Assembly: GCF_007752535.1 (NCBI RefSeq)
Contig: NZ_CP036427.1
Coordinates: 62,001-126,000 of the forward strand
Direction of reading: 5' to 3'
Length of the DNA: 64,000 nt
From: Tautonia plasticadhaerens
Lineage (GTDB): Bacteria; Planctomycetota; Planctomycetia; Isosphaerales; Isosphaeraceae
Part shown: in pieces, positions 1 to 64,000 of the stretch
Layout of the letters: every line of letters begins with the position of its first letter
Numbering within the stretch: the first letter of the stretch is position 1
Notes under the pieces: generated by a model
What the model was told of the DNA's origin: nothing
The model's database searches: none
Seen by the model: the letters and a program-made list of their open reading frames with translations, nothing else
Made by a program: the position numbers and the translations under genes

Positions 1-149
1 TACGGAAGAGTTTTGTCCTTTCAATCCCCTTAGAGTGAGACCCGGAGCTGATCGTCTCCATGGGTCGGTCGGATTTTCGCACGGGCTCGCCGGGGACGCC
101 GCTCGGGGCGGCAGACGAGCCGCGGCTCATCCAGCCGCCCGGCCTGGCG

Positions 150-176
150 TTGCGTCAATCGAGGCAGAAAGTGCAG
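150..176 (+). repeat. Dispersed 27-bp motif, copy a
   Basis: The sequence fits the pattern (N)TGCGTCAAT, three variable bases (here cga), then GGCAGAAAG and a less conserved tail. The same arrangement recurs at 6120, 52114, 54651 and 57891. This copy lies about 60 bp beyond the 3' end of the minus-strand protease gene. Function unknown. Confidence 0.6.
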
Positions 177-238
177 GCGATTGAGGCGACCGAAGGCCTC
201 GGCAGTTGCATGGGCATCGGGCCGCCGCATTGGGCTGC

Positions 239-694
239 TCAACGGCCCAGGATCGGCGGCGGCCGGTCGCCGCGCGGCCGGAGCGTCACGTGTCGTTCCG
301 GGCCATTGAACGTCGCGTTGAAGTACTGCAGGAAGCCGAGGTGACCCCACGACGCCTCGTCCGCCCGACCCCGGTCGAAAGCCACCTTGGCCGACCACCG
401 CAGTGGACGACCCTTGATGGCCACCTCCACCCCCACCGTCCCGTACTCCAGGACCCGATGGCGACCGCCGGCGTCGACCAGGTTCCCGACGTCGTCGCCC
501 CGCCGAGCCGCCTCGACCGCCTCGTACACCTCGAACGGCAGCACGCACTCGACGGCACCGGTGTCGAGGATGCCCCACAGGTCCAGCTCGCCGGGCAGGC
601 CGCGGACCCGGACCAGCACGGCGGGGCGGTAGATGACCGGGGAGGGGTCCGCCGGGGTCGGCTGGGCCTCGAAAGGCTGGTAGCCGAAGCGCAT
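239..694 (-). CDS. Retropepsin-like aspartic protease domain protein
   Basis: This 151-residue protein looks like a single-domain retroviral-type aspartic protease. The active-site triad D44-T45-G46 lies in the context LWGILDTGAVECVLPF, the usual hydrophobic-DTGA setting, and a later GHLGFLQYF stretch resembles the conserved Leu-Gly segment near the end of the fold. No signal peptide or membrane segment is visible, so a cytoplasmic homodimer is likely by analogy. Its ATG shares one base with the stop of the upstream gene (TGATG), implying translational coupling. The substrate is unknown. The assignment rests on the motif and size. Confidence 0.65.
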   Translation of the reverse strand: MRFGYQPFEAQPTPADPSPVIYRPAVLVRVRGLPGELDLWGILDTGAVECVLPFEVYEAVEAARRGDDVGNLVDAGGRHRVLEYGTVGVEVAIKGRPLRWSAKVAFDRGRADEASWGHLGFLQYFNATFNGPERHVTLRPRGDRPPPILGR

Positions 695-984
695 CAGCGG
701 GTCGGGCGCGCGGGCTCGGTTGGGGGGGCCGAGCCGAGACGCTCGAAGGAGACGCGTTCGGAGGTCGCCTCTCCGGCCCGGCGACGGGCCTCGTCGAGGG
801 TGGTGCCCGAGGCGACGATGCGTCGCCCGTCGGCCGACCAGGCGATCCAGCGGCCGGCCAGCTCGCGCGGGACGGGGGGCCGGGGCCCGGGAGCCGGCGG
901 GGCATCCGGGTCGCCGGGCGTGTCGGCCACCGGGCGTCGGAGATGATCACCGAGGCTGCGGAGGGCCTCGAGGATGAGGTTCAT
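694..984 (-). CDS. Small DUF5678-like protein coupled to the protease
   Basis: This is a 96-residue protein. Its middle part (GRWIAWSADGRRIVASG, then TLDEARRRAGE) resembles the short DUF5678-type domain found beside retropepsin-like proteins, where a Trp-containing strand pair is followed by one helix. The N-terminus (MNLILEALRSLGDHLRR) is probably helical, and a proline-rich linker follows at about residues 25-40. It is the first gene of a two-gene unit, and its stop codon overlaps the protease start. It could be a substrate, inhibitor or targeting partner of the protease. The function is inferred from neighbourhood only. Confidence 0.55.
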   Translation of the reverse strand: MNLILEALRSLGDHLRRPVADTPGDPDAPPAPGPRPPVPRELAGRWIAWSADGRRIVASGTTLDEARRRAGEATSERVSFERLGSAPPTEPARPTR

Positions 985-1218
985 GGTCCTGATGCCTCGC
1001 CAGGGCTTCGGATCGACGAGCGTCCCACTATCATCTCCATCCTGGCGTCGAGTCTCCCGGCGGGGCAGGGCCGACGGCCGATCGCCGGGCAGGGCGAGGC
1101 CGATCTCATCACCCTGATCGCTCCGAGCTGGTCGGGCTGCTTGCGAGAAGTGGCAGGGACGTCGGTGGCCGGCGACCGCACCTCCGATCGCGCTGGCGGT
1201 GCGTCTCCTCGGGCTGGA

Positions 1219-1345
1219 AGCGAGCCGCCCGGGCGCCCCGTTGACGGGGACCTGGGCGGTTCTCCTTGCGCCGTCAGCGGTTTTGTCATCGTGCAGACAG
1301 ATTCAGCACTCCTTGATTCCAGGGCAAAATGAATCGGAGTTGATA
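1219..1345 (+). repeat. Interspersed repeat, copy 1 (partner at 56566-56690, inverted)
   Basis: About 125 bp align at roughly 75-80% with the reverse complement of 56566-56690. The best-kept cores are GGTTCTCCTTGCGCCGTCAG and CTTGATTCCAGG. The block includes a CCCCGT/ACGGGG inverted repeat. The rest of the 985-1563 spacer shows no convincing gene. Confidence 0.6.
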
Positions 1346-1402
1346 AAATCGGCTGATGCGACAGCCCCGATTTCCCTGGGTTTTCAGCCCTTCGGGCCCG
1401 CT

Positions 1403-1430
1403 TGCGTGGATGGGGGCGGAGGACGCAGCC
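1403..1430 (+). repeat. Short GC-rich interspersed repeat, copy 1 of 3
   Basis: TTGCGTGGATGGGGGCGGA followed by GGACGCAG resembles 7964-7990 and 25806-25832. A diverged TTTTC/CCGCGGG-type stretch lies upstream in each case. It appears to be a decayed dispersed element. Confidence 0.4.
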
Positions 1431-1563
1431 AGTTCCGGTCAGTCGGCTCACCGGGACAGGGCCCGCCGGCGGGGCAAACCCGAGAGCGGCACTCTGGCTC
1501 GCTCGGAGTGCCCCGGCATCCGAACCCGATTGCCATCGCCGAATCATCTATACAGAAGAGATT

Positions 1564-2612
1564 GGCTCATGGGGCCGAATCCGTGCCCGGCATCTTGACG
1601 ACCGTTTCCGAAGGCGTTCGCATCGAGGGAGATCCGTCGCATCACGCGGAGGGCCCCGCCATGGACCTCCCCCTGATCGACTTCCTGGACGAGGACGCCT
1701 GCTACCGCAAGCTGGTCGAACTGCTGCACCCCGGGGGGTTGGCCTGCCCCAGGTGCGGCCGACGGGAGCGGCTGGGCATCCGCAGCCGCCACCGGGAGCC
1801 GGTCCTGGAGTACCAGTGCGGTCATCGCGGCCGGGTCTTCAACGCCTGGACCGGGGCCGCCCTGCAGGGGACGCACCGCCGCCCCGGCCAACTGCTGCTG
1901 ATCCTCCACGGCGTCGCCACGGGCGAGCCCACCGCCCGGATGGCGCGCGAGCCGGGCTGCGACCGCAAGCACCTGCTGGAGCTGCGGCGCCGGCTCCAGG
2001 ACAACGCCCGGCTCGGGCTGGACCGCAACCCGCTGGATGACGCCGTGGTCGAGGCCGACGAGATGGATCAGGACGCGGGGGAAGAAAGGCATCCCGCATC
2101 GCGACCCGGCCGACCCGCCGCGGCGGCGGGCCAATCGCCGCCGCGGGCACGGCACCTTCGCCGATGACCGCCCGCCGATCGCCGGCGTGGTCGGGCGGCG
2201 GTCGGGTGAATTCCGCTCGGAGGTCCTGGGTCACGCCAACGCGGCGGAGTTGGAGGAGGTCATCGACTGCGCGACGTTGGAGGGGACGGTGGTCGACACC
2301 GACGAGTGGAAGGGGTACAACGGCTTGCCCCGGATGGGGCGGGTGCGCGTGACGGTGGACCATTGGGGGCCGAAGTCCACCTGGGCGCGGGACGACGACG
2401 GGGACGGGGTCCGCGAGGTGCACTGCGGCACGCAGGAGGGGATCCGGACACACGTCCGGGACTTCCTGAGGCGGTTCTACGGCGTGAGCGAGTGGTACCT
2501 GGCCCGGTATCAGGCGGTCTTCCAGTGGAGGTTCGAGATTAAGTCCGTCACCGATGAATTCCTGCGAGTCCTGCTGGGGAGACCCCCGAGCATGGATTCG
2601 GCCCCATGAGCC
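1564..2612 (+). mobile_element. IS1595-type insertion sequence
   Basis: The element is 1,049 bp. It has 23-bp terminal inverted repeats with one mismatch (1564-1586 and 2590-2612, both reading GGCTCATGGGGCCGAATCC inwards) and is flanked by an exact 9-bp direct repeat, gaagagatt, at 1555-1563 and 2613-2621. The intact repeats suggest a fairly recent insertion. It carries one transposase gene that is interrupted by a frameshift. Confidence 0.9.
1661..2609 (+). pseudogene. IS1595-family transposase, frameshifted
   Basis: The N-terminal zinc-ribbon part reads CPRCGRR and later CGHRGRVFNAWTG, as in IS1595 transposases. The catalytic part has VVEADEM, then VVDTDEWKGY, then EVHCGTQEGI and a C-terminal WRFEIKSVTDEFLR. 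The reading frame breaks near 2070-2085: VVEADEM and the next residues lie in the first frame, while GKKGIPHRDPADPPRR lies in the next, consistent with one extra base in the run ggggaagaaaggc. No strong slippage heptamer is present there, so inactivation is more likely than programmed frameshifting. The terminal repeats are intact, so the copy could still move if an enzyme were supplied elsewhere. Confidence 0.85.
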
Positions 2613-2854
2613 GAAGAGATTTCCATCATGGATAGTTCAACGTGTTCTGATGACCAGGAAATTGACGCACGCTTGTGTCGCGATTACGCTGGGCATTGTG
2701 GTCGCGTGCTCCCGACGGGCAGCGCGGCCCCGGCTATGGCGGCCCCGGCGTGCGGACCCCCGCGCGTCCGGGGCCTTCTTCATGCCGGCATCCCCCCCAT
2801 GTGCCCTTGCGGCCGGGCCCGACGCCGGGCCCCGCCGACCACGGGAGGTCGACG

Positions 2855-5800
2855 ATGTCCCCCAATACGACGCGGCGGCGAGCAGGCCGAACCGATCGCC
2901 GCACCCACCCCGCCCATCCCCGGCCCGAGCCGATGGAGCCCCGCCGGCTCCTGGCCATGATCCCGGTCGCCAGCCTGGCCGACGCCGGCCCCGGCACGCT
3001 CCGCTCGGCCATCGAGCTGGCCAACCTCGACCCGGCCCGGGATACGATCGAGTTCGCCCCCTCGCTCACCGGGACGATCGCCCTGTCCGGCGCCCTGCCG
3101 GAGCTATCCTCGGCCTGCGACCTGGCCGGCCCGGGGGCCTCGGTGCTCACGGTGGCCCGCGGCGCCGAGCCGGGGACGCCCACGTTCCGCATCTTCGCCG
3201 TCCCCCAGGGCTCCGTGGTCACGATCTCCGGGCTGACGATCGCCGGCGGCTGGGCCCTCTCCGGCGGCGGCATCGACAACGCCGGGACCCTGACGGTCCG
3301 CGACTGCGCCGTCCGCGGCAACACGGCCTATAGCCGGTCGGAGGTCCTCGGCAGCCATGGTCGCGGCGGCGGGATCCACAACTCCGGGACCCTGACGGTC
3401 CGCGACTGCGCCGTCCGCGACAACGCGGCCTATAGCCGGTCGGAGGTCCTCGGCAGCCATGGTCGCGGCGGCGGGATCTACAACTCCGGGACCCTGACGG
3501 TCGTCGCCACGACCCTCAGCGGCAATCTGGCTACCGGCTTAGGTGATTACAAGCTCGTCGGCGGCAGCGGCAGCGGCGGCGGGATCGACAACTCCGGCAC
3601 GTTGGCGGTCATCGACTCCACCCTCAGCGGCAACTCGGCCCGGGGCAATTTCGTCGGGAGCGGCCGCGGCGGCGGGATCCGCAACGCCGGCACGCTCGAG
3701 CTCACCCGCTCCACCCTGATGGGCAATACCGCCCACGTCCAGGACGCCCTGATGGGCGGCAGCAGCCTCGGCGGCGGGATCGACAACGCCGGGACGCTGA
3801 CGGTCACCGCCTCCACCCTCAGCGGCAACTCGGCCACCATCGACCCGGGCAGCCCCTGGGGCGGGGTCGCCCGCGGCGGCGGGATCGGCAACGCCGGGAC
3901 GCTGACGGTCACCGCCTCCACCCTCGCCGACAACTCGGCCGGGGGGGACGGCGGCGGGATCGCGACCGACGGCGAGGGATCGACCCTCACGATCGCCTCC
4001 AGCATCTTCGGCGACGCCGGGGGCGGGACCCTCGCCGTCCTCGGCGGCGCGCTCGTCTCCCGGGGCCACAACCTCCTCACCGACGCCCCGGCCCTCGCGC
4101 TCGACCCCACCGACCGGGTCGACATCGACCCGCTGCTGGCCCCGCTGGGCGCCTACGGCGGCCCGACCCCCACCCACGCCCTGCTGCCCGGCAGCCCGGC
4201 CATCGACGCCGCCATCCCCGTCGCGGGCGTGGCCGCCGACCAGCGCGGCGTCCCCCGGCCGCAGGGCTCGGCCCCCGACATCGGCGCCTTCGAGTCCCGC
4301 GGCTTCTCGCTCGCCATCGCCGCGGGCGACCGGCAGGTGACGCCGGCCTCGACCCCCTTCCCCGAGCCCCTCGCCCTCGCCGTCGCCAGCCCCTTCGCCG
4401 AGCCGACCGCGGGCGGCCGGGTCACCTTCGCCTCTCCCCCGACCGGGGCCTCCGCCGTCCTCGAAGGCAGCCCCGCGGCCATCGACGCCGCGGGCCGGGC
4501 GGGCGTCACCGCGACGGCCAACGGCGTCGGCGGGGCCTACGCCGTCACCGCCCGGGCGGCCGGGGCCGGCGAGGTCCCCTTCGCCCTGACCAACGTGGTC
4601 GCGTCGATCGTCCTGGCGCCGGCCACGGTCACGGGCCTCGTCGGCCAGGCGCGGACGGTCACGGCCACGGTCCTGGATCAGGACGGGAGGCCGTTGGCGG
4701 GCATCCCCGTGGCCTTCCGCATCGTCGCCGGCCCGAACTCCGCCGCGACGGGCGTCGTCGCGCCGGCCGACGGCCGCACCGATGCCGACGGCCATGTCCG
4801 CTTCTCCTACCCCGGCCGCCGCGCCGGCATCGACACCATCGAGGCCTCCACCACCCTCGGACGCCTGACCGTCGGGCCGGTCACGACCGCCGTGGGCCGC
4901 CCCCGGCGGCCCGCACCCGCCGACTCCGACGGCGACGGCCGCTCCGACCGCGCCACCTACGCCCTCGACCCGGCCGCCGGGCTCGGCCGCTTCACCATCG
5001 AGTTGTCCGCCGGCGGCACCCGGGCCCTCGCCTTCGGCGGGCCCGGCGACCGGCCCGTCGTCGCCGACTTCGACGGAGACCGGATCGCCGACCCGGCCGT
5101 CTACGGCCCCGGGCCCGACGGCATCAACCGCCTGGCCTACCTCCGCTCCTCCGACGGCGCGGCCCGCGCCGTGGCCTTCGGCGGGCCCGGCGATCGGCCC
5201 GTTATCGGCGACTTCGACGGCGACGGGGTCGATGACCTGGCCGTCTACGGCCCCGGCCCCGACGGCATCGCCCGCTTCGCCGTCCGGCCCGCCGCCGACC
5301 CGGCCGGCGCCTACGCCGTCCCCTTCGGCGGGCCCGACGACACGCCCCTGGCCGGCGACTTCGACGGCGACGGTCGCGCCGACCTGGCCGTCTACGGCCC
5401 CGGCCCGCGCGACGGCTCCTCGCGTTTCGCCATCCGCCCGACCGGCGACCCGGCGGCCGGCTTCGCCGTGCCCTTCGGCGGCGCCGGCGACGGGCCGGTC
5501 GTCGGCGACTACGACGGCGATGGCCGCGACGACGTGGTGGTCTACGGCTTCAGCCCGCTCGACGGCCTCATCCGCTTCGGCATCCTGCCGTCGGGGCCCA
5601 ACGACGCGACCTTCTCGCGGGCCCGCGGCGCGTTCCCGGTCGCCTTCGGCGGCGAGCAGGACGCGCCGCTCGCGGCCGACTCCGACGGCGACGGCCGCAC
5701 CGACGTCGCCGTCTACGGCTTCAGCCCGCTCGACGGCGCGGCCCGCTTCGCGATCCTCCGCTCTTCGGACGGCCGGGGGGCCTCGGCGGCGCTGGGGACC

Positions 5801-6004
5801 GCCGATTCGGTCGGCCTGCCGGCGGCCCCGGGATGGTCCTGGTGGGCGACGCGGGGAGGAGAGGCGTCGGTGGGGCTGCGGGCGTCGCCGTCCGCCGTGA
5901 CGGAGGCCGAGGCGGCGGGGGTGGCCGCCGGTGCGGCGAAGCCGAGGCGCATTCGTCTTCAGACCGAGTGGGCCCGGCTGGTCGACGCCGTGCTGTCCGG
6001 CTGA
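2855..6004 (+). CDS. Secreted LEPR-motif protein: beta-helix, Ig-like, FG-GAP repeats
   Basis: A protein of about 1,049 residues. I start it at 2855 because GGGAGG lies 6 bases upstream and the planctomycete motif PEPMEPRRLLAM then falls at residues 24-35. Residues ~80-430 form a parallel beta-helix of GGGI-x-N-x-GTL repeats, as in polymorphic outer-membrane and pectate-lyase-like proteins. PAIDAAIPV...DQRGVPRP...DIGAFE (~445-490) is a choice-of-anchor-Q-type ending. An Ig-like (Big_1-type) domain follows at ~580-680. From ~687 to 985 there are FG-GAP/VCBS repeats with DFDGDG calcium loops and AVYGPGPDG. It is probably exported and surface-bound. Substrate or partner is unknown. The IS1595 element sits 240 bp upstream and may have displaced its promoter. 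Confidence 0.85.
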   Translation: MSPNTTRRRAGRTDRRTHPAHPRPEPMEPRRLLAMIPVASLADAGPGTLRSAIELANLDPARDTIEFAPSLTGTIALSGALPELSSACDLAGPGASVLTVARGAEPGTPTFRIFAVPQGSVVTISGLTIAGGWALSGGGIDNAGTLTVRDCAVRGNTAYSRSEVLGSHGRGGGIHNSGTLTVRDCAVRDNAAYSRSEVLGSHGRGGGIYNSGTLTVVATTLSGNLATGLGDYKLVGGSGSGGGIDNSGTLAVIDSTLSGNSARGNFVGSGRGGGIRNAGTLELTRSTLMGNTAHVQDALMGGSSLGGGIDNAGTLTVTASTLSGNSATIDPGSPWGGVARGGGIGNAGTLTVTASTLADNSAGGDGGGIATDGEGSTLTIASSIFGDAGGGTLAVLGGALVSRGHNLLTDAPALALDPTDRVDIDPLLAPLGAYGGPTPTHALLPGSPAIDAAIPVAGVAADQRGVPRPQGSAPDIGAFESRGFSLAIAAGDRQVTPASTPFPEPLALAVASPFAEPTAGGRVTFASPPTGASAVLEGSPAAIDAAGRAGVTATANGVGGAYAVTARAAGAGEVPFALTNVVASIVLAPATVTGLVGQARTVTATVLDQDGRPLAGIPVAFRIVAGPNSAATGVVAPADGRTDADGHVRFSYPGRRAGIDTIEASTTLGRLTVGPVTTAVGRPRRPAPADSDGDGRSDRATYALDPAAGLGRFTIELSAGGTRALAFGGPGDRPVVADFDGDRIADPAVYGPGPDGINRLAYLRSSDGAARAVAFGGPGDRPVIGDFDGDGVDDLAVYGPGPDGIARFAVRPAADPAGAYAVPFGGPDDTPLAGDFDGDGRADLAVYGPGPRDGSSRFAIRPTGDPAAGFAVPFGGAGDGPVVGDYDGDGRDDVVVYGFSPLDGLIRFGILPSGPNDATFSRARGAFPVAFGGEQDAPLAADSDGDGRTDVAVYGFSPLDGAARFAILRSSDGRGASAALGTADSVGLPAAPGWSWWATRGGEASVGLRASPSAVTEAEAAGVAAGAAKPRRIRLQTEWARLVDAVLSG
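3287..3490 (+). repeat. 102-bp tandem duplication inside the beta-helix gene
   Basis: Two adjacent 102-bp units (3287-3388 and 3389-3490) are almost identical and encode a 34-residue coil containing AYSRSEVLGSHGRGGGI. The unit length is a multiple of three, so the helix grows by one rung without a frame change. The other coils of the protein are much more divergent, so the event is recent. Confidence 0.9.
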
Positions 6005-6088
6005 TTGACGTCGGCCAGGAGACGGCTCGGGGCCGGCGCCCGCCCGGCCGGCGTCCCGATGGGAGACGCGTGGCTGATTCGCTGATCA

Positions 6089-6110
6089 CGCCTCATCGCC
6101 TGATGAGGCG
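6089..6110 (+). terminator. Hairpin downstream of the beta-helix gene
   Basis: A perfect 8-bp stem, CGCCTCAT and ATGAGGCG, encloses a 6-base loop 85 bp after the stop at 6004. There is no T-run, so an intrinsic terminator is only a suggestion. The dispersed motif copy b follows 9 bp later. Confidence 0.4.
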
Positions 6111-6119
6111 GATGCCCAA

Positions 6120-6146
6120 CTGCGTCAATTGGGGCAGGAAACGCAC
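6120..6146 (+). repeat. Dispersed 27-bp motif, copy b
   Basis: The copy reads CTGCGTCAAT, then tgg, then GGCAGGAAACGCAC. It stands 140 bp upstream of the compact tyrosine recombinase gene. In this copy only, TGCGT and ACGCA at the two ends are complementary. Confidence 0.6.
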
Positions 6147-6285
6147 CGCTCTTGGTAGGTTTGTCACCTTCGTATCTCCCGGCATGAAGACCCTTTCCAG
6201 GCCGTCGCCCCAGCGATAATCTGGATCGTGGAAGACGCAATCCCTGTGTCCCACGATCCTGAGCACGCACGGGTCGGAAGGGGTC

Positions 6286-6813
6286 ATGACCTATCAATTC
6301 GTCCGCGAGCCCCTCACCGCCGACGAGGCCGACCGCCTCGCCAACGCCTGCGACAAGCCTAACGAACGACTCGTCGTCTGGACCCTCCTCGACACCGGCC
6401 ACCGCGTCGGCGAGCTCTGCGACCTGGCCTCCAAGGATGTCCTTTGGCAGCAGCGTCAGCTCCGCATCCGCGGCAAGGGCGGGCCCTACGGCAAGCGGAG
6501 CAAGCTCCGCGTCGTGCCCATGTCCCCCCGCGTCCGCAGGCTCCTGGAGGCCTACTTCGCCCTGGAGCAGCAGTTCCCCCTCGGCAAGCGCCGGGCCCAG
6601 GACCTGGTCAAGGAGGTCGCCAACCGCGCCGGCATCGCCCGCGAGGTCACCCCCCACGTCCTGCGGCACACCTTCGCCGCCATGGCCCTGCAGAAGGGGA
6701 TCAGCCTGACCACCGTCCAGAAGATCCTCGGCCACGACCGCCTGCACACCACGGCGATCTACCTCAACTTCACCGACGTCCACATCCAGGAAGAGTTCGA
6801 GCGCAAGTGGTAG
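6286..6813 (+). CDS. Compact tyrosine recombinase, catalytic domain only
   Basis: A 175-residue protein with the complete tyrosine-recombinase active site: R40 (DTGHRVGELC), K64, H124 and R127 (PHVLRHTFA), H150 (ILGHDR) and nucleophile Y159 (TAIYLN). It lacks the N-terminal arm-binding and SAM-like core-binding domains of normal ~300-residue XerC/D or phage integrases. GGAAGGGG lies just upstream of the ATG, so the start is well supported and the gene is not obviously a 5' truncation. It may act with a partner supplying DNA contacts, or be a degenerate integrase remnant. The neighbouring dispersed motif is a conceivable but unproven recognition site. Confidence 0.8.
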   Translation: MTYQFVREPLTADEADRLANACDKPNERLVVWTLLDTGHRVGELCDLASKDVLWQQRQLRIRGKGGPYGKRSKLRVVPMSPRVRRLLEAYFALEQQFPLGKRRAQDLVKEVANRAGIAREVTPHVLRHTFAAMALQKGISLTTVQKILGHDRLHTTAIYLNFTDVHIQEEFERKW

Positions 6814-6861
6814 GGGTGGAGCCGCCGGCCCCGCGCGAGCCGGCCGTACGACTCCTCGGCC

Positions 6862-7221
6862 TCACGCCGAGACGACCCTCGTGTCCGCCTCGGCCCCCTC
6901 GCGTGCCGGCCGGATCACCACCTCTACGTCCTGCCCCAACGCGTTGAGGAACCGGAACAGCCGCTCGGTCGAGAACCCCTCCAGATTGCCCCGCATCAGC
7001 GCCGACACCTTCGGCTGGTCGACCCCCAGCAGCTTCGCCGCCCGCACCTGCGTCAGCCCACGCTCCGCGATCAGCTCGCAGATCCGGTGCACCAGGTCCG
7101 CCTTCGCCAGCAGCTCCTCCGGGCCCTCCAGCCCCAGGTCGGCGAACACGTTCCCGCCGGATCGCTCAACCGCCACCGGCGCCGGTGCCTCCTCGCCCAC
7201 CTTCCGAGGTTCGTCCCGCAT
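6862..7221 (-). CDS. HigA/XRE-type antitoxin, module 1
   Basis: A 119-residue DNA-binding protein. A helix-turn-helix spans ~55-90 (AERGLTQVRAAKLLGVDQPK followed by VSALMRGNLEGFS), then FLNALGQDVEVVIRP, the usual ending of XRE antitoxins paired with Gp49-like RelE toxins. Its start lies 56 bp inside the toxin gene, so the two are co-transcribed with toxin first, as in higBA operons. It should bind the toxin and repress the operon; the inverted repeat at 7580-7595 is a candidate operator. The frame is intact, unlike that of its toxin. Confidence 0.85.
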   Translation of the reverse strand: MRDEPRKVGEEAPAPVAVERSGGNVFADLGLEGPEELLAKADLVHRICELIAERGLTQVRAAKLLGVDQPKVSALMRGNLEGFSTERLFRFLNALGQDVEVVIRPAREGAEADTRVVSA

Positions 7222-7576
7222 GGTCCTGCTCCGCTGCCCTCAACCTCCGCCGGATGACCTCCAAGTCGGCCGCCGGCGTCTTGATCCCCTTCTTCGACTT
7301 CTTCTGGAAGGCGTGGAGCACGTACACCGCCCCTGCGAACTTGACCGTGTAGACGGCACGGTACGTGTCCCCGTCGTGATCCTCGGCAATCTCGAGGACC
7401 CCAGCACCTCCGAACCCTCTGAGGATTATGGCGTCGCGGTGCTTGCCGCCGAGCTGGGCCTGCCGCAGCGCGAAGCCGACCGGCTGGCGGACTTCCTGCG
7501 GGAACTGCCGCAGGTCGTCCCGGCTGGACCCCACCCAGAAGAGGGGCTACGGCTCGTCGGTAGGTTCGGTGCTCAT
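7166..7576 (-). pseudogene. HigB/Gp49-like RelE-family toxin with early stop
   Basis: The body GSSRDDLRQFPQEVR, GFALRQAQLGGKH, GAGVLEIAEDHDGDTYRAVY, HAFQKKSKKGI is the DUF891/Gp49-like mRNA interferase fold of the RelE superfamily. Read from the ATG at 7576, the frame gives MSTEPTDEP, then TAG at 7547-7549, then PLFWVGSSRDDL in the same frame. Related toxins normally have an uninterrupted start with a lysine-proline at this point, so a Lys-to-stop change is likely. A GTG at 7534 could restart translation and give 122 residues, but it lacks a clear Shine-Dalgarno and would lose the first strand. The toxin is probably silenced or weakened. Confidence 0.75.
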
Positions 7577-7579
7577 TCC

Positions 7580-7595
7580 ATGCCAATTCTGGCAT
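7580..7595. promoter_or_regulatory. Candidate operator of TA module 1
   Basis: The inverted repeat ATGCCA-n4-TGGCAT lies 3 bp upstream of the original toxin ATG. The position suits autorepression by the XRE antitoxin. It is an AT-richer stretch in GC-rich surroundings. Binding is inferred. Confidence 0.45.
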
Positions 7596-8036
7596 AATTT
7601 CTGCCCCCCTGTCGAGGGGCGATGGGTGACGAAGTCGATGCCGGAGGAGAATGTGTCAGTGCCGGCGGAGCAGCGCCGAACCGGACCAAGGGCGGGGGCC
7701 CGCTTGGCCCGCGGGGCAGGGGAGGGCCGATCGAGCCGGGGTGACGGGATCGGCAGCGGGTGCGTCACCAAGGAGCAAGGACGCAACCCCGCGGCAGCCG
7801 GCCGGCGATCGACATTGACACATCCCATTGCGGTGCCAGTAATTCCACGCCAAACCGCGACGAATAGGTCTCCGTCGATCCGAGGCCGCGCCGGACCGCG
7901 GACGTGCCGTTCGGAAGCGGTGTGGGCGGCATTCGACGCGGGTTTTCCGCGGGACAGGGGCCTGATGCGTGGATGGGCCGGATCACGCATCGTTCGCAGA
8001 GCAACCGGGCGACTCATCGTGGCGACGGACTGGCCC
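7596..8036. other. Intergenic stretch with repeat copy 2
   Basis: No convincing gene is visible between the TA module and the 3' end of cysA. At 7964-7990 it holds GATGCGTGGATGGGCCGGAT followed by CACGCATC, whose ATGCGTG and CACGCAT arms are a perfect inverted repeat. This is the second copy of the short repeat at 1403 and 25806. A TTGACA at 7814 has no gene downstream on its strand. Confidence 0.5.
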
Positions 8037-9179
8037 TCAAATGACGTATTCCGGGGCCATCGGCTCGGCGGCGTGGAAGACTTTCAGCTCCCGGGGCGTG
8101 ATGTAGATCTCGTCGCCGGCGGACAGCGCCAGCTCGGCCTGGCGATCACGGCCGAGCTGGACCCGCACCTCGGTCCCGTCGGCCAGGGCCACCTCCAGCC
8201 GGACGTGGCCGCCCAGCGGGACCAGCCGCCGCACCGTGCCGGGCCAGCTCGGGTGGCCGTTGCGTTGGCGGTCGACCTCCAGGTCGTGCGGCCGGACGTA
8301 GACCGACACCGGCCCGTCGCCCTCGGCCGCGCCGTGCGGGACGACCGCCCCGCCGTCCAGCACGGCGACGCCGCCCCGGCTGCGGCCGCGGAGCACGTTC
8401 ACCGTGCCGAGGAACTCGGCCACGAACGGCGAGGCCGGCCGCTCGTACAGCTCCTGCGGCGGCCCCATCTGCTCGACCCGGCCGCGGTTGAGCACGACCA
8501 CCTGGTCGGCCACCTCGAAGGCCTCCTGCTGGTCGTGCGTCACGAAGAGGCTGGTGACGTGGACCTCGTCGTGCAGCCGGCGCAGCCAGGTCCGCAGCTC
8601 GTCTCGGACCCGGGCGTCGAGGGCGCCGAACGGCTCGTCCAGAAGCAAGACCTTCGGCCTCGGCGCCAGCGCCCGCGCCAGGGCGACGCGCTGCCGCTGC
8701 CCGCCGGAGAGCTGCGTCGGGTAGCGGCCGGCGTACCCGGACATCTGGATCAGCTCGAGCAGCTCATCCACCCGGGCGGCGACCTCGGCCTTCGGCCGCT
8801 TCTGCACCTCCAGGCCGAAGGCGATGTTCTGGCGGACGGTCATGTGCCGGAACAGGGCGTAGTGCTGGAAGACGAAGCCGACGCCCCGGCGCTGCACGGG
8901 CAGGGCCGTGGCGTCCTCGCCGGTCAGCTCGACCGAGCCCGAGTCGGCCGCCTCCAGGCCGGCGATGATCCGCAGGATGGTGCTCTTGCCAGAGCCGGAC
9001 GGCCCGAGCAGGGCCACCAGTTGGCCGGCCGGCACGGCGAACGAGACGCCGTCGACGGCGCGGAACGCGCCGAACCGCTTGGCGAGGTCGCGGACCAGGA
9101 TTCCCACCTCGGGCTCCTCCTCGGATGGCGGGGCCCATGCGGCCGCTCGCCGGAGATCGGGGGCAGTCAGCACGCTCAT
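8037..9179 (-). CDS. cysA: Sulfate ABC transporter ATP-binding protein
   Basis: A 380-residue ATPase of the CysA type, driving sulfate/thiosulfate import at the inner membrane. Walker A is GPSGSGKST, the Q-loop lies in FVFQHYALF, the signature is [15 protein letters not shown], Walker B is [12 protein letters not shown] and the switch histidine is in [16 protein letters not shown]-terminal TOBE-like regulatory part follows from ~270 ([10 protein letters not shown]). It is the last gene of a four-gene minus-strand operon, 6 bp after cysW; GAGGAG at the end of cysW provides the ribosome binding site. About 25 residues before the ABC domain are extra. Confidence 0.93.
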
Positions 9180-9185
9180 TGCGGG

Positions 9186-10046
9186 TCACTCCTCGCGGGC
9201 GGCGATCCGGGCGCGGATCCGCTCCATGCCTACCAGCAGGATGAACGACAAGGCCGCCAGCACCAGGCTGGCGGCGTAGGCCCCCTCGGGCCGGAAGCTC
9301 TCGACCCCGTCGTGGATGTAGATCGTGGCCGTCTGGGTGCGGCCGATCAGGTTGCCGGAGACGACCATCAGGGCGCCGAACTCGCCGAGCGAGCGGGCGA
9401 CGGTCAGCGTCACGCCGTAGGCCAGGCCCCAGCGGATCGTCGGCAGGGTCACGCGCCGGAAGGTCGTCCAGCGGCCGGCGCCGAGGATGGCGGCGGCCTC
9501 CTCCTGGTCGACCCCGACGGCCCGGAGCACCGGCACGATCTCCCGGACGACGAAGGGGAGGGTGACGAAGGTCGTCGCCAGGATCATGCCCGGCAGGGCG
9601 TAGACGACCCGCACCCCGGCGGCCTCGGCCCAGCGGCCGACCCAGCCGTCGGGCCCGTACAGCACGACCAGCATCAGCCCGGCGACGACCGGCGAGACGG
9701 CGAACGGCAGGTCGACCAGCCCGTCGGCCAGGCCCCGGCCCCGGAACCGGTGCCGGACCAGCACCAGGGCGAAGCCGACGCCGAAGGCGGTGTTGACCGC
9801 CGTGGCCACGGCGGTGATCCCCAGCGAGAGCCCGAAGGACCGCAACACCTCGGCCGAGCCCAGCGCCTCGACGAACGGCCTGAGCCCCCCGAAGACGACC
9901 TGGCGGGCCAGCGCCCCGGCCGGCACCAGGACCAGCAGGGCGAACCAGCCGAGCACCAGCCCGGTCAGCAGCCAGCGGCCGATCGGCAGGCTTCCGGGCT
10001 TGTTCGGGACGACGGCGAGCTCGAGGGCGGGCCTGTCAGTGGCCAT
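9186..10046 (-). CDS. cysW: Sulfate ABC transporter permease CysW
   Basis: A 286-residue integral membrane permease with about six transmembrane helices. The coupling-helix EAA region reads EEAAAILGAGRWTTFRRVTLPTI, and SLGEFGALMVVSGN is the conserved stretch of sulfate and molybdate permeases. It pairs with CysT to form the channel energised by CysA. Its ATG overlaps the end of cysT by 11 bp (MATDRPALELAV start), implying coupled translation. The order sbp-cysT-cysW-cysA is the classical one. Confidence 0.93.
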   Translation of the reverse strand: MATDRPALELAVVPNKPGSLPIGRWLLTGLVLGWFALLVLVPAGALARQVVFGGLRPFVEALGSAEVLRSFGLSLGITAVATAVNTAFGVGFALVLVRHRFRGRGLADGLVDLPFAVSPVVAGLMLVVLYGPDGWVGRWAEAAGVRVVYALPGMILATTFVTLPFVVREIVPVLRAVGVDQEEAAAILGAGRWTTFRRVTLPTIRWGLAYGVTLTVARSLGEFGALMVVSGNLIGRTQTATIYIHDGVESFRPEGAYAASLVLAALSFILLVGMERIRARIAAREE

Positions 10047-10872
10047 GACTGACCTCCTCCTTACCCCGCTGGAGCCGGTTCAGGCCGATCAGGATCCCCA
10101 GCGAGCTGGCGAGCAGGACCACCGAGACGACCATCGCCCCGTGGGCATTGCCCCCCTCGATCTCGCCGAAGATGTACAGGGGCGCCGTCTTGGTCTGCAT
10201 CGGCTTGTTGCCGGCCACGAGCACGACGCTGCCGAACTCGCCCAGCGCCCGGCTGAACGACAGGGCCGAGCCGGTCACGACCGCCGGCCAGAGGGCCGGG
10301 AGCGTGACCCGGAGGAAGGTGCGGACCGGACCGGCTCCGAGCGTGGCCGCCGCCTCCTCCTCGGCCCGGTCCAGCTCCAGCAGGACCGGCTGCACGCTGC
10401 GGACGACGAACGGGTAGCTGACGAACAGCAGGGCGAGGATGATCCCCGGCTTCTCGTAGATTACCGCCCAGCCGAAGCGCCCGAGGATGGCCCCGACGAC
10501 GCTGTTGGGCCCGTAGAGCACGACCAGCATGACCCCGGTGACGACCGTCGGCACCGCGAAGGGCAGGTCGATCAGGGCGTTGACCAGCCCCTTGCCGGGG
10601 AACTCATACCGGACGAGCACCCAGGCGGCGGCCGTCCCCATGACGGAGTTGATGACGACCATGGCCGCCGCCGTGAGGAACGTCAGCTTCAGCGCGTGCA
10701 GCGCGAACGGGTCGCGCAACGCCTCCAGGAACGCCGGGCCGCCCGGCCTGGCGGCCTGCACGGCCAGGGCGATCAGCGGCAGCACGACCATCAGTCCGAG
10801 GTACGACAGCGTCGCCCCCCGGAGCAGCAGGGGGCCAGGGTCGGGCGCGGCGGTGGACGAGAGTCGGGCCAT
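10036..10872 (-). CDS. cysT: Sulfate ABC transporter permease CysT/CysU
   Basis: A 278-residue inner-membrane permease beginning MARLSSTAAPDPGPLLLRG. The frame extends further upstream, but that part lies inside sbp. The chosen ATG follows the sbp stop by 4 bp and has GAGG just upstream. Conserved features are DLPFAVPTVVTGVML, the EAA loop EEEAAATLGAGPVRTFLRVT and SRALGEFGSVVLVAGN. It forms the heterodimeric sulfate channel with CysW. Confidence 0.92.
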   Translation of the reverse strand: MARLSSTAAPDPGPLLLRGATLSYLGLMVVLPLIALAVQAARPGGPAFLEALRDPFALHALKLTFLTAAAMVVINSVMGTAAAWVLVRYEFPGKGLVNALIDLPFAVPTVVTGVMLVVLYGPNSVVGAILGRFGWAVIYEKPGIILALLFVSYPFVVRSVQPVLLELDRAEEEAAATLGAGPVRTFLRVTLPALWPAVVTGSALSFSRALGEFGSVVLVAGNKPMQTKTAPLYIFGEIEGGNAHGAMVVSVVLLASSLGILIGLNRLQRGKEEVSHGH

Positions 10873-10876
10873 GGCC

Positions 10877-11896
10877 TCAGCGTCCCCCCGCTTGTGCCGT
10901 GAAAATTGAGGTCCAGATCCCCTCCGGCCCGTAGACTTCCTCCTGGACGGCGTCCCAGCCGCCGAGGTCGGCCATGGTGAAGAGCCTCGGCGGCCGCGGC
11001 GAGCCCTCATCGGCCGGGGCGTCCTCGGCGACCGGCCGGAACCCGTAGTCGGCCAGGATCGCCTGGCCACCCGCCGATCGGAGGAACTCGAGGAACGCCT
11101 CGGCCAGCTCGCGGTTGCCGTGCGCCTCGACCGAGGACTCGACCAGCGCCGCCGGCCCGTCGATCCGCAGCGTGGCCGGCGGGACGACGTAGGGGATCTC
11201 CAGCCCTTCCCGGCGCCGGAGGAGGAGCTCGTTCTCGTAGGTGATGACCGCGTCGCCGGTGCCGCGCTCGAAGTTGGCCATGCTCTGGCGGCCGGAGGGG
11301 TCCATGTTCACGACGTTGGCCTGGACCTCCGCCAGCAGCTCCCGGGCGGCCTCCCGGTCGGCCGAGCCATCCGCCCCGCCGCCGAGCACGGCCGAGCCGT
11401 AGATGGCGTTGATGTTCCAGCGGGCGCCGCCGGAGGTCTTCGGGTCCGGATAGAGCACCCCGACGCCGGGCCGGGCCAGGTCGGGCCAGTCGGCGATCCC
11501 CTTGGGGTTGCCCGGCCGGACGCCGATGACGACCAGGCTGCGGGTGATGATGCCCGCGTCCGGGCTGTCGTCCCAGGAAGGGTCGACCCTGCCGGCCTCG
11601 ACGAGCAGCCCCATGTCGCCGGGGTGGGAGAGCACGGCGACGTCGGCGTCGAAGCCGGCGGCGATGGCCCGGGCCTGCGCCCCGGAGGCGTTGTACGACT
11701 CCTCGAACCGGACGTCGCGCCCGGTGCGAGCCTTCCATTCGGCGGCGAAGGCGGGGAGGAGGCCGTCGTGGAAGGCCTCGCGGACGACCGAATAGGCACC
11801 GAGCTTCAGCGTGTCGGCGTCCCGGCCCGCCCGCGGGGCGCAGCCGCCCGGCGCCGCGGCCACGCCGATCATCGCAACGAGATAAAATCGCTTCAT
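10877..11896 (-). CDS. sbp: Sulfate-binding lipoprotein of the ABC transporter
   Basis: A 339-residue solute-binding protein. MKRFYLVAMIGVAAAPGGC is a lipoprotein-like signal with Cys19, so the protein is probably anchored outside the cytoplasmic membrane. Family features are LGAYSVVREAF, ESYNASGAQARAIAAGF, DVAVLSHPGDMGLL, YPDPKTSGGARWN and VITYENELLL, all typical of Sbp/CysP sulfate or thiosulfate receptors. It is the first gene of the operon, 86 bp after the DUF1559 gene with a hairpin between them. No CysB/Cbl-type regulator is adjacent. Confidence 0.92.
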   Translation of the reverse strand: MKRFYLVAMIGVAAAPGGCAPRAGRDADTLKLGAYSVVREAFHDGLLPAFAAEWKARTGRDVRFEESYNASGAQARAIAAGFDADVAVLSHPGDMGLLVEAGRVDPSWDDSPDAGIITRSLVVIGVRPGNPKGIADWPDLARPGVGVLYPDPKTSGGARWNINAIYGSAVLGGGADGSADREAARELLAEVQANVVNMDPSGRQSMANFERGTGDAVITYENELLLRRREGLEIPYVVPPATLRIDGPAALVESSVEAHGNRELAEAFLEFLRSAGGQAILADYGFRPVAEDAPADEGSPRPPRLFTMADLGGWDAVQEEVYGPEGIWTSIFTAQAGGR

Positions 11897-11921
11897 CCCA
11901 GCATCCTTCGAAGATGGCCGT

Positions 11922-11951
11922 GGCCGCCCCCGCGGTCGGCGGGGGGCGGCC
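11922..11951 (-). terminator. GC-rich hairpin between DUF1559 gene and sbp
   Basis: A perfect 10-bp stem, GGCCGCCCCC and GGGGGCGGCC, with a 10-base loop lies between the DUF1559 stop (11983) and the sbp start (11896). No U-run follows, so it may terminate inefficiently or act as a pause or attenuator for the sulfate operon. Confidence 0.45.
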
Positions 11952-11982
11952 TCGGCCCGGTGTCGATCGGGCCGGCCCGGGG

Positions 11983-12963
11983 TCAGTACTGGTCGGCCGA
12001 GAGGACCTCGCCGCCGTGGCGGGTCACCAGGGCGGCGAACACCCGGATGCTCACGGTCTCCTTGATGAATCGGACCGAGCCGTCTCCCAGCAGGAAGTTG
12101 GCCCCGCCGGGGTGGAAGGCGAAGGCCTCGGACGTGCCTTCGGTGCCGTAATAGGGGTGGGGGAACTGGTCGCCGCCGACGTCCTCGCCGTTGGTGCAGT
12201 TCATCGGGCAGGGCCCCGGCAGCGGCGTGCCGCCGGCCGAGGAGCCGTCGACGCTGAAGTCGCTGGCCGGCCGCGACCAGCCGCCCGCATTGACCCGGCG
12301 CGCCACCAGGTCGGCGCTGACCAGGTTGCCCCCCTTGCGGTAGAGGAACGGCCGCCCGGCCGACTCGGCGAGCATGATCGTGTTGGAGAGGCCGTCCTTC
12401 ACGTCGGCGAAGCGGGGCTTCTCATTCTTGACCATGATCCCCTTGCCGTCGATGTCGACGAGCCCGGCGGTGACGAGCCTCGGGTCGACACCGATCGTCG
12501 GCGAGTAGTCGGTCACGGCGGTGACGTTCGCCACGAAGGGGCTGATCTCCGGAATGCCGTCGAGGCGATCCGGCTCGGGCGAGGTGGGGCAGAGGAAGGT
12601 GTCGATCTTCGTCAGCACGGTCGTCGAGTTCTCCCGGGCCCCCCAGGAGTAGTCGAAGTTCATGCTCTCGTAGACCGGGCGCTGCTCCATGAATTGCAGC
12701 AGCAGGGTCATGGCGGCGATGCGCGGCCTGGGGGTCAGCCCCGGCGGCCGGATGCTGGAGGGCAGCTGTCCATTGACGTCGTGGAAGTTGTGCGCGGCGA
12801 TGCCGAGCTGCTTGAGGTTGTTGACGCACTGGGCGCGTCGGGCGGCCTCGCGGGCGCTCTGCACGGCGGGCAGCAGGAGGCCGATGAGGATGCCGATGAT
12901 GGCGATGACCACCAGCAACTCGATCAGCGTGAAGGCAGTCTTCCTGGAGGGGAGCCGTCGCAT
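11983..12963 (-). CDS. DUF1559 prepilin-like surface protein 1
   Basis: A 326-residue protein starting [19 protein letters not shown] with an AAGGA ribosome binding site. The type IV prepilin/type II pseudopilin N-terminus (cleavage before FTLIE, one membrane helix) is followed by [24 protein letters not shown], diagnostic of planctomycete DUF1559 proteins. [17 protein letters not shown] is the H-x9-DG motif, and it ends [10 protein letters not shown], an ending shared by all three DUF1559 proteins here. It is the third gene after two small lipoprotein-type genes. Its role is unknown; it is presumably exported and assembled or displayed at the envelope. Confidence 0.9.
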
Positions 12964-13025
12964 GGGTCCTTCTTTCGGATCCGAGAGGGAAGGGGGAGAC
13001 GTCCGGGGAGTGCCGCACGACCGAC

Positions 13026-13526
13026 TCACCGGCGTCGCGCGGCCTCGATGCGGAATTCGGCGGACGGATTCTCGCCCTCGACCACGATGGCCTTCAGCGG
13101 CGTGGTCTCGGGCCGGGCATAGTCGGGGGGGACAATGTCGGGCCCGGGCAGGGCGTCGGCCCCGTTGCGGATGAGCTTCCGCCACTGCACGGTGACGGCG
13201 TAGTCGCCGGCCGGGGCGCCGTCGGCCTCGTCGAAGGTGGTCAGGGCGAACGAGCCGTCCCGGCGGACCTGGGCCGACGGATTGCCCGCACCCTCGGCGA
13301 CCGGGGCCGCGACGGGGTGGAAGACCACGAAGGCCCCCGCGGCCGGCTCGCCCCCGACGACGACCCGACCGGCGACCGGGTAGGTCGCGACGCGATCCCC
13401 CGAGGAACAGCCGGCCAGGCCCAGCGCGGCCAGCGCGACGGGCGCCAGGAGCCGGCCGATGTGGGGATGGGGGCCGAGTACGGGGCGGACCTCCTCGGTC
13501 CGTCGGCGGTCATGGGCGTCGGTCAT
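13026..13526 (-). CDS. Lipoprotein with carboxypeptidase-regulatory-like fold
   Basis: A 166-residue protein. The signal [19 protein letters not shown] has a lipobox LAGC. The body ([46 protein letters not shown]) is a transthyretin/carboxypeptidase-regulatory-like beta sandwich of the type that accompanies DUF1559 genes in planctomycetes. Its ATG overlaps the stop of the preceding gene by four bases (ATGA). It resembles its neighbour closely in [18 protein letters not shown], so the two are paralogues from a local duplication. The frame stays open upstream of the start, but that part overlaps the paralogue. Confidence 0.8.
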
Positions 13527-14038
13527 CGGTCGATCATCCCTCGCGGGGCATGGGTCGCGTCCGGCCGGGCCGGGGTCGCGTCGATGGAGAACGGGGGAAG
13601 GCGGTTCGCCCCGGCGGCCACGACGGCACGCAGCGGGGTCGTCTCGGGGCGGGCATAGGCGTCGGGGGCTCGGTTCGGGCCGGCGGCGGGCTCGCCGACG
13701 AGATCCAGCGGCTCCCTCCAGACGACGGTGACGGCATACGAGCCGGCCGGCGTGCCGACCCGGTCTTCCCCCGCCAGCTCGAAGGACCCGTCGGCCCGCG
13801 TCCACGCCCTCGGCCGGCCCAGAGGCAGGCCGAAGCGTCCCAGTGGGTGGAACTCGACGACCGCCCCAGCAGCGGGCTCGCCGCCGACGAGGACCTGGCC
13901 GCGGACCGGGAAGGCCGGCACGAAGCTCGCGGCCCGCCAGGCAATCAGCGAGGCCATCCCGACGGCCAGGCATGGCCAGAACCGCCGGTCCTCGGCGCCG
14001 GGCCGCTCGCGTCGATCGCTCCGGGAGGCATCCGACAT
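13523..14038 (-). CDS. Paralogue of the carboxypeptidase-regulatory-like lipoprotein
   Basis: A 171-residue protein read from MSDASRSDRRERPGAED. It has one hydrophobic N-terminal segment (FWPCLAVGMASLIAWRAASF) without a clear lipobox, so it is probably anchored as a membrane protein rather than as a lipoprotein. The beta-sandwich motifs [19 protein letters not shown] and GTPAGSYAVTVVWREPLDL and the ending [14 protein letters not shown] match the next gene. It is the first gene of a three-gene unit with the second paralogue and DUF1559 protein 1. An in-frame ATG further upstream would add about 31 residues. Confidence 0.75.
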   Translation of the reverse strand: MSDASRSDRRERPGAEDRRFWPCLAVGMASLIAWRAASFVPAFPVRGQVLVGGEPAAGAVVEFHPLGRFGLPLGRPRAWTRADGSFELAGEDRVGTPAGSYAVTVVWREPLDLVGEPAAGPNRAPDAYARPETTPLRAVVAAGANRLPPFSIDATPARPDATHAPRGMIDR

Positions 14039-14175
14039 GGACGGGCCCTTCGCCTTGGGTCGTGCATCAGTCCCGGTCGGACTGGGAGCAATCGGAGGGC
14101 CACGCCGAAAAATCAGTGGCATCGCGGCCAATTCTTTGAAATCAAACGGATAATGTCCCCTTGCTCATGGAAACT

Positions 14176-14210
14176 GCGAAATATCGAGGAAAATGGCCGT
14201 CGTATTTCGC
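14176..14210. promoter_or_regulatory. Inverted repeat GCGAAATA/TATTTCGC
   Basis: Perfect 8-bp arms enclose a 19-base spacer in an AT-richer spacer 140-170 bp upstream of the minus-strand lipoprotein/DUF1559 unit. It directly adjoins the next inverted repeat at 14214. It is a possible regulator-binding site or leader hairpin. Confidence 0.35.
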
Positions 14211-14213
14211 GGG

Positions 14214-14235
14214 ATTCCGTTTCATTTCACGGAAT
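14214..14235 (-). promoter_or_regulatory. Inverted-repeat motif ATTCCG-TGAAATGAAA-CGGAAT
   Basis: Read on the minus strand, 6-bp arms flank a 10-base spacer TGAAATGAAA. The same architecture with spacer CGAAATGAAA and arms AATCCG/CGGATT occurs at 20881-20902. The arms change in a paired way while the spacer is kept, which suggests a real binding site or hairpin. It lies ~175 bp upstream of the gene starting at 14038. Confidence 0.5.
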
Positions 14236-14345
14236 TCCCCTCCGGCGTGATGGCCAGGAATGAACAAGCGTCCCGTGACCCGGTCGTCCCGGCCCGGTCC
14301 CGTCCCGGGGGCTCTTGGCGGGGGGCGGCGGCGAGCGACCCTGCG

Positions 14346-15119
14346 TCAGCCGGCGGTTGCTACCCGGATCAGGAGCCGGGCCGCCAGGACGGCGACGCCG
14401 AGCAGGAAGGCCCCCCGGAGCAGGCGTCGGTCGACCCGAGCGGCGACCGCACCGCCGCCGAGGCCCCCCGCGAAGCTCGCCGACCCGAGCACGAGGCCGA
14501 GCCGCCAGTCGACCAGCCCCCAGGCGGCGAAGACCGCCGTGGCGACGAGTGAGGAGACGAGGTTTATCACCTTGGTGACGGCCACCGCCCGCCGCAAGTC
14601 CATGCGGAGCAGGGTGACATAGGCGGCCGTGAGCAAGGTGACATAACCGCCGCTGAAGAGCCCCCCGTAGGCCCCCAGCAGCAGCGTCGCGGCGAGGGCC
14701 GCGAGGCGGCGTGGGTCGGTCGCCGTCGCCACGCCGGCCGCCCGGGGGCGGCCGGACGGCGCGGCCCGGTCGACGAGGAGGAAGGCCGTCATCGCGATCA
14801 TCGACGCGGCGACGAGGAGCGGCACCGCCCGGGTCGGGAGGGCGGGCAGGAGCAGGGCCCCCGCGAGGGAGCCGACCGCGGTGAGGGCGACGAGCGGGGC
14901 GAGCCGCTCCCCCCGGGCCGCCCCTCCCCGGAGCAGCGGGATGGCGCCCCCGAGACTCAGGCCGACCAGCGCCAGCATGTTGGTCGCGACGGCGACGTGG
15001 GGGTCGATGCCGGCCTCCAGCAGGGCCGGGACGGTGACCAGCGAGGTCGCCCCGGTGACCACGCCGACCGCCGAGGCGAGGGCGAAGGTCGCTGCCAGCG
15101 CGAGGGCCGGGCCGGGCAT
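14346..15119 (-). CDS. TauE/SafE-family sulfite/anion exporter
   Basis: A 257-residue membrane protein of the TauE/SafE (DUF81) family with about eight helices in two halves. Family signs are the VGVVTGATSLVTVPALLEAG N-terminus with VAVATNMLAL, and the repeat LLGAYGGLFSGGYVTLLTAA with VAVTKVINLVSS. The start is MPGPALALAA with GGGAG upstream. Members export sulfite, sulfoacetate or other organosulfur anions. Here the gene lies between a sulfatase and the sulfate uptake operon, so a role in sulfur anion balance is plausible but not shown. Confidence 0.82.
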   Translation of the reverse strand: MPGPALALAATFALASAVGVVTGATSLVTVPALLEAGIDPHVAVATNMLALVGLSLGGAIPLLRGGAARGERLAPLVALTAVGSLAGALLLPALPTRAVPLLVAASMIAMTAFLLVDRAAPSGRPRAAGVATATDPRRLAALAATLLLGAYGGLFSGGYVTLLTAAYVTLLRMDLRRAVAVTKVINLVSSLVATAVFAAWGLVDWRLGLVLGSASFAGGLGGGAVAARVDRRLLRGAFLLGVAVLAARLLIRVATAG

Positions 15120-15438
15120 CAGGTGGCTCCCATCCGGGCGACCCGCCGCACGGCATCGACCTCCCCGCCCCCGCCGCCGCCCCTCGACGGCCGCCGGGGC
15201 GTCTCGGCGCCCCTCGCGTCGGGGCCCGCGGCCTCGGGGATCGGCCTCGTGTCGTCGTCCGGGCGGCTCGCGATCATCGGCGGTGGTGACGTCGCCCGGC
15301 CTGGGGCGTGGATCGGGACGTCCGGCGGCTTGCCTCCATCCGATGCGACCCCGGCCCCTCATCGTCGCCGCCGGAGACGCCGACGGTCCAGGGGCCGCCG
15401 CGATCGGGGGGCCGGCCCCCGGGGGGGCCGGCTCATCT

Positions 15439-15489
15439 CGCCCCCGGATGCCATTCGCCCCCGGACGCCATTCGCCCCCGGACGCCATG
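15439..15489 (+). repeat. Three tandem 17-bp units
   Basis: The unit CGCCCCCGGAYGCCATT is repeated three times at 15439, 15456 and 15473, the last ending in g. It lies in the 440-bp spacer between the TauE gene and the sulfatase, which has no convincing gene. Confidence 0.8.
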
Positions 15490-15517
15490 CCCGGCCCGAG
15501 GCGCGAGGGGGAGCCCG

Positions 15518-15549
15518 GCTACCGGGCCGGCGATCGCCGGCCCGGTAGC
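15518..15549. promoter_or_regulatory. Perfect 32-bp palindrome
   Basis: GCTACCGGGCCGGCGA is followed immediately by its exact reverse complement, centred on GATC. It lies 12 bp beyond the sulfatase stop (15561) and ~400 bp before TauE, both on the minus strand. No T-run is present. It could be a very stable transcript end, a dimeric-protein site or a recombination relic. Confidence 0.6.
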
Positions 15550-15560
15550 GACGGTCCCCC

Positions 15561-17024
15561 TCATCGCCGGCCGGCTCCCCCCGATCCCGGGGCGTCGGGC
15601 CGCGACCGGATCCCGTCACGACGGCCGTCGTCCCGCCGACGGGGGGCGTACGGTGCATCACTCGGGGGGAGCCAGCGACCGAGGTCGCGCTTCTGCCCCT
15701 CCCATCGGGGGTCGTCGGCGAGGTTCGTCCATTCCTGCGGGTCTGCCTCGTGGTCGTAGAGCTCCTCAGAGCCGTCGGCGTAGCGGATGTAGCGCCACCG
15801 CTCGGTGCGGACCGCGTGGTTGGCCCGGCCGTGGGTCGTGATCGCGGGCGTGGCCCGGGGCGAGGCCGGGTCCCTCAGCAGCGGGACGAGGCTCTCCCCC
15901 TCCAGCTCGGGCTTCTGCGGCAGGCCGCAGAGCTCGACCAGCGTCGGGTAGAGGTCCATCAGCGACACGGGCCGACCCGACCGGCCGCCGTGCGCCGCGA
16001 CGCCCGGGGCGGCGATGATCAGGGGGACGCGCGTTGCCTCCTCCCAGAGGGCGAACTTTCGCCAGTGCTGCTTCTCGCCCAGGTGCCAGCCGTGGTCCCC
16101 CCACAGGACGACGATCGTCTCGTCGGCGAGGCCGCTCGCCTCCAGGGCGTCCAGCAGCCGGCCGACCTGCGCGTCGGCGAACTCGATGCTGGCGAGGTAG
16201 CCCTGCACCGCCTCCTCCCACTGCCCGGCCTCCAGGACCTTGCGGTGGTCGCCATCCGGCCTGGCGATTGCCACGCCGGCGGCCGGCACGTCGTCGAGGT
16301 CGTCGGCAGGCGCCTCGGGCAGGGAGATGCCATCGACCGGGTAGTGCTCGAAGTAGCCCCGGGGGACGTACCACTGCAGGTGCGGCCGGATCAGCCCGAC
16401 GGCGAGGAAGAATCGGCGGTCGCGGTCGTCGTCGAGCCGGTCGATCGCCCAGGAGACGGTCCGGTGGTCCCCCATCGCCTCGTCGGGCACGTCGACCGGG
16501 CCCCAGTCGAAGTGGCCCGCCCCGGGGATGCCGTTGACGGGCGTCTCGTCGGGCTCGGGATGGTCGCCGGCCTTGAACCACTCGGGCCAGGCGTCGGGGT
16601 CGTTGAAGCTGTTGTGGAAGATCTTTCCGCCGCCGGCCACGTCGTAGCCTGCCGCGGCGAAGTGATCCGTCAGGGTGACGGCGTCGGGCAGGACCGGCCG
16701 CCAGGGCTGGTCGTTGTGGTAGACGCCGGTGGTCGACGGCCGCAGCCCGGTCAGCAGGCTCGTCCGCGACGGGTTGCAGGCCGGGGCCGAGCAGTAGGCG
16801 CGGGTGAAGCTCACGCCGCGGGCGGCGAGGCGGTCGAGGTTCGGCGTCCGCGCCTGTGGGTGGCCGCCGAGGAAGCCGGTCCAGTCGTTCAGGTCTTCGA
16901 CGGCGATGAACAGCACGTTCGGCCGCTCCTGGGGGGCCGAGGCTTCGGCGTGGTCGCCGGGACCGAGGCCGGCCGCGACGATCGCGAGCGGGGCGGCGAG
17001 GCCCCATATCTTCGAGCGCTGCAA
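15561..17024 (-). CDS. Sulfatase, iduronate-2-sulfatase-like
   Basis: A 487-residue exported sulfatase. Translation appears to begin at TTG (17024) because AGGAG sits 7 bases upstream and the following signal peptide (WGLAAPLAIVAAGLGPG) is complete. C83 in CNPSRTSLLTG is the formylglycine site (C-x-P-S-R). Metal-site residues lie in FIAVEDLNDW and VVLWGDHGWHLGE, and HFDWGPVDVPDEAMGD with VGLIRPHLQWYVP are features of the iduronate-2-sulfatase branch. It hydrolyses sulfate esters of polysaccharides or glycosaminoglycans and needs a formylglycine-generating or anSME enzyme, which is not in this window. The last ~40 residues are basic and low-complexity. Confidence 0.88.
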   Translation of the reverse strand: MQRSKIWGLAAPLAIVAAGLGPGDHAEASAPQERPNVLFIAVEDLNDWTGFLGGHPQARTPNLDRLAARGVSFTRAYCSAPACNPSRTSLLTGLRPSTTGVYHNDQPWRPVLPDAVTLTDHFAAAGYDVAGGGKIFHNSFNDPDAWPEWFKAGDHPEPDETPVNGIPGAGHFDWGPVDVPDEAMGDHRTVSWAIDRLDDDRDRRFFLAVGLIRPHLQWYVPRGYFEHYPVDGISLPEAPADDLDDVPAAGVAIARPDGDHRKVLEAGQWEEAVQGYLASIEFADAQVGRLLDALEASGLADETIVVLWGDHGWHLGEKQHWRKFALWEEATRVPLIIAAPGVAAHGGRSGRPVSLMDLYPTLVELCGLPQKPELEGESLVPLLRDPASPRATPAITTHGRANHAVRTERWRYIRYADGSEELYDHEADPQEWTNLADDPRWEGQKRDLGRWLPPSDAPYAPRRRDDGRRDGIRSRPDAPGSGGAGRR

Positions 17025-17054
17025 TTCGGTACTCCTGTGTCGTCCCCCGGCCGT

Positions 17055-17501
17055 TCAGCGCGAGGTGATCGGGATGTCGATACGGTTCTCGCTCTCGGCG
17101 GCGACCTCGATTCGCGGGGCACCGCCGCGGTTGAATCGCTCGGGGATGATGTCCTCGGTCTCCTCCATCGTCTCCCCGCAGAGGTCGGGGTGCTCGACGA
17201 CCCGGCCGGTCGGGCGGATCGCGTGGACCTCGACCAGGTAGGGGCCCGGTGTCGGCCCATCGGCGTGGGCGATGCGGAACTCGCCCTCCTCAATCTTGCC
17301 GCCGACCGTCGGGCCGTCGGCGAGGGGCAGCAGGGTGATGGCGGCGTCGTCGAGCGGCTGCCCGTCGAGGGTCACTCGGCCCGAGACGGCGAGCCGGCCC
17401 GGATCGCCGCCGCCGTCGCATCCCGGGCCCGTCACGCCCAACGCCGCCGCGGCGAGTAGGACGCCGAGGCCGGTCCGATGGCTCTTTCGTCCGGTGCGCA
17501 T
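17055..17501 (-). CDS. Small lipoprotein paired with DUF1559 protein 2
   Basis: A 148-residue protein with the signal GLGVLLAAAALGVTGPGC, Cys29 being a plausible lipidation site. The body VSGRVTLDGQPLDDAAITLL, GEFRIAHADGPTPGPYLVEV, DIIPERFNRG is the carboxypeptidase-regulatory-like partner seen after DUF1559 genes. Its ATG shares one base with the DUF1559 stop (TGATG), so the two are translated as a pair. The PERFN-type motif near the end is typical of the group. Function unknown. Confidence 0.8.
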   Translation of the reverse strand: MRTGRKSHRTGLGVLLAAAALGVTGPGCDGGGDPGRLAVSGRVTLDGQPLDDAAITLLPLADGPTVGGKIEEGEFRIAHADGPTPGPYLVEVHAIRPTGRVVEHPDLCGETMEETEDIIPERFNRGGAPRIEVAAESENRIDIPITSR

Positions 17502-18412
17502 CAGTACTGGTCTCCACTGATGACCTCGCCGCCGGCGCGGCTGCTCAGCGCCCGCCAGGTCGCCAGGTCGATGGCGTCCTTGATGAACCGGACGGAGCCG
17601 TCGGCGAGCAGGAGGTTGACGCCGCCGGGGTGCTGGCCCCGCGAGGCGATGTGGTGGGCCTGGCCCTGGCCGACGTTGCGGATGCACGGCGCCCCGATGT
17701 CCGGCCGGTCCCAGCAGGCCCCGTAGTCGCCGGCCGGGCTGTTGGGCCCCAGCCGGGTCGAGATCTGGTGCGAGGAGGGCTGGTCGCTCCAGATCCGGCC
17801 CCGGCGGTCGATGACGCTCACCGGCTGCCCCGGCGGGTGCGGCGCCTGGATCAGCTCGGCAATCAGGAACGTCTGGGTCGTGCCGTCGCGGATCTCGGCG
17901 AAGGTCGCGCCGTAGTTCAGGCCGAACGGCGCCGGCAGGACCTGATTGCCGTAGGTGTCCTGTCCCCAGTTGACGCCGTAGCTGCCCTTCACGTCGTCGA
18001 CGGAGCCGCCGTTGTTGGTGAAGACCTGCTGCTCGTCCGAGGGGCAGCTGAAGACCGAGACGATCGAGGCCCGGGTCGTCTCGTTCTCGACGCGCTGGAA
18101 GCTCAGGTCGTAGTTGTAGCTCTCGAAGAGGTTCCGCTGCTCCAGGAACGGCAGCAGCGAGGCGAGGAACGGCCGCCGGTATGCGCCGTTGGGGGTGGCC
18201 ACCTGCACCGAGCCCATGGGGAAGCGGCCCCACGTGTCATGGTAGTTGTGCAGGGCCAGCCCGATCTGCTTGAGGTTATTCGTGCACTGGGCCCGCCGCG
18301 CCGCCTCGCGGGCGCTCTGCACGGCGGGCAACAGCAGGGCAATCAGGACGCCGATGATGGCGATCACCACCAGCAGTTCGATCAGCGTGAAGCCGCGACA
18401 AGTCCGTCGCAT
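17501..18412 (-). CDS. DUF1559 prepilin-like surface protein 2
   Basis: A 303-residue protein starting [16 protein letters not shown] after GGAGG. It has the prepilin cleavage/methylation N-terminus, [20 protein letters not shown], and the H-x9-DG motif in [16 protein letters not shown], and it ends [10 protein letters not shown]. It is shorter than DUF1559 protein 1 and has its lipoprotein partner downstream rather than upstream. It stands between two sulfatase genes, so a display or scaffold role for polysaccharide breakdown is conceivable but only inferred from position. Confidence 0.9.
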
Positions 18413-18498
18413 CGGAGATCCTCCGGGAAATCAGGGGAGAAGGAGGGCGGGGCCGCTATGGGCCGCCGCCCGCATCGACCCGGGTCGGGGCCTCGGGC

Positions 18499-20328
18499 TC
18501 ACCGGAGCCCGGCCCCGGGGGCCGAGGCCGTCAACGGCCCCGGCACCACCCGGCGGAAGGTCACGAGGTCGGCCAGCGGCCCGTCGCCGGGGGCGAAGGC
18601 CGTCGGCCGGGCCCCATTGGGGCCGCCGGCGCGGACGGTGAAGGCCTCGCCGTCGAGCCGATAGATCGACGGCACCGGGGGCAGGGGCAGCCCCGCGCCG
18701 GTCCGGAAGCCGACCCAGTCGAGGGCCGGCGGGTCGGCCGTCGCGTCGACGACGACCGAGCCGACGGCCCGGATCGTCAGGCCCTCGGGCGTCTCGACGC
18801 GGAACGAGGCACGGTCGTTGACGACCTCCCACTCGACGACCGTCCCCCCGCCGGGGCCGGTCGAGGCCGACCAGCGGCCTTGCAAGGCGGCCAGGTCGCC
18901 CGAGACGGGCGTCGCAGGGGGCTTGCCCCCCGACGACGCACGCCGGGGCGACCGCTGGTGCCCGAGGAGCCCGGGGGCCTTCGCATAGGGGCGGCGATCC
19001 GACCCGGTCAAGCCGCCCGGCCCGGGCCGATCGAGCAGCTCGCGCCCCAGCCGGGCGACATCCCCGGGCCGATCGGCGGACAGGTCGCGGCGCTCGCCGG
19101 GGTCGGCGGCCACGTCGAACAGGGCGGGTGTCCCCCGGTCGACCACCAGCTTCAGGTCGCCCCGCAGGGCCGCCCGCTGGTCCGCACCCTCGTCTCGCCA
19201 TTCCCAGGTCAGCGTCCGATCGGGCCCGGGGCCGACGCCGGCCCAGCTCGGCAGGAGATCGACCCCCTCGACGCCCCAGGACGGATCGGGCTCCCCCCCG
19301 GCGGCGGCCAGCGCCGTCGGCAGCAGGTCGGCCTGCACCCCGACGGCCTCCGAGACGGCCCCCGTCGGGATCCGCCCCGGCCACGAGACCACCGTCGGCA
19401 CCCGGATGCCCCCCTCCCACAGCGTCCGCTTCTGGCCCCGCAGCGGCCCGTTGCTGCCCAGCGCGGCGCTGGCCCCGAGGTTGGCCTCCTCGAACGTCGC
19501 CCCGTTGTCGCTGGTGAAGACGACCAGCGTCCGGCCCGACAGCCCGTGCCCTTCCAGCGCGTCGAGGACCCGCCCGACGTTGCGGTCGAGCCGCGTGACC
19601 ATGCCGGCATAGTGGGCGTTGTGCGGTCGGCCCGGCTCGGATTCCGGCAGCCGTCCCCGATGCCGGTCGACCTCCTCGGCCGGGGCGACGATCGCGTGGT
19701 GCGGCGCCGTGCAGGCCAGCACCAGCAGGAAGGGGCCGGACCGGTGCCGGCCGATGAAGTCGACCGCCCGGTCGGTGAACAGGTCGTCGGCGTAGCCGGC
19801 CGACGGGACACGGTCGCGGCCGTCCCAGAGCGAGGCCGGGTACTTCTCCGCGGCGTGGTAGGGGTCGAGGAAGCCGAAGAAGGCGCCGAAGCCCTGGTCG
19901 AGCGGGTGGACGGCCTCGGCCTCGCCCGGCGCCGGGGCCCCGCGGTGCCACTTGCCGAAGAGGGCCGTGGCGTAGCCCCGATCGGCCAGGGCCTCGGCGA
20001 TCGTCACCTCGCCGGCCGGCAGGTCGTCGGCATTGCCGCGGACGCCGCAGCGGCCCGGGGACTTGCCGGTCATCAGCGCCGCCCGGCTCGGCCCGCAGAC
20101 GCAGGCGGAGGCATAGAACCGCCGCAGCACCATGCCTCGGGACGCCAGGGCGTCGAGGTGTGGCGTCGCCCACTCCGACCGGCCGTTGAAGCCGACGTCG
20201 CCGTGGCCGAGGTCGTCGGCCACGATGAGCACCACGTTCGGCCGCTCGTCCGGCCCGATCCCCCCGCCGTCCGCCGCCGGACTCGCCGCCACGAAAGTCG
20301 CCATCGCCAGGGCCGCAACCATCGCCAT
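18499..20328 (-). CDS. Sulfatase fused to a C-terminal TIGR03067-like domain
   Basis: A 609-residue protein. I place the start at MAMVAALAMATFVAAS because GGGAAGGGGG precedes it; a GTG 14 codons upstream is an alternative. The signal peptide covers ~20 residues. The formylglycine site is C78 in VCGPSRAALMTG. Metal and substrate residues lie in VLIVADDLGHGDVGF, GKWHRGAPAPG and VVFTSDNGATFEE, as in arylsulfatase A-like enzymes. From ~480, LQGRWSASTGPGGG, VVVDATADPPALDWVGF and SIYRLDGEAFTV form a beta-rich module like the planctomycete TIGR03067 domain, normally a separate protein. The added module may bind substrate or surface. Confidence 0.86.
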   Translation of the reverse strand: MAMVAALAMATFVAASPAADGGGIGPDERPNVVLIVADDLGHGDVGFNGRSEWATPHLDALASRGMVLRRFYASACVCGPSRAALMTGKSPGRCGVRGNADDLPAGEVTIAEALADRGYATALFGKWHRGAPAPGEAEAVHPLDQGFGAFFGFLDPYHAAEKYPASLWDGRDRVPSAGYADDLFTDRAVDFIGRHRSGPFLLVLACTAPHHAIVAPAEEVDRHRGRLPESEPGRPHNAHYAGMVTRLDRNVGRVLDALEGHGLSGRTLVVFTSDNGATFEEANLGASAALGSNGPLRGQKRTLWEGGIRVPTVVSWPGRIPTGAVSEAVGVQADLLPTALAAAGGEPDPSWGVEGVDLLPSWAGVGPGPDRTLTWEWRDEGADQRAALRGDLKLVVDRGTPALFDVAADPGERRDLSADRPGDVARLGRELLDRPGPGGLTGSDRRPYAKAPGLLGHQRSPRRASSGGKPPATPVSGDLAALQGRWSASTGPGGGTVVEWEVVNDRASFRVETPEGLTIRAVGSVVVDATADPPALDWVGFRTGAGLPLPPVPSIYRLDGEAFTVRAGGPNGARPTAFAPGDGPLADLVTFRRVVPGPLTASAPGAGLR

Positions 20329-20560
20329 CCCCCTTCCCGATCCCTTCCCAACCACGCCGGAACAGCTCACCGCCCGCCGATCCCGATGTCATGAGTCGGA
20401 CACCGCCGACCGCCCGCGAGGGGGACAAGCGGCCCGATCGGGCATGGCAAGGGGGGACGATGTCGTATGGCATCGGCTCCGGGCCCGCGGCCGCGGGCGA
20501 TCGTCCGGGGGAGTGGAGAGGGGCGGCTTGCCGACGCCCGCCGGCAGGTCGGCGGGCCGC

Positions 20561-20728
20561 TCACGGCAGGTCCTCGTCGGCGGGGAACTCGGCGACTATG
20601 TTCCGCTCGACCCAGCCGAGTACCAGGCACCGGGCCGCCTCAACCAGCCCGGCGACGCGGCGTCGGGCCTGACCCGTGAGGTCGAGGATGACGTCCACCG
20701 TGCTGGCCTCCGGGGCCTCAAGGGGCAT
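20561..20728 (-). CDS. Possible small protein, 55 residues
   Basis: The frame MPLEAPEASTVDVIL... ending in AEFPADEDLP shows strong G/C third positions like the real genes around it. It is probably a single helix pair (VILDLTGQARRRVAGLVEAA, then VLGWVERNIV). No good ribosome binding site is visible and I do not recognise a family. The surrounding spacer 20329-20880 otherwise shows nothing. Confidence 0.35.
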   Translation of the reverse strand: MPLEAPEASTVDVILDLTGQARRRVAGLVEAARCLVLGWVERNIVAEFPADEDLP

Positions 20729-20880
20729 GGATCGTCCGGCGTGTTCCCCCCGGCCGAGTCGGCCCGGGGGGCGACCCGGCACGGAGGATGAGTAGGGCAA
20801 GGGGCGGACCACGCCGGGATTGGGCGTGATTCCCGGGAAATGTCCGTGTTATGCTCTCCTTCGAGGGTGGACAGCCGGGA

Positions 20881-20902
20881 AATCCGCGAAATGAAACGGA
20901 TT
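20881..20902 (+). promoter_or_regulatory. Inverted-repeat motif AATCCG-CGAAATGAAA-CGGATT
   Basis: This is the second copy of the motif at 14214-14235. Arms extend imperfectly to GGGAAATCCG and CGGATTTTCCC. It ends 15 bp before the activator ATG (20918), so it would lie in the leader or core promoter and could be the activator's own control site. Confidence 0.5.
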
Positions 20903-20917
20903 TTCCCAGGATATCCC

Positions 20918-22531
20918 ATGGATAATCCGTCATATCCCACGGGGACACGGCCTGTGGAGCGTCACGCCACCCTGCTGCTGGAGATCTGGCGCGAGGTCTG
21001 CCGCCACCTGCAGATCCCCGAGTCGGTCGAGCTGATCGCCCCGCTGCTGGCGAGGCGGCTGCCGGCCGACCTGGCCCTGGTCCGCCGCATCGACGCGGCC
21101 GGCGGCGTCGTCGAGACGGTCGCCCTGGGCCACTGCCGCCCCGGCCCCGCCCCGTCGCGGGCCCGCAGCGAGCTGACCCCCGAGGCGATGCAGCGGCTGA
21201 TCGCCTGGTGCCACCGCCGCCAGGTCCTCCGCCTGGCCGACCGCTCCGCCACGGCCGAGCCCCCCGGCATCCTGCCCGAGGGGACCGACGGCGAGGTGCT
21301 CGCCGGCCCGCTCCTCGCGGCCGACGGGCCGGCCGGGGTCCTGCTGCTCACCGCCCGGCCGCCACGCCAGTTCCGGGACGAGCACGCCGAGCTGCTGGCC
21401 GCCCTGCTCGACCCCTTCGCCGTCGCCCTGGACAACGACCGCCGCCTCCGGGAGCTGACCTCGCTCCGCGAGGCCGTCGAGGCCGAGAACCGCTCGCTGC
21501 TGACCAAGCTCGGCCGCCTGGACATCAGCGACTCGATCGTCGGCGCCGAGACGGGCCTACGCGAGGTCATGGAGCAGGTCGCCCGCGTCGCCCCCTCCGA
21601 CGCCCCGGTCCTGGTCCTGGGCGAGACCGGCTCGGGCAAGGAGGTGGTGGCCCGCGCCGTCCACACCCGATCGCGGCGGGCGCGCGGGCCGTTCCTGCGA
21701 ATCAATTGCGGGGCGATCCCGCCGGAGCTGGTCGACTCGGAGCTCTTCGGCCACGAGAAGGGCAGCTTCACCGGCGCCGTGGCCGAGCGCAAGGGCTGGT
21801 TCGAGCGGGCCGACACCGGGACGCTCTTCCTGGACGAGGTGGGGGAGCTTCCCCCGGCGGCGCAGGTCCGGCTGCTTCGGGTCCTGCAGGATGGCCAGCT
21901 CGAGCGCGTCGGCGGCGAGCGGCCGGTGTCGGTCGACGTCCGGATCGTGGCGGCGACGCACCGCGACCTGGAGGCGATGGTCGGCGACGGCCGGTTCCGC
22001 CAGGACCTCTGGTACCGGATCGCCGTCTTCCCGATCCGGCTGCCCCCCCTGCGCGAGCGGCCGGCGGATGTCCCGGCCCTGGCGGCGCACTTCGCGCTGC
22101 GGTCGTCCAGACGGCTGGGGATGCCCCCCCTGGCGCCGACGGCCGAGGACGTCGGCCTGCTGGTGACCTACCCCTGGCCGGGGAACGTCCGCGAGCTGGC
22201 GGCGGTGATCGAGCGGGCTGCGATCCTCGGCGACGGCGAGCGGCTGGAGGTCGCCCTCGCCCTGGGCACGCCCAGGCCGCCCGCCGCGGCCCCCGGCCCG
22301 ATGGCCCTGCCCCTATCTCGGCCCGGCGGGGAGGAGGACGGGTTCGTGCCCCTGGAGGCGGCGATGGCCCGGCACATCGAGGCGGCCCTGGTCCGGGCCC
22401 GGGGCCGGGTCGAGGGCCGGCGTGGGGCGGCGGCCCTGCTGGGGATCAACCCGCACACGCTGCGCTCGCGGATGCGCAAGCTCGGCGTGGACTGGAAGCG
22501 TCTCCGCCGCGAGGTCGGGGCGGCCGAGTGA
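20918..22531 (+). CDS. Sigma-54-dependent transcriptional activator (GAF-AAA+-Fis)
   Basis: A 537-residue enhancer-binding protein, started at MDNPSYPTG with AGGA 7 bases upstream. Residues ~15-190 look like a GAF-type sensor without a receiver domain. The AAA+ domain has Walker A GETGSGKE (235-242), a GSFTGA loop at 282-287 in place of the usual GAFTGA that contacts sigma-54, Walker B TLFLDEVGEL, the arginine-rich RFRQDLWYRI and YPWPGNVREL. A Fis-type helix-turn-helix closes it (RRGAAALLGINPHTLRSRM). The order resembles FhlA/NorR-type activators that sense a small ligand. The porin gene downstream is a possible target, but no clear -24/-12 promoter was found there. Confidence 0.88.
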   Translation: MDNPSYPTGTRPVERHATLLLEIWREVCRHLQIPESVELIAPLLARRLPADLALVRRIDAAGGVVETVALGHCRPGPAPSRARSELTPEAMQRLIAWCHRRQVLRLADRSATAEPPGILPEGTDGEVLAGPLLAADGPAGVLLLTARPPRQFRDEHAELLAALLDPFAVALDNDRRLRELTSLREAVEAENRSLLTKLGRLDISDSIVGAETGLREVMEQVARVAPSDAPVLVLGETGSGKEVVARAVHTRSRRARGPFLRINCGAIPPELVDSELFGHEKGSFTGAVAERKGWFERADTGTLFLDEVGELPPAAQVRLLRVLQDGQLERVGGERPVSVDVRIVAATHRDLEAMVGDGRFRQDLWYRIAVFPIRLPPLRERPADVPALAAHFALRSSRRLGMPPLAPTAEDVGLLVTYPWPGNVRELAAVIERAAILGDGERLEVALALGTPRPPAAAPGPMALPLSRPGGEEDGFVPLEAAMARHIEAALVRARGRVEGRRGAAALLGINPHTLRSRMRKLGVDWKRLRREVGAAE

Positions 22532-22803
22532 CGGGGGATCGCGCCCGGCGGCCCCGCCCCCGGAACGCCGAGGGCCCCGGGGTCTGCTCCGCGATCGCCC
22601 CCGGCCGAGGATCTGAGTCGATGGGCGCGGATCCTCGAGGCATCCCCCGGAATCGTCGGCGTCCACAGCCCCGTCGCTCGATTGGGCTGAGGGGTGGGCC
22701 GCCGCCGATTCGCCAGCCCCCCTAAAGGGCACGACCCGCACATCCGATACTACCCTTGTGCCCCGAGTGGAGCGGCCTGGACTGTCGGCGTCCGAGGACG
22801 GAC

Positions 22804-24417
22804 ATGAAGCGGCGATTCCTGGCAATGTCGCTCGTCCTGGCGCTAGCGACGGGCCCTGACGCCGCATCCGGGCAGAAGCCGACCCTGTCGGCGACCGCCC
22901 CGTTTCCTCCCCCGACCCCCGCAGCGGATCCGATCGATCGGTTGGCGGCCATCGAGGCGCGGCTCGAGGCGCTGGAGGAGCGGAACCGGCGGCTCGAGCA
23001 GGAGAACCGGGCGCTCCGCGAGCGGCTCGATGCTTCGCCAGTGAAGCCGGCCGACGCCCCCCCGGCGGACGCGGCGGGGGTGGCCAATCCGACGGATGCT
23101 GGCGAGTCGAGGCCCGGCACCTCGTTCTCGGCCAACGCCGATTCGCCGGTCCCCAGCTATGCCGGCGTGACGCCGAGTCGCCCGAGCGGGCGGATCCCGC
23201 TCCTCGGCGGCTTCGGCCAGGGCTTCGTCTTCGAGAGCGAGGACGAGGAGTTCCAGCTCCAGGTCCACATCGAGAGCCAGACCGACTACCGCGCCTTCGA
23301 CCCCGGTGGCGAGCTGTTCGCCCGAGACGGCATCTACGCCCCCCGCAATCGCCTCTTCTTCGGCGGGAGGGCCACCCGGGGCGTCGAGTACCTCGTCTCG
23401 ATCAACCGCGGGTTCGGCGCCCTGGACCTGCTCGACGCCTACCTCAACTTCCGCCGCGACGACCGCCTGCAGCTCAAGGTCGGCCGCTTCATGACGCCGT
23501 TCAACTACGAGCAGTTCGCCATCCAGAACATGTGGCTGATCGCCCCCGAGCGGTCCCTCTTCACCACGAACCTCGGCCTCAACCGACAGCTCGGCGCCAT
23601 GCTCTGGGGCTCCCTGCTGGACGAGCGGCTCGACTACGCCGTCGGCGTCTTCGACGGCCCCCGGAATTCGTACGAGGATTTCAACGACTCCAAGGACGTG
23701 ATGGCGTACCTCAACGCCCGACCCTTCCAGGAGACGGCCGAGGGCAACCCGCTCCGCCTCCTGAACCTCGGCGGCTCGTTCGCCTACGGGGCCCAGGACA
23801 ACGCCGCGTTCCTCCCCCGCTCGTTCCGACTGGCGACCAACGCCTCGAACGCCGGCACGGCCGACCGCGCCGCGCCGCCGTTCCTGATCTTCGACGACGA
23901 GGTGATCGAGCGTGGCCAGCGCACCTTCTGGTCGGCCCACCTCGCGTATTTCTACCGGTCGCTCTCGCTCCTCGCCGAGTACAACGGCTCGATCCAGCGC
24001 TACGCGCGCACCGTCGCCACGCCCGAATCGACGGTGCTCCCCGCCTCCGGCTACTCCGTCTCCGCCGGCTACTTCCTGACCGGCGAGCAGGTCGAGCGCC
24101 GAACCGTCGTCGAGCCGCTTCGACCCTTCCGGCTCCGCCGGGGCGAGTTCGGCCCGGGTGCCATCGAGCTGATCGGCCGCTATAGCGCCTTCGACATCGA
24201 CTCGGGGCTCTTCGACGCCGGGCTCGCCGACCGGGCCCTCTGGAGCAATCGCGCCTGGGTCACCAACCTCGGGGTGAACTGGTACCCGAACAAGTTCGTC
24301 AAGGTCTATCTCGACTGGCAGCACGGCGAGTTCGGCGATCCCGTCTTCTTCGCATTGCCTGATCGCCATGCCCTGACCAACGAGATGCTCTGGCTTCGGG
24401 TCCAGTTCTACTACTGA
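22804..24417 (+). CDS. Phosphate-selective porin O/P-family outer-membrane porin
   Basis: A 537-residue protein. Signal peptide MKRRFLAMSLVLALATGPDA is followed by a coiled-coil stretch at ~45-75 (LAAIEARLEALEERNRRLEQ), typical of outer-membrane proteins anchored to peptidoglycan, and then by the OprO/OprP beta-barrel: NRLFFGGRATRGVEYLVSIN, LKVGRFMTPFNYEQF, NLGLNRQLGAMLWG. It ends WLRVQFYY with the aromatic C-terminus expected for barrel assembly. The start is the ATG at 22804, with GAGG upstream. The substrate could be phosphate or another anion. A GGGCAC/GTGCCC inverted repeat lies just upstream (~22725-22763). Confidence 0.85.
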   Translation: MKRRFLAMSLVLALATGPDAASGQKPTLSATAPFPPPTPAADPIDRLAAIEARLEALEERNRRLEQENRALRERLDASPVKPADAPPADAAGVANPTDAGESRPGTSFSANADSPVPSYAGVTPSRPSGRIPLLGGFGQGFVFESEDEEFQLQVHIESQTDYRAFDPGGELFARDGIYAPRNRLFFGGRATRGVEYLVSINRGFGALDLLDAYLNFRRDDRLQLKVGRFMTPFNYEQFAIQNMWLIAPERSLFTTNLGLNRQLGAMLWGSLLDERLDYAVGVFDGPRNSYEDFNDSKDVMAYLNARPFQETAEGNPLRLLNLGGSFAYGAQDNAAFLPRSFRLATNASNAGTADRAAPPFLIFDDEVIERGQRTFWSAHLAYFYRSLSLLAEYNGSIQRYARTVATPESTVLPASGYSVSAGYFLTGEQVERRTVVEPLRPFRLRRGEFGPGAIELIGRYSAFDIDSGLFDAGLADRALWSNRAWVTNLGVNWYPNKFVKVYLDWQHGEFGDPVFFALPDRHALTNEMLWLRVQFYY

Positions 24418-24712
24418 GCCGTCGATGGCGCCGAAATTGTCGTCCTGGCACAGGGAGCCGCGGAGCAGCATACACACCTCGACGAGGCGAAGGTCGTCCC
24501 TGCGCGATCCTGGAGTAAGACGAGGACGACCGAGCCCCGGAGCCAGTCGCGCGAGGACGGCCCTTGGATGACTTGGCCGAGGAGTGCGCCTTTGTGGGCA
24601 GGGAGCGAATCGTCTCGGCATGGCCCCGACGACCACCACACCGTCGGTCGGTGACCGAGCCGAGGCGCGTTGTCGCCCTGCGACCGCGGCGGGGCAGGGG
24701 GGCGGACTCCGT
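24418..24712. other. Spacer between porin and TA module 2
   Basis: The porin and the minus-strand antitoxin converge here. No gene or clear terminator hairpin was seen in these 295 bp. Confidence 0.5.
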
Positions 24713-25141
24713 TCAGCCTGTCAGCTCGCCTCCGCCGACTCCCTCGGCCACCCGACGCCTCCAGTGATCCGGCGCCGCCTCGATCTCGTCCATGAACCGC
24801 CGCGCCACCCCGCTCGGCGGTCGCACCCCCTGCTCCCACGACCGTACCGTGTTCGCGTCCACCCCCAGGAACCCGGCGAACACCGCCTGGCTCATCCCCA
24901 GCAGCCCGCGCACACGCCGCACGTCGTCTGGGCCATACGACCGCGGCGTGAAGTCCACCTTGTACGTCCGCACGGTGAACCGGCGCTCCGTCGGCTCCCC
25001 CGAGCTCATCGCCTCGATCGCCTCCTCGAAGGCGGCCACGATCTTCGTCCCGGCCGGCGACAGCTCACTGCCCGCCGCCCCTCCCGCGCCCTTCCGGCGA
25101 CCGGCCGCCCGCTTCGTCTTCGCCCCGCTCGCCTTAGCCAT
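24713..25141 (-). CDS. XRE-family antitoxin, module 2
   Basis: A 142-residue protein starting MAKASGAKTKRAAGRRKG. A basic, alanine-rich N-terminus is followed by the neck FEEAIEAMSSGEPTERRFTV and a helix-turn-helix (VRGLLGMSQAVFAGFLGVDA followed by NTVRSWEQGVRPP), then SGVARRFMDEIEAAPDHW. This is the layout of NadS/HigA-type antitoxins encoded after a RelE-type toxin. Its start overlaps the original toxin stop by several bases. The frame is intact while the toxin frame is not. Confidence 0.85.
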   Translation of the reverse strand: MAKASGAKTKRAAGRRKGAGGAAGSELSPAGTKIVAAFEEAIEAMSSGEPTERRFTVRTYKVDFTPRSYGPDDVRRVRGLLGMSQAVFAGFLGVDANTVRSWEQGVRPPSGVARRFMDEIEAAPDHWRRRVAEGVGGGELTG

Positions 25142-25542
25142 CGCCCTTCCTCCGGCGCCGTCCCCGGGCCGGAGGCCGTCCCCGGGCTGCCTCCCGCCGC
25201 AACTCGACACGGCCCCCCCCAGCACGGCCGCCACCGCTTCTCGGTCCGCCGCGCTGAGGTCGTGCCGAAGACGACCACCATCGCCACCGTCCCTTGCTCC
25301 GGGAAGTCCGCGTAGCAGACCCGGTGGGCCCCCGACTTGCCCCGGCCGGCCCGCGGGCCGGCGAAGCGAAGCTTCCGCAGGCCGTCGGTCCCGCGGATCA
25401 CCGGCGCCCGGGTCGGGTCGGCGAGGATCTCCAGCTCCAGTGCCCGGAGATCGTCCCCGTCCAGGCCGAGGCGTTCCCAGTCGCGCGTGAAGGCCGGGAG
25501 GCGGACGAAGCGCGGCCAGTGTTCGGGCTCGAAGCGATCCAC
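25134..25542 (-). pseudogene. RelE/HigB-type toxin, module 2, frameshifted
   Basis: The start is GTG with GGAGGAG upstream. VRLPAFTRDWERLGLDGDDL, ALELEILADPTRAPVIRGT, GLRKLRFAGPR, GKSGAHRVCYADFPEQGTVA is the N-terminal two thirds of a RelE/ParE-superfamily toxin. After VVVFGTTS the expected continuation DLSAADREAVAAVLGG lies in another frame, and a basic tail RVELRREAARGRPPARGRRR, ending in TAA at 25134, lies in the third frame. So two frame changes are needed, one near 25260 and one in a run of eight G/C at 25213-25220. The restored stop would overlap the antitoxin ATG, as expected for the family. The toxin is inactive unless the homopolymer indel is a sequencing error and the other is bypassed. 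Confidence 0.78.
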
Positions 25543-25805
25543 CGGCTCCTCCCGGGACGAGGTCGGGCCTCGGACGGGGGAAATTCTACCACCGGGTGGC
25601 AGGAATTCCCGGGGGCGCCATGATCCGGAGGAGGCATTGAGTGCACCTCCGGTGCGAGGAGACGCAGCCGCCGGGTGACTCGCGGGGGGGCGGGCTCGAC
25701 GCTTCTCGTCGTGGTGCCGGCGGATCCGTCAGGACCGACGACGGGTGACCCGCCGTCGATCCGTGACCCCTCCGAGCCGAGGCTTCCCGCGGGATCGACG
25801 CCCGG

Positions 25806-25832
25806 TGTGTCGATGGGGGCGGATCACGCAGT
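25806..25832 (+). repeat. Short GC-rich interspersed repeat, copy 3 of 3
   Basis: GTGTGTCGATGGGGGCGGAT followed by CACGCAG matches the copies at 1403 and 7964. It overlaps the last codons of the c-di-GMP regulator (stop 25824-25826), so the gene's C-terminal tail is partly repeat-derived. Confidence 0.4.
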
Positions 25833-27583
25833 CCTTGGATCGCATGCCCCCAGGGGGATGGCCCCTCGCTCGCCGGTCGATCGGAGGGTCGTTCCGTCCG
25901 CCATCGTTGTGGGCAGCGACGGCGAGACGTCCAGCGGTGATGCGTGCTCGGGCGAAGGCGATCGGGTCCCGATCCGCCGAGGATCGACCGACGCGGACCC
26001 CAGATCGCGGGCCACGATGGTATCCCGGCCGGACGCCTTGGCCTCGTACAAGGCCTGGTCGGCGCGGTCGATGATCTGCTCGACAGAGTGTCCCCGCGTG
26101 ATCTCGGACAGGCCGAAGCTGGCGGTAAATCGGGCGCCATTGAGGGCCGGCAACGGCTCCTGGGCGATCTGGGCGCGGAGTCGATCCAGGCGGTCGCGGG
26201 CCGCGTCGAGGTCGTAGCCGGCCAGGATGATGGCGAACTCGTCGCCGCCGTAGCGGGCGACGAAGTCGACCGGCGAGCAGTGGTCGCGGAGCATCCGGGC
26301 GAAGTGGCGGAGGACCGCGTCGCCGGCCTGATGCCCGAAACGGTCGTTGATTCGCTTGAACTGGTCGATGTCCGCCAGGGCGAGCAGCGATCGCTGGCCG
26401 AGGCCCTGCGCGTCGGAGAGCACCACGCGGATCATCCGCTCGAACTCGGCGCGGTTGCCCACCTCGGTGAGGTGGTCCACCGTGGCGAGCCGCCTCAGGT
26501 CCTGGTAGGAGTACGCCCACGAGTCGCCCTCGGGGTCGACGGCCGGGGCCGGGGCCGGGGCCCCGGGGCCGGGGCCGTCGGCCGGGGCGGGCGAGGCCGG
26601 CCGGGGGTCGACGACCTTGCCTCTGGCGACGGCGGTGGAGAGGGCGGGGGCGCCGAGCCGGTCGGCCATCACGGCCCGGAAGTGGGCGAACAGCTCGGGG
26701 TCGAGGCCGCCGCCCTGGGCGTTGGCGTCGATCAGGTCGAGGCAGCGGGCGGGCGGCAGGGCGCCGCGGTAGGGGCGGGCGCTGGCCAGGGCGTCGTAGA
26801 CGTCGGCCACGGCGAGGATGCGGGCCGACAGCGGGATGGCCTCGCCGCGGAGGCCATCGGGGTAGCCGCCGCCGTCGAGCCGCTCGTGGTGCCATCGGAT
26901 CATCGGGACGACGGCCGAGAGCGACTGCAAGGGCTCGACGATGCGGACGCCCTGGGCGGGGTGCTCCTTGATAACCTCCAGCTCCTCGGGCGTCAGCGGG
27001 CCGGGCTTGTTGAGGATGGCGTCGGGGATGCAGATCTTGCCGATGTCGTGCAGCAGGCCGCCCTGGCGGAGCAGCTCGCGGTCCTGAGGCGGGACGCCGA
27101 CGGCCTCGGCCAGGGCTAGGGCCAGCTCGGTGACCCGACCGGAGTGGCCGTGGGTGTAGGGGCTCTTGGCCTCGACAGCGCGGGCAAACGCGAAGACGAC
27201 CGACTGGCTCGTCTGCAGGCCGACGATCCGGCGGCCGACCTGGATGCGGGCGCGCAGCTCGTTGTGGTCGAAGGGCTTGGTGATGAAGTCGTCGGCCCCG
27301 ACGTCGAGGGCCGTGACCACGTTCTCGTCGCGCTCCTTGGAGGTGAGGATGATGAGGTAGGCCGGCTCGGGCCGCGGCGTGGCGCGGATCCGGGCGCAGA
27401 CTTCCGGGCCGTCGAGGCCGGGCATCATCCAGTCGAGGATCGCCAGCTTCGGCGCGTCGTGGGCCATCAGCATGTCCAGGGCGTCCCGGCCGTTGTCCAC
27501 GGCCAGGACCTCGTATCCCCAGTGCGTGAGGGTCGCTTCCAGCATGCGCCGGTAGAAGGCGTTGTCCTCAGCGATCAGGATTT

Positions 27584-27587
<4 letters not shown>
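25824..27587 (-). CDS. Response regulator with HD-GYP and GGDEF domains
   Basis: A 587-residue c-di-GMP enzyme. The receiver (1-120) has acidic E7/D8, phosphoacceptor D52 ([10 protein letters not shown]) and ITKPFD. The HD-GYP phosphodiesterase (~130-335) shows [20 protein letters not shown] and [15 protein letters not shown] proline/alanine linker (~340-375) leads to a diguanylate cyclase (~385-545) with [14 protein letters not shown] and the intact signature RYGGDEF. It could thus make and break c-di-GMP under phosphorylation control. Its ATG overlaps the stop of the hybrid kinase by four bases, so the kinase is its likely partner. The last ~40 residues are variable and run into an interspersed repeat. 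Confidence 0.93.
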
Positions 27588-30543
<2,956 letters not shown>

Positions 30544-30556
<13 letters not shown>

Positions 30557-33500
30557 GCCGACACCCCCCGCACGGGCCCGGCAGCCGCCCGGCCGCCCTC
30601 GGCGATCGACTGGAGCGACTCCTCGTCGTCGCCCCTTTCCTCCCGACGCCGGCGCTGCTGCTGCTCCCACGCGAAGATCACGTCGAGCGGGTCGAACTGC
30701 CTCCAGATCGGCCCTACGCCCAGCGCCCCGAGCAACCATAGGCCAGGGCGGCCGGCGAGGAGGACGTAGCCGACCGAGGCGAGCACGCCGACGGCCGCGA
30801 CCGAGGCGGCCGGCAAGGGGTCGGCGCCCTCCTCCAGCTCCTGGCCGAGGCGGTCCAGCTCGGAGAAGAGATGGTCCACCGCCATTGCCACCGCCTCGGC
30901 TCGCTCGCGGCCGGCGGCGGGGGCCGACGCCTGGGTTGCGGTTGGCGATGGGGCCGGGCCGGTGGCGGCGAGGATCGGCGCCGGGGCGGAGACCTCGACC
31001 GCCGCCTGCTCGGCGGGCCTTGAGGCCGGCCCGGCCTGCTGCTCGCCGGGCGACTCGTCCTGCCCCGGATCCGCCTCCGGTTCGGGGGCCGGGTCGGCCG
31101 GCTCCGGTTCGGGGTCGACATAGGTCCGGTTCGCCGAGGGGGCCGACGCCGTGCCCGCCTGGTTCGACGACACCTCGTCCGCCCCGTCCGAGGCGAGGGT
31201 CAGCGGCTTCACCGGCGGGAGCCGGACCGGATTCGCGGCCTGGGGCGGCCCCAAGCTCGGGAACAGGGCCAGCGCGATCGGCGGCTGCGGCACGTTCCCC
31301 AGCTCGTCCACCGGGGGGGGCACGTCGGGCTTCGGCTCCCCCGGCGTCTCCTGCGGCGACGTTGGCCCCGGAGTCGGCGGCTCGGGGGCCGGCGCATCCG
31401 GCGGCTCGGGGGCCGGCGCATCCGGCGGCTCGGGCGATGGCGGCTCCGGCGGTGGCTCGGGGGCCGGCGGCTGGGCGTTCAGCAGGAGGATGGGGACGGA
31501 GGACCGGCCGAGGTAGGCGGGGTCGGCCGTCGAGGAGACGCGGGCGGAGACGGTGTAGGGCCGGTCGCCGCCTTCGAGGCCGTCGTCCAGGCCGGTCAGC
31601 GTGACGAGCTGGGGGATGTCCCAGTCGTCCGGGGTGAAGCGGAGCAAGACCGGCGAGGCGGCCGCGGCCGAGGGGTCGTCGACAACCAGCACGACGACCA
31701 CCTCGGCGGTCGGGGCCGATGCGAGGCGGACGGAGAGCCGGGCCGTGCCCCCGGCCTCGGTCGTGACCGGGGCCGACTGCATCGCGACGACGAGGGCGGC
31801 CTCGTCGTCGTCGAGGTTGGCCATCGGGATGGCCACGCCCGGCAGGGCGCCGTAGGCCGGGTCGTCGGAGGCGACCAACAGCGTCACGGTGAAGGCGGCG
31901 TCGCCGTCGTCCTGGGGGTCGTCCGCCCCCGAGACGGTGAACGACTGCGGCCGGTCCCAGCCGTCGGGCGAGAAGCGGAGGGTGGCGGTCGAGACGGCAC
32001 CCTCGCCGGGGTCGGAGACGACGAGGGTGATCGTCACGGCGGCCGACGGCCGGGAATCGAGCCGGATCGCGAAGGAGACGGTCCCCCCCGCCTCCGAGAC
32101 CACGCCCGCCGAGGGCCCGTCGATGGTGACGCCCGCCGCGTCGTCGTCGAGGTTCTCCAGCGTGACCGCCGCCGCGCCGAGCCGGTCGAAGGCCGGGTCG
32201 CCCGACGACGGGGATAGGAGGACGGCAAAGTGGACGTCGCCGTCGTCGTCCGGGTCGTCGATCCCGACGACCGTGACCGCCTGCGGGACGTCCCAGTCGT
32301 CCGGCGTGAAGGTGAGCGAGGCCGCCGAGGGGACGCCCTCGGTCGGGTCGGAGGTCGCGACGGTGATGGTCACATCGGCCGCCGGCCGGCTGGTCAGGAC
32401 GACGGAGAACGAGGCCGAGCCGCCGGCCTCGCTCGTCGTCAGGCCCGCCATCGGGGCGACGACGACCCCGGCGGTGTCGTCGTCGGCGTTGACGGCGGCG
32501 ACGTCGGCCGGGTCCAGGCCGTTGTAGAGCGGGTCGAAGCTGCTGGCGAGGCCGAGGACGATGGAGTAGGCCACGTCGCCGTCGTCGTCCGGGTCGTCGA
32601 CGCCGCGGATGGTGACGACCTGTGGGGTGTCCCAGTCGGCCGAGGTGAAGGTGAGCGAGGAGACCGAGACGACGCCCTCGCCGGGGTTGCCCGAGGCGAC
32701 GGGGATCGTCACCGCGGCCGCGGGCCGCGAGGCGAGCACCACCGAGAACGAGGCGGTGCCGCCGGCCTCGGTGGTGATCAGGCCGGCGTTGGGCGAGACG
32801 ACGATGCCGGTCGCGTCGTCGTCGGCGTTCGAGAGGACGACGTCGGCCGGGTCCAGGTCGTTATAGAGCAGGTCGGCGCTGGAGGCGGGCGAGAGGAGGA
32901 TCGAATAAGGGGTGTCGCCGGCGTCGTCGGGGTCATCGACGCCGGCAACCGTGACGAATTGCGGGACGTTCCAGTTTGCGGGCGTGAAGGTGAGCGAGGA
33001 GACCGAGACGACGCCCGCGCCCGCATCGGAGGTCGAGACGGGGATCGTCACGTCCGCCGAGGGCTGGCTGGTCAGGACGACGGAGAAGGAGGCGGTGTCG
33101 CCGGCCTCGCTCGTCGTCAGGCCCGCCATCGGGGCGACGACGACCCCGGCGGTGTCGTCGTCGGCGTTGACGGCGGCGACGTCGGCCGGGTCCAGGCCGT
33201 TATAGAGCGGGTCGAGGCTGGTGGCGGGCCCGAGGACGATGGTATAGGTGACGTCCCCGTCGTCGAGGGAGTCGTCGCTGCCGACGATCGTCACCGCGCG
33301 GGCGACGTTCCAGTCGGCGGGCGTGAAGGTGAGCGAGGCCGCCGAGGGGACGCCCTCGGTCGGGTCGGAGGTCGCGACGGTGATGGTCACATCGGCCGCC
33401 GGCCGGCTGGTCAGGACGACGGAGAACGAGGCCGAGCCGCCGGCCTCGCTCGTCGTCAGGCCCGCCATCGGGGCGACGACGACCCCGGCGGTGTCGTCGT

Positions 33501-36500
33501 CGGCGTTGACGGCGGCGACGTCGGCCGGGTCCAGGCCGTTGTAGAGCGGGTCGAAGCTGCTGGCGAGGCCGAGGACGATGGAGTAGGCCACGTCGCCGTC
33601 GTCGTCCGGGTCGTCGACGCCCGCAACCGTGACGAATCGCGGGATGTTCCAGTCGGCCGGCGTGAAGGTCAGCGAGGCCGCCGAGGCGATCCCCTCGGTC
33701 GGGTCGCTCGTGACGATGGCAATCGTCACCGGGGCCGCCGGGCGGCTGGCGAGCATGACGGAGAAGGAGGCGGTGCCGCCGGCCTCGCTCGTCGTCAGGT
33801 TGGTCACCGGCGAGACGAGGATCCCGGCCGCGTCGTCATCGACGTTGGTGAGCGCGACGTCGGCCGGGTCCAGGCCGTTGTAGAGCGGGTCGGCGCCGGA
33901 GGCGGCACCCAGGAGGATCGAATAGGCGGCGTCGCCGTCGTCGTCCAGGTCGTCGACGCCTGCGACGGTGACCGTCTGGGCGACGTTCCAGTTGGCCGGG
34001 GTGAAGGTCAGCGACGTGACCGAGGGCGTCCCCTCGGTCGGGTCGGAGGTGGAGACGGGGATCGTCACGTCGGCCGTCGGCTGGCTCAGCAGCCGGACGC
34101 TGAAGGAGGCGGTGCCGCCGGCCTCGGTGGTCGTCAGGCCCGAGGTGGGCGTGACGAGGAAGCCGGCCACGTCGTCGTCGGCGTTGGTGAGGGCCACGTC
34201 GGATGGGTCCAGGCCGTTGTAACTCAGGTCGAGGCTGGAGGCGGCCCCCAGGACGATCGAGTAGGCGATGGGGCCGTCGATCATGGGGTCGTCGACCCCG
34301 GTGACGGTGACGGACTGCGGGACGTTCCAGTTGGCCGGCGTGAAGGTGATCGAGGACACCGAGGCGATCCCCTCGGTCGCGTCGGAGGTCGCGACGGCGA
34401 TCGTCACGTTCGCCAGCGGCATGCTGCGCAGGGAGACGGAGAAGGTGGCCGTGCCGCCGGCCTCGGTGGTCGTCAGGCCGGTGATCGGGGTGACGGTGAC
34501 GCCCGGCACGTCGTTGTCGGCGTTGGTCAGGGAGACGTCGGCCGGATCGACCCCGTTGTAGCCGGGGTCCAGGCCGGACGCGAGGCCCAGGACGATGGTA
34601 TAGCCCACCGGGCCGTCGGCCAGGAAGTCATCGACGCCGACGACCGTCACCGTCTGGGCGACGTTCCAGTTGGCCGGGGTGAAGGTGAGCGACGCGACGG
34701 AAGGGGCCCCCTCGGTCGAGTCGGAGGTGGAGACGGGGATGGTGACATCCGCCGTCGGCTGGCTCAGCAGCCGGACGCTGAAGGAGGCGGTGCCGCCGGC
34801 CTCGCTCGTCGTCAGGCCGGAAGTCGGCGTGACGGCGATCCCCGGCCGGGAGACGAGGGTCAGCGCGTTGATCGCCTCCTTGTTCGTGTCCAGGCCGACG
34901 TCGCCGCCCTGGAAGACGAGCGAGGCGGTGCCGGTCGCCGTGCCGGAGCCGAGGGTCGTCTGCGAGAGCTGGAGGGCGAAGACGTCGCGACGCGTGACGG
35001 CGATCGGCGTCCCGTTGCCGACGGAGTTGTCCTCGCCGTCGAGGGACAGCAGGAGGGTCCCGGCGGCGAGCGTCCTCCCGCCGTAGGTGGCCGTCTCGCT
35101 CACCAGGTCGATGCCGAAGACCTTCGGGTTGATGCCGACCTGGTCCCCCTCGACCAGCCGGGCGTGGGTCCCCGAGGTCGTGTCCCGGCCGACGTCGGAG
35201 GGGCGGAAGAGCCAGACGTCGTGGTCCTCGGCGCCGCCGTCGCGCGAGTAGAGGAAGTCGCCGGCGTTCAGCGTGACGTCTCCGACCGTCGTCGCCCGCT
35301 CGACCAGCGCGATGCCCCACAGCTTGCCGAAGCTGGCCCCGAAGCCGGCGGAGCTCTCGTCCAGGACCATCCGGAAGGTGCCGGACGAGTAGTCGCCGGG
35401 CGTGTTCGGGCGGAACAGGAAGAGGTCGGCCTCGTCGACGACGAAGGTGCCGCCGAGGAACGCCTCGTTGGTGCCGGTCGAGAGCAGCAGGTCGCCCGGC
35501 TGCAGGGCGATGGCGTGGGCCCCGCCGACGGTGACCGCCCGGCTGACGTGGTGGATCGCGTCCACCTCGGCGTTGCCGTCGTCGGCGAGGAGGTCGAGGC
35601 GGAAGACCGAGAGGAAGGAGCCGGCCGTCGTCCCCGGCTCCAGGGCCAGCGACGGGCCGCCGAAGGAGATCACCTCGTCCTTTCCCCAGGAGCTGAGCCC
35701 TGGGGCCCCGCTGGGAGACGGCACGTCGTCGGTGGTCGAGAGCCAGAAGCCGTTGGTCGAGACGCCCGGCTCGTCGTCCCGGTTGGCCACCCGGACGTCG
35801 GCCGGGTCGAGGCCGTTGTAGAGCGGGTCGGCGCCGGTGGCCGCCCCCAGCACGATCGAGAAGAGCCGGTCGCCGTCCCGGATCGCGTCGTTCACGCCGG
35901 TGACGGAGACCGTCCGCGGCGCGTCCCAATCGGCGGGGGTGAAGGTCATGGAGGAGGGGGAGACGGTGCCCTCGGCGGTGTTCGTGCTGCTCAGGGCGAT
36001 CGTGACGTCGGCCGTCGGGGCGGCGTCGAGGACGACGGTGAAGGTGGCCGTCCCGCCGGCCTCGGTCGTCTGCAATCCGGCCTGGGGCGACACGGTGAAA
36101 CCCGGGCCGACGAGGCGCTGGCCGAAGACGCCGTCCGGGTCGCCCGTCCCGGAGCCGCTCCAGACGACGACGGCCTTGCCACCGGTCGTGGCGACGGAGG
36201 GCGCGAGCTGGTCGGCCAGGGTGGTCGTCGGCACGCGGGCCTCGACGCCCTGGGCGACGCCGGCGGCGGTGTACTGGCGGAGGTAGACGCCGGCGTCGGC
36301 GGAGGGATCCTGGGTCAGGCCCTGGTAGGCGATCAGGAACCGGCCGTCGGGCGCCATGGCGACGGCCGGGAAGCGCTGGTCGCCCGCGGCGACGGTGTTG
36401 ACCTGGAGCTCGCCGCCCTGAGCAGCCCCCGCCGCGTCGAACCGCCGGGCGTACACGCCCCAGCCGTCGCCGTCCTGGAAGTTGCTGCCCCAGGCGACGA

Positions 36501-37434
36501 CGAGATTTCCGAGCGCGTCCATCGCCACCGAGGCGTCTTGCTGGACGTCGGCGGTGACTGAATTGACACGGAACTCGCCCCCTCGCGGCACGCCCGCGGC
36601 GTCGAACCGCTGGCCGTAGATGCCCCAACTGTCGCCGTCCTGGAGGTTGCTCGCCCAGACGACGACGAAGTTGCCGGCCGGATCCATCGCGATCCTGGGG
36701 TCGGCCTGCGCCTGCGAGGCCTGGGTGTTGACCTGGAACTCACCGCCCTTCGGCGTGCCGGCGGCGTCGAAGCGCCGGGCGTAGATGCCCGTGCTGTCCC
36801 CGTCATGATCGCCGCCGCTCGTCCAGGTGATCACGAAGTCGCCGTCGGCGCCCATCGCCACCGAGGGGCGGTCCTGGTGGTCCGCCGTGACGGCGTTGAC
36901 CCGGAACTCATCGGTCCTCGGCGTGCCGTCGGCGTCGAACCCGCGAGCATAGATGTCGTCGAGGCCGTCTTGGTCGCTCGTCCAGGTGACGGCGAAGTTC
37001 CCGTCGGCGTCCATGGCGACCGTCGCGTTGGACTGGCTGCCGGCCGAAGTGGCATTGATGCGGAACTCAGACCCCTGGGGAACGCCCAGGGTGTTGTAGC
37101 GTTGGCCGTAGACTCCCATCGCGCCGCCGTCCTGTCCGTCGCTGGTCCAGACGACGACGAAGTCGCCGTCGGCATCCATCGCCACGGCCCGGGGGCTCTC
37201 GGGGTGCGTCTGCTGCGTGCCCGAGGTGAAGGTGTTGACCCGGAACTCCACCCCGACGGCGGCCAAGCTCAGCAGCTCCCGCCCCTCGAGGGACTCCGTC
37301 CATGGGTAACGGCGCGCGCGACGCTTTCCACGCCGGACGACCGCGTCCGGCCTCCCCGAGCGGGCTGGCTCACTCGATGGGGCGGTTGAATCCGATCGTG
37401 CTGGGCTCTTCGGCCGACTTGATGATGAATCCAT
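30544..37434 (-). CDS. Giant Calx-beta repeat surface protein with C-terminal membrane anchor
   Basis: About 2,296 residues from [15 protein letters not shown]; in-frame ATGs at 37527 and 37542 are alternatives, none with a strong ribosome binding site. [15 protein letters not shown] near residue 50 is the planctomycete LEPR/LEGR-x-LLS motif. Seven ~52-residue repeats ([28 protein letters not shown]) form a probable propeller. A Calx-beta-like repeat, a ~310-residue unrelated domain ([11 protein letters not shown]) and ten more Calx-beta repeats of ~112 residues ([36 protein letters not shown]) follow. A proline-rich stalk ([13 protein letters not shown]) leads to a membrane helix ([18 protein letters not shown]) and a short charged tail. 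It is likely a calcium-dependent adhesin or envelope protein, first gene of an operon with a kinase and c-di-GMP enzyme. Confidence 0.88.
32303..32604 (-). repeat. Identical 302-bp block A within Calx-beta repeats
   Basis: This block is identical base for base to 33320-33621. The offset is 1,017 bp, exactly three 339-bp repeat units. Other units of the array are clearly diverged, so this identity points to recent unequal exchange or gene conversion. Confidence 0.9.
33320..33621 (-). repeat. Identical 302-bp block B within Calx-beta repeats
   Basis: Partner of the block at 32303-32604. Recombination between the two would delete or add exactly three Calx-beta repeats in frame. Confidence 0.9.
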
Positions 37435-37947
37435 TGAGAGCCGGGTAAGGTCCCAGGGAGTTCCATATCGAGCTTCCTCGGCTGCGATCCGACGATCGAC
37501 GGCGAGGACTCGTCGACGAACAGTCATGCCACGTCGCCGCACACGAACCCATGAAAAGAGATGTCAGGCCATGCTTCGCGCCCCTTGGCTCCCCCCCAGG
37601 CTGCCATGCTCGTTAGACACCCGAGGGGTATTTCCTGAGGAGCCCTTGTTCTCAAACTTAGGTCAAGTTCAGCGGCACACGCAAAAGGGCTGTTGCCGGA
37701 CGGAAGGGCGGGTGCGTCAATTGCAGAATCTTGTATCCGCATGGCCGTCGGCGAGCGTGGCCTCACCTCGGGCCTCGTCGGCCGTGCGGATACAAAGTCG
37801 GAGAACGAAGCCGCGACAGGCACGGCCTTTGCTTTAAGAGAGGATTGGATAGCTTGGCAAGGGGCGTGATCTGGGGGGCGTGCTCGACGGCCGCGACGGG
37901 GAAGAAATGCGGCCGGGCGCACCCCCGAACGGACCCGAGCCGGAGCA
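37435..37947. other. Spacer upstream of the giant gene, with a 61-bp hairpin
   Basis: No convincing gene is seen. At 37733-37793, arms GTATCCGCATGGCCG and its near complement (13-14 of 15 pairs) can fold. The spacer must contain the promoter of the giant-gene operon. The sequence GGCCGTCGGCGAGCGTGGCC at 37743 recurs in similar form at 39222-39245, beyond the IS630 element. Confidence 0.5.
37712..37722 (+). repeat. Left half of the dispersed 27-bp motif
   Basis: GTGCGTCAATT matches the left half of the motif exactly but the right half is missing. A lone right half occurs at 39283-39296 in the same orientation, beyond the IS630 element. Confidence 0.5.
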
Positions 37948-39172
37948 TAGTGGTCGTCCGCTATTGAGTTGCCGGGTATAGTCGGTGCAGTTTGATCCGG
38001 GCATCCGCCGTGGTGAACTGCCACCGAATGCCCACCATCCGCTCGTTGCGGTCCTCCTCCCACGCCGCGACCTCCCGCTTCAGTTCCTCGCTCGACCCGA
38101 TCCGCCGGTCCAGGCACTGCCTCGCCAGCACCGACAGCTCGATCTCCGCCATGTTCAGCCAACTCCCGTGCTTCGGCGTGTGGTGGATCTCCAACTTCCC
38201 GGCGATCCGACGGGCCCGCTCCGGCGGGAACGCCTCGTACAGCGAGGCGATCTTGTGCGTGTTCAGGTTGTCCATCACCAGCACGACCTTCTCCGCCTCC
38301 TCGTGCACCTCCTCCACCAGCCAACGCACCACCTCGGCGAAGTCCAACGCCGTCCGACGCTCGGTGACGTGGACCGCACGCCACCCCAGCAGCGGCATCG
38401 TCACCATGAACAGGTTGGCCGTCCCGTTGCGGACGTATTCGTGATCGAACCGCTCGAGCCGCCCTGGCGCTGCCGGGATCGGCACGACCGTCTCGCCGAT
38501 CAGTTGCTTGCTCGCCTCGTCGAGGCAGACCAGCGGTCGCGTCTCGTCGTAGGGCCGGTGGTAGACCTCCAGCACGTCCTCCATCGCCGCCACGAACTCG
38601 GCGTTCGCCTCCGGCGGGATGCACCACTGCTGCTTCAGATGCGGCCTCAGTTCGCTTTTTTCAAAGAGCGGCGCACCGTCTCGTCGGAGATCGAGGGGAC
38701 GATCTCCAACTCGACGAGCTTGTCGGCCAGCAATCGCATCGTCCAGGCCTTGCGGCCGTCGGGGGGCTCCGAGCAGGCCAGGGCGATCAACTTCGCCTCG
38801 GCCCGGCCGTCGAGGGCCCGCTGGCGGCTGGGACGGGCCTGCGTCTTGCGGACCAGGGCGGCCTCCAGGCCCTGCTCGACGAACCGCTGGCGGACCCGCT
38901 CGATGGTGGCGACAGAGACCTCGACGGCCTCGGCGATGCGGTCGTCGGGCCAGGCGGGCCCGCCCTCGGCGGCATCAGCCTTGAGGAGGATGCGGGCATG
39001 GGCCAGTTTCAGAGCGGAGGCCTTGCCGGCGGAGATGAGATCGAGGAGGGCCTGGCGTTCGTCGGCGGTGAGCGTCACGATGTACTTCTTCATGTCGATG
39101 CTCCTGAAGCGGTTAGGGCTCCAGGAGAACCGATTGCAGCCCATCCCTCAAGTCGTCAGTGGCCGACCAATA
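37948..39172 (-). mobile_element. IS630-family insertion sequence A
   Basis: The element is about 1,225 bp bounded by TA at both ends, as expected for IS630 target choice. Imperfect terminal repeats read TAGTGGTCGTCC (left) and TATTGGTCGGCC (right, inverted), with 17 of 24 positions matching. It carries one frameshifted-by-design transposase. Confidence 0.75.
37961..39093 (-). CDS. IS630 transposase with -1 programmed frameshift (IS A)
   Basis: The first frame (39093 to 38647) encodes the helix-turn-helix part: MKKYIVTLTADERQALLDLI, ERVRQRFVEQGLEAALVRK, ETVRRSLKKAN-stop. The second (to 37961) encodes the catalytic DDE part: QQWCIPPEANAEFVAAMEDV, PLVCLDEASKQL, KVVLVMDNLNTH, HTPKHGSWLNMAEIELSVL. 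They join through a -1 shift at the slippery A-AAA-AAG (38655-38661, minus strand), which yields SLKKSELRPHLKQQW, as in other IS630 members. So I read it as a functional two-frame gene rather than a pseudogene. Confidence 0.88.
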
Positions 39173-39270
39173 GCACGACGCCTCGTCTCGCGACAAGCAG
39201 CGACGACGTCCGTAGCGCTGAGGCCGTCGGCTAGGGAGCGTGGCCAAACTCCTACCTACCGCGGAGCGGT

Positions 39271-39936
39271 TTAGTTCTTCGAGGCAGAAAGCGAACCGAC
39301 GAGGCGACGATCGGTCCCGAGCCAATCCCTCCTCCTGACGGTCGCGCCCGGCTCGTCGATGAGCCGCCGCGACACCGCCTCGATGAGGGCCCGACCGCCG
39401 AGCCCGGGCCGCCACTCGGCCGGGATCCCCGACTCCCCCCGGCACGCACCGGCCAGCTGCCCGCGGACCGCTCCGGTCGTGTCCGCGTCGTCGCCCGGGT
39501 TCGCCGCTCGCAGGACCGACGTCCGGAAGTCCTCGGCACCCGCGAAGGCCCCCGGCGTCGCCCCCGGGCTGCGAGCCAGGGGGACACCTCCCTGGATCTC
39601 CGGGGGCCGCTCGCGGCGGGAGCCCCCCAGGGCCACCTCCCGTAGCTCCGCGTCGAGCGGGACGCGCTCGTCGAGCCGCCTCGGCGCCTCCCAGGCCGGG
39701 GCCAGCACCCCCTCCCGCGGTAGCCCGTGCAGCAGCCCGCACGGCAGCACCCCGAGGGAGGCGCAGGCCGACCGGCAGGCCGGGCTGCGGTGGGTCGGCA
39801 GGCTCGACTCGACGCGCCGCCGGACCACCTCGTCGAACCGGTCGGGAAGCCGGCACGCGTAGGCGACCGGGGCCCCGCGGGCGTCGCCGATGGCCAGCCC
39901 GAGGGGGACCCCACGCCGGCGATCCTCGCTCACCAT
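39271..39936 (-). pseudogene. ADP-ribosylglycohydrolase-like remnant, left copy
   Basis: A 221-residue frame from MVSEDRRRGVPLGLAIGDA. The N-terminal signature LGLAIGDARGAPV is followed almost at once by RRRVESSLPTHRSPACRSAC; the segment that in family members carries the first metal-binding acidic residues (W-TDDT-type) is missing. The C-terminal signature NPGDDADTTGAVRGQLAGAC and SGIPAEWRPGL remains. Length is well under the usual ~300. The stretch GGVPLARSPGATPGAFAG also looks degraded. Its start overlaps the stop of the amidohydrolase gene. The last two codons lie outside the duplication, so the C-terminus differs from the right copy. Confidence 0.7.
39283..39296 (+). repeat. Right half of the dispersed 27-bp motif
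   Basis: GGCAGAAAGCGAAC is the exact right half, preceded by unrelated sequence. The left half stands at 37712. Joined, they would recreate the copy at 52114 almost exactly. Confidence 0.5.
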
Positions 39937-41435
39937 CCGATCCACCCCCACGGGCCTGGACGATCGGCGGGCCGGTCCGCCGCGTGCCCCGGGCATCCCA
40001 CCGGGTGTCGTCGTGGGATCTGCCCGGGGCCTCCGGCTCCTTCCCGGCCAGGTTCATCGCCGATCCCCGACCGCCTCGCCGATCCCCCGCCCTGGCCCAC
40101 CCAGCGCCCGTTGAGCATCACGCCGCGCACCGCGCCCATCGCGGCGATGTCCTCCAGCGGATCACCGGCGACGAGGATCACGTCGGCCTGCCGCCCCGCC
40201 GCGATCGCCCCCAGCCGGTCCGCACACCCGAGGTACTCGGCATTGCGCGACGTCGCCGCCACGATCGCATCGCCCGGCGTCAGCCCGCACTCGACCAGCA
40301 GCTCCAGCTCCCGCTGGTAGGCCCCTCCCTCCTCGGCGTGCGGCGCCCAGGTGTGCGAGCCGACCACGATCGGCACCCCGGCCTCATGGCAGTGCCCCAC
40401 GAAGCGGAGCATGGCCTCGAAGCCGCGCACGTGGTGGCCCTCGACGCCCCGGTCCCCCGCACGCCGCTCGAACACCGCCAGCGTCGGCGACAGGACCACC
40501 CCGCCGGCCACCATCCCCTCGATCAGCGGCCCGAGCCGGGGGTTGTCCTCCGGCTCGATCGTCGCCCACAGCCGGTACCGGCCCTCGTGCCGGGCCTCGT
40601 TGTCCCGCTCGACCGCCGCCCGGAAGGTCGCGGCCGGCTCCGGCTCGGCCAGGGCGGTCCCGAAGGAAGTGACGTGCTCGACCCCGTCGACCCCCGCCTC
40701 GATCGCCCGCCCGGCGTCGACCAGCTCCAGGTGCGCCGTCACCGGCACCCCCCGGGCGTGCGCCGCCTCGCTGGCCGCCCCGATCAGCTCAGGCGGCAGC
40801 CGGTAGTAGACCTTGATCGCCGACGCCCCGGCGGCGACCCGGCGCCCGACGGCGGCCCGGGCCTCCGCGGCCGTGCGGATCGCCTCGGCGTCGTCCGGGT
40901 GGGCGTGCGGCTGCTGGTCCAGGTGCCGGCCCGTCAGGAAGCAGCGCGGCAGGGGACCGGGGGCCTCCCGGACCGCCTGATAGGCCGGGATCGGGTGCCC
41001 CGGGTCGCGCAGGGTCGTCACCCCGCGGGAGAGCGACAGCCGGAGCATGCGGTGGCCGGGGTCGTCGCGGTCGTGGTGGAAGTGGGCGTCGATCAGCCCG
41101 GGCAGCAGCGACAGGCCCGCGGCCTCGACCACGCGGGCGTCCTCCGGGATCTCGACCCCGGCGCGGGGCCCGGCGGCCACGATCGTCGCCCCGCGGATGA
41201 CGACCGCCGCGTCGGGGATCGCCGGGCCGCCGCGCCCGTCGATCAGCCGGGCGCCGACGATCGCCGTCGGCGGGCCGGGCTCGGGTTCGGCCGGGGGGTT
41301 GATCTCCTCGAGCCCCCGGTACGTCCGCACGGCCTCGTCCCGGGCCGGCGTGGCGACCGACCCGGCGCCGGCGATCGCCTGGGCCGTCGCGAGGGCGGCC
41401 AGGCCGAGGGGGTGCGTGATCATGGGGTGGGCCAT
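39930..41435 (-). CDS. Amidohydrolase-family protein, left copy
   Basis: A 501-residue metal-dependent hydrolase. A hydrophobic N-terminus (LGLAALATAQAIAGAGSVA) may be a signal peptide. TAIVGARLIDGRGGPAIPDA is the composite beta-sandwich start, LLPGLIDAHFHHD the first metal motif, AIKVYYRLP the bridging lysine, VTAHLELVDAG and GVEHVTS further metal ligands. The usual late Asp is replaced by the local sequence VVGSHTWAPHAEEGGAYQRE. It belongs to the imidazolonepropionase/prolidase-like group of unknown substrate. The C-terminal ~35 residues are low-complexity and proline-rich. It is identical to the right copy at 49975. Confidence 0.85.
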   Translation of the reverse strand: MAHPMITHPLGLAALATAQAIAGAGSVATPARDEAVRTYRGLEEINPPAEPEPGPPTAIVGARLIDGRGGPAIPDAAVVIRGATIVAAGPRAGVEIPEDARVVEAAGLSLLPGLIDAHFHHDRDDPGHRMLRLSLSRGVTTLRDPGHPIPAYQAVREAPGPLPRCFLTGRHLDQQPHAHPDDAEAIRTAAEARAAVGRRVAAGASAIKVYYRLPPELIGAASEAAHARGVPVTAHLELVDAGRAIEAGVDGVEHVTSFGTALAEPEPAATFRAAVERDNEARHEGRYRLWATIEPEDNPRLGPLIEGMVAGGVVLSPTLAVFERRAGDRGVEGHHVRGFEAMLRFVGHCHEAGVPIVVGSHTWAPHAEEGGAYQRELELLVECGLTPGDAIVAATSRNAEYLGCADRLGAIAAGRQADVILVAGDPLEDIAAMGAVRGVMLNGRWVGQGGGSARRSGIGDEPGREGAGGPGQIPRRHPVGCPGHAADRPADRPGPWGWIGW

Positions 41436-41880
41436 CGGGATGGACTCGCGGGGGGGGCGTCGCCGGTCGGCTCGGGGAGGACCAAGACGAGATCACGGTA
41501 GCGCGGTCGGGGTGCCCGGTGCAAGCCCCGGCGGGCGAGCCCCGAGGCGGGCGTCCCGCCGGGCCGTCGGGAGGTCCCGGTGGCCGGGCTGTTAAGTAGC
41601 CCGCACTCTGGCACGGCTTCTTTGGAGCTATGCGGCCGCCTGCATCCGATCTCCTCGGCCACTGTCGGGTCGTCACGCGAGGCCGGGGGAGCAATTCGCC
41701 CCGCCGCCGGGCCGCACCCGCACGGTCCGATAATGACGCTTATGACCGGTGTGTTCACATCATAACGCCTGGGGCGGTCACGCGGCCGCCCCTCCGGATC
41801 GGATCCCGCCCCCCAGATCGCCCCAGGCCGCTGCCGGCCTGACGGCCGGCGACAGGCACGCACGCCCGACCCGGACGACC

Positions 41881-42978
41881 TACTGACCGGTGCGCAAAGG
41901 CGGTCAAGTTTTCGTTCCGGTAGAATCAGGGGATGGAAGCCTCGAACTTCATCCCTCATGATTGGCGTGAGTGGCGGAGGTTGCGGGCGTTGGACCTGAA
42001 GCAACAGGGCGGGCGCCAGCGCGTCATCGCTGAGGCCCTGGACGCCTCCGAGGAGACGATCAGCCGCTGGCTCGCCCGTGCCCGACACGGCGGCCGAGAG
42101 GCGCTGCGCTCGCACCCCGCGCCCGGCCATCCGTCCAAGCTCTCGGGCGTCCAGAAGCGGCTGATCCCCGAGTTCCTCTGGCATGGGCAGGAGGCCTACG
42201 GCTTCCGCGGCCAGGTCTGGACCCGTGCCCGAATCGCCCTCGTCATCGAGGAGGAGTTCGGCGTCCGCTACCACAAGGCCCACGTCGGGCGGTTGCTCAG
42301 CGAGTTGGGCTGGACGCCCCAGGTGCCGATCCGGCGAGCGATCCAGCGAGATGAGGAGGCCATCCGCCGCTGGCGGGACGAGAGCTGGCCGGCACTGCGA
42401 CGGCGGGCGAGACGCGAGCGTCGAGTGCCGGTCCTCGTGGACGAGGCGGGGTTCTACCTGCTGCCGGGCCTGGTCCGGACCTACGCCCCCGAGGGGCTGA
42501 CGCCGGTGCTCCGCGAGAAGGTGACGCGCGACCACCTGTCCGTCATGGGCGGGCTGACGCCCACAGGCAAGGTCTACACGCTGGTGCGGCAGGAGTCGCT
42601 GAATGGGCTGCACAGCGTCGAGTTCCTGATCCACCTGCTCCGCGTCGCGGGGGAGCGGCTGCTGGTGATCGGGGACGGCTCGCCCATCCACCGTCGTGCT
42701 GCGGTCAAGGACTTCGTGTCGGGCACGGGCGGCCGGGTCTGGCTGGAAGCGCTTCCGGGGTACGCCCCTGACCTCAACCCGTGGGACGAGGGGGGCTGGC
42801 ATCACCTGAAGAACGTGGAGATGCGAAATCTCGTATGTCGAGACCTGGAGGAGTTGCACGAGCAGTTCCACCTCGCCGTCGGACGCCTACGCCAGAAGTC
42901 ACATCTGGTCCGAGCCTTCTTCGCTCAGGCCGGGTTGGAGATCGGGGGAACTTGACCTTCTTTGCGCACCGTTCAGTA
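41881..42978 (+). mobile_element. IS630-family insertion sequence B
   Basis: The element is 1,098 bp bounded by TA (41881 and 42977). The 28-bp terminal repeats (41883-41910 and 42949-42976) match at 25 positions and contain GGTGCGCAAAG. It inserted just outside the left copy of the large duplication, inside the bracketed segment. Confidence 0.88.
41933..42955 (+). CDS. IS630-family transposase (IS B), single frame
   Basis: A 340-residue transposase in one open frame. The N-terminal helix-turn-helix part reads LKQQGGRQRVIAEALDASEE with TISRWLARAR. The DDE catalytic domain shows VLVDEAGFYLLPG, LLVIGDGSPIH and YAPDLNPWDEGGWHHLKNVE, matching the D-D-E spacing of IS630/Tc1-mariner enzymes. Unlike elements A and C it needs no frameshift and belongs to a different IS630 subgroup. 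All catalytic residues are present, so it may be active. Confidence 0.9.
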   Translation: MEASNFIPHDWREWRRLRALDLKQQGGRQRVIAEALDASEETISRWLARARHGGREALRSHPAPGHPSKLSGVQKRLIPEFLWHGQEAYGFRGQVWTRARIALVIEEEFGVRYHKAHVGRLLSELGWTPQVPIRRAIQRDEEAIRRWRDESWPALRRRARRERRVPVLVDEAGFYLLPGLVRTYAPEGLTPVLREKVTRDHLSVMGGLTPTGKVYTLVRQESLNGLHSVEFLIHLLRVAGERLLVIGDGSPIHRRAAVKDFVSGTGGRVWLEALPGYAPDLNPWDEGGWHHLKNVEMRNLVCRDLEELHEQFHLAVGRLRQKSHLVRAFFAQAGLEIGGT

Positions 42979-43288
42979 GAATCGATTATCGGACGCTGCC
43001 GCTTCACCTCGTCTGTGGCCACACCCCCCGCCGGCTCAACGAACTGCAACAGTACAGTATGGTCGAAGGGCGTGACGGGTCATATCCTGGAGACGCTGCG
43101 AATCGCCTTGCAAGGATCCCCCGAGATGCGGCGGTTCTGCCCGGATCGATCCCCCGGTCCTCGGCCGCCCCCGCCCCCCGGCCGAGTCGACGACCTTCAT
43201 CGGCGATCACGAGTCGATCCCGACGGACATAGAGGACCTCACCCGGCCTCGCCGTCGCACCGGGTCCGACGCAGCGGGAGGCTCCGCG
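42979..43288. other. Spacer before the kinase gene
   Basis: No gene is identified in 310 bp. One frame gives CGHTPRRLNELQQYSMVEG, which could be the remnant of a lost coding region, but it is too short to assign. The kinase ribosome binding site GGGAGG is at 43276-43281. Confidence 0.35.
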
Positions 43289-45997
43289 ATGCCGCACCCC
43301 GAGAATCGCGAGCACGTCGGGGATGCGTCCCGAAGTGACCGGGGTGGGCGCGACCCCCTCGGCCGGTCGTCAGGCCGGTCGACCTGGCCCGGCGATCGTC
43401 GGGGACGCTCGGGGTCGAACCCCGAATCCCTGGGGCTCGACCCTGCGCTCCTCGACCTGGTCGAGGAGACGACGAGGCGCCTGCTCGACGGCGAGCCGGT
43501 CGACGTGGAGAGGCTCGTCGAGGGGCATCCGGGCTGGGCCGAGGAGCTCCGGAGCCTGATGCCGGCGATGCGGGGCCTGGCCGAGCTCTCGGACGGCGGC
43601 GAGGAGCTCCCGGGGGACGCCCGGGACGAGGACGGGCGGACAGCCTTCGGCAAGTTCCGGATCCTTCGGGAGGTCGGCCGGGGGGGGATGGGCATCGTCT
43701 ACGAGGCCGAGCAGGTGGCGCTCAGGCGTCGGGTCGCGCTGAAGATCCTGCCGCAGGCGCTGGCGATGGACCCCCGGGCGATGCAACGCTTCCGGCTCGA
43801 GGCGCAGGTGGCCGGCTGGCTCCAGCACCCCCGGGTCGTCCCGGTGCATGACGTCGGCCTCGTCCGGGGCGTCCCCTACTACGCGATGCGATTCATCGAG
43901 GGGGGGAGCCTGGCCGACCTGGTCGGGGAGATCCGCCGGGCGGTCGATGGCGACCGCGGCGCCGGCGGCCCGCCCCCCGCCGAGGGGCTCGGTGCCGTCG
44001 CGGCGGGGCTGCTGTCGGGACGCCTGGCCCCTCCCCGCCGCGAGCACGACGGGAGCCGATCCGGCCCGATCCCCGCCCCCGCCCCCGCCGCCTCGGCGGC
44101 CCCCCCCGGCGTCTCGGGCCCGCCCTCGATCGGCGCCCGGGCCTACCTCCGGGCGGTCGCGGCGCTGGGGATGGACGCGGCCGGGGCGCTCGGCTACGCG
44201 CACGACCAGGGGGTGGTGCACCGCGACATCAAGCCGGCCAATCTCCTCGTCGACTTCCGGGGGGAGCTCTGGGTCGCCGACTTCGGCATGGCCGCGGTCC
44301 AGGGCAATGCCGGCCTGACGGCCACCGGCGACCTGCCCGGGACCCTGCGGTACATGAGCCCCGAGCAGGCGCTCGGCAAGCGGGCCCTGGTCGATCGCCG
44401 CTCCGACGTCTACTCGCTGGGCGCGACCCTCTACGAGCTGCTGACGCTCAGGCCTGCCATCTCGGGCGACGACCACCAGCAGATCTTCCGGATGATCGCC
44501 GAGGGGGAGCCGGCGCCGATCCGCCGGCTCAACCCGGCCGTCCCCTCCGACCTGGCGACGATCGTCGCCAAGGCGATGGCCCGGGACCCTTCGGATCGCT
44601 ACGAGACGGCCCTCCAGCTCTCCGAGGACCTCGGGCGGTTCCTCGACGGCCGGCCGATCGTGGCCCGGCCGGTCGGGCCGCTCTCCCGGGCCTGGCGATG
44701 GTGCCGGCGCAGGCCGTTGCAGGCGGGGCTCGTCGGGTCGCTCGTGGTGGCCCTCGCCGTCGGCTTCGCTGGCGTGACCTGGGGCTGGCGCGAGGCCGTC
44801 CGGCAGAAGCGGCTGCTGCTCGTCGCCGAGCGCGAGGCCCGGGCCGAGACCGCCAAGGCCGACGCCGTCAACCGCTTCCTGATCGAGGGCCTGATCCACC
44901 AGGCGGAGCCCGCGAGCAACCCCGCCGAGGAGCCCGTCACGCTCCTGGAGGTCCTCGACCGCGCCGCGGGCCGGGTCGACTCGGCGTTCCCCGGTCAGCC
45001 CGAGATGGAGGCGGCGATCCAGCTCGCCATCGGCCGCTCCTATCACGGCCTGGGCGAGTACCACAAGGGCGAGGCCCACTTCCGGGCCGCCCTCGGGCTC
45101 TTCGAGTCCCGGGGGGACGTCGACGAGGGGGCGGGGCGCCTGGAAGCGTCGGCGGAGCTGGGCCACGTCCTCTCGCACCTCGGCCGCAGGGACGAGGCCC
45201 TGGCCACCCTCTCGCGGGTCAGGACCGAGTCCCGGCGAGTCCTCGGGCCCCTGCACGCGGTCACCTTGCAATCCGCCCTGTACCTCGCGGAGGTCCTCCG
45301 GAACCGGGAGGAGCTCCGGGAGGCCGAGGCCCTCTACCGGGATTGCCTTGCAAACGCCCGCCGGGCCCCGGAACCCAACCCGCAATTCATCTTCTCTGCC
45401 CGCTTCCACCTGGGAGACGTCTTCCTCCGCCAGGGGAAGGCCGAAGAGGCCGAGGCGCTCTACCGGGAGCTGGCCGACGAGCAACGTCGGGAGCTGGGGC
45501 CGGAGCACCCTCACACGCTGACGACGCTCAACAACCTCGGCGCCGCCCTCAACCGGCAGGCGAGGTTCGCCGAGGCGGAGCGGCTCTTCCGGGAATGCCT
45601 CGAGACCGACCGTCGGATCCTCGGCGAACACCACCCCGACACCGTGACCGCCCTCTACAACCTCGGCCACGTGCTGAACGAGCAGGGCCGGCCGGACGAG
45701 GCCGAACCGCTGATCCGCCGGAGCGTCGAGGAGCGTCGGTGGTCCATCGGCCCGGAGAACCCCGACACCCTCTACGTGACCAGCAGCCTGGCCGACCTGC
45801 TCCGGGACCGAGGCCGGCTGGACGAGGCCGAGGAGATGCTCCGGTCTTGCCTGGCAGCCCAGCGCCGCATCCTCGGGCCGGACCACCGAGACACGCTGCA
45901 AACCGCCCACCGGCTCGATCGCCTGATCGAGGACCGTTCTCGCTCCGCCTCCGCCCCCGCCCCCTCGACGCTACAGCCGGGGATGAGCCCCCCCTGA
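43289..45997 (+). CDS. Ser/Thr protein kinase with TPR repeats
   Basis: A 902-residue membrane kinase. An N-terminal helical domain (~50-105; LVEETTRRLLDGEPVDVERL) precedes the kinase domain: GRGGMG from residue 130, VALKILP, catalytic HRDIKPANLL with D313, and VADFGMAA with D331. A proline/alanine insertion (~230-285) splits the N-lobe and C-lobe. One membrane helix (~477-500, LVGSLVVALAVGFAGVTWGW) follows, then tetratricopeptide repeats (~560-870; TLTTLNNLGAALNRQARFAE and similar). This PknB-TPR layout is common in planctomycetes and usually linked to an ECF sigma factor, as here. Confidence 0.92.
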   Translation: MPHPENREHVGDASRSDRGGRDPLGRSSGRSTWPGDRRGRSGSNPESLGLDPALLDLVEETTRRLLDGEPVDVERLVEGHPGWAEELRSLMPAMRGLAELSDGGEELPGDARDEDGRTAFGKFRILREVGRGGMGIVYEAEQVALRRRVALKILPQALAMDPRAMQRFRLEAQVAGWLQHPRVVPVHDVGLVRGVPYYAMRFIEGGSLADLVGEIRRAVDGDRGAGGPPPAEGLGAVAAGLLSGRLAPPRREHDGSRSGPIPAPAPAASAAPPGVSGPPSIGARAYLRAVAALGMDAAGALGYAHDQGVVHRDIKPANLLVDFRGELWVADFGMAAVQGNAGLTATGDLPGTLRYMSPEQALGKRALVDRRSDVYSLGATLYELLTLRPAISGDDHQQIFRMIAEGEPAPIRRLNPAVPSDLATIVAKAMARDPSDRYETALQLSEDLGRFLDGRPIVARPVGPLSRAWRWCRRRPLQAGLVGSLVVALAVGFAGVTWGWREAVRQKRLLLVAEREARAETAKADAVNRFLIEGLIHQAEPASNPAEEPVTLLEVLDRAAGRVDSAFPGQPEMEAAIQLAIGRSYHGLGEYHKGEAHFRAALGLFESRGDVDEGAGRLEASAELGHVLSHLGRRDEALATLSRVRTESRRVLGPLHAVTLQSALYLAEVLRNREELREAEALYRDCLANARRAPEPNPQFIFSARFHLGDVFLRQGKAEEAEALYRELADEQRRELGPEHPHTLTTLNNLGAALNRQARFAEAERLFRECLETDRRILGEHHPDTVTALYNLGHVLNEQGRPDEAEPLIRRSVEERRWSIGPENPDTLYVTSSLADLLRDRGRLDEAEEMLRSCLAAQRRILGPDHRDTLQTAHRLDRLIEDRSRSASAPAPSTLQPGMSPP

Positions 45998-46157
45998 CCC
46001 CGGCCCGCTCGGCAGGCTCCTCGCATCCTCGCCCTCCCCGGACGGCTGCCGGCGCCTGGCTGTGAACGCCCGATGGGCGATCGGGTTGCGAATTCGAGAA
46101 ACTTTCCGCGTATCCCCGGCCCCTGGTTCGCGGGGTAAGGGGTAGGGAGGTTCGCCG

Positions 46158-46772
46158 ATGACCGAGACGACCCGGCTCGTCCAGAACCTGATCGATCAGG
46201 CCCTCCGGGGGGACATTGCCGCCCGCCAGGAGTTGCTGGAGGTGCATCGAGAGCACCTCCGACGCATGGTCGCCGCCCGCCTCGATCGCCGGCTTACCTC
46301 CCGAGTCGACCCCTCTGACGTCGTCCAGGAGACGCTGGCCGACGCCTCGAAGCGGATGGACGACTATTTGAGGGAACGGCCCCTGCCCTTCCTCGGCTGG
46401 CTGCGCCAGCTCGCCGGCGAGCGGGTCATCGACGCCCACCGCAGGCACATCGCCTCGCAGCGCCGGAGCATCACCCGGGAGTCCCGGGCCGATGCCCATC
46501 CCGACGACTCGTCCCGGGCCCTCGCCCGCCGGTTCCTGGCGAACGACACCAGCCCGAGCAACCGGCTCTCGCGTCGGGAGCGATGCGATCAGGTCATGGC
46601 CGCGCTGGCCTCCCTGTCCGCCCGGGATCGCGAGGTCCTGGTAATGCGCTACCTCGAACAGCTCGACGCGGCCCAGATCGCCGAGGCGCTCGGGATCACC
46701 AGGGGGGCGGTGAAGGCCCGCCTGCTCCGGGCCCTGATCCACATGAGGGGCCGGCTGGAGGCGGACGGATGA
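46158..46772 (+). CDS. ECF-type sigma factor, planctomycete group
   Basis: A 204-residue sigma-70-family factor. Region 2 spans ~35-100 (LTSRVDPSDVVQETLADASK, LRERPLPFLGWLRQLAGERV) and region 4 ~145-200 (LSARDREVLVMRYLEQLDAA, then QIAEALGITRGAVKARLLRA). This is the sigma group found beside Ser/Thr kinases in planctomycetes. It follows the kinase gene by 160 bp on the same strand and overlaps the next small gene by four bases (ATGA). It probably responds to the kinase rather than to a classical anti-sigma factor, none of which is seen here. Confidence 0.92.
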   Translation: MTETTRLVQNLIDQALRGDIAARQELLEVHREHLRRMVAARLDRRLTSRVDPSDVVQETLADASKRMDDYLRERPLPFLGWLRQLAGERVIDAHRRHIASQRRSITRESRADAHPDDSSRALARRFLANDTSPSNRLSRRERCDQVMAALASLSARDREVLVMRYLEQLDAAQIAEALGITRGAVKARLLRALIHMRGRLEADG

Positions 46773-46999
46773 CCGACCGCGCCGGCCCCGGAGAGGATCC
46801 CAGGCTCGCCGAGCTGACCGAGGCGATCACCAGGCGCCTCCTGGCGGGCGAGCCGATCGACTCGCCCGACGACCCGGCCCAGCCCCCCGACTGCGCCGAA
46901 TCGATCCGGGAACTCCTGCCGACGATCCTCGAGCTCGTCGGACTCGGCCGGGGCGTGGCCCGAGCCGGACAGCCCTCCCCGCCCCCGCTCCCAGGCTGA
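46769..46999 (+). CDS. Orphan kinase N-terminal domain, 76 residues
   Basis: The sequence [20 protein letters not shown]...[17 protein letters not shown] matches the N-terminal domain of the kinase at 43289 (LLDLVEETTRRLLDGEPVD...ELRSLMPAMRGLAEL). It ends with a proline run and a stop, so no kinase domain follows. It is translationally coupled to the sigma gene by an ATGA overlap. In related loci a full kinase occupies this position, so this is either a kinase truncated to its docking domain or a purpose-built small partner of the sigma factor. Confidence 0.72.
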
Positions 47000-47028
47000 T
47001 CTCAATCCTCGACCGGAGACCACTCCCC

Positions 47029-47244
47029 GTGACGAACCGAACCGACCGGCCTCGCATCTCCGCCCTCCTCCTGTCGGTCGCGGGCGCCTCGCTCCTGGCC
47101 GCGGCCGGTTGCGGCGACGACGACGGCGTCGTCCGAGGCGCTGGGTCGATCGACGTCCCGAAGCCGAACACGTTCTACAGCCCCGAGGAGGCGGCCGCCC
47201 ACGCCGGCGGCGCCTCCGAGTCCTCCCCCGACGCCGGCCGCTGA
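47029..47244 (+). CDS. Small lipoprotein upstream of DUF1559 protein 3
   Basis: A 71-residue protein from a GTG start with GGAG upstream. The signal [16 protein letters not shown] carries a lipobox ending at Cys28. The short mature part contains [17 protein letters not shown], a motif of small lipoproteins that accompany DUF1559 genes. It precedes the DUF1559 gene by 77 bp. Function unknown. Confidence 0.72.
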
Positions 47245-47321
47245 CCGGCCGGGGGGCCCGCCATCACCACCTCTCCCACCTCGATTCGTCATCTCTATCC
47301 CCATCTCGAGAGGAGCCGCCC

Positions 47322-48374
47322 ATGCACCCCAACGATTCCGGCCCCCGCCCGTGTCGGCGCCGACACCGGGGCTTCACGCTGATCGAGCTGTTGGTGGTGA
47401 TCGCCATCATCGGCGTGCTGATCGCCCTGCTGCTGCCCGCGGTCCAGGCCGCCCGGGAGGCGGCCCGGCGCGCCCAGTGCGTCAACAACCTGAAGCAGAT
47501 GTCGCTGGCGGCCAACAACTACGAGGCGACCTACGGCTCCTACCCGCCGGCCATGCTCGTCACATGGCCGAGCGTCGGCTTCTCCTCGCTGGTCCACCTC
47601 TGCCAGTACATGGAGCAGGTCCCGCTCTACAACTCGGTGAACTTCGGGCTCTCCTACTTCTTCCCCGCCAACTACACGGTCGCCGGCACCGGCTTCTCGG
47701 CGCTCTTCTGCCCGAGCGACGAGTCGGCCTTCGTATCCACCCCCATCCAGTACGGGCCGCCGACCTATCAGCAATTTCACAACCATTACTCGGGGGTCGT
47801 CGGCCCCTGGATGGCTTGGGGCATTCAGATAGGGCCGTCGGGCCTGCCCACGACTGACCCGCAGCTGTCCCAGCATGCGAAGGGGACGATCATCCCCGGC
47901 GGGCGGGTCACCGTCGCCTCGGTCCGGGACGGCACGAGCAACACGATGATGTACACCGAGACCGGCCACGGGGTCTTCAACGAGAACTCCCGGGGCTATC
48001 TCCACCAGTGGAACGTCGGCCAGCCGACCGACTGGTGCCTCGAGGCCCGGTTCCCGCCCAACTGGGGCCGGCGCTACTCCGACCCGGGCAACGCGGCGCT
48101 GGAGCAGTGGGCCCCCTTCAACGCCATGAGCTTCCACCCCGGCGGCGTGAACGTCGCGTTCTGCGACGGCTCGATCCGGTTCCTCAAGGACACGGTCGAC
48201 TCGTGGACCGTCCCCGCTCCCCAGGTCGACGGCCTGCCGACGGGCACGAGCCGGACCCCCGCCCCTCCCGGATCCGATTACGGCCTGACCGTCGCGCCGG
48301 GGGCGAAGGTGGGCGTCTATCAGAAGCTCGCGACCCGGAACGGCGGCGAGTTGGTGAGCGCTGACGAGTATTGA
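47322..48374 (+). CDS. DUF1559 prepilin-like surface protein 3
   Basis: A 350-residue protein starting [17 protein letters not shown] with GAGAGGAG upstream. It carries the same [20 protein letters not shown] prepilin segment and [16 protein letters not shown] as the other two, [18 protein letters not shown] as the H-x9-DG motif, and the ending [11 protein letters not shown] variable insert (~305-330, proline-rich) sits before the end. It lies between the small lipoprotein and a TlpA-like gene on the same strand. Confidence 0.9.
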
Positions 48375-48436
48375 CCCGCCCCGTCCTGATCGCCGAGGCC
48401 AGCGATCCCGCCCCCCGGGGAGAGTGAGCGAAGCCC

Positions 48437-49576
48437 ATGCAGCTCGCCCCGATGACGATGGTATTGATCCTCGCGTCCCTCGTCCCTGCCGCCGCGACGG
48501 CACAGGACCCGGGGCCGACCGGGCCCTCGGCCGACTTCGAGGCGCTGAGGCGGGAGTACCAGGCCGCCGAGGAGGCCTTCCGCAAATACCTCCGGGAGGA
48601 GTACAAGGAGGCGGACGCGGAGGGGTGCCGCCTCTACATCCCCTTCTCGGAGACGCCCCCCGCGCAGTTCGCCCGGAGGTTCCTCGGGTTCGCCGAGGCG
48701 CATCCCGACCACCCGTCCGCCTTCGACTCCCTCGAGCACGCCATCCGGGGGAGCTACGAGTATCCGGACGTCCGGGGCCGCACGCTCGACCTGCTCCGGG
48801 TGTCCTACGTCACCGAGCCGGAGATCGAGCGGCTCGTCGTGCCGCTGATCATCTCCCACGACGGGCCGACCGACGACTTGGTCTTCGAGATCATCGCCCG
48901 CAACCCCGACCCCGAGATCCGCATCCTGGCCTACAAGGCGCTGATCCGCCGGGCCGAGGAGTCGATCCAGTTCGCCGACCGCGTCCGGTTCGACGAGGCG
49001 ATCCGCAGGGACATCGAGGCGAACGAAGGGGGCGGATCCCTGGAGGGGGTCCTCGAGCGCGGCGACCGCGCCAAGGCCGAGATCGAGGACTACACGAAGG
49101 TCGCCCGCGACCTCCACGGCCCCGGTCGTTTCCCCGACCTCTCGATCGGCTCGCCCGCCCCGGAGGCCGCCGGACGCAGGCTCGATGGCGAGGAGGAGAC
49201 ACTCGCCGAATATCGGGGTAAGGTCGTGGTGCTCGACTTCTGGGCGACGTGGTGCGGCCCCTGCCGAGAGATGATCCCCCACCAGCGAGAGCTGGTCGCC
49301 CGCCTGAAGGACCAGCCCTTTGCCCTGATCAGCATCAGCGCCGATCAGGAGAAGGAGCTCCTCACCGACTTCCTCGCCGACGAGGAGATGCCCTGGACCC
49401 ACTGGTGGGATGGGCCGGATGGCGGGATCATCGACGCGTTCGACGTCTACCAGTACCCGACGATCTTCGTCCTGGACGGGCAAGGCGTCATCCGCGCCAA
49501 GGACGTGCGGGGCGAGCAGTTGTCGGATGTCGTCGACGCGCTGCTGGGCGAAGACGGCTCAAACCCGACGAAGTGA
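48437..49576 (+). CDS. TlpA-like thioredoxin-fold protein with helical N-terminal domain
   Basis: A 379-residue exported protein with signal peptide MQLAPMTMVLILASLVPAAATA. Residues ~30-225 are mostly helical and of unknown type (ADFEALRREYQAAEEAFRKY). The C-terminal 140 residues form a TlpA/ResA-like domain: GSPAPEAAGRRLDGEEETLA, VVLDFWATWCGPCREMIPHQ with the active-site CGPC, and YPTIFVLDGQGVIRAKDVRG with the cis-proline. It probably reduces disulfides of exported proteins. It stands 62 bp after DUF1559 protein 3, whose mature part contains cysteines, so that may be a client. Confidence 0.87.
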   Translation: MQLAPMTMVLILASLVPAAATAQDPGPTGPSADFEALRREYQAAEEAFRKYLREEYKEADAEGCRLYIPFSETPPAQFARRFLGFAEAHPDHPSAFDSLEHAIRGSYEYPDVRGRTLDLLRVSYVTEPEIERLVVPLIISHDGPTDDLVFEIIARNPDPEIRILAYKALIRRAEESIQFADRVRFDEAIRRDIEANEGGGSLEGVLERGDRAKAEIEDYTKVARDLHGPGRFPDLSIGSPAPEAAGRRLDGEEETLAEYRGKVVVLDFWATWCGPCREMIPHQRELVARLKDQPFALISISADQEKELLTDFLADEEMPWTHWWDGPDGGIIDAFDVYQYPTIFVLDGQGVIRAKDVRGEQLSDVVDALLGEDGSNPTK

Positions 49577-49674
49577 ACCTGGGGCGAGCAGGCAGGGCCA
49601 TCGGACTGCACCCCTATCCTTCCCTTGAGCCACGCGCGCCGGATCGTGAGGGCTGCAACTCCGTCCATAGACAC

Positions 49675-52129
49675 CATTATCGGACCGTGCGGGTGCGGCC
49701 CGGCGGCGGGGCGAATTGCTCCCCCGGCCTCGCGTGACGACCCGACAGTGGCCGAGGAGATCGGATGCAGGCGGCCGCATAGCTCCAAAGAAGCCGTGCC
49801 AGAGTGCGGGCTACTTAACAGCCCGGCCACCGGGACCTCCCGACGGCCCGGCGGGACGCCCGCCTCGGGGCTCGCCCGCCGGGGCTTGCACCGGGCACCC
49901 CGACCGCGCTACCGTGATCTCGTCTTGGTCCTCCCCGAGCCGACCGGCGACGCCCCCCCCGCGAGTCCATCCCGATGGCCCACCCCATGATCACGCACCC
50001 CCTCGGCCTGGCCGCCCTCGCGACGGCCCAGGCGATCGCCGGCGCCGGGTCGGTCGCCACGCCGGCCCGGGACGAGGCCGTGCGGACGTACCGGGGGCTC
50101 GAGGAGATCAACCCCCCGGCCGAACCCGAGCCCGGCCCGCCGACGGCGATCGTCGGCGCCCGGCTGATCGACGGGCGCGGCGGCCCGGCGATCCCCGACG
50201 CGGCGGTCGTCATCCGCGGGGCGACGATCGTGGCCGCCGGGCCCCGCGCCGGGGTCGAGATCCCGGAGGACGCCCGCGTGGTCGAGGCCGCGGGCCTGTC
50301 GCTGCTGCCCGGGCTGATCGACGCCCACTTCCACCACGACCGCGACGACCCCGGCCACCGCATGCTCCGGCTGTCGCTCTCCCGCGGGGTGACGACCCTG
50401 CGCGACCCGGGGCACCCGATCCCGGCCTATCAGGCGGTCCGGGAGGCCCCCGGTCCCCTGCCGCGCTGCTTCCTGACGGGCCGGCACCTGGACCAGCAGC
50501 CGCACGCCCACCCGGACGACGCCGAGGCGATCCGCACGGCCGCGGAGGCCCGGGCCGCCGTCGGGCGCCGGGTCGCCGCCGGGGCGTCGGCGATCAAGGT
50601 CTACTACCGGCTGCCGCCTGAGCTGATCGGGGCGGCCAGCGAGGCGGCGCACGCCCGGGGGGTGCCGGTGACGGCGCACCTGGAGCTGGTCGACGCCGGG
50701 CGGGCGATCGAGGCGGGGGTCGACGGGGTCGAGCACGTCACTTCCTTCGGGACCGCCCTGGCCGAGCCGGAGCCGGCCGCGACCTTCCGGGCGGCGGTCG
50801 AGCGGGACAACGAGGCCCGGCACGAGGGCCGGTACCGGCTGTGGGCGACGATCGAGCCGGAGGACAACCCCCGGCTCGGGCCGCTGATCGAGGGGATGGT
50901 GGCCGGCGGGGTGGTCCTGTCGCCGACGCTGGCGGTGTTCGAGCGGCGTGCGGGGGACCGGGGCGTCGAGGGCCACCACGTGCGCGGCTTCGAGGCCATG
51001 CTCCGCTTCGTGGGGCACTGCCATGAGGCCGGGGTGCCGATCGTGGTCGGCTCGCACACCTGGGCGCCGCACGCCGAGGAGGGAGGGGCCTACCAGCGGG
51101 AGCTGGAGCTGCTGGTCGAGTGCGGGCTGACGCCGGGCGATGCGATCGTGGCGGCGACGTCGCGCAATGCCGAGTACCTCGGGTGTGCGGACCGGCTGGG
51201 GGCGATCGCGGCGGGGCGGCAGGCCGACGTGATCCTCGTCGCCGGTGATCCGCTGGAGGACATCGCCGCGATGGGCGCGGTGCGCGGCGTGATGCTCAAC
51301 GGGCGCTGGGTGGGCCAGGGCGGGGGATCGGCGAGGCGGTCGGGGATCGGCGATGAACCTGGCCGGGAAGGAGCCGGAGGCCCCGGGCAGATCCCACGAC
51401 GACACCCGGTGGGATGCCCGGGGCACGCGGCGGACCGGCCCGCCGATCGTCCAGGCCCGTGGGGGTGGATCGGATGGTGAGCGAGGATCGCCGGCGTGGG
51501 GTCCCCCTCGGGCTGGCCATCGGCGACGCCCGCGGGGCCCCGGTCGCCTACGCGTGCCGGCTTCCCGACCGGTTCGACGAGGTGGTCCGGCGGCGCGTCG
51601 AGTCGAGCCTGCCGACCCACCGCAGCCCGGCCTGCCGGTCGGCCTGCGCCTCCCTCGGGGTGCTGCCGTGCGGGCTGCTGCACGGGCTACCGCGGGAGGG
51701 GGTGCTGGCCCCGGCCTGGGAGGCGCCGAGGCGGCTCGACGAGCGCGTCCCGCTCGACGCGGAGCTACGGGAGGTGGCCCTGGGGGGCTCCCGCCGCGAG
51801 CGGCCCCCGGAGATCCAGGGAGGTGTCCCCCTGGCTCGCAGCCCGGGGGCGACGCCGGGGGCCTTCGCGGGTGCCGAGGACTTCCGGACGTCGGTCCTGC
51901 GAGCGGCGAACCCGGGCGACGACGCGGACACGACCGGAGCGGTCCGCGGGCAGCTGGCCGGTGCGTGCCGGGGGGAGTCGGGGATCCCGGCCGAGTGGCG
52001 GCCCGGGCTCGGCGGTCGGGCCCTCATCGAGGCGGTGTCGCGGCGGCTCATCGACGAGCCGGGCGCGACCGTCAGGAGGAGGGATTGGCTCGGGACCGAT
52101 CGTCGCCTCGTCGGTTCGCTTTCTGCCTC
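49675..52129 (+). repeat. Large inverted duplication, right copy (2,455 bp)
   Basis: Reverse complement of 39281-41735 with no detected difference. The 7,939 bp between the copies form an invertible segment in principle. The right end lies inside dispersed motif copy d, the left end at cattatcgg. Confidence 0.95.
49975..51480 (+). CDS. Amidohydrolase-family protein, right copy
   Basis: The 501-residue protein is identical to that encoded at 39930-41435, with the same metal motifs (LIDAHFHHD, AIKVYYRLP, VTAHLELVDAG, GVEHVTS) and the same possible signal sequence. Only ~300 bp upstream of its start are included in the duplication, so the two copies share the proximal leader. Beyond that, the flanking sequences differ (TlpA-like gene here, IS630 B there), so expression may differ. 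Two identical copies imply either very recent duplication or ongoing gene conversion. Confidence 0.85.
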   Translation: MAHPMITHPLGLAALATAQAIAGAGSVATPARDEAVRTYRGLEEINPPAEPEPGPPTAIVGARLIDGRGGPAIPDAAVVIRGATIVAAGPRAGVEIPEDARVVEAAGLSLLPGLIDAHFHHDRDDPGHRMLRLSLSRGVTTLRDPGHPIPAYQAVREAPGPLPRCFLTGRHLDQQPHAHPDDAEAIRTAAEARAAVGRRVAAGASAIKVYYRLPPELIGAASEAAHARGVPVTAHLELVDAGRAIEAGVDGVEHVTSFGTALAEPEPAATFRAAVERDNEARHEGRYRLWATIEPEDNPRLGPLIEGMVAGGVVLSPTLAVFERRAGDRGVEGHHVRGFEAMLRFVGHCHEAGVPIVVGSHTWAPHAEEGGAYQRELELLVECGLTPGDAIVAATSRNAEYLGCADRLGAIAAGRQADVILVAGDPLEDIAAMGAVRGVMLNGRWVGQGGGSARRSGIGDEPGREGAGGPGQIPRRHPVGCPGHAADRPADRPGPWGWIGW

Positions 52130-52229
52130 AATTGACGCACCACGCGGCCGGGCGACGTCCCCTGGCCTCCTTCGCCCGACCGGGCCGGCCAGGCTCCGCC
52201 CGGCGGGCCGGCCGGACACTGCCCGGTGA
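51474..52229 (+). pseudogene. ADP-ribosylglycohydrolase-like remnant, right copy
   Basis: This has the same decayed frame as 39271-39936 (LGLAIGDARGAPV, then a gap, then NPGDDADTTGAVRGQLAGAC). Beyond the duplication end at 52129 it reads through into unrelated sequence for another 33 codons (IDAPRGRATSPG and onwards) to a stop at 52229. The gap removes the first metal-binding segment, so hydrolase activity is unlikely. Decay shared by both copies predates the duplication. Confidence 0.7.
52114..52140 (-). repeat. Dispersed 27-bp motif, copy d
   Basis: On the minus strand it reads GTGCGTCAAT, tga, GGCAGAAAGCGAAC. The large duplication ends within it at 52129, that is at the second base of the variable triplet. 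It is the best match to the consensus. Confidence 0.65.
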
Positions 52230-52940
52230 TCCTCCGACGAGCACCGGACCGATCCCGGCCCACGGAGGCGTCGTCGCCGGCGAGGCGGTTGAAGGACCTC
52301 GGCTCCGCTGGGATGCTGGTCGGACGCGAGGCCGGATCGACGCCCCTGCGGACCCCGCCGCGAGGGCCGGGCCCCGGGGCATCCATCAGGGGGGCACCGA
52401 GAGATGAACAGAGCCACGCTCTTCGCGCTTGCCCTCGTCGCCTGCGGCGGCGGGGCCTGCTTCGGTCAGGTCAGCGGCAACGCCGCCTTCGGCCAGGCCG
52501 GGGGCAGGGACCGGGCCGCGCAGGTCGAGCGGGCCAAGCGCACCCTCGCCGAGCACGAGCTGCCCCCGGCCGGGTCCAGCACGTTCGTCGAGGCCGCCGT
52601 GCTGGCCAACGTCAAGGCCGATGCGTTCGTCGCCACTTTCGCCCTGGCGCGTGAGGGCCCCACGGCGGCCGAGTGTCATCGCCTGATGGACGAGGCCGTC
52701 GCCCGGTTCGTCGAGGACATCAAGGCGCTGGGCGTCCGCGGGCCGGAGATCTTTGTGGACTACGTCGCCCAGGTTCAGGTCTACGGCTTCGAGGTCGAGG
52801 GGGACGAGGCCCGCGAGGAACTCGTCGGCTATGAGCTCAAGAAGAACGTTTCGGTCCGCTACGCCGACCGCACGCTGCTCGACCGCCTAGTCCTGGCGGC
52901 GGCCCGCTCGGAGGTCCATGACCTGATCGAGGTGGACTAC

Positions 52941-54172
52941 TGGGCCGTCAATCTTCAATTGACGGGTAAAGCTTCCGCAGCTTCCGGCGAGCGGCGGCCA
53001 GTGTGAAGGTCCAGTGGATTCGGGCTCTCCTCACGTTCCGCCGGTGTTCCCAGGCCGCCACCTCCGCCGCCAGCTTGGCCGGACCCTCCAGCCGGCGATC
53101 CAGGCATTGCTGGTTCATGACGCTGATCTCCGTCTCGGCCATGTTCAGCCAACTGCCGTGCTTGGGTGTGTAGTGGAACTCGATCCGGTCCAGGAGCCGA
53201 CGTGCCACCTCCGGCGAGAACGCCTCGTAGGGGCTCGCCCCGTCGTGCGTATTCAAGTTGTCCTGCACCAGCAGGACCTTCTCCGCTCGGGGGTAGTGCA
53301 CCTCCACCAGGTCCCGGATGCAGCCGGCGTAGTCCCGCCGGGTCCGGCGTCCGGTCACCTTGACATGACGCCAGCCCCGCAGCGGCTCGCACATCATCAA
53401 CTGGTGGCAGACGCCCTCCCGCTCGTACTCGTAGTCCACCTGAGCCGGTCGGCCCGAGCGGCACCGCCTGGGTGGCCGCACCTCGCCGAAGAGTTGCTTG
53501 CACGCCTCGTCGAAGCAGGCGACCGGGAACCTCGGGTCGTAGGGCCGCAGGTGGACCTGGATCACGTCCTCCATCCGCCAGACGTACTCGGCGTCGGCCT
53601 CGGGCGGGATGCACCGGGTCTCGACGATCCAGGGCTTGATGTCGTTCTTTTGAGAGCCTGGCGGACGGTCTCGGTGCTGATCGACTCGGCCAGGCCCAGG
53701 ACGACCAGTTCGTCGGCCAGCAGTTGCGGCGTCCAGTGGCATCGGCCCTGCGGCGGATCGCTGCACGCCAGTCGGACCAACCGCTGCTCGATGTCCCCCT
53801 TGATCTTGATCTTGTCCGGTCGTGGCGGCTGGGGACCCCGACTGATGGCCGCCTGAACGCCGTCGATGACGAACCGCTGACGGACCCGGGCGATGGTTCG
53901 TAGGCTGACCCCAAGTGCGTCGGCGATCCGCTCATCCGAGTGCTCTTGGCCGGCTCTGGTATCGGCCAGGAGGAGGATACGGGCATGGGCCAGCTTGCGG
54001 GCGGCAGCCTTGCCGGTGGAGACCAGGTGCTGCAACTCAGCCCGCTCCTCCTCGGTCAGGGTGACCCGGTACTTGTCCATCGCGATGCTCCTGGTTCATG
54101 AGGTTCGTGCCTTCGCCAAACCTCATCAAGACAGGACCCTACGCTACCGGTCAAATGAAGATTGACGGCCCA
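52941..54172 (-). mobile_element. IS630-family insertion sequence C
   Basis: The element is 1,232 bp with terminal repeats TGGGCCGTCAATCTTCA at both ends (inverted, 17 of 17) and a following TTGAC-like stretch, flanked by CTAC at 52937-52940 and 54173-54176 with a TA core. The clean junctions and open flanking frames mark a recent insertion. Confidence 0.92.
52955..54080 (-). CDS. IS630 transposase with -1 frameshift (IS C)
   Basis: The first frame starts MDKYRVTLTEEERAELQHLV and runs to SISTETVRQALKR before leaving the conserved sequence. The second continues KNDIKPWIVETRCIPPEADA, PVACFDEACKQLFGE, KVLLVQDNLNTH, HYTPKHGSWLNMAETEISVM and stops at 52955. The switch is -1 at C-AAA-AGA near 53647-53652, a weaker slippery site than in element A. 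It is a distant relative of element A (same organisation, about half of residues alike). Confidence 0.85.
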
Positions 54173-54602
54173 CTACGTCGTCTCCGACGTCGCCGCGGTC
54201 CAGGACCGGCTCATGGAGGAGGCCGCGCGGGTCGCCGGTCGGAAGAAGTCCCGCTACGAGGGGCTGCTGGGGCTCCGGCTGCCGGGCCCGCCGCAGGTCT
54301 ACACCGAACGCTACGCGGCCTACTACCCGAGCGGGCTCTACGACTCCTACGTCGCCGCCGAGGCGGAGGACCTCGCCGTGGCATCCTACCGCGACCGGTA
54401 CACGATCCGTGGCCTGCGCAAGCCGCGGACCTTCTACTACAACCCGCTGGATGCCGACGGGTTCGACGAGGTGCTCGACCCGGTCGTCCTGGAGCCTGTG
54501 GTCCAGTTCACACTGTACCTGAAGCTGAGGTACGACGCCGGTCCGGCCGCGGGCGATCCTGATCGGCCCGAGGGGCCGGGGTCGGACGAACCGCCCGGGT
54601 GA

Positions 54603-55178
54603 GGCGCCTGACTGGTTCAGATCCCACTTCGATGGGACACGCTTTCGGCCGCGCTTTCTGCCACCATTGACGCACTTGAATGAACGATCTCTGGGGCGGG
54701 CTCGCTCCCGCCGCCGCCTTCACGCGCCTCTGATGATCGCACCGGGCAGACCCGCCGAATCCCAGGAACTGCGACTCGGCACGAGAGCCCCGATGGGATC
54801 GTCGACGAATGACCCCCTTGGTTCAGGCGTCGAGGCCCGTCTCACCGTCCCGGAGGGCGATCGTCCCGGCCGGGCCGGTGGCGGCCAGGTGGGAGCCGTC
54901 GAGGCTTCTTCAGGCCGGGGCCTGGACCGTTCGCGACGATGGCTCGCAGTCTGCCTCGCCCCCGTCGAGATCGCCGCGTCGATTTCCGTTCGATGGTCAT
55001 TGCGGCTCGGCACCGCCGCGACGACTTCGGGCCCCGGGCGGTCGTATCGGGACCGGGCAACGATCGGCGTCGGGGCGTTGCGAGCGGGGTCGGGACCGGG
55101 CATGGTGGCAGGAATCCCTCCGCTCCGGTGCCCGGACGATCGGCCGAGGTGGTGCGAGGCATGCTGAGGAAAGCTCCG
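54603..55178. other. Spacer with dispersed motif copy e
   Basis: No convincing gene was seen in 576 bp. The motif is at 54651-54675 on the minus strand (GTGCGTCAAT, ggt, GGCAGAAAGCGC). It starts 48 bp after the SIMPL gene stop. Confidence 0.5.
54651..54675 (-). repeat. Dispersed 27-bp motif, copy e
   Basis: Minus-strand reading is GTGCGTCAAT, three variable bases ggt, GGCAGAAAGCGC. The tail departs from the consensus after GCG. Confidence 0.6.
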
Positions 55179-56315
55179 ATGAGAAGGGCGCGAAGTTCCC
55201 TCAACCCGAGGCTCGGGCGTGGGGCTCGACGGGCGTCGCCCAAGGCCCCGCCCTCGGCCGGCCGGGGGCGACGGCTGGCACCCGGGCTCGAGGCCTTGGA
55301 GGGACGTGTCCTGCTGTCCCTGAACTTCGACCCGGGTGTCGACCCGTCCGACTTCCGGGTCACGACCTTCGCCAGCGGCCTGGACTACCCCTACGGCATG
55401 ACGCAGCTGGTGGACGGCTCGCTGCTGGTCGCCACGAGCCGGCCGGCCTCGACCAGTTACTTCAACTCCACGGGACAACTCCTGCGCCTCTCGGACGCCG
55501 ACGGCGACGGCGTCGCCGACGGGCCGGGGACGGTGCTCTACAGCGGGCTGCCCGGGGCCCTCACCTCGATCGAGCGGGCGGGGGACCTGATCCTGGTCAT
55601 CAGCTCCCAGGATGGGAGCGAGCGCATCTCGGTGCTCCGAGCCGGCGCGTCCCCTTCCGACCCGCTGAGCCTCGCGGGCAGCATCCGCCTCGCCGTCCCG
55701 CCCGGATTCGAGCACAAGGTCTTCGCACTGGAGACCCGGGCGACGCCGGGCTCGCCGGGGAGCTACGACCTGTTCTTCAACCTCGGCGCCGCGGAGAACT
55801 TCGCCGCGACGACCGAGACCGTTCGGGTCAGCGGGCTGATCGACGGGACGCTCCGGGGCGACTCGCTCTATCGGGTGACGGTGAGCGACGGGCCCGGGGG
55901 TCTCTCCGTCTCGGGGCTCACCCGGATCGCCTCGGGGCTGAGGAACGCGGCGGGGATCGCCGTGCATCCGGCCTCGGGCGACCTCTATTTCGAGGACAAC
56001 GGGATCGACACGCCTTCGAACCGGATCGAGCCGCTGAGCGCCGACGAGCTGAACCGGGTCGCGGCGGCCGACGTCGGCGGCGCGGCCGAGGACTTCGGCT
56101 TCCCGTCGAACTACACGGCCTACCGCACCGGCACCCTCGTCGGGGGGGCGGGAGTGCAGCCGGTCGTGGCCTTCCAGCCGATCCCCGACCCCCGGACCGG
56201 TGCCGAGAGCGAGGGGCCGGCCGAGATCGCGATCGCCCCGTCGGCGTTCCCGCCCGGCTTCAACGATGGCGTCTTCGTGGGCTTCCACGGGCAGTTCAAC
56301 CTGGGGATCCGATAG
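55179..56315 (+). CDS. LEPR-motif beta-propeller protein truncated by a MITE-like element
   Basis: A 378-residue product starting MRRARSSLNPRLGRGARRA with GAGGA upstream; ATG at 55161 is an alternative. PGLEALEGRVLLSLNFDPGV is the planctomycete LEGR-x-LLS motif. The rest (FRVTTFASGLDYPYGMTQLV, GLRNAAGIAVHPASGDLYFE, EDFGFPSNYTAY) resembles a glucose/sorbosone-dehydrogenase-type six-blade propeller with a calcium-like DADGDGVADG loop. It stops at TAG inside the left terminal repeat of the hairpin element at 56302. No continuation of the propeller is seen after the element, so the original C-terminus is lost or was never here. Confidence 0.78.
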   Translation: MRRARSSLNPRLGRGARRASPKAPPSAGRGRRLAPGLEALEGRVLLSLNFDPGVDPSDFRVTTFASGLDYPYGMTQLVDGSLLVATSRPASTSYFNSTGQLLRLSDADGDGVADGPGTVLYSGLPGALTSIERAGDLILVISSQDGSERISVLRAGASPSDPLSLAGSIRLAVPPGFEHKVFALETRATPGSPGSYDLFFNLGAAENFAATTETVRVSGLIDGTLRGDSLYRVTVSDGPGGLSVSGLTRIASGLRNAAGIAVHPASGDLYFEDNGIDTPSNRIEPLSADELNRVAAADVGGAAEDFGFPSNYTAYRTGTLVGGAGVQPVVAFQPIPDPRTGAESEGPAEIAIAPSAFPPGFNDGVFVGFHGQFNLGIR

Positions 56316-56558
56316 CAACGGAGCAAAAACCAACGATCTTCCGGGCGGTCGGCTCTCGCAAACGACCGATTTCGAGAGGTCGCAAGGACTTCCGCGGGGA
56401 ACCGCTGGTTCCCAGGATCCTGCGTTCTCGATAACCGCTCTCGAATGGGACTTCTCGAATCAGGTGGCCGGAGACGGGTTTCGAGAAGCTTCCACTCGGC
56501 GAATCCGGTGCTCCGAGTCAAGTTCGTTGGTTTTTGCTCCGTTGCTATCGGATCCCCA
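56302..56558. mobile_element. MITE-like element with perfect 35-bp terminal inverted repeats
   Basis: Positions 56302-56336 and 56524-56558 are perfect reverse complements containing CGATAGCAACGGAGCAAAAA. The 187-bp interior has no gene but includes further small palindromes (GGAACCGCTGGTTCC). No obvious target duplication was found. It ends the propeller gene and adjoins an interspersed repeat. Confidence 0.85.
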
Positions 56559-56565
56559 TTAACTT

Positions 56566-56690
56566 TGATGAATTTTGTCCTGGAATCAAGAAATTCTGAA
56601 TCGGCCATTATGACGACAAAACTGCTGACGGCGCAAGGAGAACCGTCCCGGGGCCCCGTCAGCGGGGTGTCCGGACGGTTCGCCTCCTGC
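56566..56690 (-). repeat. Interspersed repeat, copy 2 (partner at 1219-1345, inverted)
   Basis: The reverse complement contains GACGGTTCTCCTTGCGCCGT and TTTCTTGATTCCAGGACAAA, matching copy 1. Each copy holds an ATG frame reading toward the repeat end (MTTKLLTAQGEP here, MTKPLTAQGEP there) with a 3-base indel between them. The spacer to the bestrophin gene has no other feature. Confidence 0.6.
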
Positions 56691-56914
56691 GATCGGAGGT
56701 GCATTCCGCGATCGAGGCGACCGGGACACCCGCGGGAACCGCCCGTCCTCGGCGGACCGTGGAGGTGGACGACGCCGGGCACCGCCCGGTGGCCTGTACC
56801 GCCTGCCAGGTCCTCCCCCGGTTGACGTGACCTCGCGCGCCTTGGTAGCTCTGGGACGGCCCGGCCGCGCGACCGCCCCGCGGCCCCCTACCCGTCAACC
56901 CCCCGCCCCAGCGC

Positions 56915-57841
56915 ATGATCGACTACGACCCGCACCGCTGGTACTCGCACCTGCTCGGCGTCCGCGGCTCGATGGTCCGCGAGATCTCGCCGCGCGTCCT
57001 GGCCGTCACCGCCTGGTCGGCCGCCGTGGCCGCCGTCCACCTCCACGTCCTGCCCGTGGCCGTGCCGCACACGGTGCACGGGCTGGTCGGCGTAGCGCTG
57101 GGCCTGCTACTGGTCTTTCGCACCAACTCGTCCTACGACCGCTACTGGGAGGGCCGGCGGCTCTGGGGCGGGATCGTCAACCAGACGCGCAACCTTGCCC
57201 GCGCCGCCTCCGTGCTCCTGCGCGAGGAGCCCGAGGCGGTCGGCGCGGTGGTTGGCTGGACGGCGGCCTTCCCCTACGCGGTGATGCACCGCCTGCGTGG
57301 CCGTCCGGGGCTCGGCCCGCCGGGCGAGCGTCTACCGCGGGCGGAGGCCGAGCAGGCCTTGGCGGCGCCGCACGTACCGCTGGCGGTGGCGCAGCGGATC
57401 AGCGGCCTGCTGGCCGAGGCGCGGGCCCGGGGCGTGCTGTCGGACTACCAGCAGATGGAGCTGGACCGCAACGTCCAGAAGTTGGTCGACTCGCTGGGCG
57501 GCTGCGAGCGGATCCACACGACGCCGCTGCCTTACGCCTACGTGGTGCACCTGCGTCGTGCGCTGCTGCTGTACTGCGGGACGCTGCCGTTCGCGCTGGT
57601 GGGGGAGTATGGTTGGGCGGCGGTGCTGGATACGCTGCTGGTGTCGTACGTGTTCTTCGGGATCGAGGAGATCGGAGTGGAGATCGAGAACCCGTTCGGT
57701 TGCGACGACAACGACCTGCCGCTGGAGCGGTACTGCGGTGCGATCGAGGGAAACCTGCGGGGGCTGCTGGGCGAGCAGAGGGGCCCGGTCGACGGTCAGG
57801 CGGGCCCGGTGAGTGGGTTGGCGACCCGCGAGGAATGTTGA
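56915..57841 (+). CDS. Bestrophin-family (UPF0187/YneE-like) channel protein
   Basis: A 308-residue membrane protein. MIDYDPHRWYSHLLGVRGSM, SYDRYWEGRRLWGGIVNQTR, IHTTPLPYAYVVHLRRALLL and EEIGVEIENPFGCDDNDLPL are the conserved blocks of bacterial bestrophin homologues, pentameric ion channels. About four membrane helices are visible. The start is the ATG at 56915, although no strong ribosome binding site precedes it. It converges with the kdp operon, leaving 77 bp between the two stops. Transported ion (anion or cation) cannot be told from the sequence. Confidence 0.88.
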   Translation: MIDYDPHRWYSHLLGVRGSMVREISPRVLAVTAWSAAVAAVHLHVLPVAVPHTVHGLVGVALGLLLVFRTNSSYDRYWEGRRLWGGIVNQTRNLARAASVLLREEPEAVGAVVGWTAAFPYAVMHRLRGRPGLGPPGERLPRAEAEQALAAPHVPLAVAQRISGLLAEARARGVLSDYQQMELDRNVQKLVDSLGGCERIHTTPLPYAYVVHLRRALLLYCGTLPFALVGEYGWAAVLDTLLVSYVFFGIEEIGVEIENPFGCDDNDLPLERYCGAIEGNLRGLLGEQRGPVDGQAGPVSGLATREEC

Positions 57842-57890
57842 GCGAGGCAGTCGTGCTTCCCGAGGAGGATGGCCGACCGGTCGGTCCGCG

Positions 57891-57917
57891 GTTCGCCTTC
57901 TGCCCACATTGACGCAC
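57891..57917 (-). repeat. Dispersed 27-bp motif, copy f
   Basis: Minus-strand reading is GTGCGTCAAT, gtg, GGCAGAAGGCGAAC. It fills the convergent gap between the bestrophin stop (57841) and the kdpD stop (57919). Confidence 0.65.
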
Positions 57918-57918
57918 T

Positions 57919-59055
57919 TCAGACATCGACGACGACGACATCGGCCCCGTCGGTCTTCGCCAGCACCGCCTCCAGCAGCGACCCTCGCATCAGCCGACGC
58001 CAGGTCGACTGCCGCGACTTGCCCAGCACGATCACCCGGATCTCGTACTCCCGGGCGAACGAGGCGATCGTGCTGGCCACGTCGGGGCCCTTGAAGGTCA
58101 TCGGGATGCCGCCGAGCTGCTGGGCCAGCTCCAGGTTCTTGCCGATCTGCCGCTGGGTGGCGGCGTCGATGCGGGTGAGGTCCTCGGCCGGAGTCTGGAT
58201 GTAGACGGCGTACCAGGGGGCATCGAGCCGGTCGGCCAGCCGGGCGGCCTTGCGCAGCAGGGCCGGCGCGTTGGGGCTGCGGCTGGAGAGGCCGACCATC
58301 ACGCGGTCGGTCGCCAAGGCCGGGGCGCGGTCGGCCTCGGCCCGGCGGCTGCGGCGGTCGATCAGGTGGGCCAACTCGGAGAGGGTCAGCTCGCGGAGGC
58401 GGGTCAGGTTTGCCTCGGTGAAGAAGTTGGCCATCGCCCGCTCGACGCGCTCCGGCGGGTAGACCTTGCCAGCCCGGAGGCGATCGAGCAGGTCCTCGGC
58501 CGGGAGGTCGACGTTGACGATCTGGTCGGCCTCGGCAAGCACGGAGTCGGGCAGCCGCTCCTTGACCTTCACGCCGGTGGCGCGCTCGACCTCGTCGTAG
58601 AGGCTCTCCAGGTGCTGGACGTTGACCGTGGTGATGACGTGGATGCCGGCCCGGAGCAGGTCCTCGACGTCCTGATACCGCTTCGGGTGCCGGCCGCCGG
58701 GGGCGTTGGTGTGGGCCAGCTCGTCGACGAGGCAGACGGTGGGACGGCGGTCGAGGATGGCGTCGACTTCCATCTCGCGGAGCGTGACGCCGCGGTACTC
58801 AATCTTCCGGGGCGGGATCACCGGCAGTTCGCCGAGCTGCTCGGCCGTCTCGGCGCGGCCGTGGGTCTCGACCAGGCCGACGGCCACGTCGACGCCCTGC
58901 CGCTTCAGGCGGTGCCCCTCGCGGAGCATGGCGAAGGTCTTGCCCACGCCCGCGGCCGGGCCGAGGTAGACCTTCAGCCGGCCGCGCTGCTGGCGGCGGA
59001 TGAGCTGGAGGAACTGCTCAGGGTTGGGGCGGGCGGCTTCGGCGTCGACGGCCAT
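57919..59055 (-). CDS. kdpD: Truncated KdpD: KdpD and Usp domains without histidine kinase
   Basis: A 378-residue protein started at MAVDAEAARPNPEQF (GGGAG upstream). The KdpD domain (20-230) has Walker A GPAAGVGKT (32-40), VGLVETHGRAETAEQL, VDELAHTNAPGGRHPKRYQD and TTVNVQHLESL. A universal-stress-like domain (~245-375) follows, ending MRGSLLEAVLAKTDGADVVV. The membrane helices, GAF and kinase core of the ~900-residue KdpD are absent, and the motif copy f follows directly. Short KdpD forms are known and may signal through another kinase or regulate Kdp directly. Last gene of the operon, 16 bp after kdpC. Confidence 0.9.
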   Translation of the reverse strand: MAVDAEAARPNPEQFLQLIRRQQRGRLKVYLGPAAGVGKTFAMLREGHRLKRQGVDVAVGLVETHGRAETAEQLGELPVIPPRKIEYRGVTLREMEVDAILDRRPTVCLVDELAHTNAPGGRHPKRYQDVEDLLRAGIHVITTVNVQHLESLYDEVERATGVKVKERLPDSVLAEADQIVNVDLPAEDLLDRLRAGKVYPPERVERAMANFFTEANLTRLRELTLSELAHLIDRRSRRAEADRAPALATDRVMVGLSSRSPNAPALLRKAARLADRLDAPWYAVYIQTPAEDLTRIDAATQRQIGKNLELAQQLGGIPMTFKGPDVASTIASFAREYEIRVIVLGKSRQSTWRRLMRGSLLEAVLAKTDGADVVVVDV

Positions 59056-59071
59056 CGGCGGGACTCCCACG

Positions 59072-59629
59072 TTACTGTGCGTCGTCGAGGGCCAGGTTCA
59101 GCCGCAGCACGTTGACCCGGGGCGGTGCCCCGATGACGAATCCCGATCGCTCGACGTGCTGTTCGATCAGGCCGAGCACCCGGTCGATCGGCAGGCCGCG
59201 CGCCTCGGCCACGCGGCGGGCCTGGAAGCGGGCTGCCTCGGGGCTGACGTGCGGGTCGATGCCCGAGCCGGAGGCGGTGACGAGGTCCGGCGGCGCCGGG
59301 TGCTCGTCGGTGGCACCCAGGCTCGCCGTCCGTTCGGCCACCTGCTCCCGGAGCTTCGGACTCCTGGGCCCGAGGTTCGAGCCGCCGGTGGCGGAGGCGT
59401 CGTGGTCGACGGCCGACGGCCGCGGGTGGAAGTAGCCGTCGGAGGCGAACGGCTGGGCGACCAGGGCCGAGCCGAGCACGGTGCGGTCGCGGCGATACAG
59501 CAGGCTGCCGTCGGCGTTCGTCGGGAAGAGGAGCTGGCCGAGGCCCCAGGCCGCCGCCGGGTAGGCGACGGCGCAGAGGGCGAAGGTTACGACGCTCGCG
59601 ATCAGGGCGTTGACGGTCTGGCGGATCAT
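59072..59629 (-). CDS. kdpC: Potassium-transporting ATPase subunit C
   Basis: A 185-residue inner-membrane subunit. One N-terminal helix (ALIASVVTFALCAVAYPAAA) is followed by the periplasmic-type domain with LVAQPFASDGYFHPRPSAVD, SATGGSNLGPRSPKL, DLVTASGSGIDPHVSPEAA and ARFQARRVAEARGL, all KdpC hallmarks. I chose MIRQTVNALI because AAGGA precedes it; an upstream in-frame start would add nine residues. It stabilises the KdpA-KdpB complex. 32 bp separate it from kdpB. Confidence 0.94.
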   Translation of the reverse strand: MIRQTVNALIASVVTFALCAVAYPAAAWGLGQLLFPTNADGSLLYRRDRTVLGSALVAQPFASDGYFHPRPSAVDHDASATGGSNLGPRSPKLREQVAERTASLGATDEHPAPPDLVTASGSGIDPHVSPEAARFQARRVAEARGLPIDRVLGLIEQHVERSGFVIGAPPRVNVLRLNLALDDAQ

Positions 59630-59661
59630 GGGATCGGCGTCCTTGGTCGGGTCCACTCGGC

Positions 59662-61797
59662 TCAGGCGAACGGCAGCAGGGCGAGCAGCGGGTCGATGGC
59701 CAGGTCGATCAGCTTGATGCCGACGAACGGGGCGATCACGCCGCCGAGGCCGTAGTACAGCAGGTTCCGCCGCAGCAGGGCGTCGGCCCCGACGGGGCGG
59801 TAGGTGACGCCCTTCAGGGCGATCGGGATCAGCAGGGGGATGATGACCGCGTTGAAGATCACCGCCGCCAGGATCGCCGAGTAGGCGCCGCCGGTCGTCG
59901 CCAGGCCCATCAGGTCGAGCACCCGCAGCTCGGGCAGGGTGACGATGAACATGGCCGGGATGACGGCGAAGTACTTGGCCAGGTCGTTGGCGACGGAGAA
60001 GGTGGTCAGCGCCCCCCGAGTCATGAGCAGTTGCTTGCCGATCTCGACGACCTCGATGAGCTTGGTCGGGTCGCTGTCCAGGTCGACCATGTTGCCGGCC
60101 TCCTTGGCGGCCTGGGTGCCGCTGTTCATGGCCACGCCGATGTCGGCCTGGGCCAATGCCGGGGCGTCGTTGGTGCCGTCGCCCATCATCGCCACGAGCT
60201 TGCCGCCCTGCTGCTCCTGGCGGATGTAGTCGAGCTTCGCCTCGGGCGTGGCCTGGGCGATGAAGTCGTCGACGCCGGCCTCGTCGGCGATGGCCCGGGC
60301 GGTCAGCGGGTTGTCGCCAGTGACCATGACCACGCGCAGCCCCATCTGCCGGAGCCGGGCAAAGCGGTCGCGGATGCCGGGCTTGAGGATGTCTTCGAGC
60401 TTGACCACGCCGACGAGCCGGTCGCCCTCGGCCACGCTGATCGGCGTGGCGCCGGCCGAGGCGATGGCATCGACCGCGTCCTGGTAGCCCTCGGGCACGG
60501 TGCCGCCGAGCGACTCGACGTGTCGGGCCATCGTGTCGGGGGCCCCCTTGCGGATGCGGGCGCCGTCGGGCAGGTCGACGCCGCTCATGCGCGTCTGGGC
60601 CGTGAACTCGATGAAGGAGGCGCCCTCGGGGACCTGGCCGTCGAGCGTCGCCTGCTCGCGAGCGAGGTCGAGGATGCTCTTGCCCTCGGGCGTCGGGTCG
60701 GCCAGCGAGGCCAGGCCGGCCAGCCGGGCCAGCTCGCGGTCATTCGCCCCGCCGAGCGGGACGAACCGCGTGGCGCGGCGGTTGCCCATGGTGATCGTGC
60801 CGGTCTTGTCGAGCAAGAGCGTGTCGATGTCGCCGGCCACCTCGACCGCCTTGCCGCTCTTGGCCAGGATGTTCGCCCGCAGGGCCCGGTCCATGCCGGC
60901 GATGCCGATGGCCGCCAGCAGGGCGCCGATCGTCGTCGGGATCAGGCAGACAAGTAAGGCGATCAGCGTGGGGATGTCGAGCCGGAGGCCGAAGTAGAGG
61001 CCCATCGGGTAGAGCGTGGCCGTGACGATCAGGAAGACGATCGAGAAGGCGGCCAGGACGATCGTCAGGGCGATCTCATTGGGCGTCTTCTGGCGGATGG
61101 CGCCCTCGACCAGGCCGATCATCCGGTCGAGGAAGCTCTGGCCCGGCTCGGCGGTGATGCGGACGACCAGCCAGTCGGACAGGACGCGGGTACCGCCGGT
61201 GACGCCGGAGCGGTCGCCGCCGCCCTCGCGGATCACCGGGGCGCTCTCGCCGGTGATGGCCGACTCGTCGACCGAGGCGACGCCGGCGATCACCTCGCCG
61301 TCGGCGGGGATGACCTGGCCGGCCTCGACGCGGACGAGGTCGCCGGAGTGGAGCCGGGTGGAAGGGACGGTCTCGCCGTGGGTGTCGCTGACGCGGCCTA
61401 CCCGGAGTGCCGGCGTGTCCTGCCGGGTGGCGCGGAGGCTGTCGGCCTGGGCCTTGCCGCGGGCCTCGGCCAGCGCCTCGGCGAAGTTGGCGAACACTAC
61501 GGTCAGCAGCAGCAGGACGAACAGCGCCGCCTGGTAGACGATAAGACCGAGTGCGGTCCCGGTGGCGATCGACTGGATCGTCACCAGCAAGGTCAGCACG
61601 GAGCCCACCTCGACGAGGAACATGACCGGATTGCGGGCCATGCTCGCGGGGTTGATCATCGCCAGCGACCGGCCGGAGGCCTGGCGGAGCAGCGTCGGGT
61701 CGAACAGGCTGGCGCGGCGGCACTGCCGCCGCTGGAGCTTGCGGGCCCGGGCGTCGGCGTCCGGTCGGGTGGCCCGGGTCTCGGTGTCGAGGCTCAT
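59662..61797 (-). CDS. kdpB: Potassium-transporting P-type ATPase subunit B
   Basis: A 711-residue ATPase. Phosphorylation site D330 lies in [13 protein letters not shown], the actuator TGES in [13 protein letters not shown], and the hinge in [37 protein letters not shown] and [20 protein letters not shown] are KdpB membrane segments. It hydrolyses ATP to drive K+ uptake through KdpA. The start [12 protein letters not shown] follows AGGAACC. A 188-bp GC-rich spacer separates it from kdpA, longer than usual for this operon. Confidence 0.96.
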
Positions 61798-61985
61798 CTT
61801 CGGGTTCCTGGGGGATCGTTCGAATGAGTGCGGTCCGGTCGCTCGGGGTGCCCGGGGCCGGGGGGGCCCGGCCGGGCACCCGACCGCGGGCCCGACGGCC
61901 GCAACGCCCCTCTCCTGGGTGCGGCGGCCGCCATCGGCGGGCGGGGCCGGCCGGGGCACCCGGACCCCGGGGGGTGAGGGCGTGT

Positions 61986-63689
61986 TCAGGGGGCGGGCAG
62001 CGGGGGGACGGCCGACAGGTGGTCGGCCACCGGGCCGAGGACGACCGTCGGCAGGAACGCCAGGGCGCCGACGAGCAGGACCGTGCCCAGCAGCATCACC
62101 GCGAAGGTCAGCGTGTTGGTGCGGAGCGTCCCGCTGGTCTGCGGCACCCGGCGCTTCTCGGCCAGCAGGCCGGCGATGGCCAGCGGGAAGATCAGCGCCG
62201 GGAAGCGGCCCAGCAGCAGGACGATCCCCGTGGCGATGTTCCAGGGCGGGGTGTTGTCGCCCAGCCCCTCGAAGCCCGAGCCGTTGTTGGCCGCCGCCGA
62301 GGTGAACTCATAAACAATCTCGCTGAAGCCGTGCGGGCCGGGGTCGTTCACCGTCTCCCGGCCCCACTCGGTCGCCGCGAACAGCGCCGAGCCGCCGCAG
62401 ATGAGCAGCGGGTGGAGGAGGATCGCCAGCATCGCCAGCTTCACCTCCTTCGCCTCGACCTTCTTGCCGAGGTACTCGGGCGTCCGCCCGACCATCAGGC
62501 CGGCTAGGAAGACGGCGACGACGATGTAGGAGACCATGTTCAGGAAGCCGGCCCCGATGCCGCTGAAGACGACGTTGAGCATCATCATGCTCATGGGCAT
62601 CATGCCGGCCAGCGAGTTGAGGCTGTCATGCATCGCCGAGACCGAGCCGTTGGAGGTGGCCGTGGTGAAGACGGCCCAGGTGGCGCCGCCGACCGGCCCG
62701 ATGCGGACCTCCTTGCCCTCCATGTTCGGCCCGTCGGCCACCGGCAGGCCGGTCGTCGCCGCGTTCGGCACCACCTCGTTGAGGATGGCGAAGCTCGCCC
62801 CAACGACGCAGAAGGCCAGCATCACCCCGAAGACGACCGCCGCGTGCCGGCCGTCGCGGAGCATGACGCCGAACATGGCGATCGTGGCCATCGGCAGGAG
62901 GATGATCGAGACCAGCTCGATCAGGTTGCTCCAGGGCGAGGGGTTCTCTAAGGGGTGGGTCGAGTTCGGGCCGAAGTAGCCGCCGCCGTTGGTGCCGAGC
63001 TGCTTGATCGCCACCTCGGCGGCCACCGGGCCGCGGGCGATCACCTGCTCGGCCCCCTCCAGCGTGTTCGCCGTCGCGGCGCCCTCGAAGGTCATCGGCA
63101 CGCCGCAGGCGACCAGCAGCACGGCGACGATCAGCGAGATCGGCACGAGGACGAAGCAGAGGACGCGCATCAGGTCGAGGTAGAAGTCGCCCAGGTGCTC
63201 GTCGCCCCGCAGGCCGCGGACTGCCGCCAGCATCACGCAGAGCCCGGCGGCCGGCGTGACGAACTGCAGCCAGGCGATGCAGCCGATCTGGCTGAAGTAC
63301 GACAGCGATACCTCGCCCGAGTAGTGCTGGAGGTTCGTGTTCGTCACGAACGAGCAGATGGTGTTGAAGACCAGGTCGCCGGTCAGCGGCCCCTTGGCGT
63401 CGGGGTTCAGCGGCAGGTACTGCTGGAGGCTCAGAAGCAGGAACGTCAGGGCGAACAGCATCGCGTTGAAGGCGAGCAGGGCGACGGCGTAGGCCCGCCA
63501 GCCCATGCGGGCCGGCTCGCGGCCGACCAGGGCGCGGCGCATCGTCGCCGGCAGGGCGTCGAGGCCCCGGCCGGAACGCTCGTGCGGCACGTCGAGCATG
63601 CGGGCGAAGTACCAGCCGAGGGGGACGGCCGCGGCGATCGGCAGGGCGAAGGCCCAGGTCGGCAGCAGCCAGGCGTTGGACGGGTCCAC
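61986..63689 (-). CDS. kdpA: Potassium-transporting ATPase subunit A
   Basis: A 567-residue channel-like subunit with about ten membrane helices. Selectivity-filter loops are recognisable: [59 protein letters not shown] and [13 protein letters not shown] (here [17 protein letters not shown]). It binds and passes K+ and works with KdpB. It starts [17 protein letters not shown], 29 bp after the small kdpF-like gene. Confidence 0.96.
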
Positions 63690-63718
63690 GGGTCAGAACT
63701 CCGATCGGTCGCGGTTCG

Positions 63719-63907
63719 TCAGAAGGACTCGGGCCGGATCATGGCGTACCCGAGATAGAGCAACGCGGCGAGGGCGCAGGCGGCGCTCAGGTAGAGCACG
63801 GCGGGGTCTCCGGGCTTCGGGTGGGGGGACAGCCGCCGGTCGAAGGAGGCGAGGGCGCCGAACAACTCGGCGTACGTCGCCAGGCCGAGCAGCAGCGCGG
63901 CGGGCAT
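63719..63907 (-). CDS. kdpF: KdpF-like small membrane protein
   Basis: A 62-residue protein with two hydrophobic segments (LLLGLATYAELFGALA and LYLSAACALAALLYLGYAMI). The end YLGYAMIRPESF matches the short KdpF subunit (YL-x-YALLRPERF type) that stabilises the Kdp complex. It is longer than the usual ~30 residues because of the extra N-terminal helix. Lies between the next small gene and kdpA. Confidence 0.78.
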   Translation of the reverse strand: MPAALLLGLATYAELFGALASFDRRLSPHPKPGDPAVLYLSAACALAALLYLGYAMIRPESF

Positions 63908-63930
63908 CGGTCGGGGCTCCGGTCGGTCGG

Positions 63931-64000
63931 TCAGAGCCGGTCGCAGGCGGCGACCAGGCCGAAGAGCAGGGCGAAGACGCCCATGCCCAGGGCGGACGTG
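63931..64000 (-). CDS. Small membrane protein upstream of kdpF, partial at window edge
   Basis: Only the C-terminus is in the window: LGMGVFALLFGLVAACDRL then TGA at 63931. The hydrophobic helix followed by ACDRL resembles tiny proteins encoded at the head of kdp operons. It extends beyond base 64000. Confidence 0.5.
   Translation of the reverse strand, partial: TSALGMGVFALLFGLVAACDRL

Follow-up and report, generated by a model that had tools for sequence, protein, structure and literature searches.

The window analysed here, a stretch of 64,000 nucleotides, covers positions 62001-126000 of the 278-kb contig C2 in the 9.4-Mb, six-contig genome of Tautonia plasticadhaerens. The other contigs comprise the main contig C1 (8.67 Mb), C3 (140 kb), C4 (124 kb), C5 (92 kb), and one more, and the smaller ones appear to be plasmids, given their size, an assembly that is 99 % complete, and the fact that many homologues of the gene described below are plasmid-borne. 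This gene encodes a tyrosine recombinase of only 175 residues (Table 1), and its ATG is preceded by GGAAGGGG. Downstream follow an antitoxin-type regulator and a toxin gene; the homologue in Aquicella likewise neighbours a pair made up of a regulator and a RelE/ParE toxin. A copy of the motif TGCGTCAATNNNGGCAG, placed 140 bp upstream by the first-pass annotation, lies at 6121-6137, about 150 bp 5' of the start codon, within a 29-bp core site, and the imperfect inverted repeat between this site and the gene possibly represents an operator or an accessory site. A perfect 22-bp palindrome also occurs at 6089-6110; apart from 13 consecutive bases of it that are found again at 52676, it showed no link to the sites.

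Table 1. Genes, core sites, and modules in the window and on contigs C2-C4 (window coordinates unless a contig is named)
Feature	Position	Strand	Basis or score
Core site, one end of the 1.25-kb module present twice on C2	148..176	-	
Gene in the duplicated 1.25-kb module, 151 aa, DTGA motif	242..694	-	no Pfam match
Core site, other end of the 1.25-kb module	1400..1428	-	
29-bp Xer-type core site GTGCGTTTCCTGCCCCAATTGACGCAGTT, contains motif TGCGTCAATNNNGGCAG	6118..6146	-	38.6 bits
Imperfect inverted repeat GGATCGTGG..CCACGATCC, between site and start codon	6220..6262	.	
Stand-alone catalytic-domain tyrosine recombinase, 175 aa	6286..6813	+	Pfam, alignment, AF2 model, fold match
HTH_37 antitoxin-type regulator, 3' of recombinase	6862..7221	-	Pfam
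Gp49/RelE-like toxin	7166..7534	-	Pfam
Core site	24582..24610	-	26.6 bits
Core site, with a weaker second copy 164 bp away at 25639	25803..25831	-	27.9 bits
Core site, end of 2455-bp segment	39268..39296	-	
Core site, end of second copy of 2455-bp segment	52114..52142	+	
Core site	54649..54677	+	
Core site (C2:119890)	57891..57919	+	23.1 bits, cross-phylum matrix; background maximum 12.7
Module: PIN protein	C2:141.6-142.5 kb		Pfam
Module: PIN + FitA-like RHH	C3:27.4-28.6 kb		Pfam
Module: HTH_17 + PIN_3	C3:114.0-115.2 kb		Pfam
Module: PIN_3 + MazE	C4:40.9-42.2 kb		Pfam

The PF00589 match spans residues 10-163 (E 5.5e-28), and Pfam returned no SAM-like core-binding or arm-binding domain. All catalytic residues are there, namely R40, K64, H124, R127, H150, and Y159, and across 28 family members the last five are invariant and R40 nearly so; with this R-K-H-R-H-Y set and its fold, the protein belongs to the tyrosine recombinase superfamily. 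The AF2 model (pLDDT 88.7) is nearest in fold to XerA 5hxy with 4a8e close behind, and by sequence, too, archaeal XerA is the nearest solved relative (4a8e at 4.5e-21, then 5hxy). Scores nevertheless fell below every curated equivalog cut-off compared (XerA 137 against 220 bits, XerC 99.5 against 335, XerD 96 against 330), did not reach that of the FimB/FimE profile (26.8 against 221), and stayed far below that of the integron-integrase profile (70 against 265).

The 28 full-length members of the family, this enzyme and 27 homologues that are 48-80 % identical to it, align over 175 columns with zero gaps. Since, in addition, the reading frame is usually closed by a stop a few codons 5' of the homologue start, no N-terminal domain has been lost. 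The gap-free alignment rules out a truncated integrase as the identity of the open reading frame, which encodes an intact tyrosine recombinase with no domain other than the catalytic one. The same holds for every full-length homologue, none of which has the two-domain build (SAM-like core-binding plus catalytic) of Xer proteins. Thus, Pfam and alignment agree with the initial description of a 175-residue enzyme with the full catalytic set, a well-formed start, and no arm- or core-binding domain, and the full-length homologues are all 175 residues long rather than truncated integrases at phage scars, the outcome that would have spoken against it. Three other genera of the same bacterial family have homologues (68-80 % identity) that begin and stop at the same positions, and more distant ones extend over many phyla, with records labelled Legionella, Rickettsiales, Odyssella, Phycisphaera, Elusimicrobia, Aerophobetes, Armatimonadota, and Poribacteria, among others, many of these records being metagenome bins whose taxon labels may be wrong. 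Many are located on plasmids, as in Cardinium, Piscirickettsia, Megaira, and Aquicella, and five contigs of a viral collection carry homologues as well. We found no direct account of this family in the literature, which is not proof of absence. Two plasmid copies deviate: one in Aquicella is split by an IS4-family transposase (NZ_LR699118.1 2574-4455, L124), and that of Cardinium pCher (NC_018606.1 2868-3380, L113) stops at 170 residues.

Most homologues carry upstream, usually at -110 to -214, a near-palindrome of about 29 bp, AGTTCGCCTTCYRCCTAAAAAGGCGAACT (11-7-11), with the consensus AGTTCGCCTTCCGCCTAAAAAGGCGAACT. When each clade was left out in turn from the matrix built on the sites of 24 homologues, the top-scoring position of the locus remained upstream, on the gene's strand and at -110 to -214 in nearly all 24, although the most divergent of them then scored only 5-17 bits. 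An inverted second copy often follows about 142 bp past the core and adjoins the start codon, so that gene, adjoining core, and accessory site occur together as in res systems. In other homologues, the half-site forms an inverted repeat at -38 to -70, and such repeats adjoin promoter-like sequences upstream of the recombinase genes. Sister loci resemble each other from the outer boundary of the core as far as roughly the stop codon and are unlike beyond, and core site and recombinase gene therefore behave as one unit. Only one strong site is present on the plasmid of Aquicella and on each of the complete plasmids from Megaira and Piscirickettsia. Several Aerophobetes-type loci have the core site 0.5-1.3 kb upstream of the recombinase, with a different gene each time between the two and in the same direction (L087:2237-3076, L089:246-1079, L090:268-726, L093:1739-2020, L096:811-1008); the recombinase is common to all of these loci and a downstream ParA to some, and the intervening position is possibly a cargo slot. 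Pairs of orphan sites 139-142 bp apart, which is the core-to-accessory spacing of the homologues, also occur with no adjoining recombinase gene (C2:200306/200446, L144:4630/4772, L137:3027/3166). The site upstream of the window recombinase resembles the homologues' core in position but lies on the strand opposite to the gene, and only the core is clear there, the usual accessory copy not being obvious; for these reasons it could be a dispersed site that lies nearby by chance.

The motif itself is a variant of the homologues' core site. On the other strand, TGCGTCAATNNNGGCAG corresponds to the right-hand part of GTTCGCCTTCYGCCNNNATTGACGCA, and its three-base centre corresponds to the variable NNN in the 7-bp spacer YGCCNNN. 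The site is therefore a normal Xer-type core, and the earlier argument that so short a centre speaks against an Xer-like reaction does not hold. The assignment follows from a matrix made of the homologues' sites alone, without this genome, which retrieves the motif copies as top matches on the T. plasticadhaerens plasmids, the dispersed sites scoring 16-24 bits (for instance 23.6 at C3:10968 and 18.2 at C4:103816) against a background maximum of 12.7. Within the window, five copies with at most three mismatches compare with 0.05 expected. Genome-wide there are 14 exact copies and none of the reversed control; 12 lie on C2-C4 and two on C1, which was covered by pattern search only. A weight matrix found 46 sites of at least 20 bits on C2-C4 (20, 17, and 9, respectively) over a background of about 0-2, and a single borderline one on C5 (20.2). 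All 17 sites of C3 point the same way, whereas C2 has 14 plus and six minus, and C4 two plus and seven minus. Some core-like sites form same-orientation pairs 203-205 bp apart (C2:132049/132254, C2:141442/141646, C2:63400/63197, which is window 1400/1197, and C3:115427/115223), with intervening DNA that is partly conserved, as if the pair were a composite unit.

The sites part homologous from unrelated DNA. The 1.25-kb module at window 148-1428 has an inverted second copy outside the window (C2:155882-157161, 99.7 % identity); each copy begins in one site and ends in another, with unrelated sequence outside. Its 151-residue product may be aspartyl-protease-like, judging by eye from the DTGA motif. 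Similarly, the two 2455-bp segments that end at the sites at 39268 and 52114 are 100 % identical up to these sites and show no identity past them, and a segment common to C3 and C4 (92 %) begins in sites. The junctions of duplicated segments switch within the spacer. Nine of 173 distinct repeat breakpoints fall inside sites, compared with 0.48 expected, although the nine are paired and thus represent no more than about 4-5 independent events. Most long repeats of transposase type have their ends outside sites, so that the motif is unlikely to be the end of an insertion sequence. Modules between neighbouring sites mostly measure 0.8-3.5 kb and hold one or two genes, among whose products Pfam recognises PIN-type toxin-antitoxin proteins (Table 1) and a HAD hydrolase. 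That duplicated segments end inside sites, and that the modules carry genes including PIN-type toxin-antitoxin pairs, makes it very likely that the motif is an active recombination site delimiting mobile modules. Two further repeats were noted, namely a near-identical direct duplication of 20 kb on C4 (34779-54574 and 64905-84771, 99.6 %) and, at window 1542-2609, a transposase resembling the IS1595 type by eye, with a near-identical copy at C3:35500-36549.

Among 45 genomes of the order, the 175-residue enzyme is present in T. plasticadhaerens (G000), G009, G012, and G019, and a strict site pattern, for which the controls were empty, matched in four: six times in T. plasticadhaerens and once each in G009, G020, and G028. 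The homologue core pattern, searched in 59 relatives, matched in G000, G009, G012, G019, and G020, an association that is supportive, not strong, because three of these matches are the upstream sites that guided the pattern. Where relatives contain core-like sites, they mostly have the enzyme too; G020, G028, and G023 contain single or paired site-like sequences without it, and a catalytic-motif search found no recombinase near the orphan sites of G023, G013, G028, G020, G009, G012, and G003. C3 and C4 also bear sites and no copy of the enzyme. The exact motif is absent near the three closest homologues, which have their own core variants instead. No genome with many motif copies and no enzyme, which the first-pass annotation had named as contrary evidence, occurs among the 45 of the order or the 59 relatives. 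Its proposal of a stand-alone unit acting on the dispersed motif is upheld as to the stand-alone enzyme; that enzyme and motif belong together is suggested by the same class of site lying upstream of homologues across phyla.

On balance, we consider it likely that the family represents an XerA-like plasmid recombinase which, by its catalytic domain alone, acts on its own core of about 29 bp, and that dispersed copies of this core delimit modules. The 175-residue enzyme probably serves as a plasmid resolvase acting on a res-like site of its own, and likely also moves modules between sites. Recombinase subunits would bind the TKCG-containing arms, each of about 11 bp, and exchange strands across the 7-bp spacer, with the core and the inverted accessory copy that homologues have in the approximately 200 bp before the gene possibly acting in a res-like arrangement. 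Where one site is present, plasmid multimers would be resolved; in T. plasticadhaerens, with copies spread over three plasmids, the same reaction could excise, insert, or invert the modules between them, often along with toxin-antitoxin genes, and the variable NNN of the spacer might decide which sites can pair. A broader picture seems to us somewhat better than an even bet: a pan-phylum plasmid system run by a catalytic domain alone, of which the planctomycetes would have a gene-cassette version with dispersed 29-bp direct-repeat sites served in trans by one 175-residue enzyme, shuffling toxin-antitoxin and other genes among plasmids.

The main rival explanation, because no host dif was found with the patterns searched, attributes the dispersed motif to host XerC/XerD as a pdif-like site, while the 175-residue enzyme would act only on its own res site and the arms would be alike since both are Xer-family sites. 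The TKCG arms, the toxin-antitoxin-rich modules, and the plasmid location all fit pdif modules, the host encodes an XerD-type recombinase, sites exist on plasmids without the 175-residue enzyme, and the window site is inverted relative to the other homologues. We nonetheless regard this explanation as unlikely, since all relatives should have XerCD, yet many sites are found in T. plasticadhaerens alone, and a matrix learned from the family's own sites retrieves the dispersed ones. Furthermore, the E. coli-type dif pattern occurred in none of 13 genomes, and the dif-like palindrome of two congeners, CGCACATAATCCCCCTTATGTGAA, is unlike the motif. In T. plasticadhaerens, a relaxed dif pattern gave mostly chance matches, and the congener-derived one was absent. 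The palindrome is identical at G002:C5:201442 and G003:C1:513120, with dif-like arms CACATAA/TTATGTG.

It is improbable that the modules are instead moved by the full-length integrase of C3, or by another unseen recombinase: a tyrosine integrase with a SAM-like core-binding domain does lie at C3:135868-137034, with a disrupted, decayed copy on C4, but no core site was found within 20 kb of the former or 11 kb of the latter, and no such enzyme was detected on C2, the contig richest in sites. Less probable still are three other readings. The motif could be of the integron attC type and be used by the chromosomal integron integrase at C1:2.709 Mb (C1:2709306, L004; TIGR02249 at 470 bits against a cut-off of 265), and the direct orientation of the C3 sites does recall a cassette array; however, this integrase, on the main contig, is more than 160 kb from the nearest site among the matches listed, and the site is a single 29-bp core lacking attC boxes, whereas attC measures 57-141 nt with GTTRRRY/RYYYAAC boxes. 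We give equally little credit to a decayed phage or ICE integrase at a scar with a coincidental motif nearby, as its short length might suggest and as one of some 20 dispersed C2 sites would fall this close upstream by chance in a few per cent of cases, because length and start are the same across phyla with catalytic residues conserved, the gap-free conservation refutes decay, and homologues have linked sites. No more credible is a regulatory operator in place of a recombination site: half-site inverted repeats near promoter-like sequences mean that the protein may also autoregulate, but duplicated DNA starts and ends inside motif copies.

A widely distributed family that consists of exactly the catalytic domain and has an identifiable site offers a ready-made minimal model for DNA recognition and assembly. 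The dispersed sites, in turn, would extend cassette-type exchange, as in integrons and Acinetobacter pdif, to planctomycete plasmids with a different enzyme, and would offer a testable route by which toxin-antitoxin modules may spread.

Compared with known systems, the term "new type" of mobile system used in the first-pass annotation is too strong, since Acinetobacter pdif modules and integron cassettes are close in kind. In Acinetobacter, pdif modules are bounded by XerC/XerD sites on plasmids (PMC13141974, PMC6449649). Both systems have short, dispersed Xer-type plasmid sites, a variable spacer, and modules of one to few genes with toxin-antitoxin cargo; however, pdif has a 28-bp site with a 6-bp spacer and XerC/XerD arms that resemble chromosomal dif, the XerD arm being of the TTATGTTAAAT type, rather than 29 bp, 7 bp, and other arms, its modules alternate in orientation (C and D) whereas those described here are mostly direct, and it has no dedicated enzyme in contrast to a dedicated single-domain recombinase. 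We found no direct literature on planctomycete dif modules, which again is not proof of absence. With integron cassettes, the system has in common directly repeated sites that bound modules of one or two genes, but it lacks attC structure and an adjoining intI, and its enzyme is far from an integron integrase by profile score. FimB/FimE are short, catalytic-type tyrosine recombinases of about 200 residues; their profile matches weakly, their sites differ, and no fim-type inversion was found. Archaeal XerA (5hxy, 4a8e) and other Xer proteins are closest in catalytic sequence, fold, and single-recombinase logic, yet a survey of the superfamily describes simple tyrosine recombinases as combining a core-binding with a catalytic domain (PMC8138268), and XerA possesses an N-terminal DNA-binding domain (PMC3646895) that the 175-residue family, below the XerA cut-off, does not have. 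The plasmid resolvase/res systems (TnpI-IRS, ResD, cer-Xer) share with the homologues the gene with upstream core and accessory copy, the plasmid location, and ParA and toxin-antitoxin neighbours. To our knowledge, known tyrosine resolvases carry a core-binding domain, unlike this family, for which multimer resolution is a prediction. Overall, the system comes closest to a combination of a plasmid res system and pdif-type modules.
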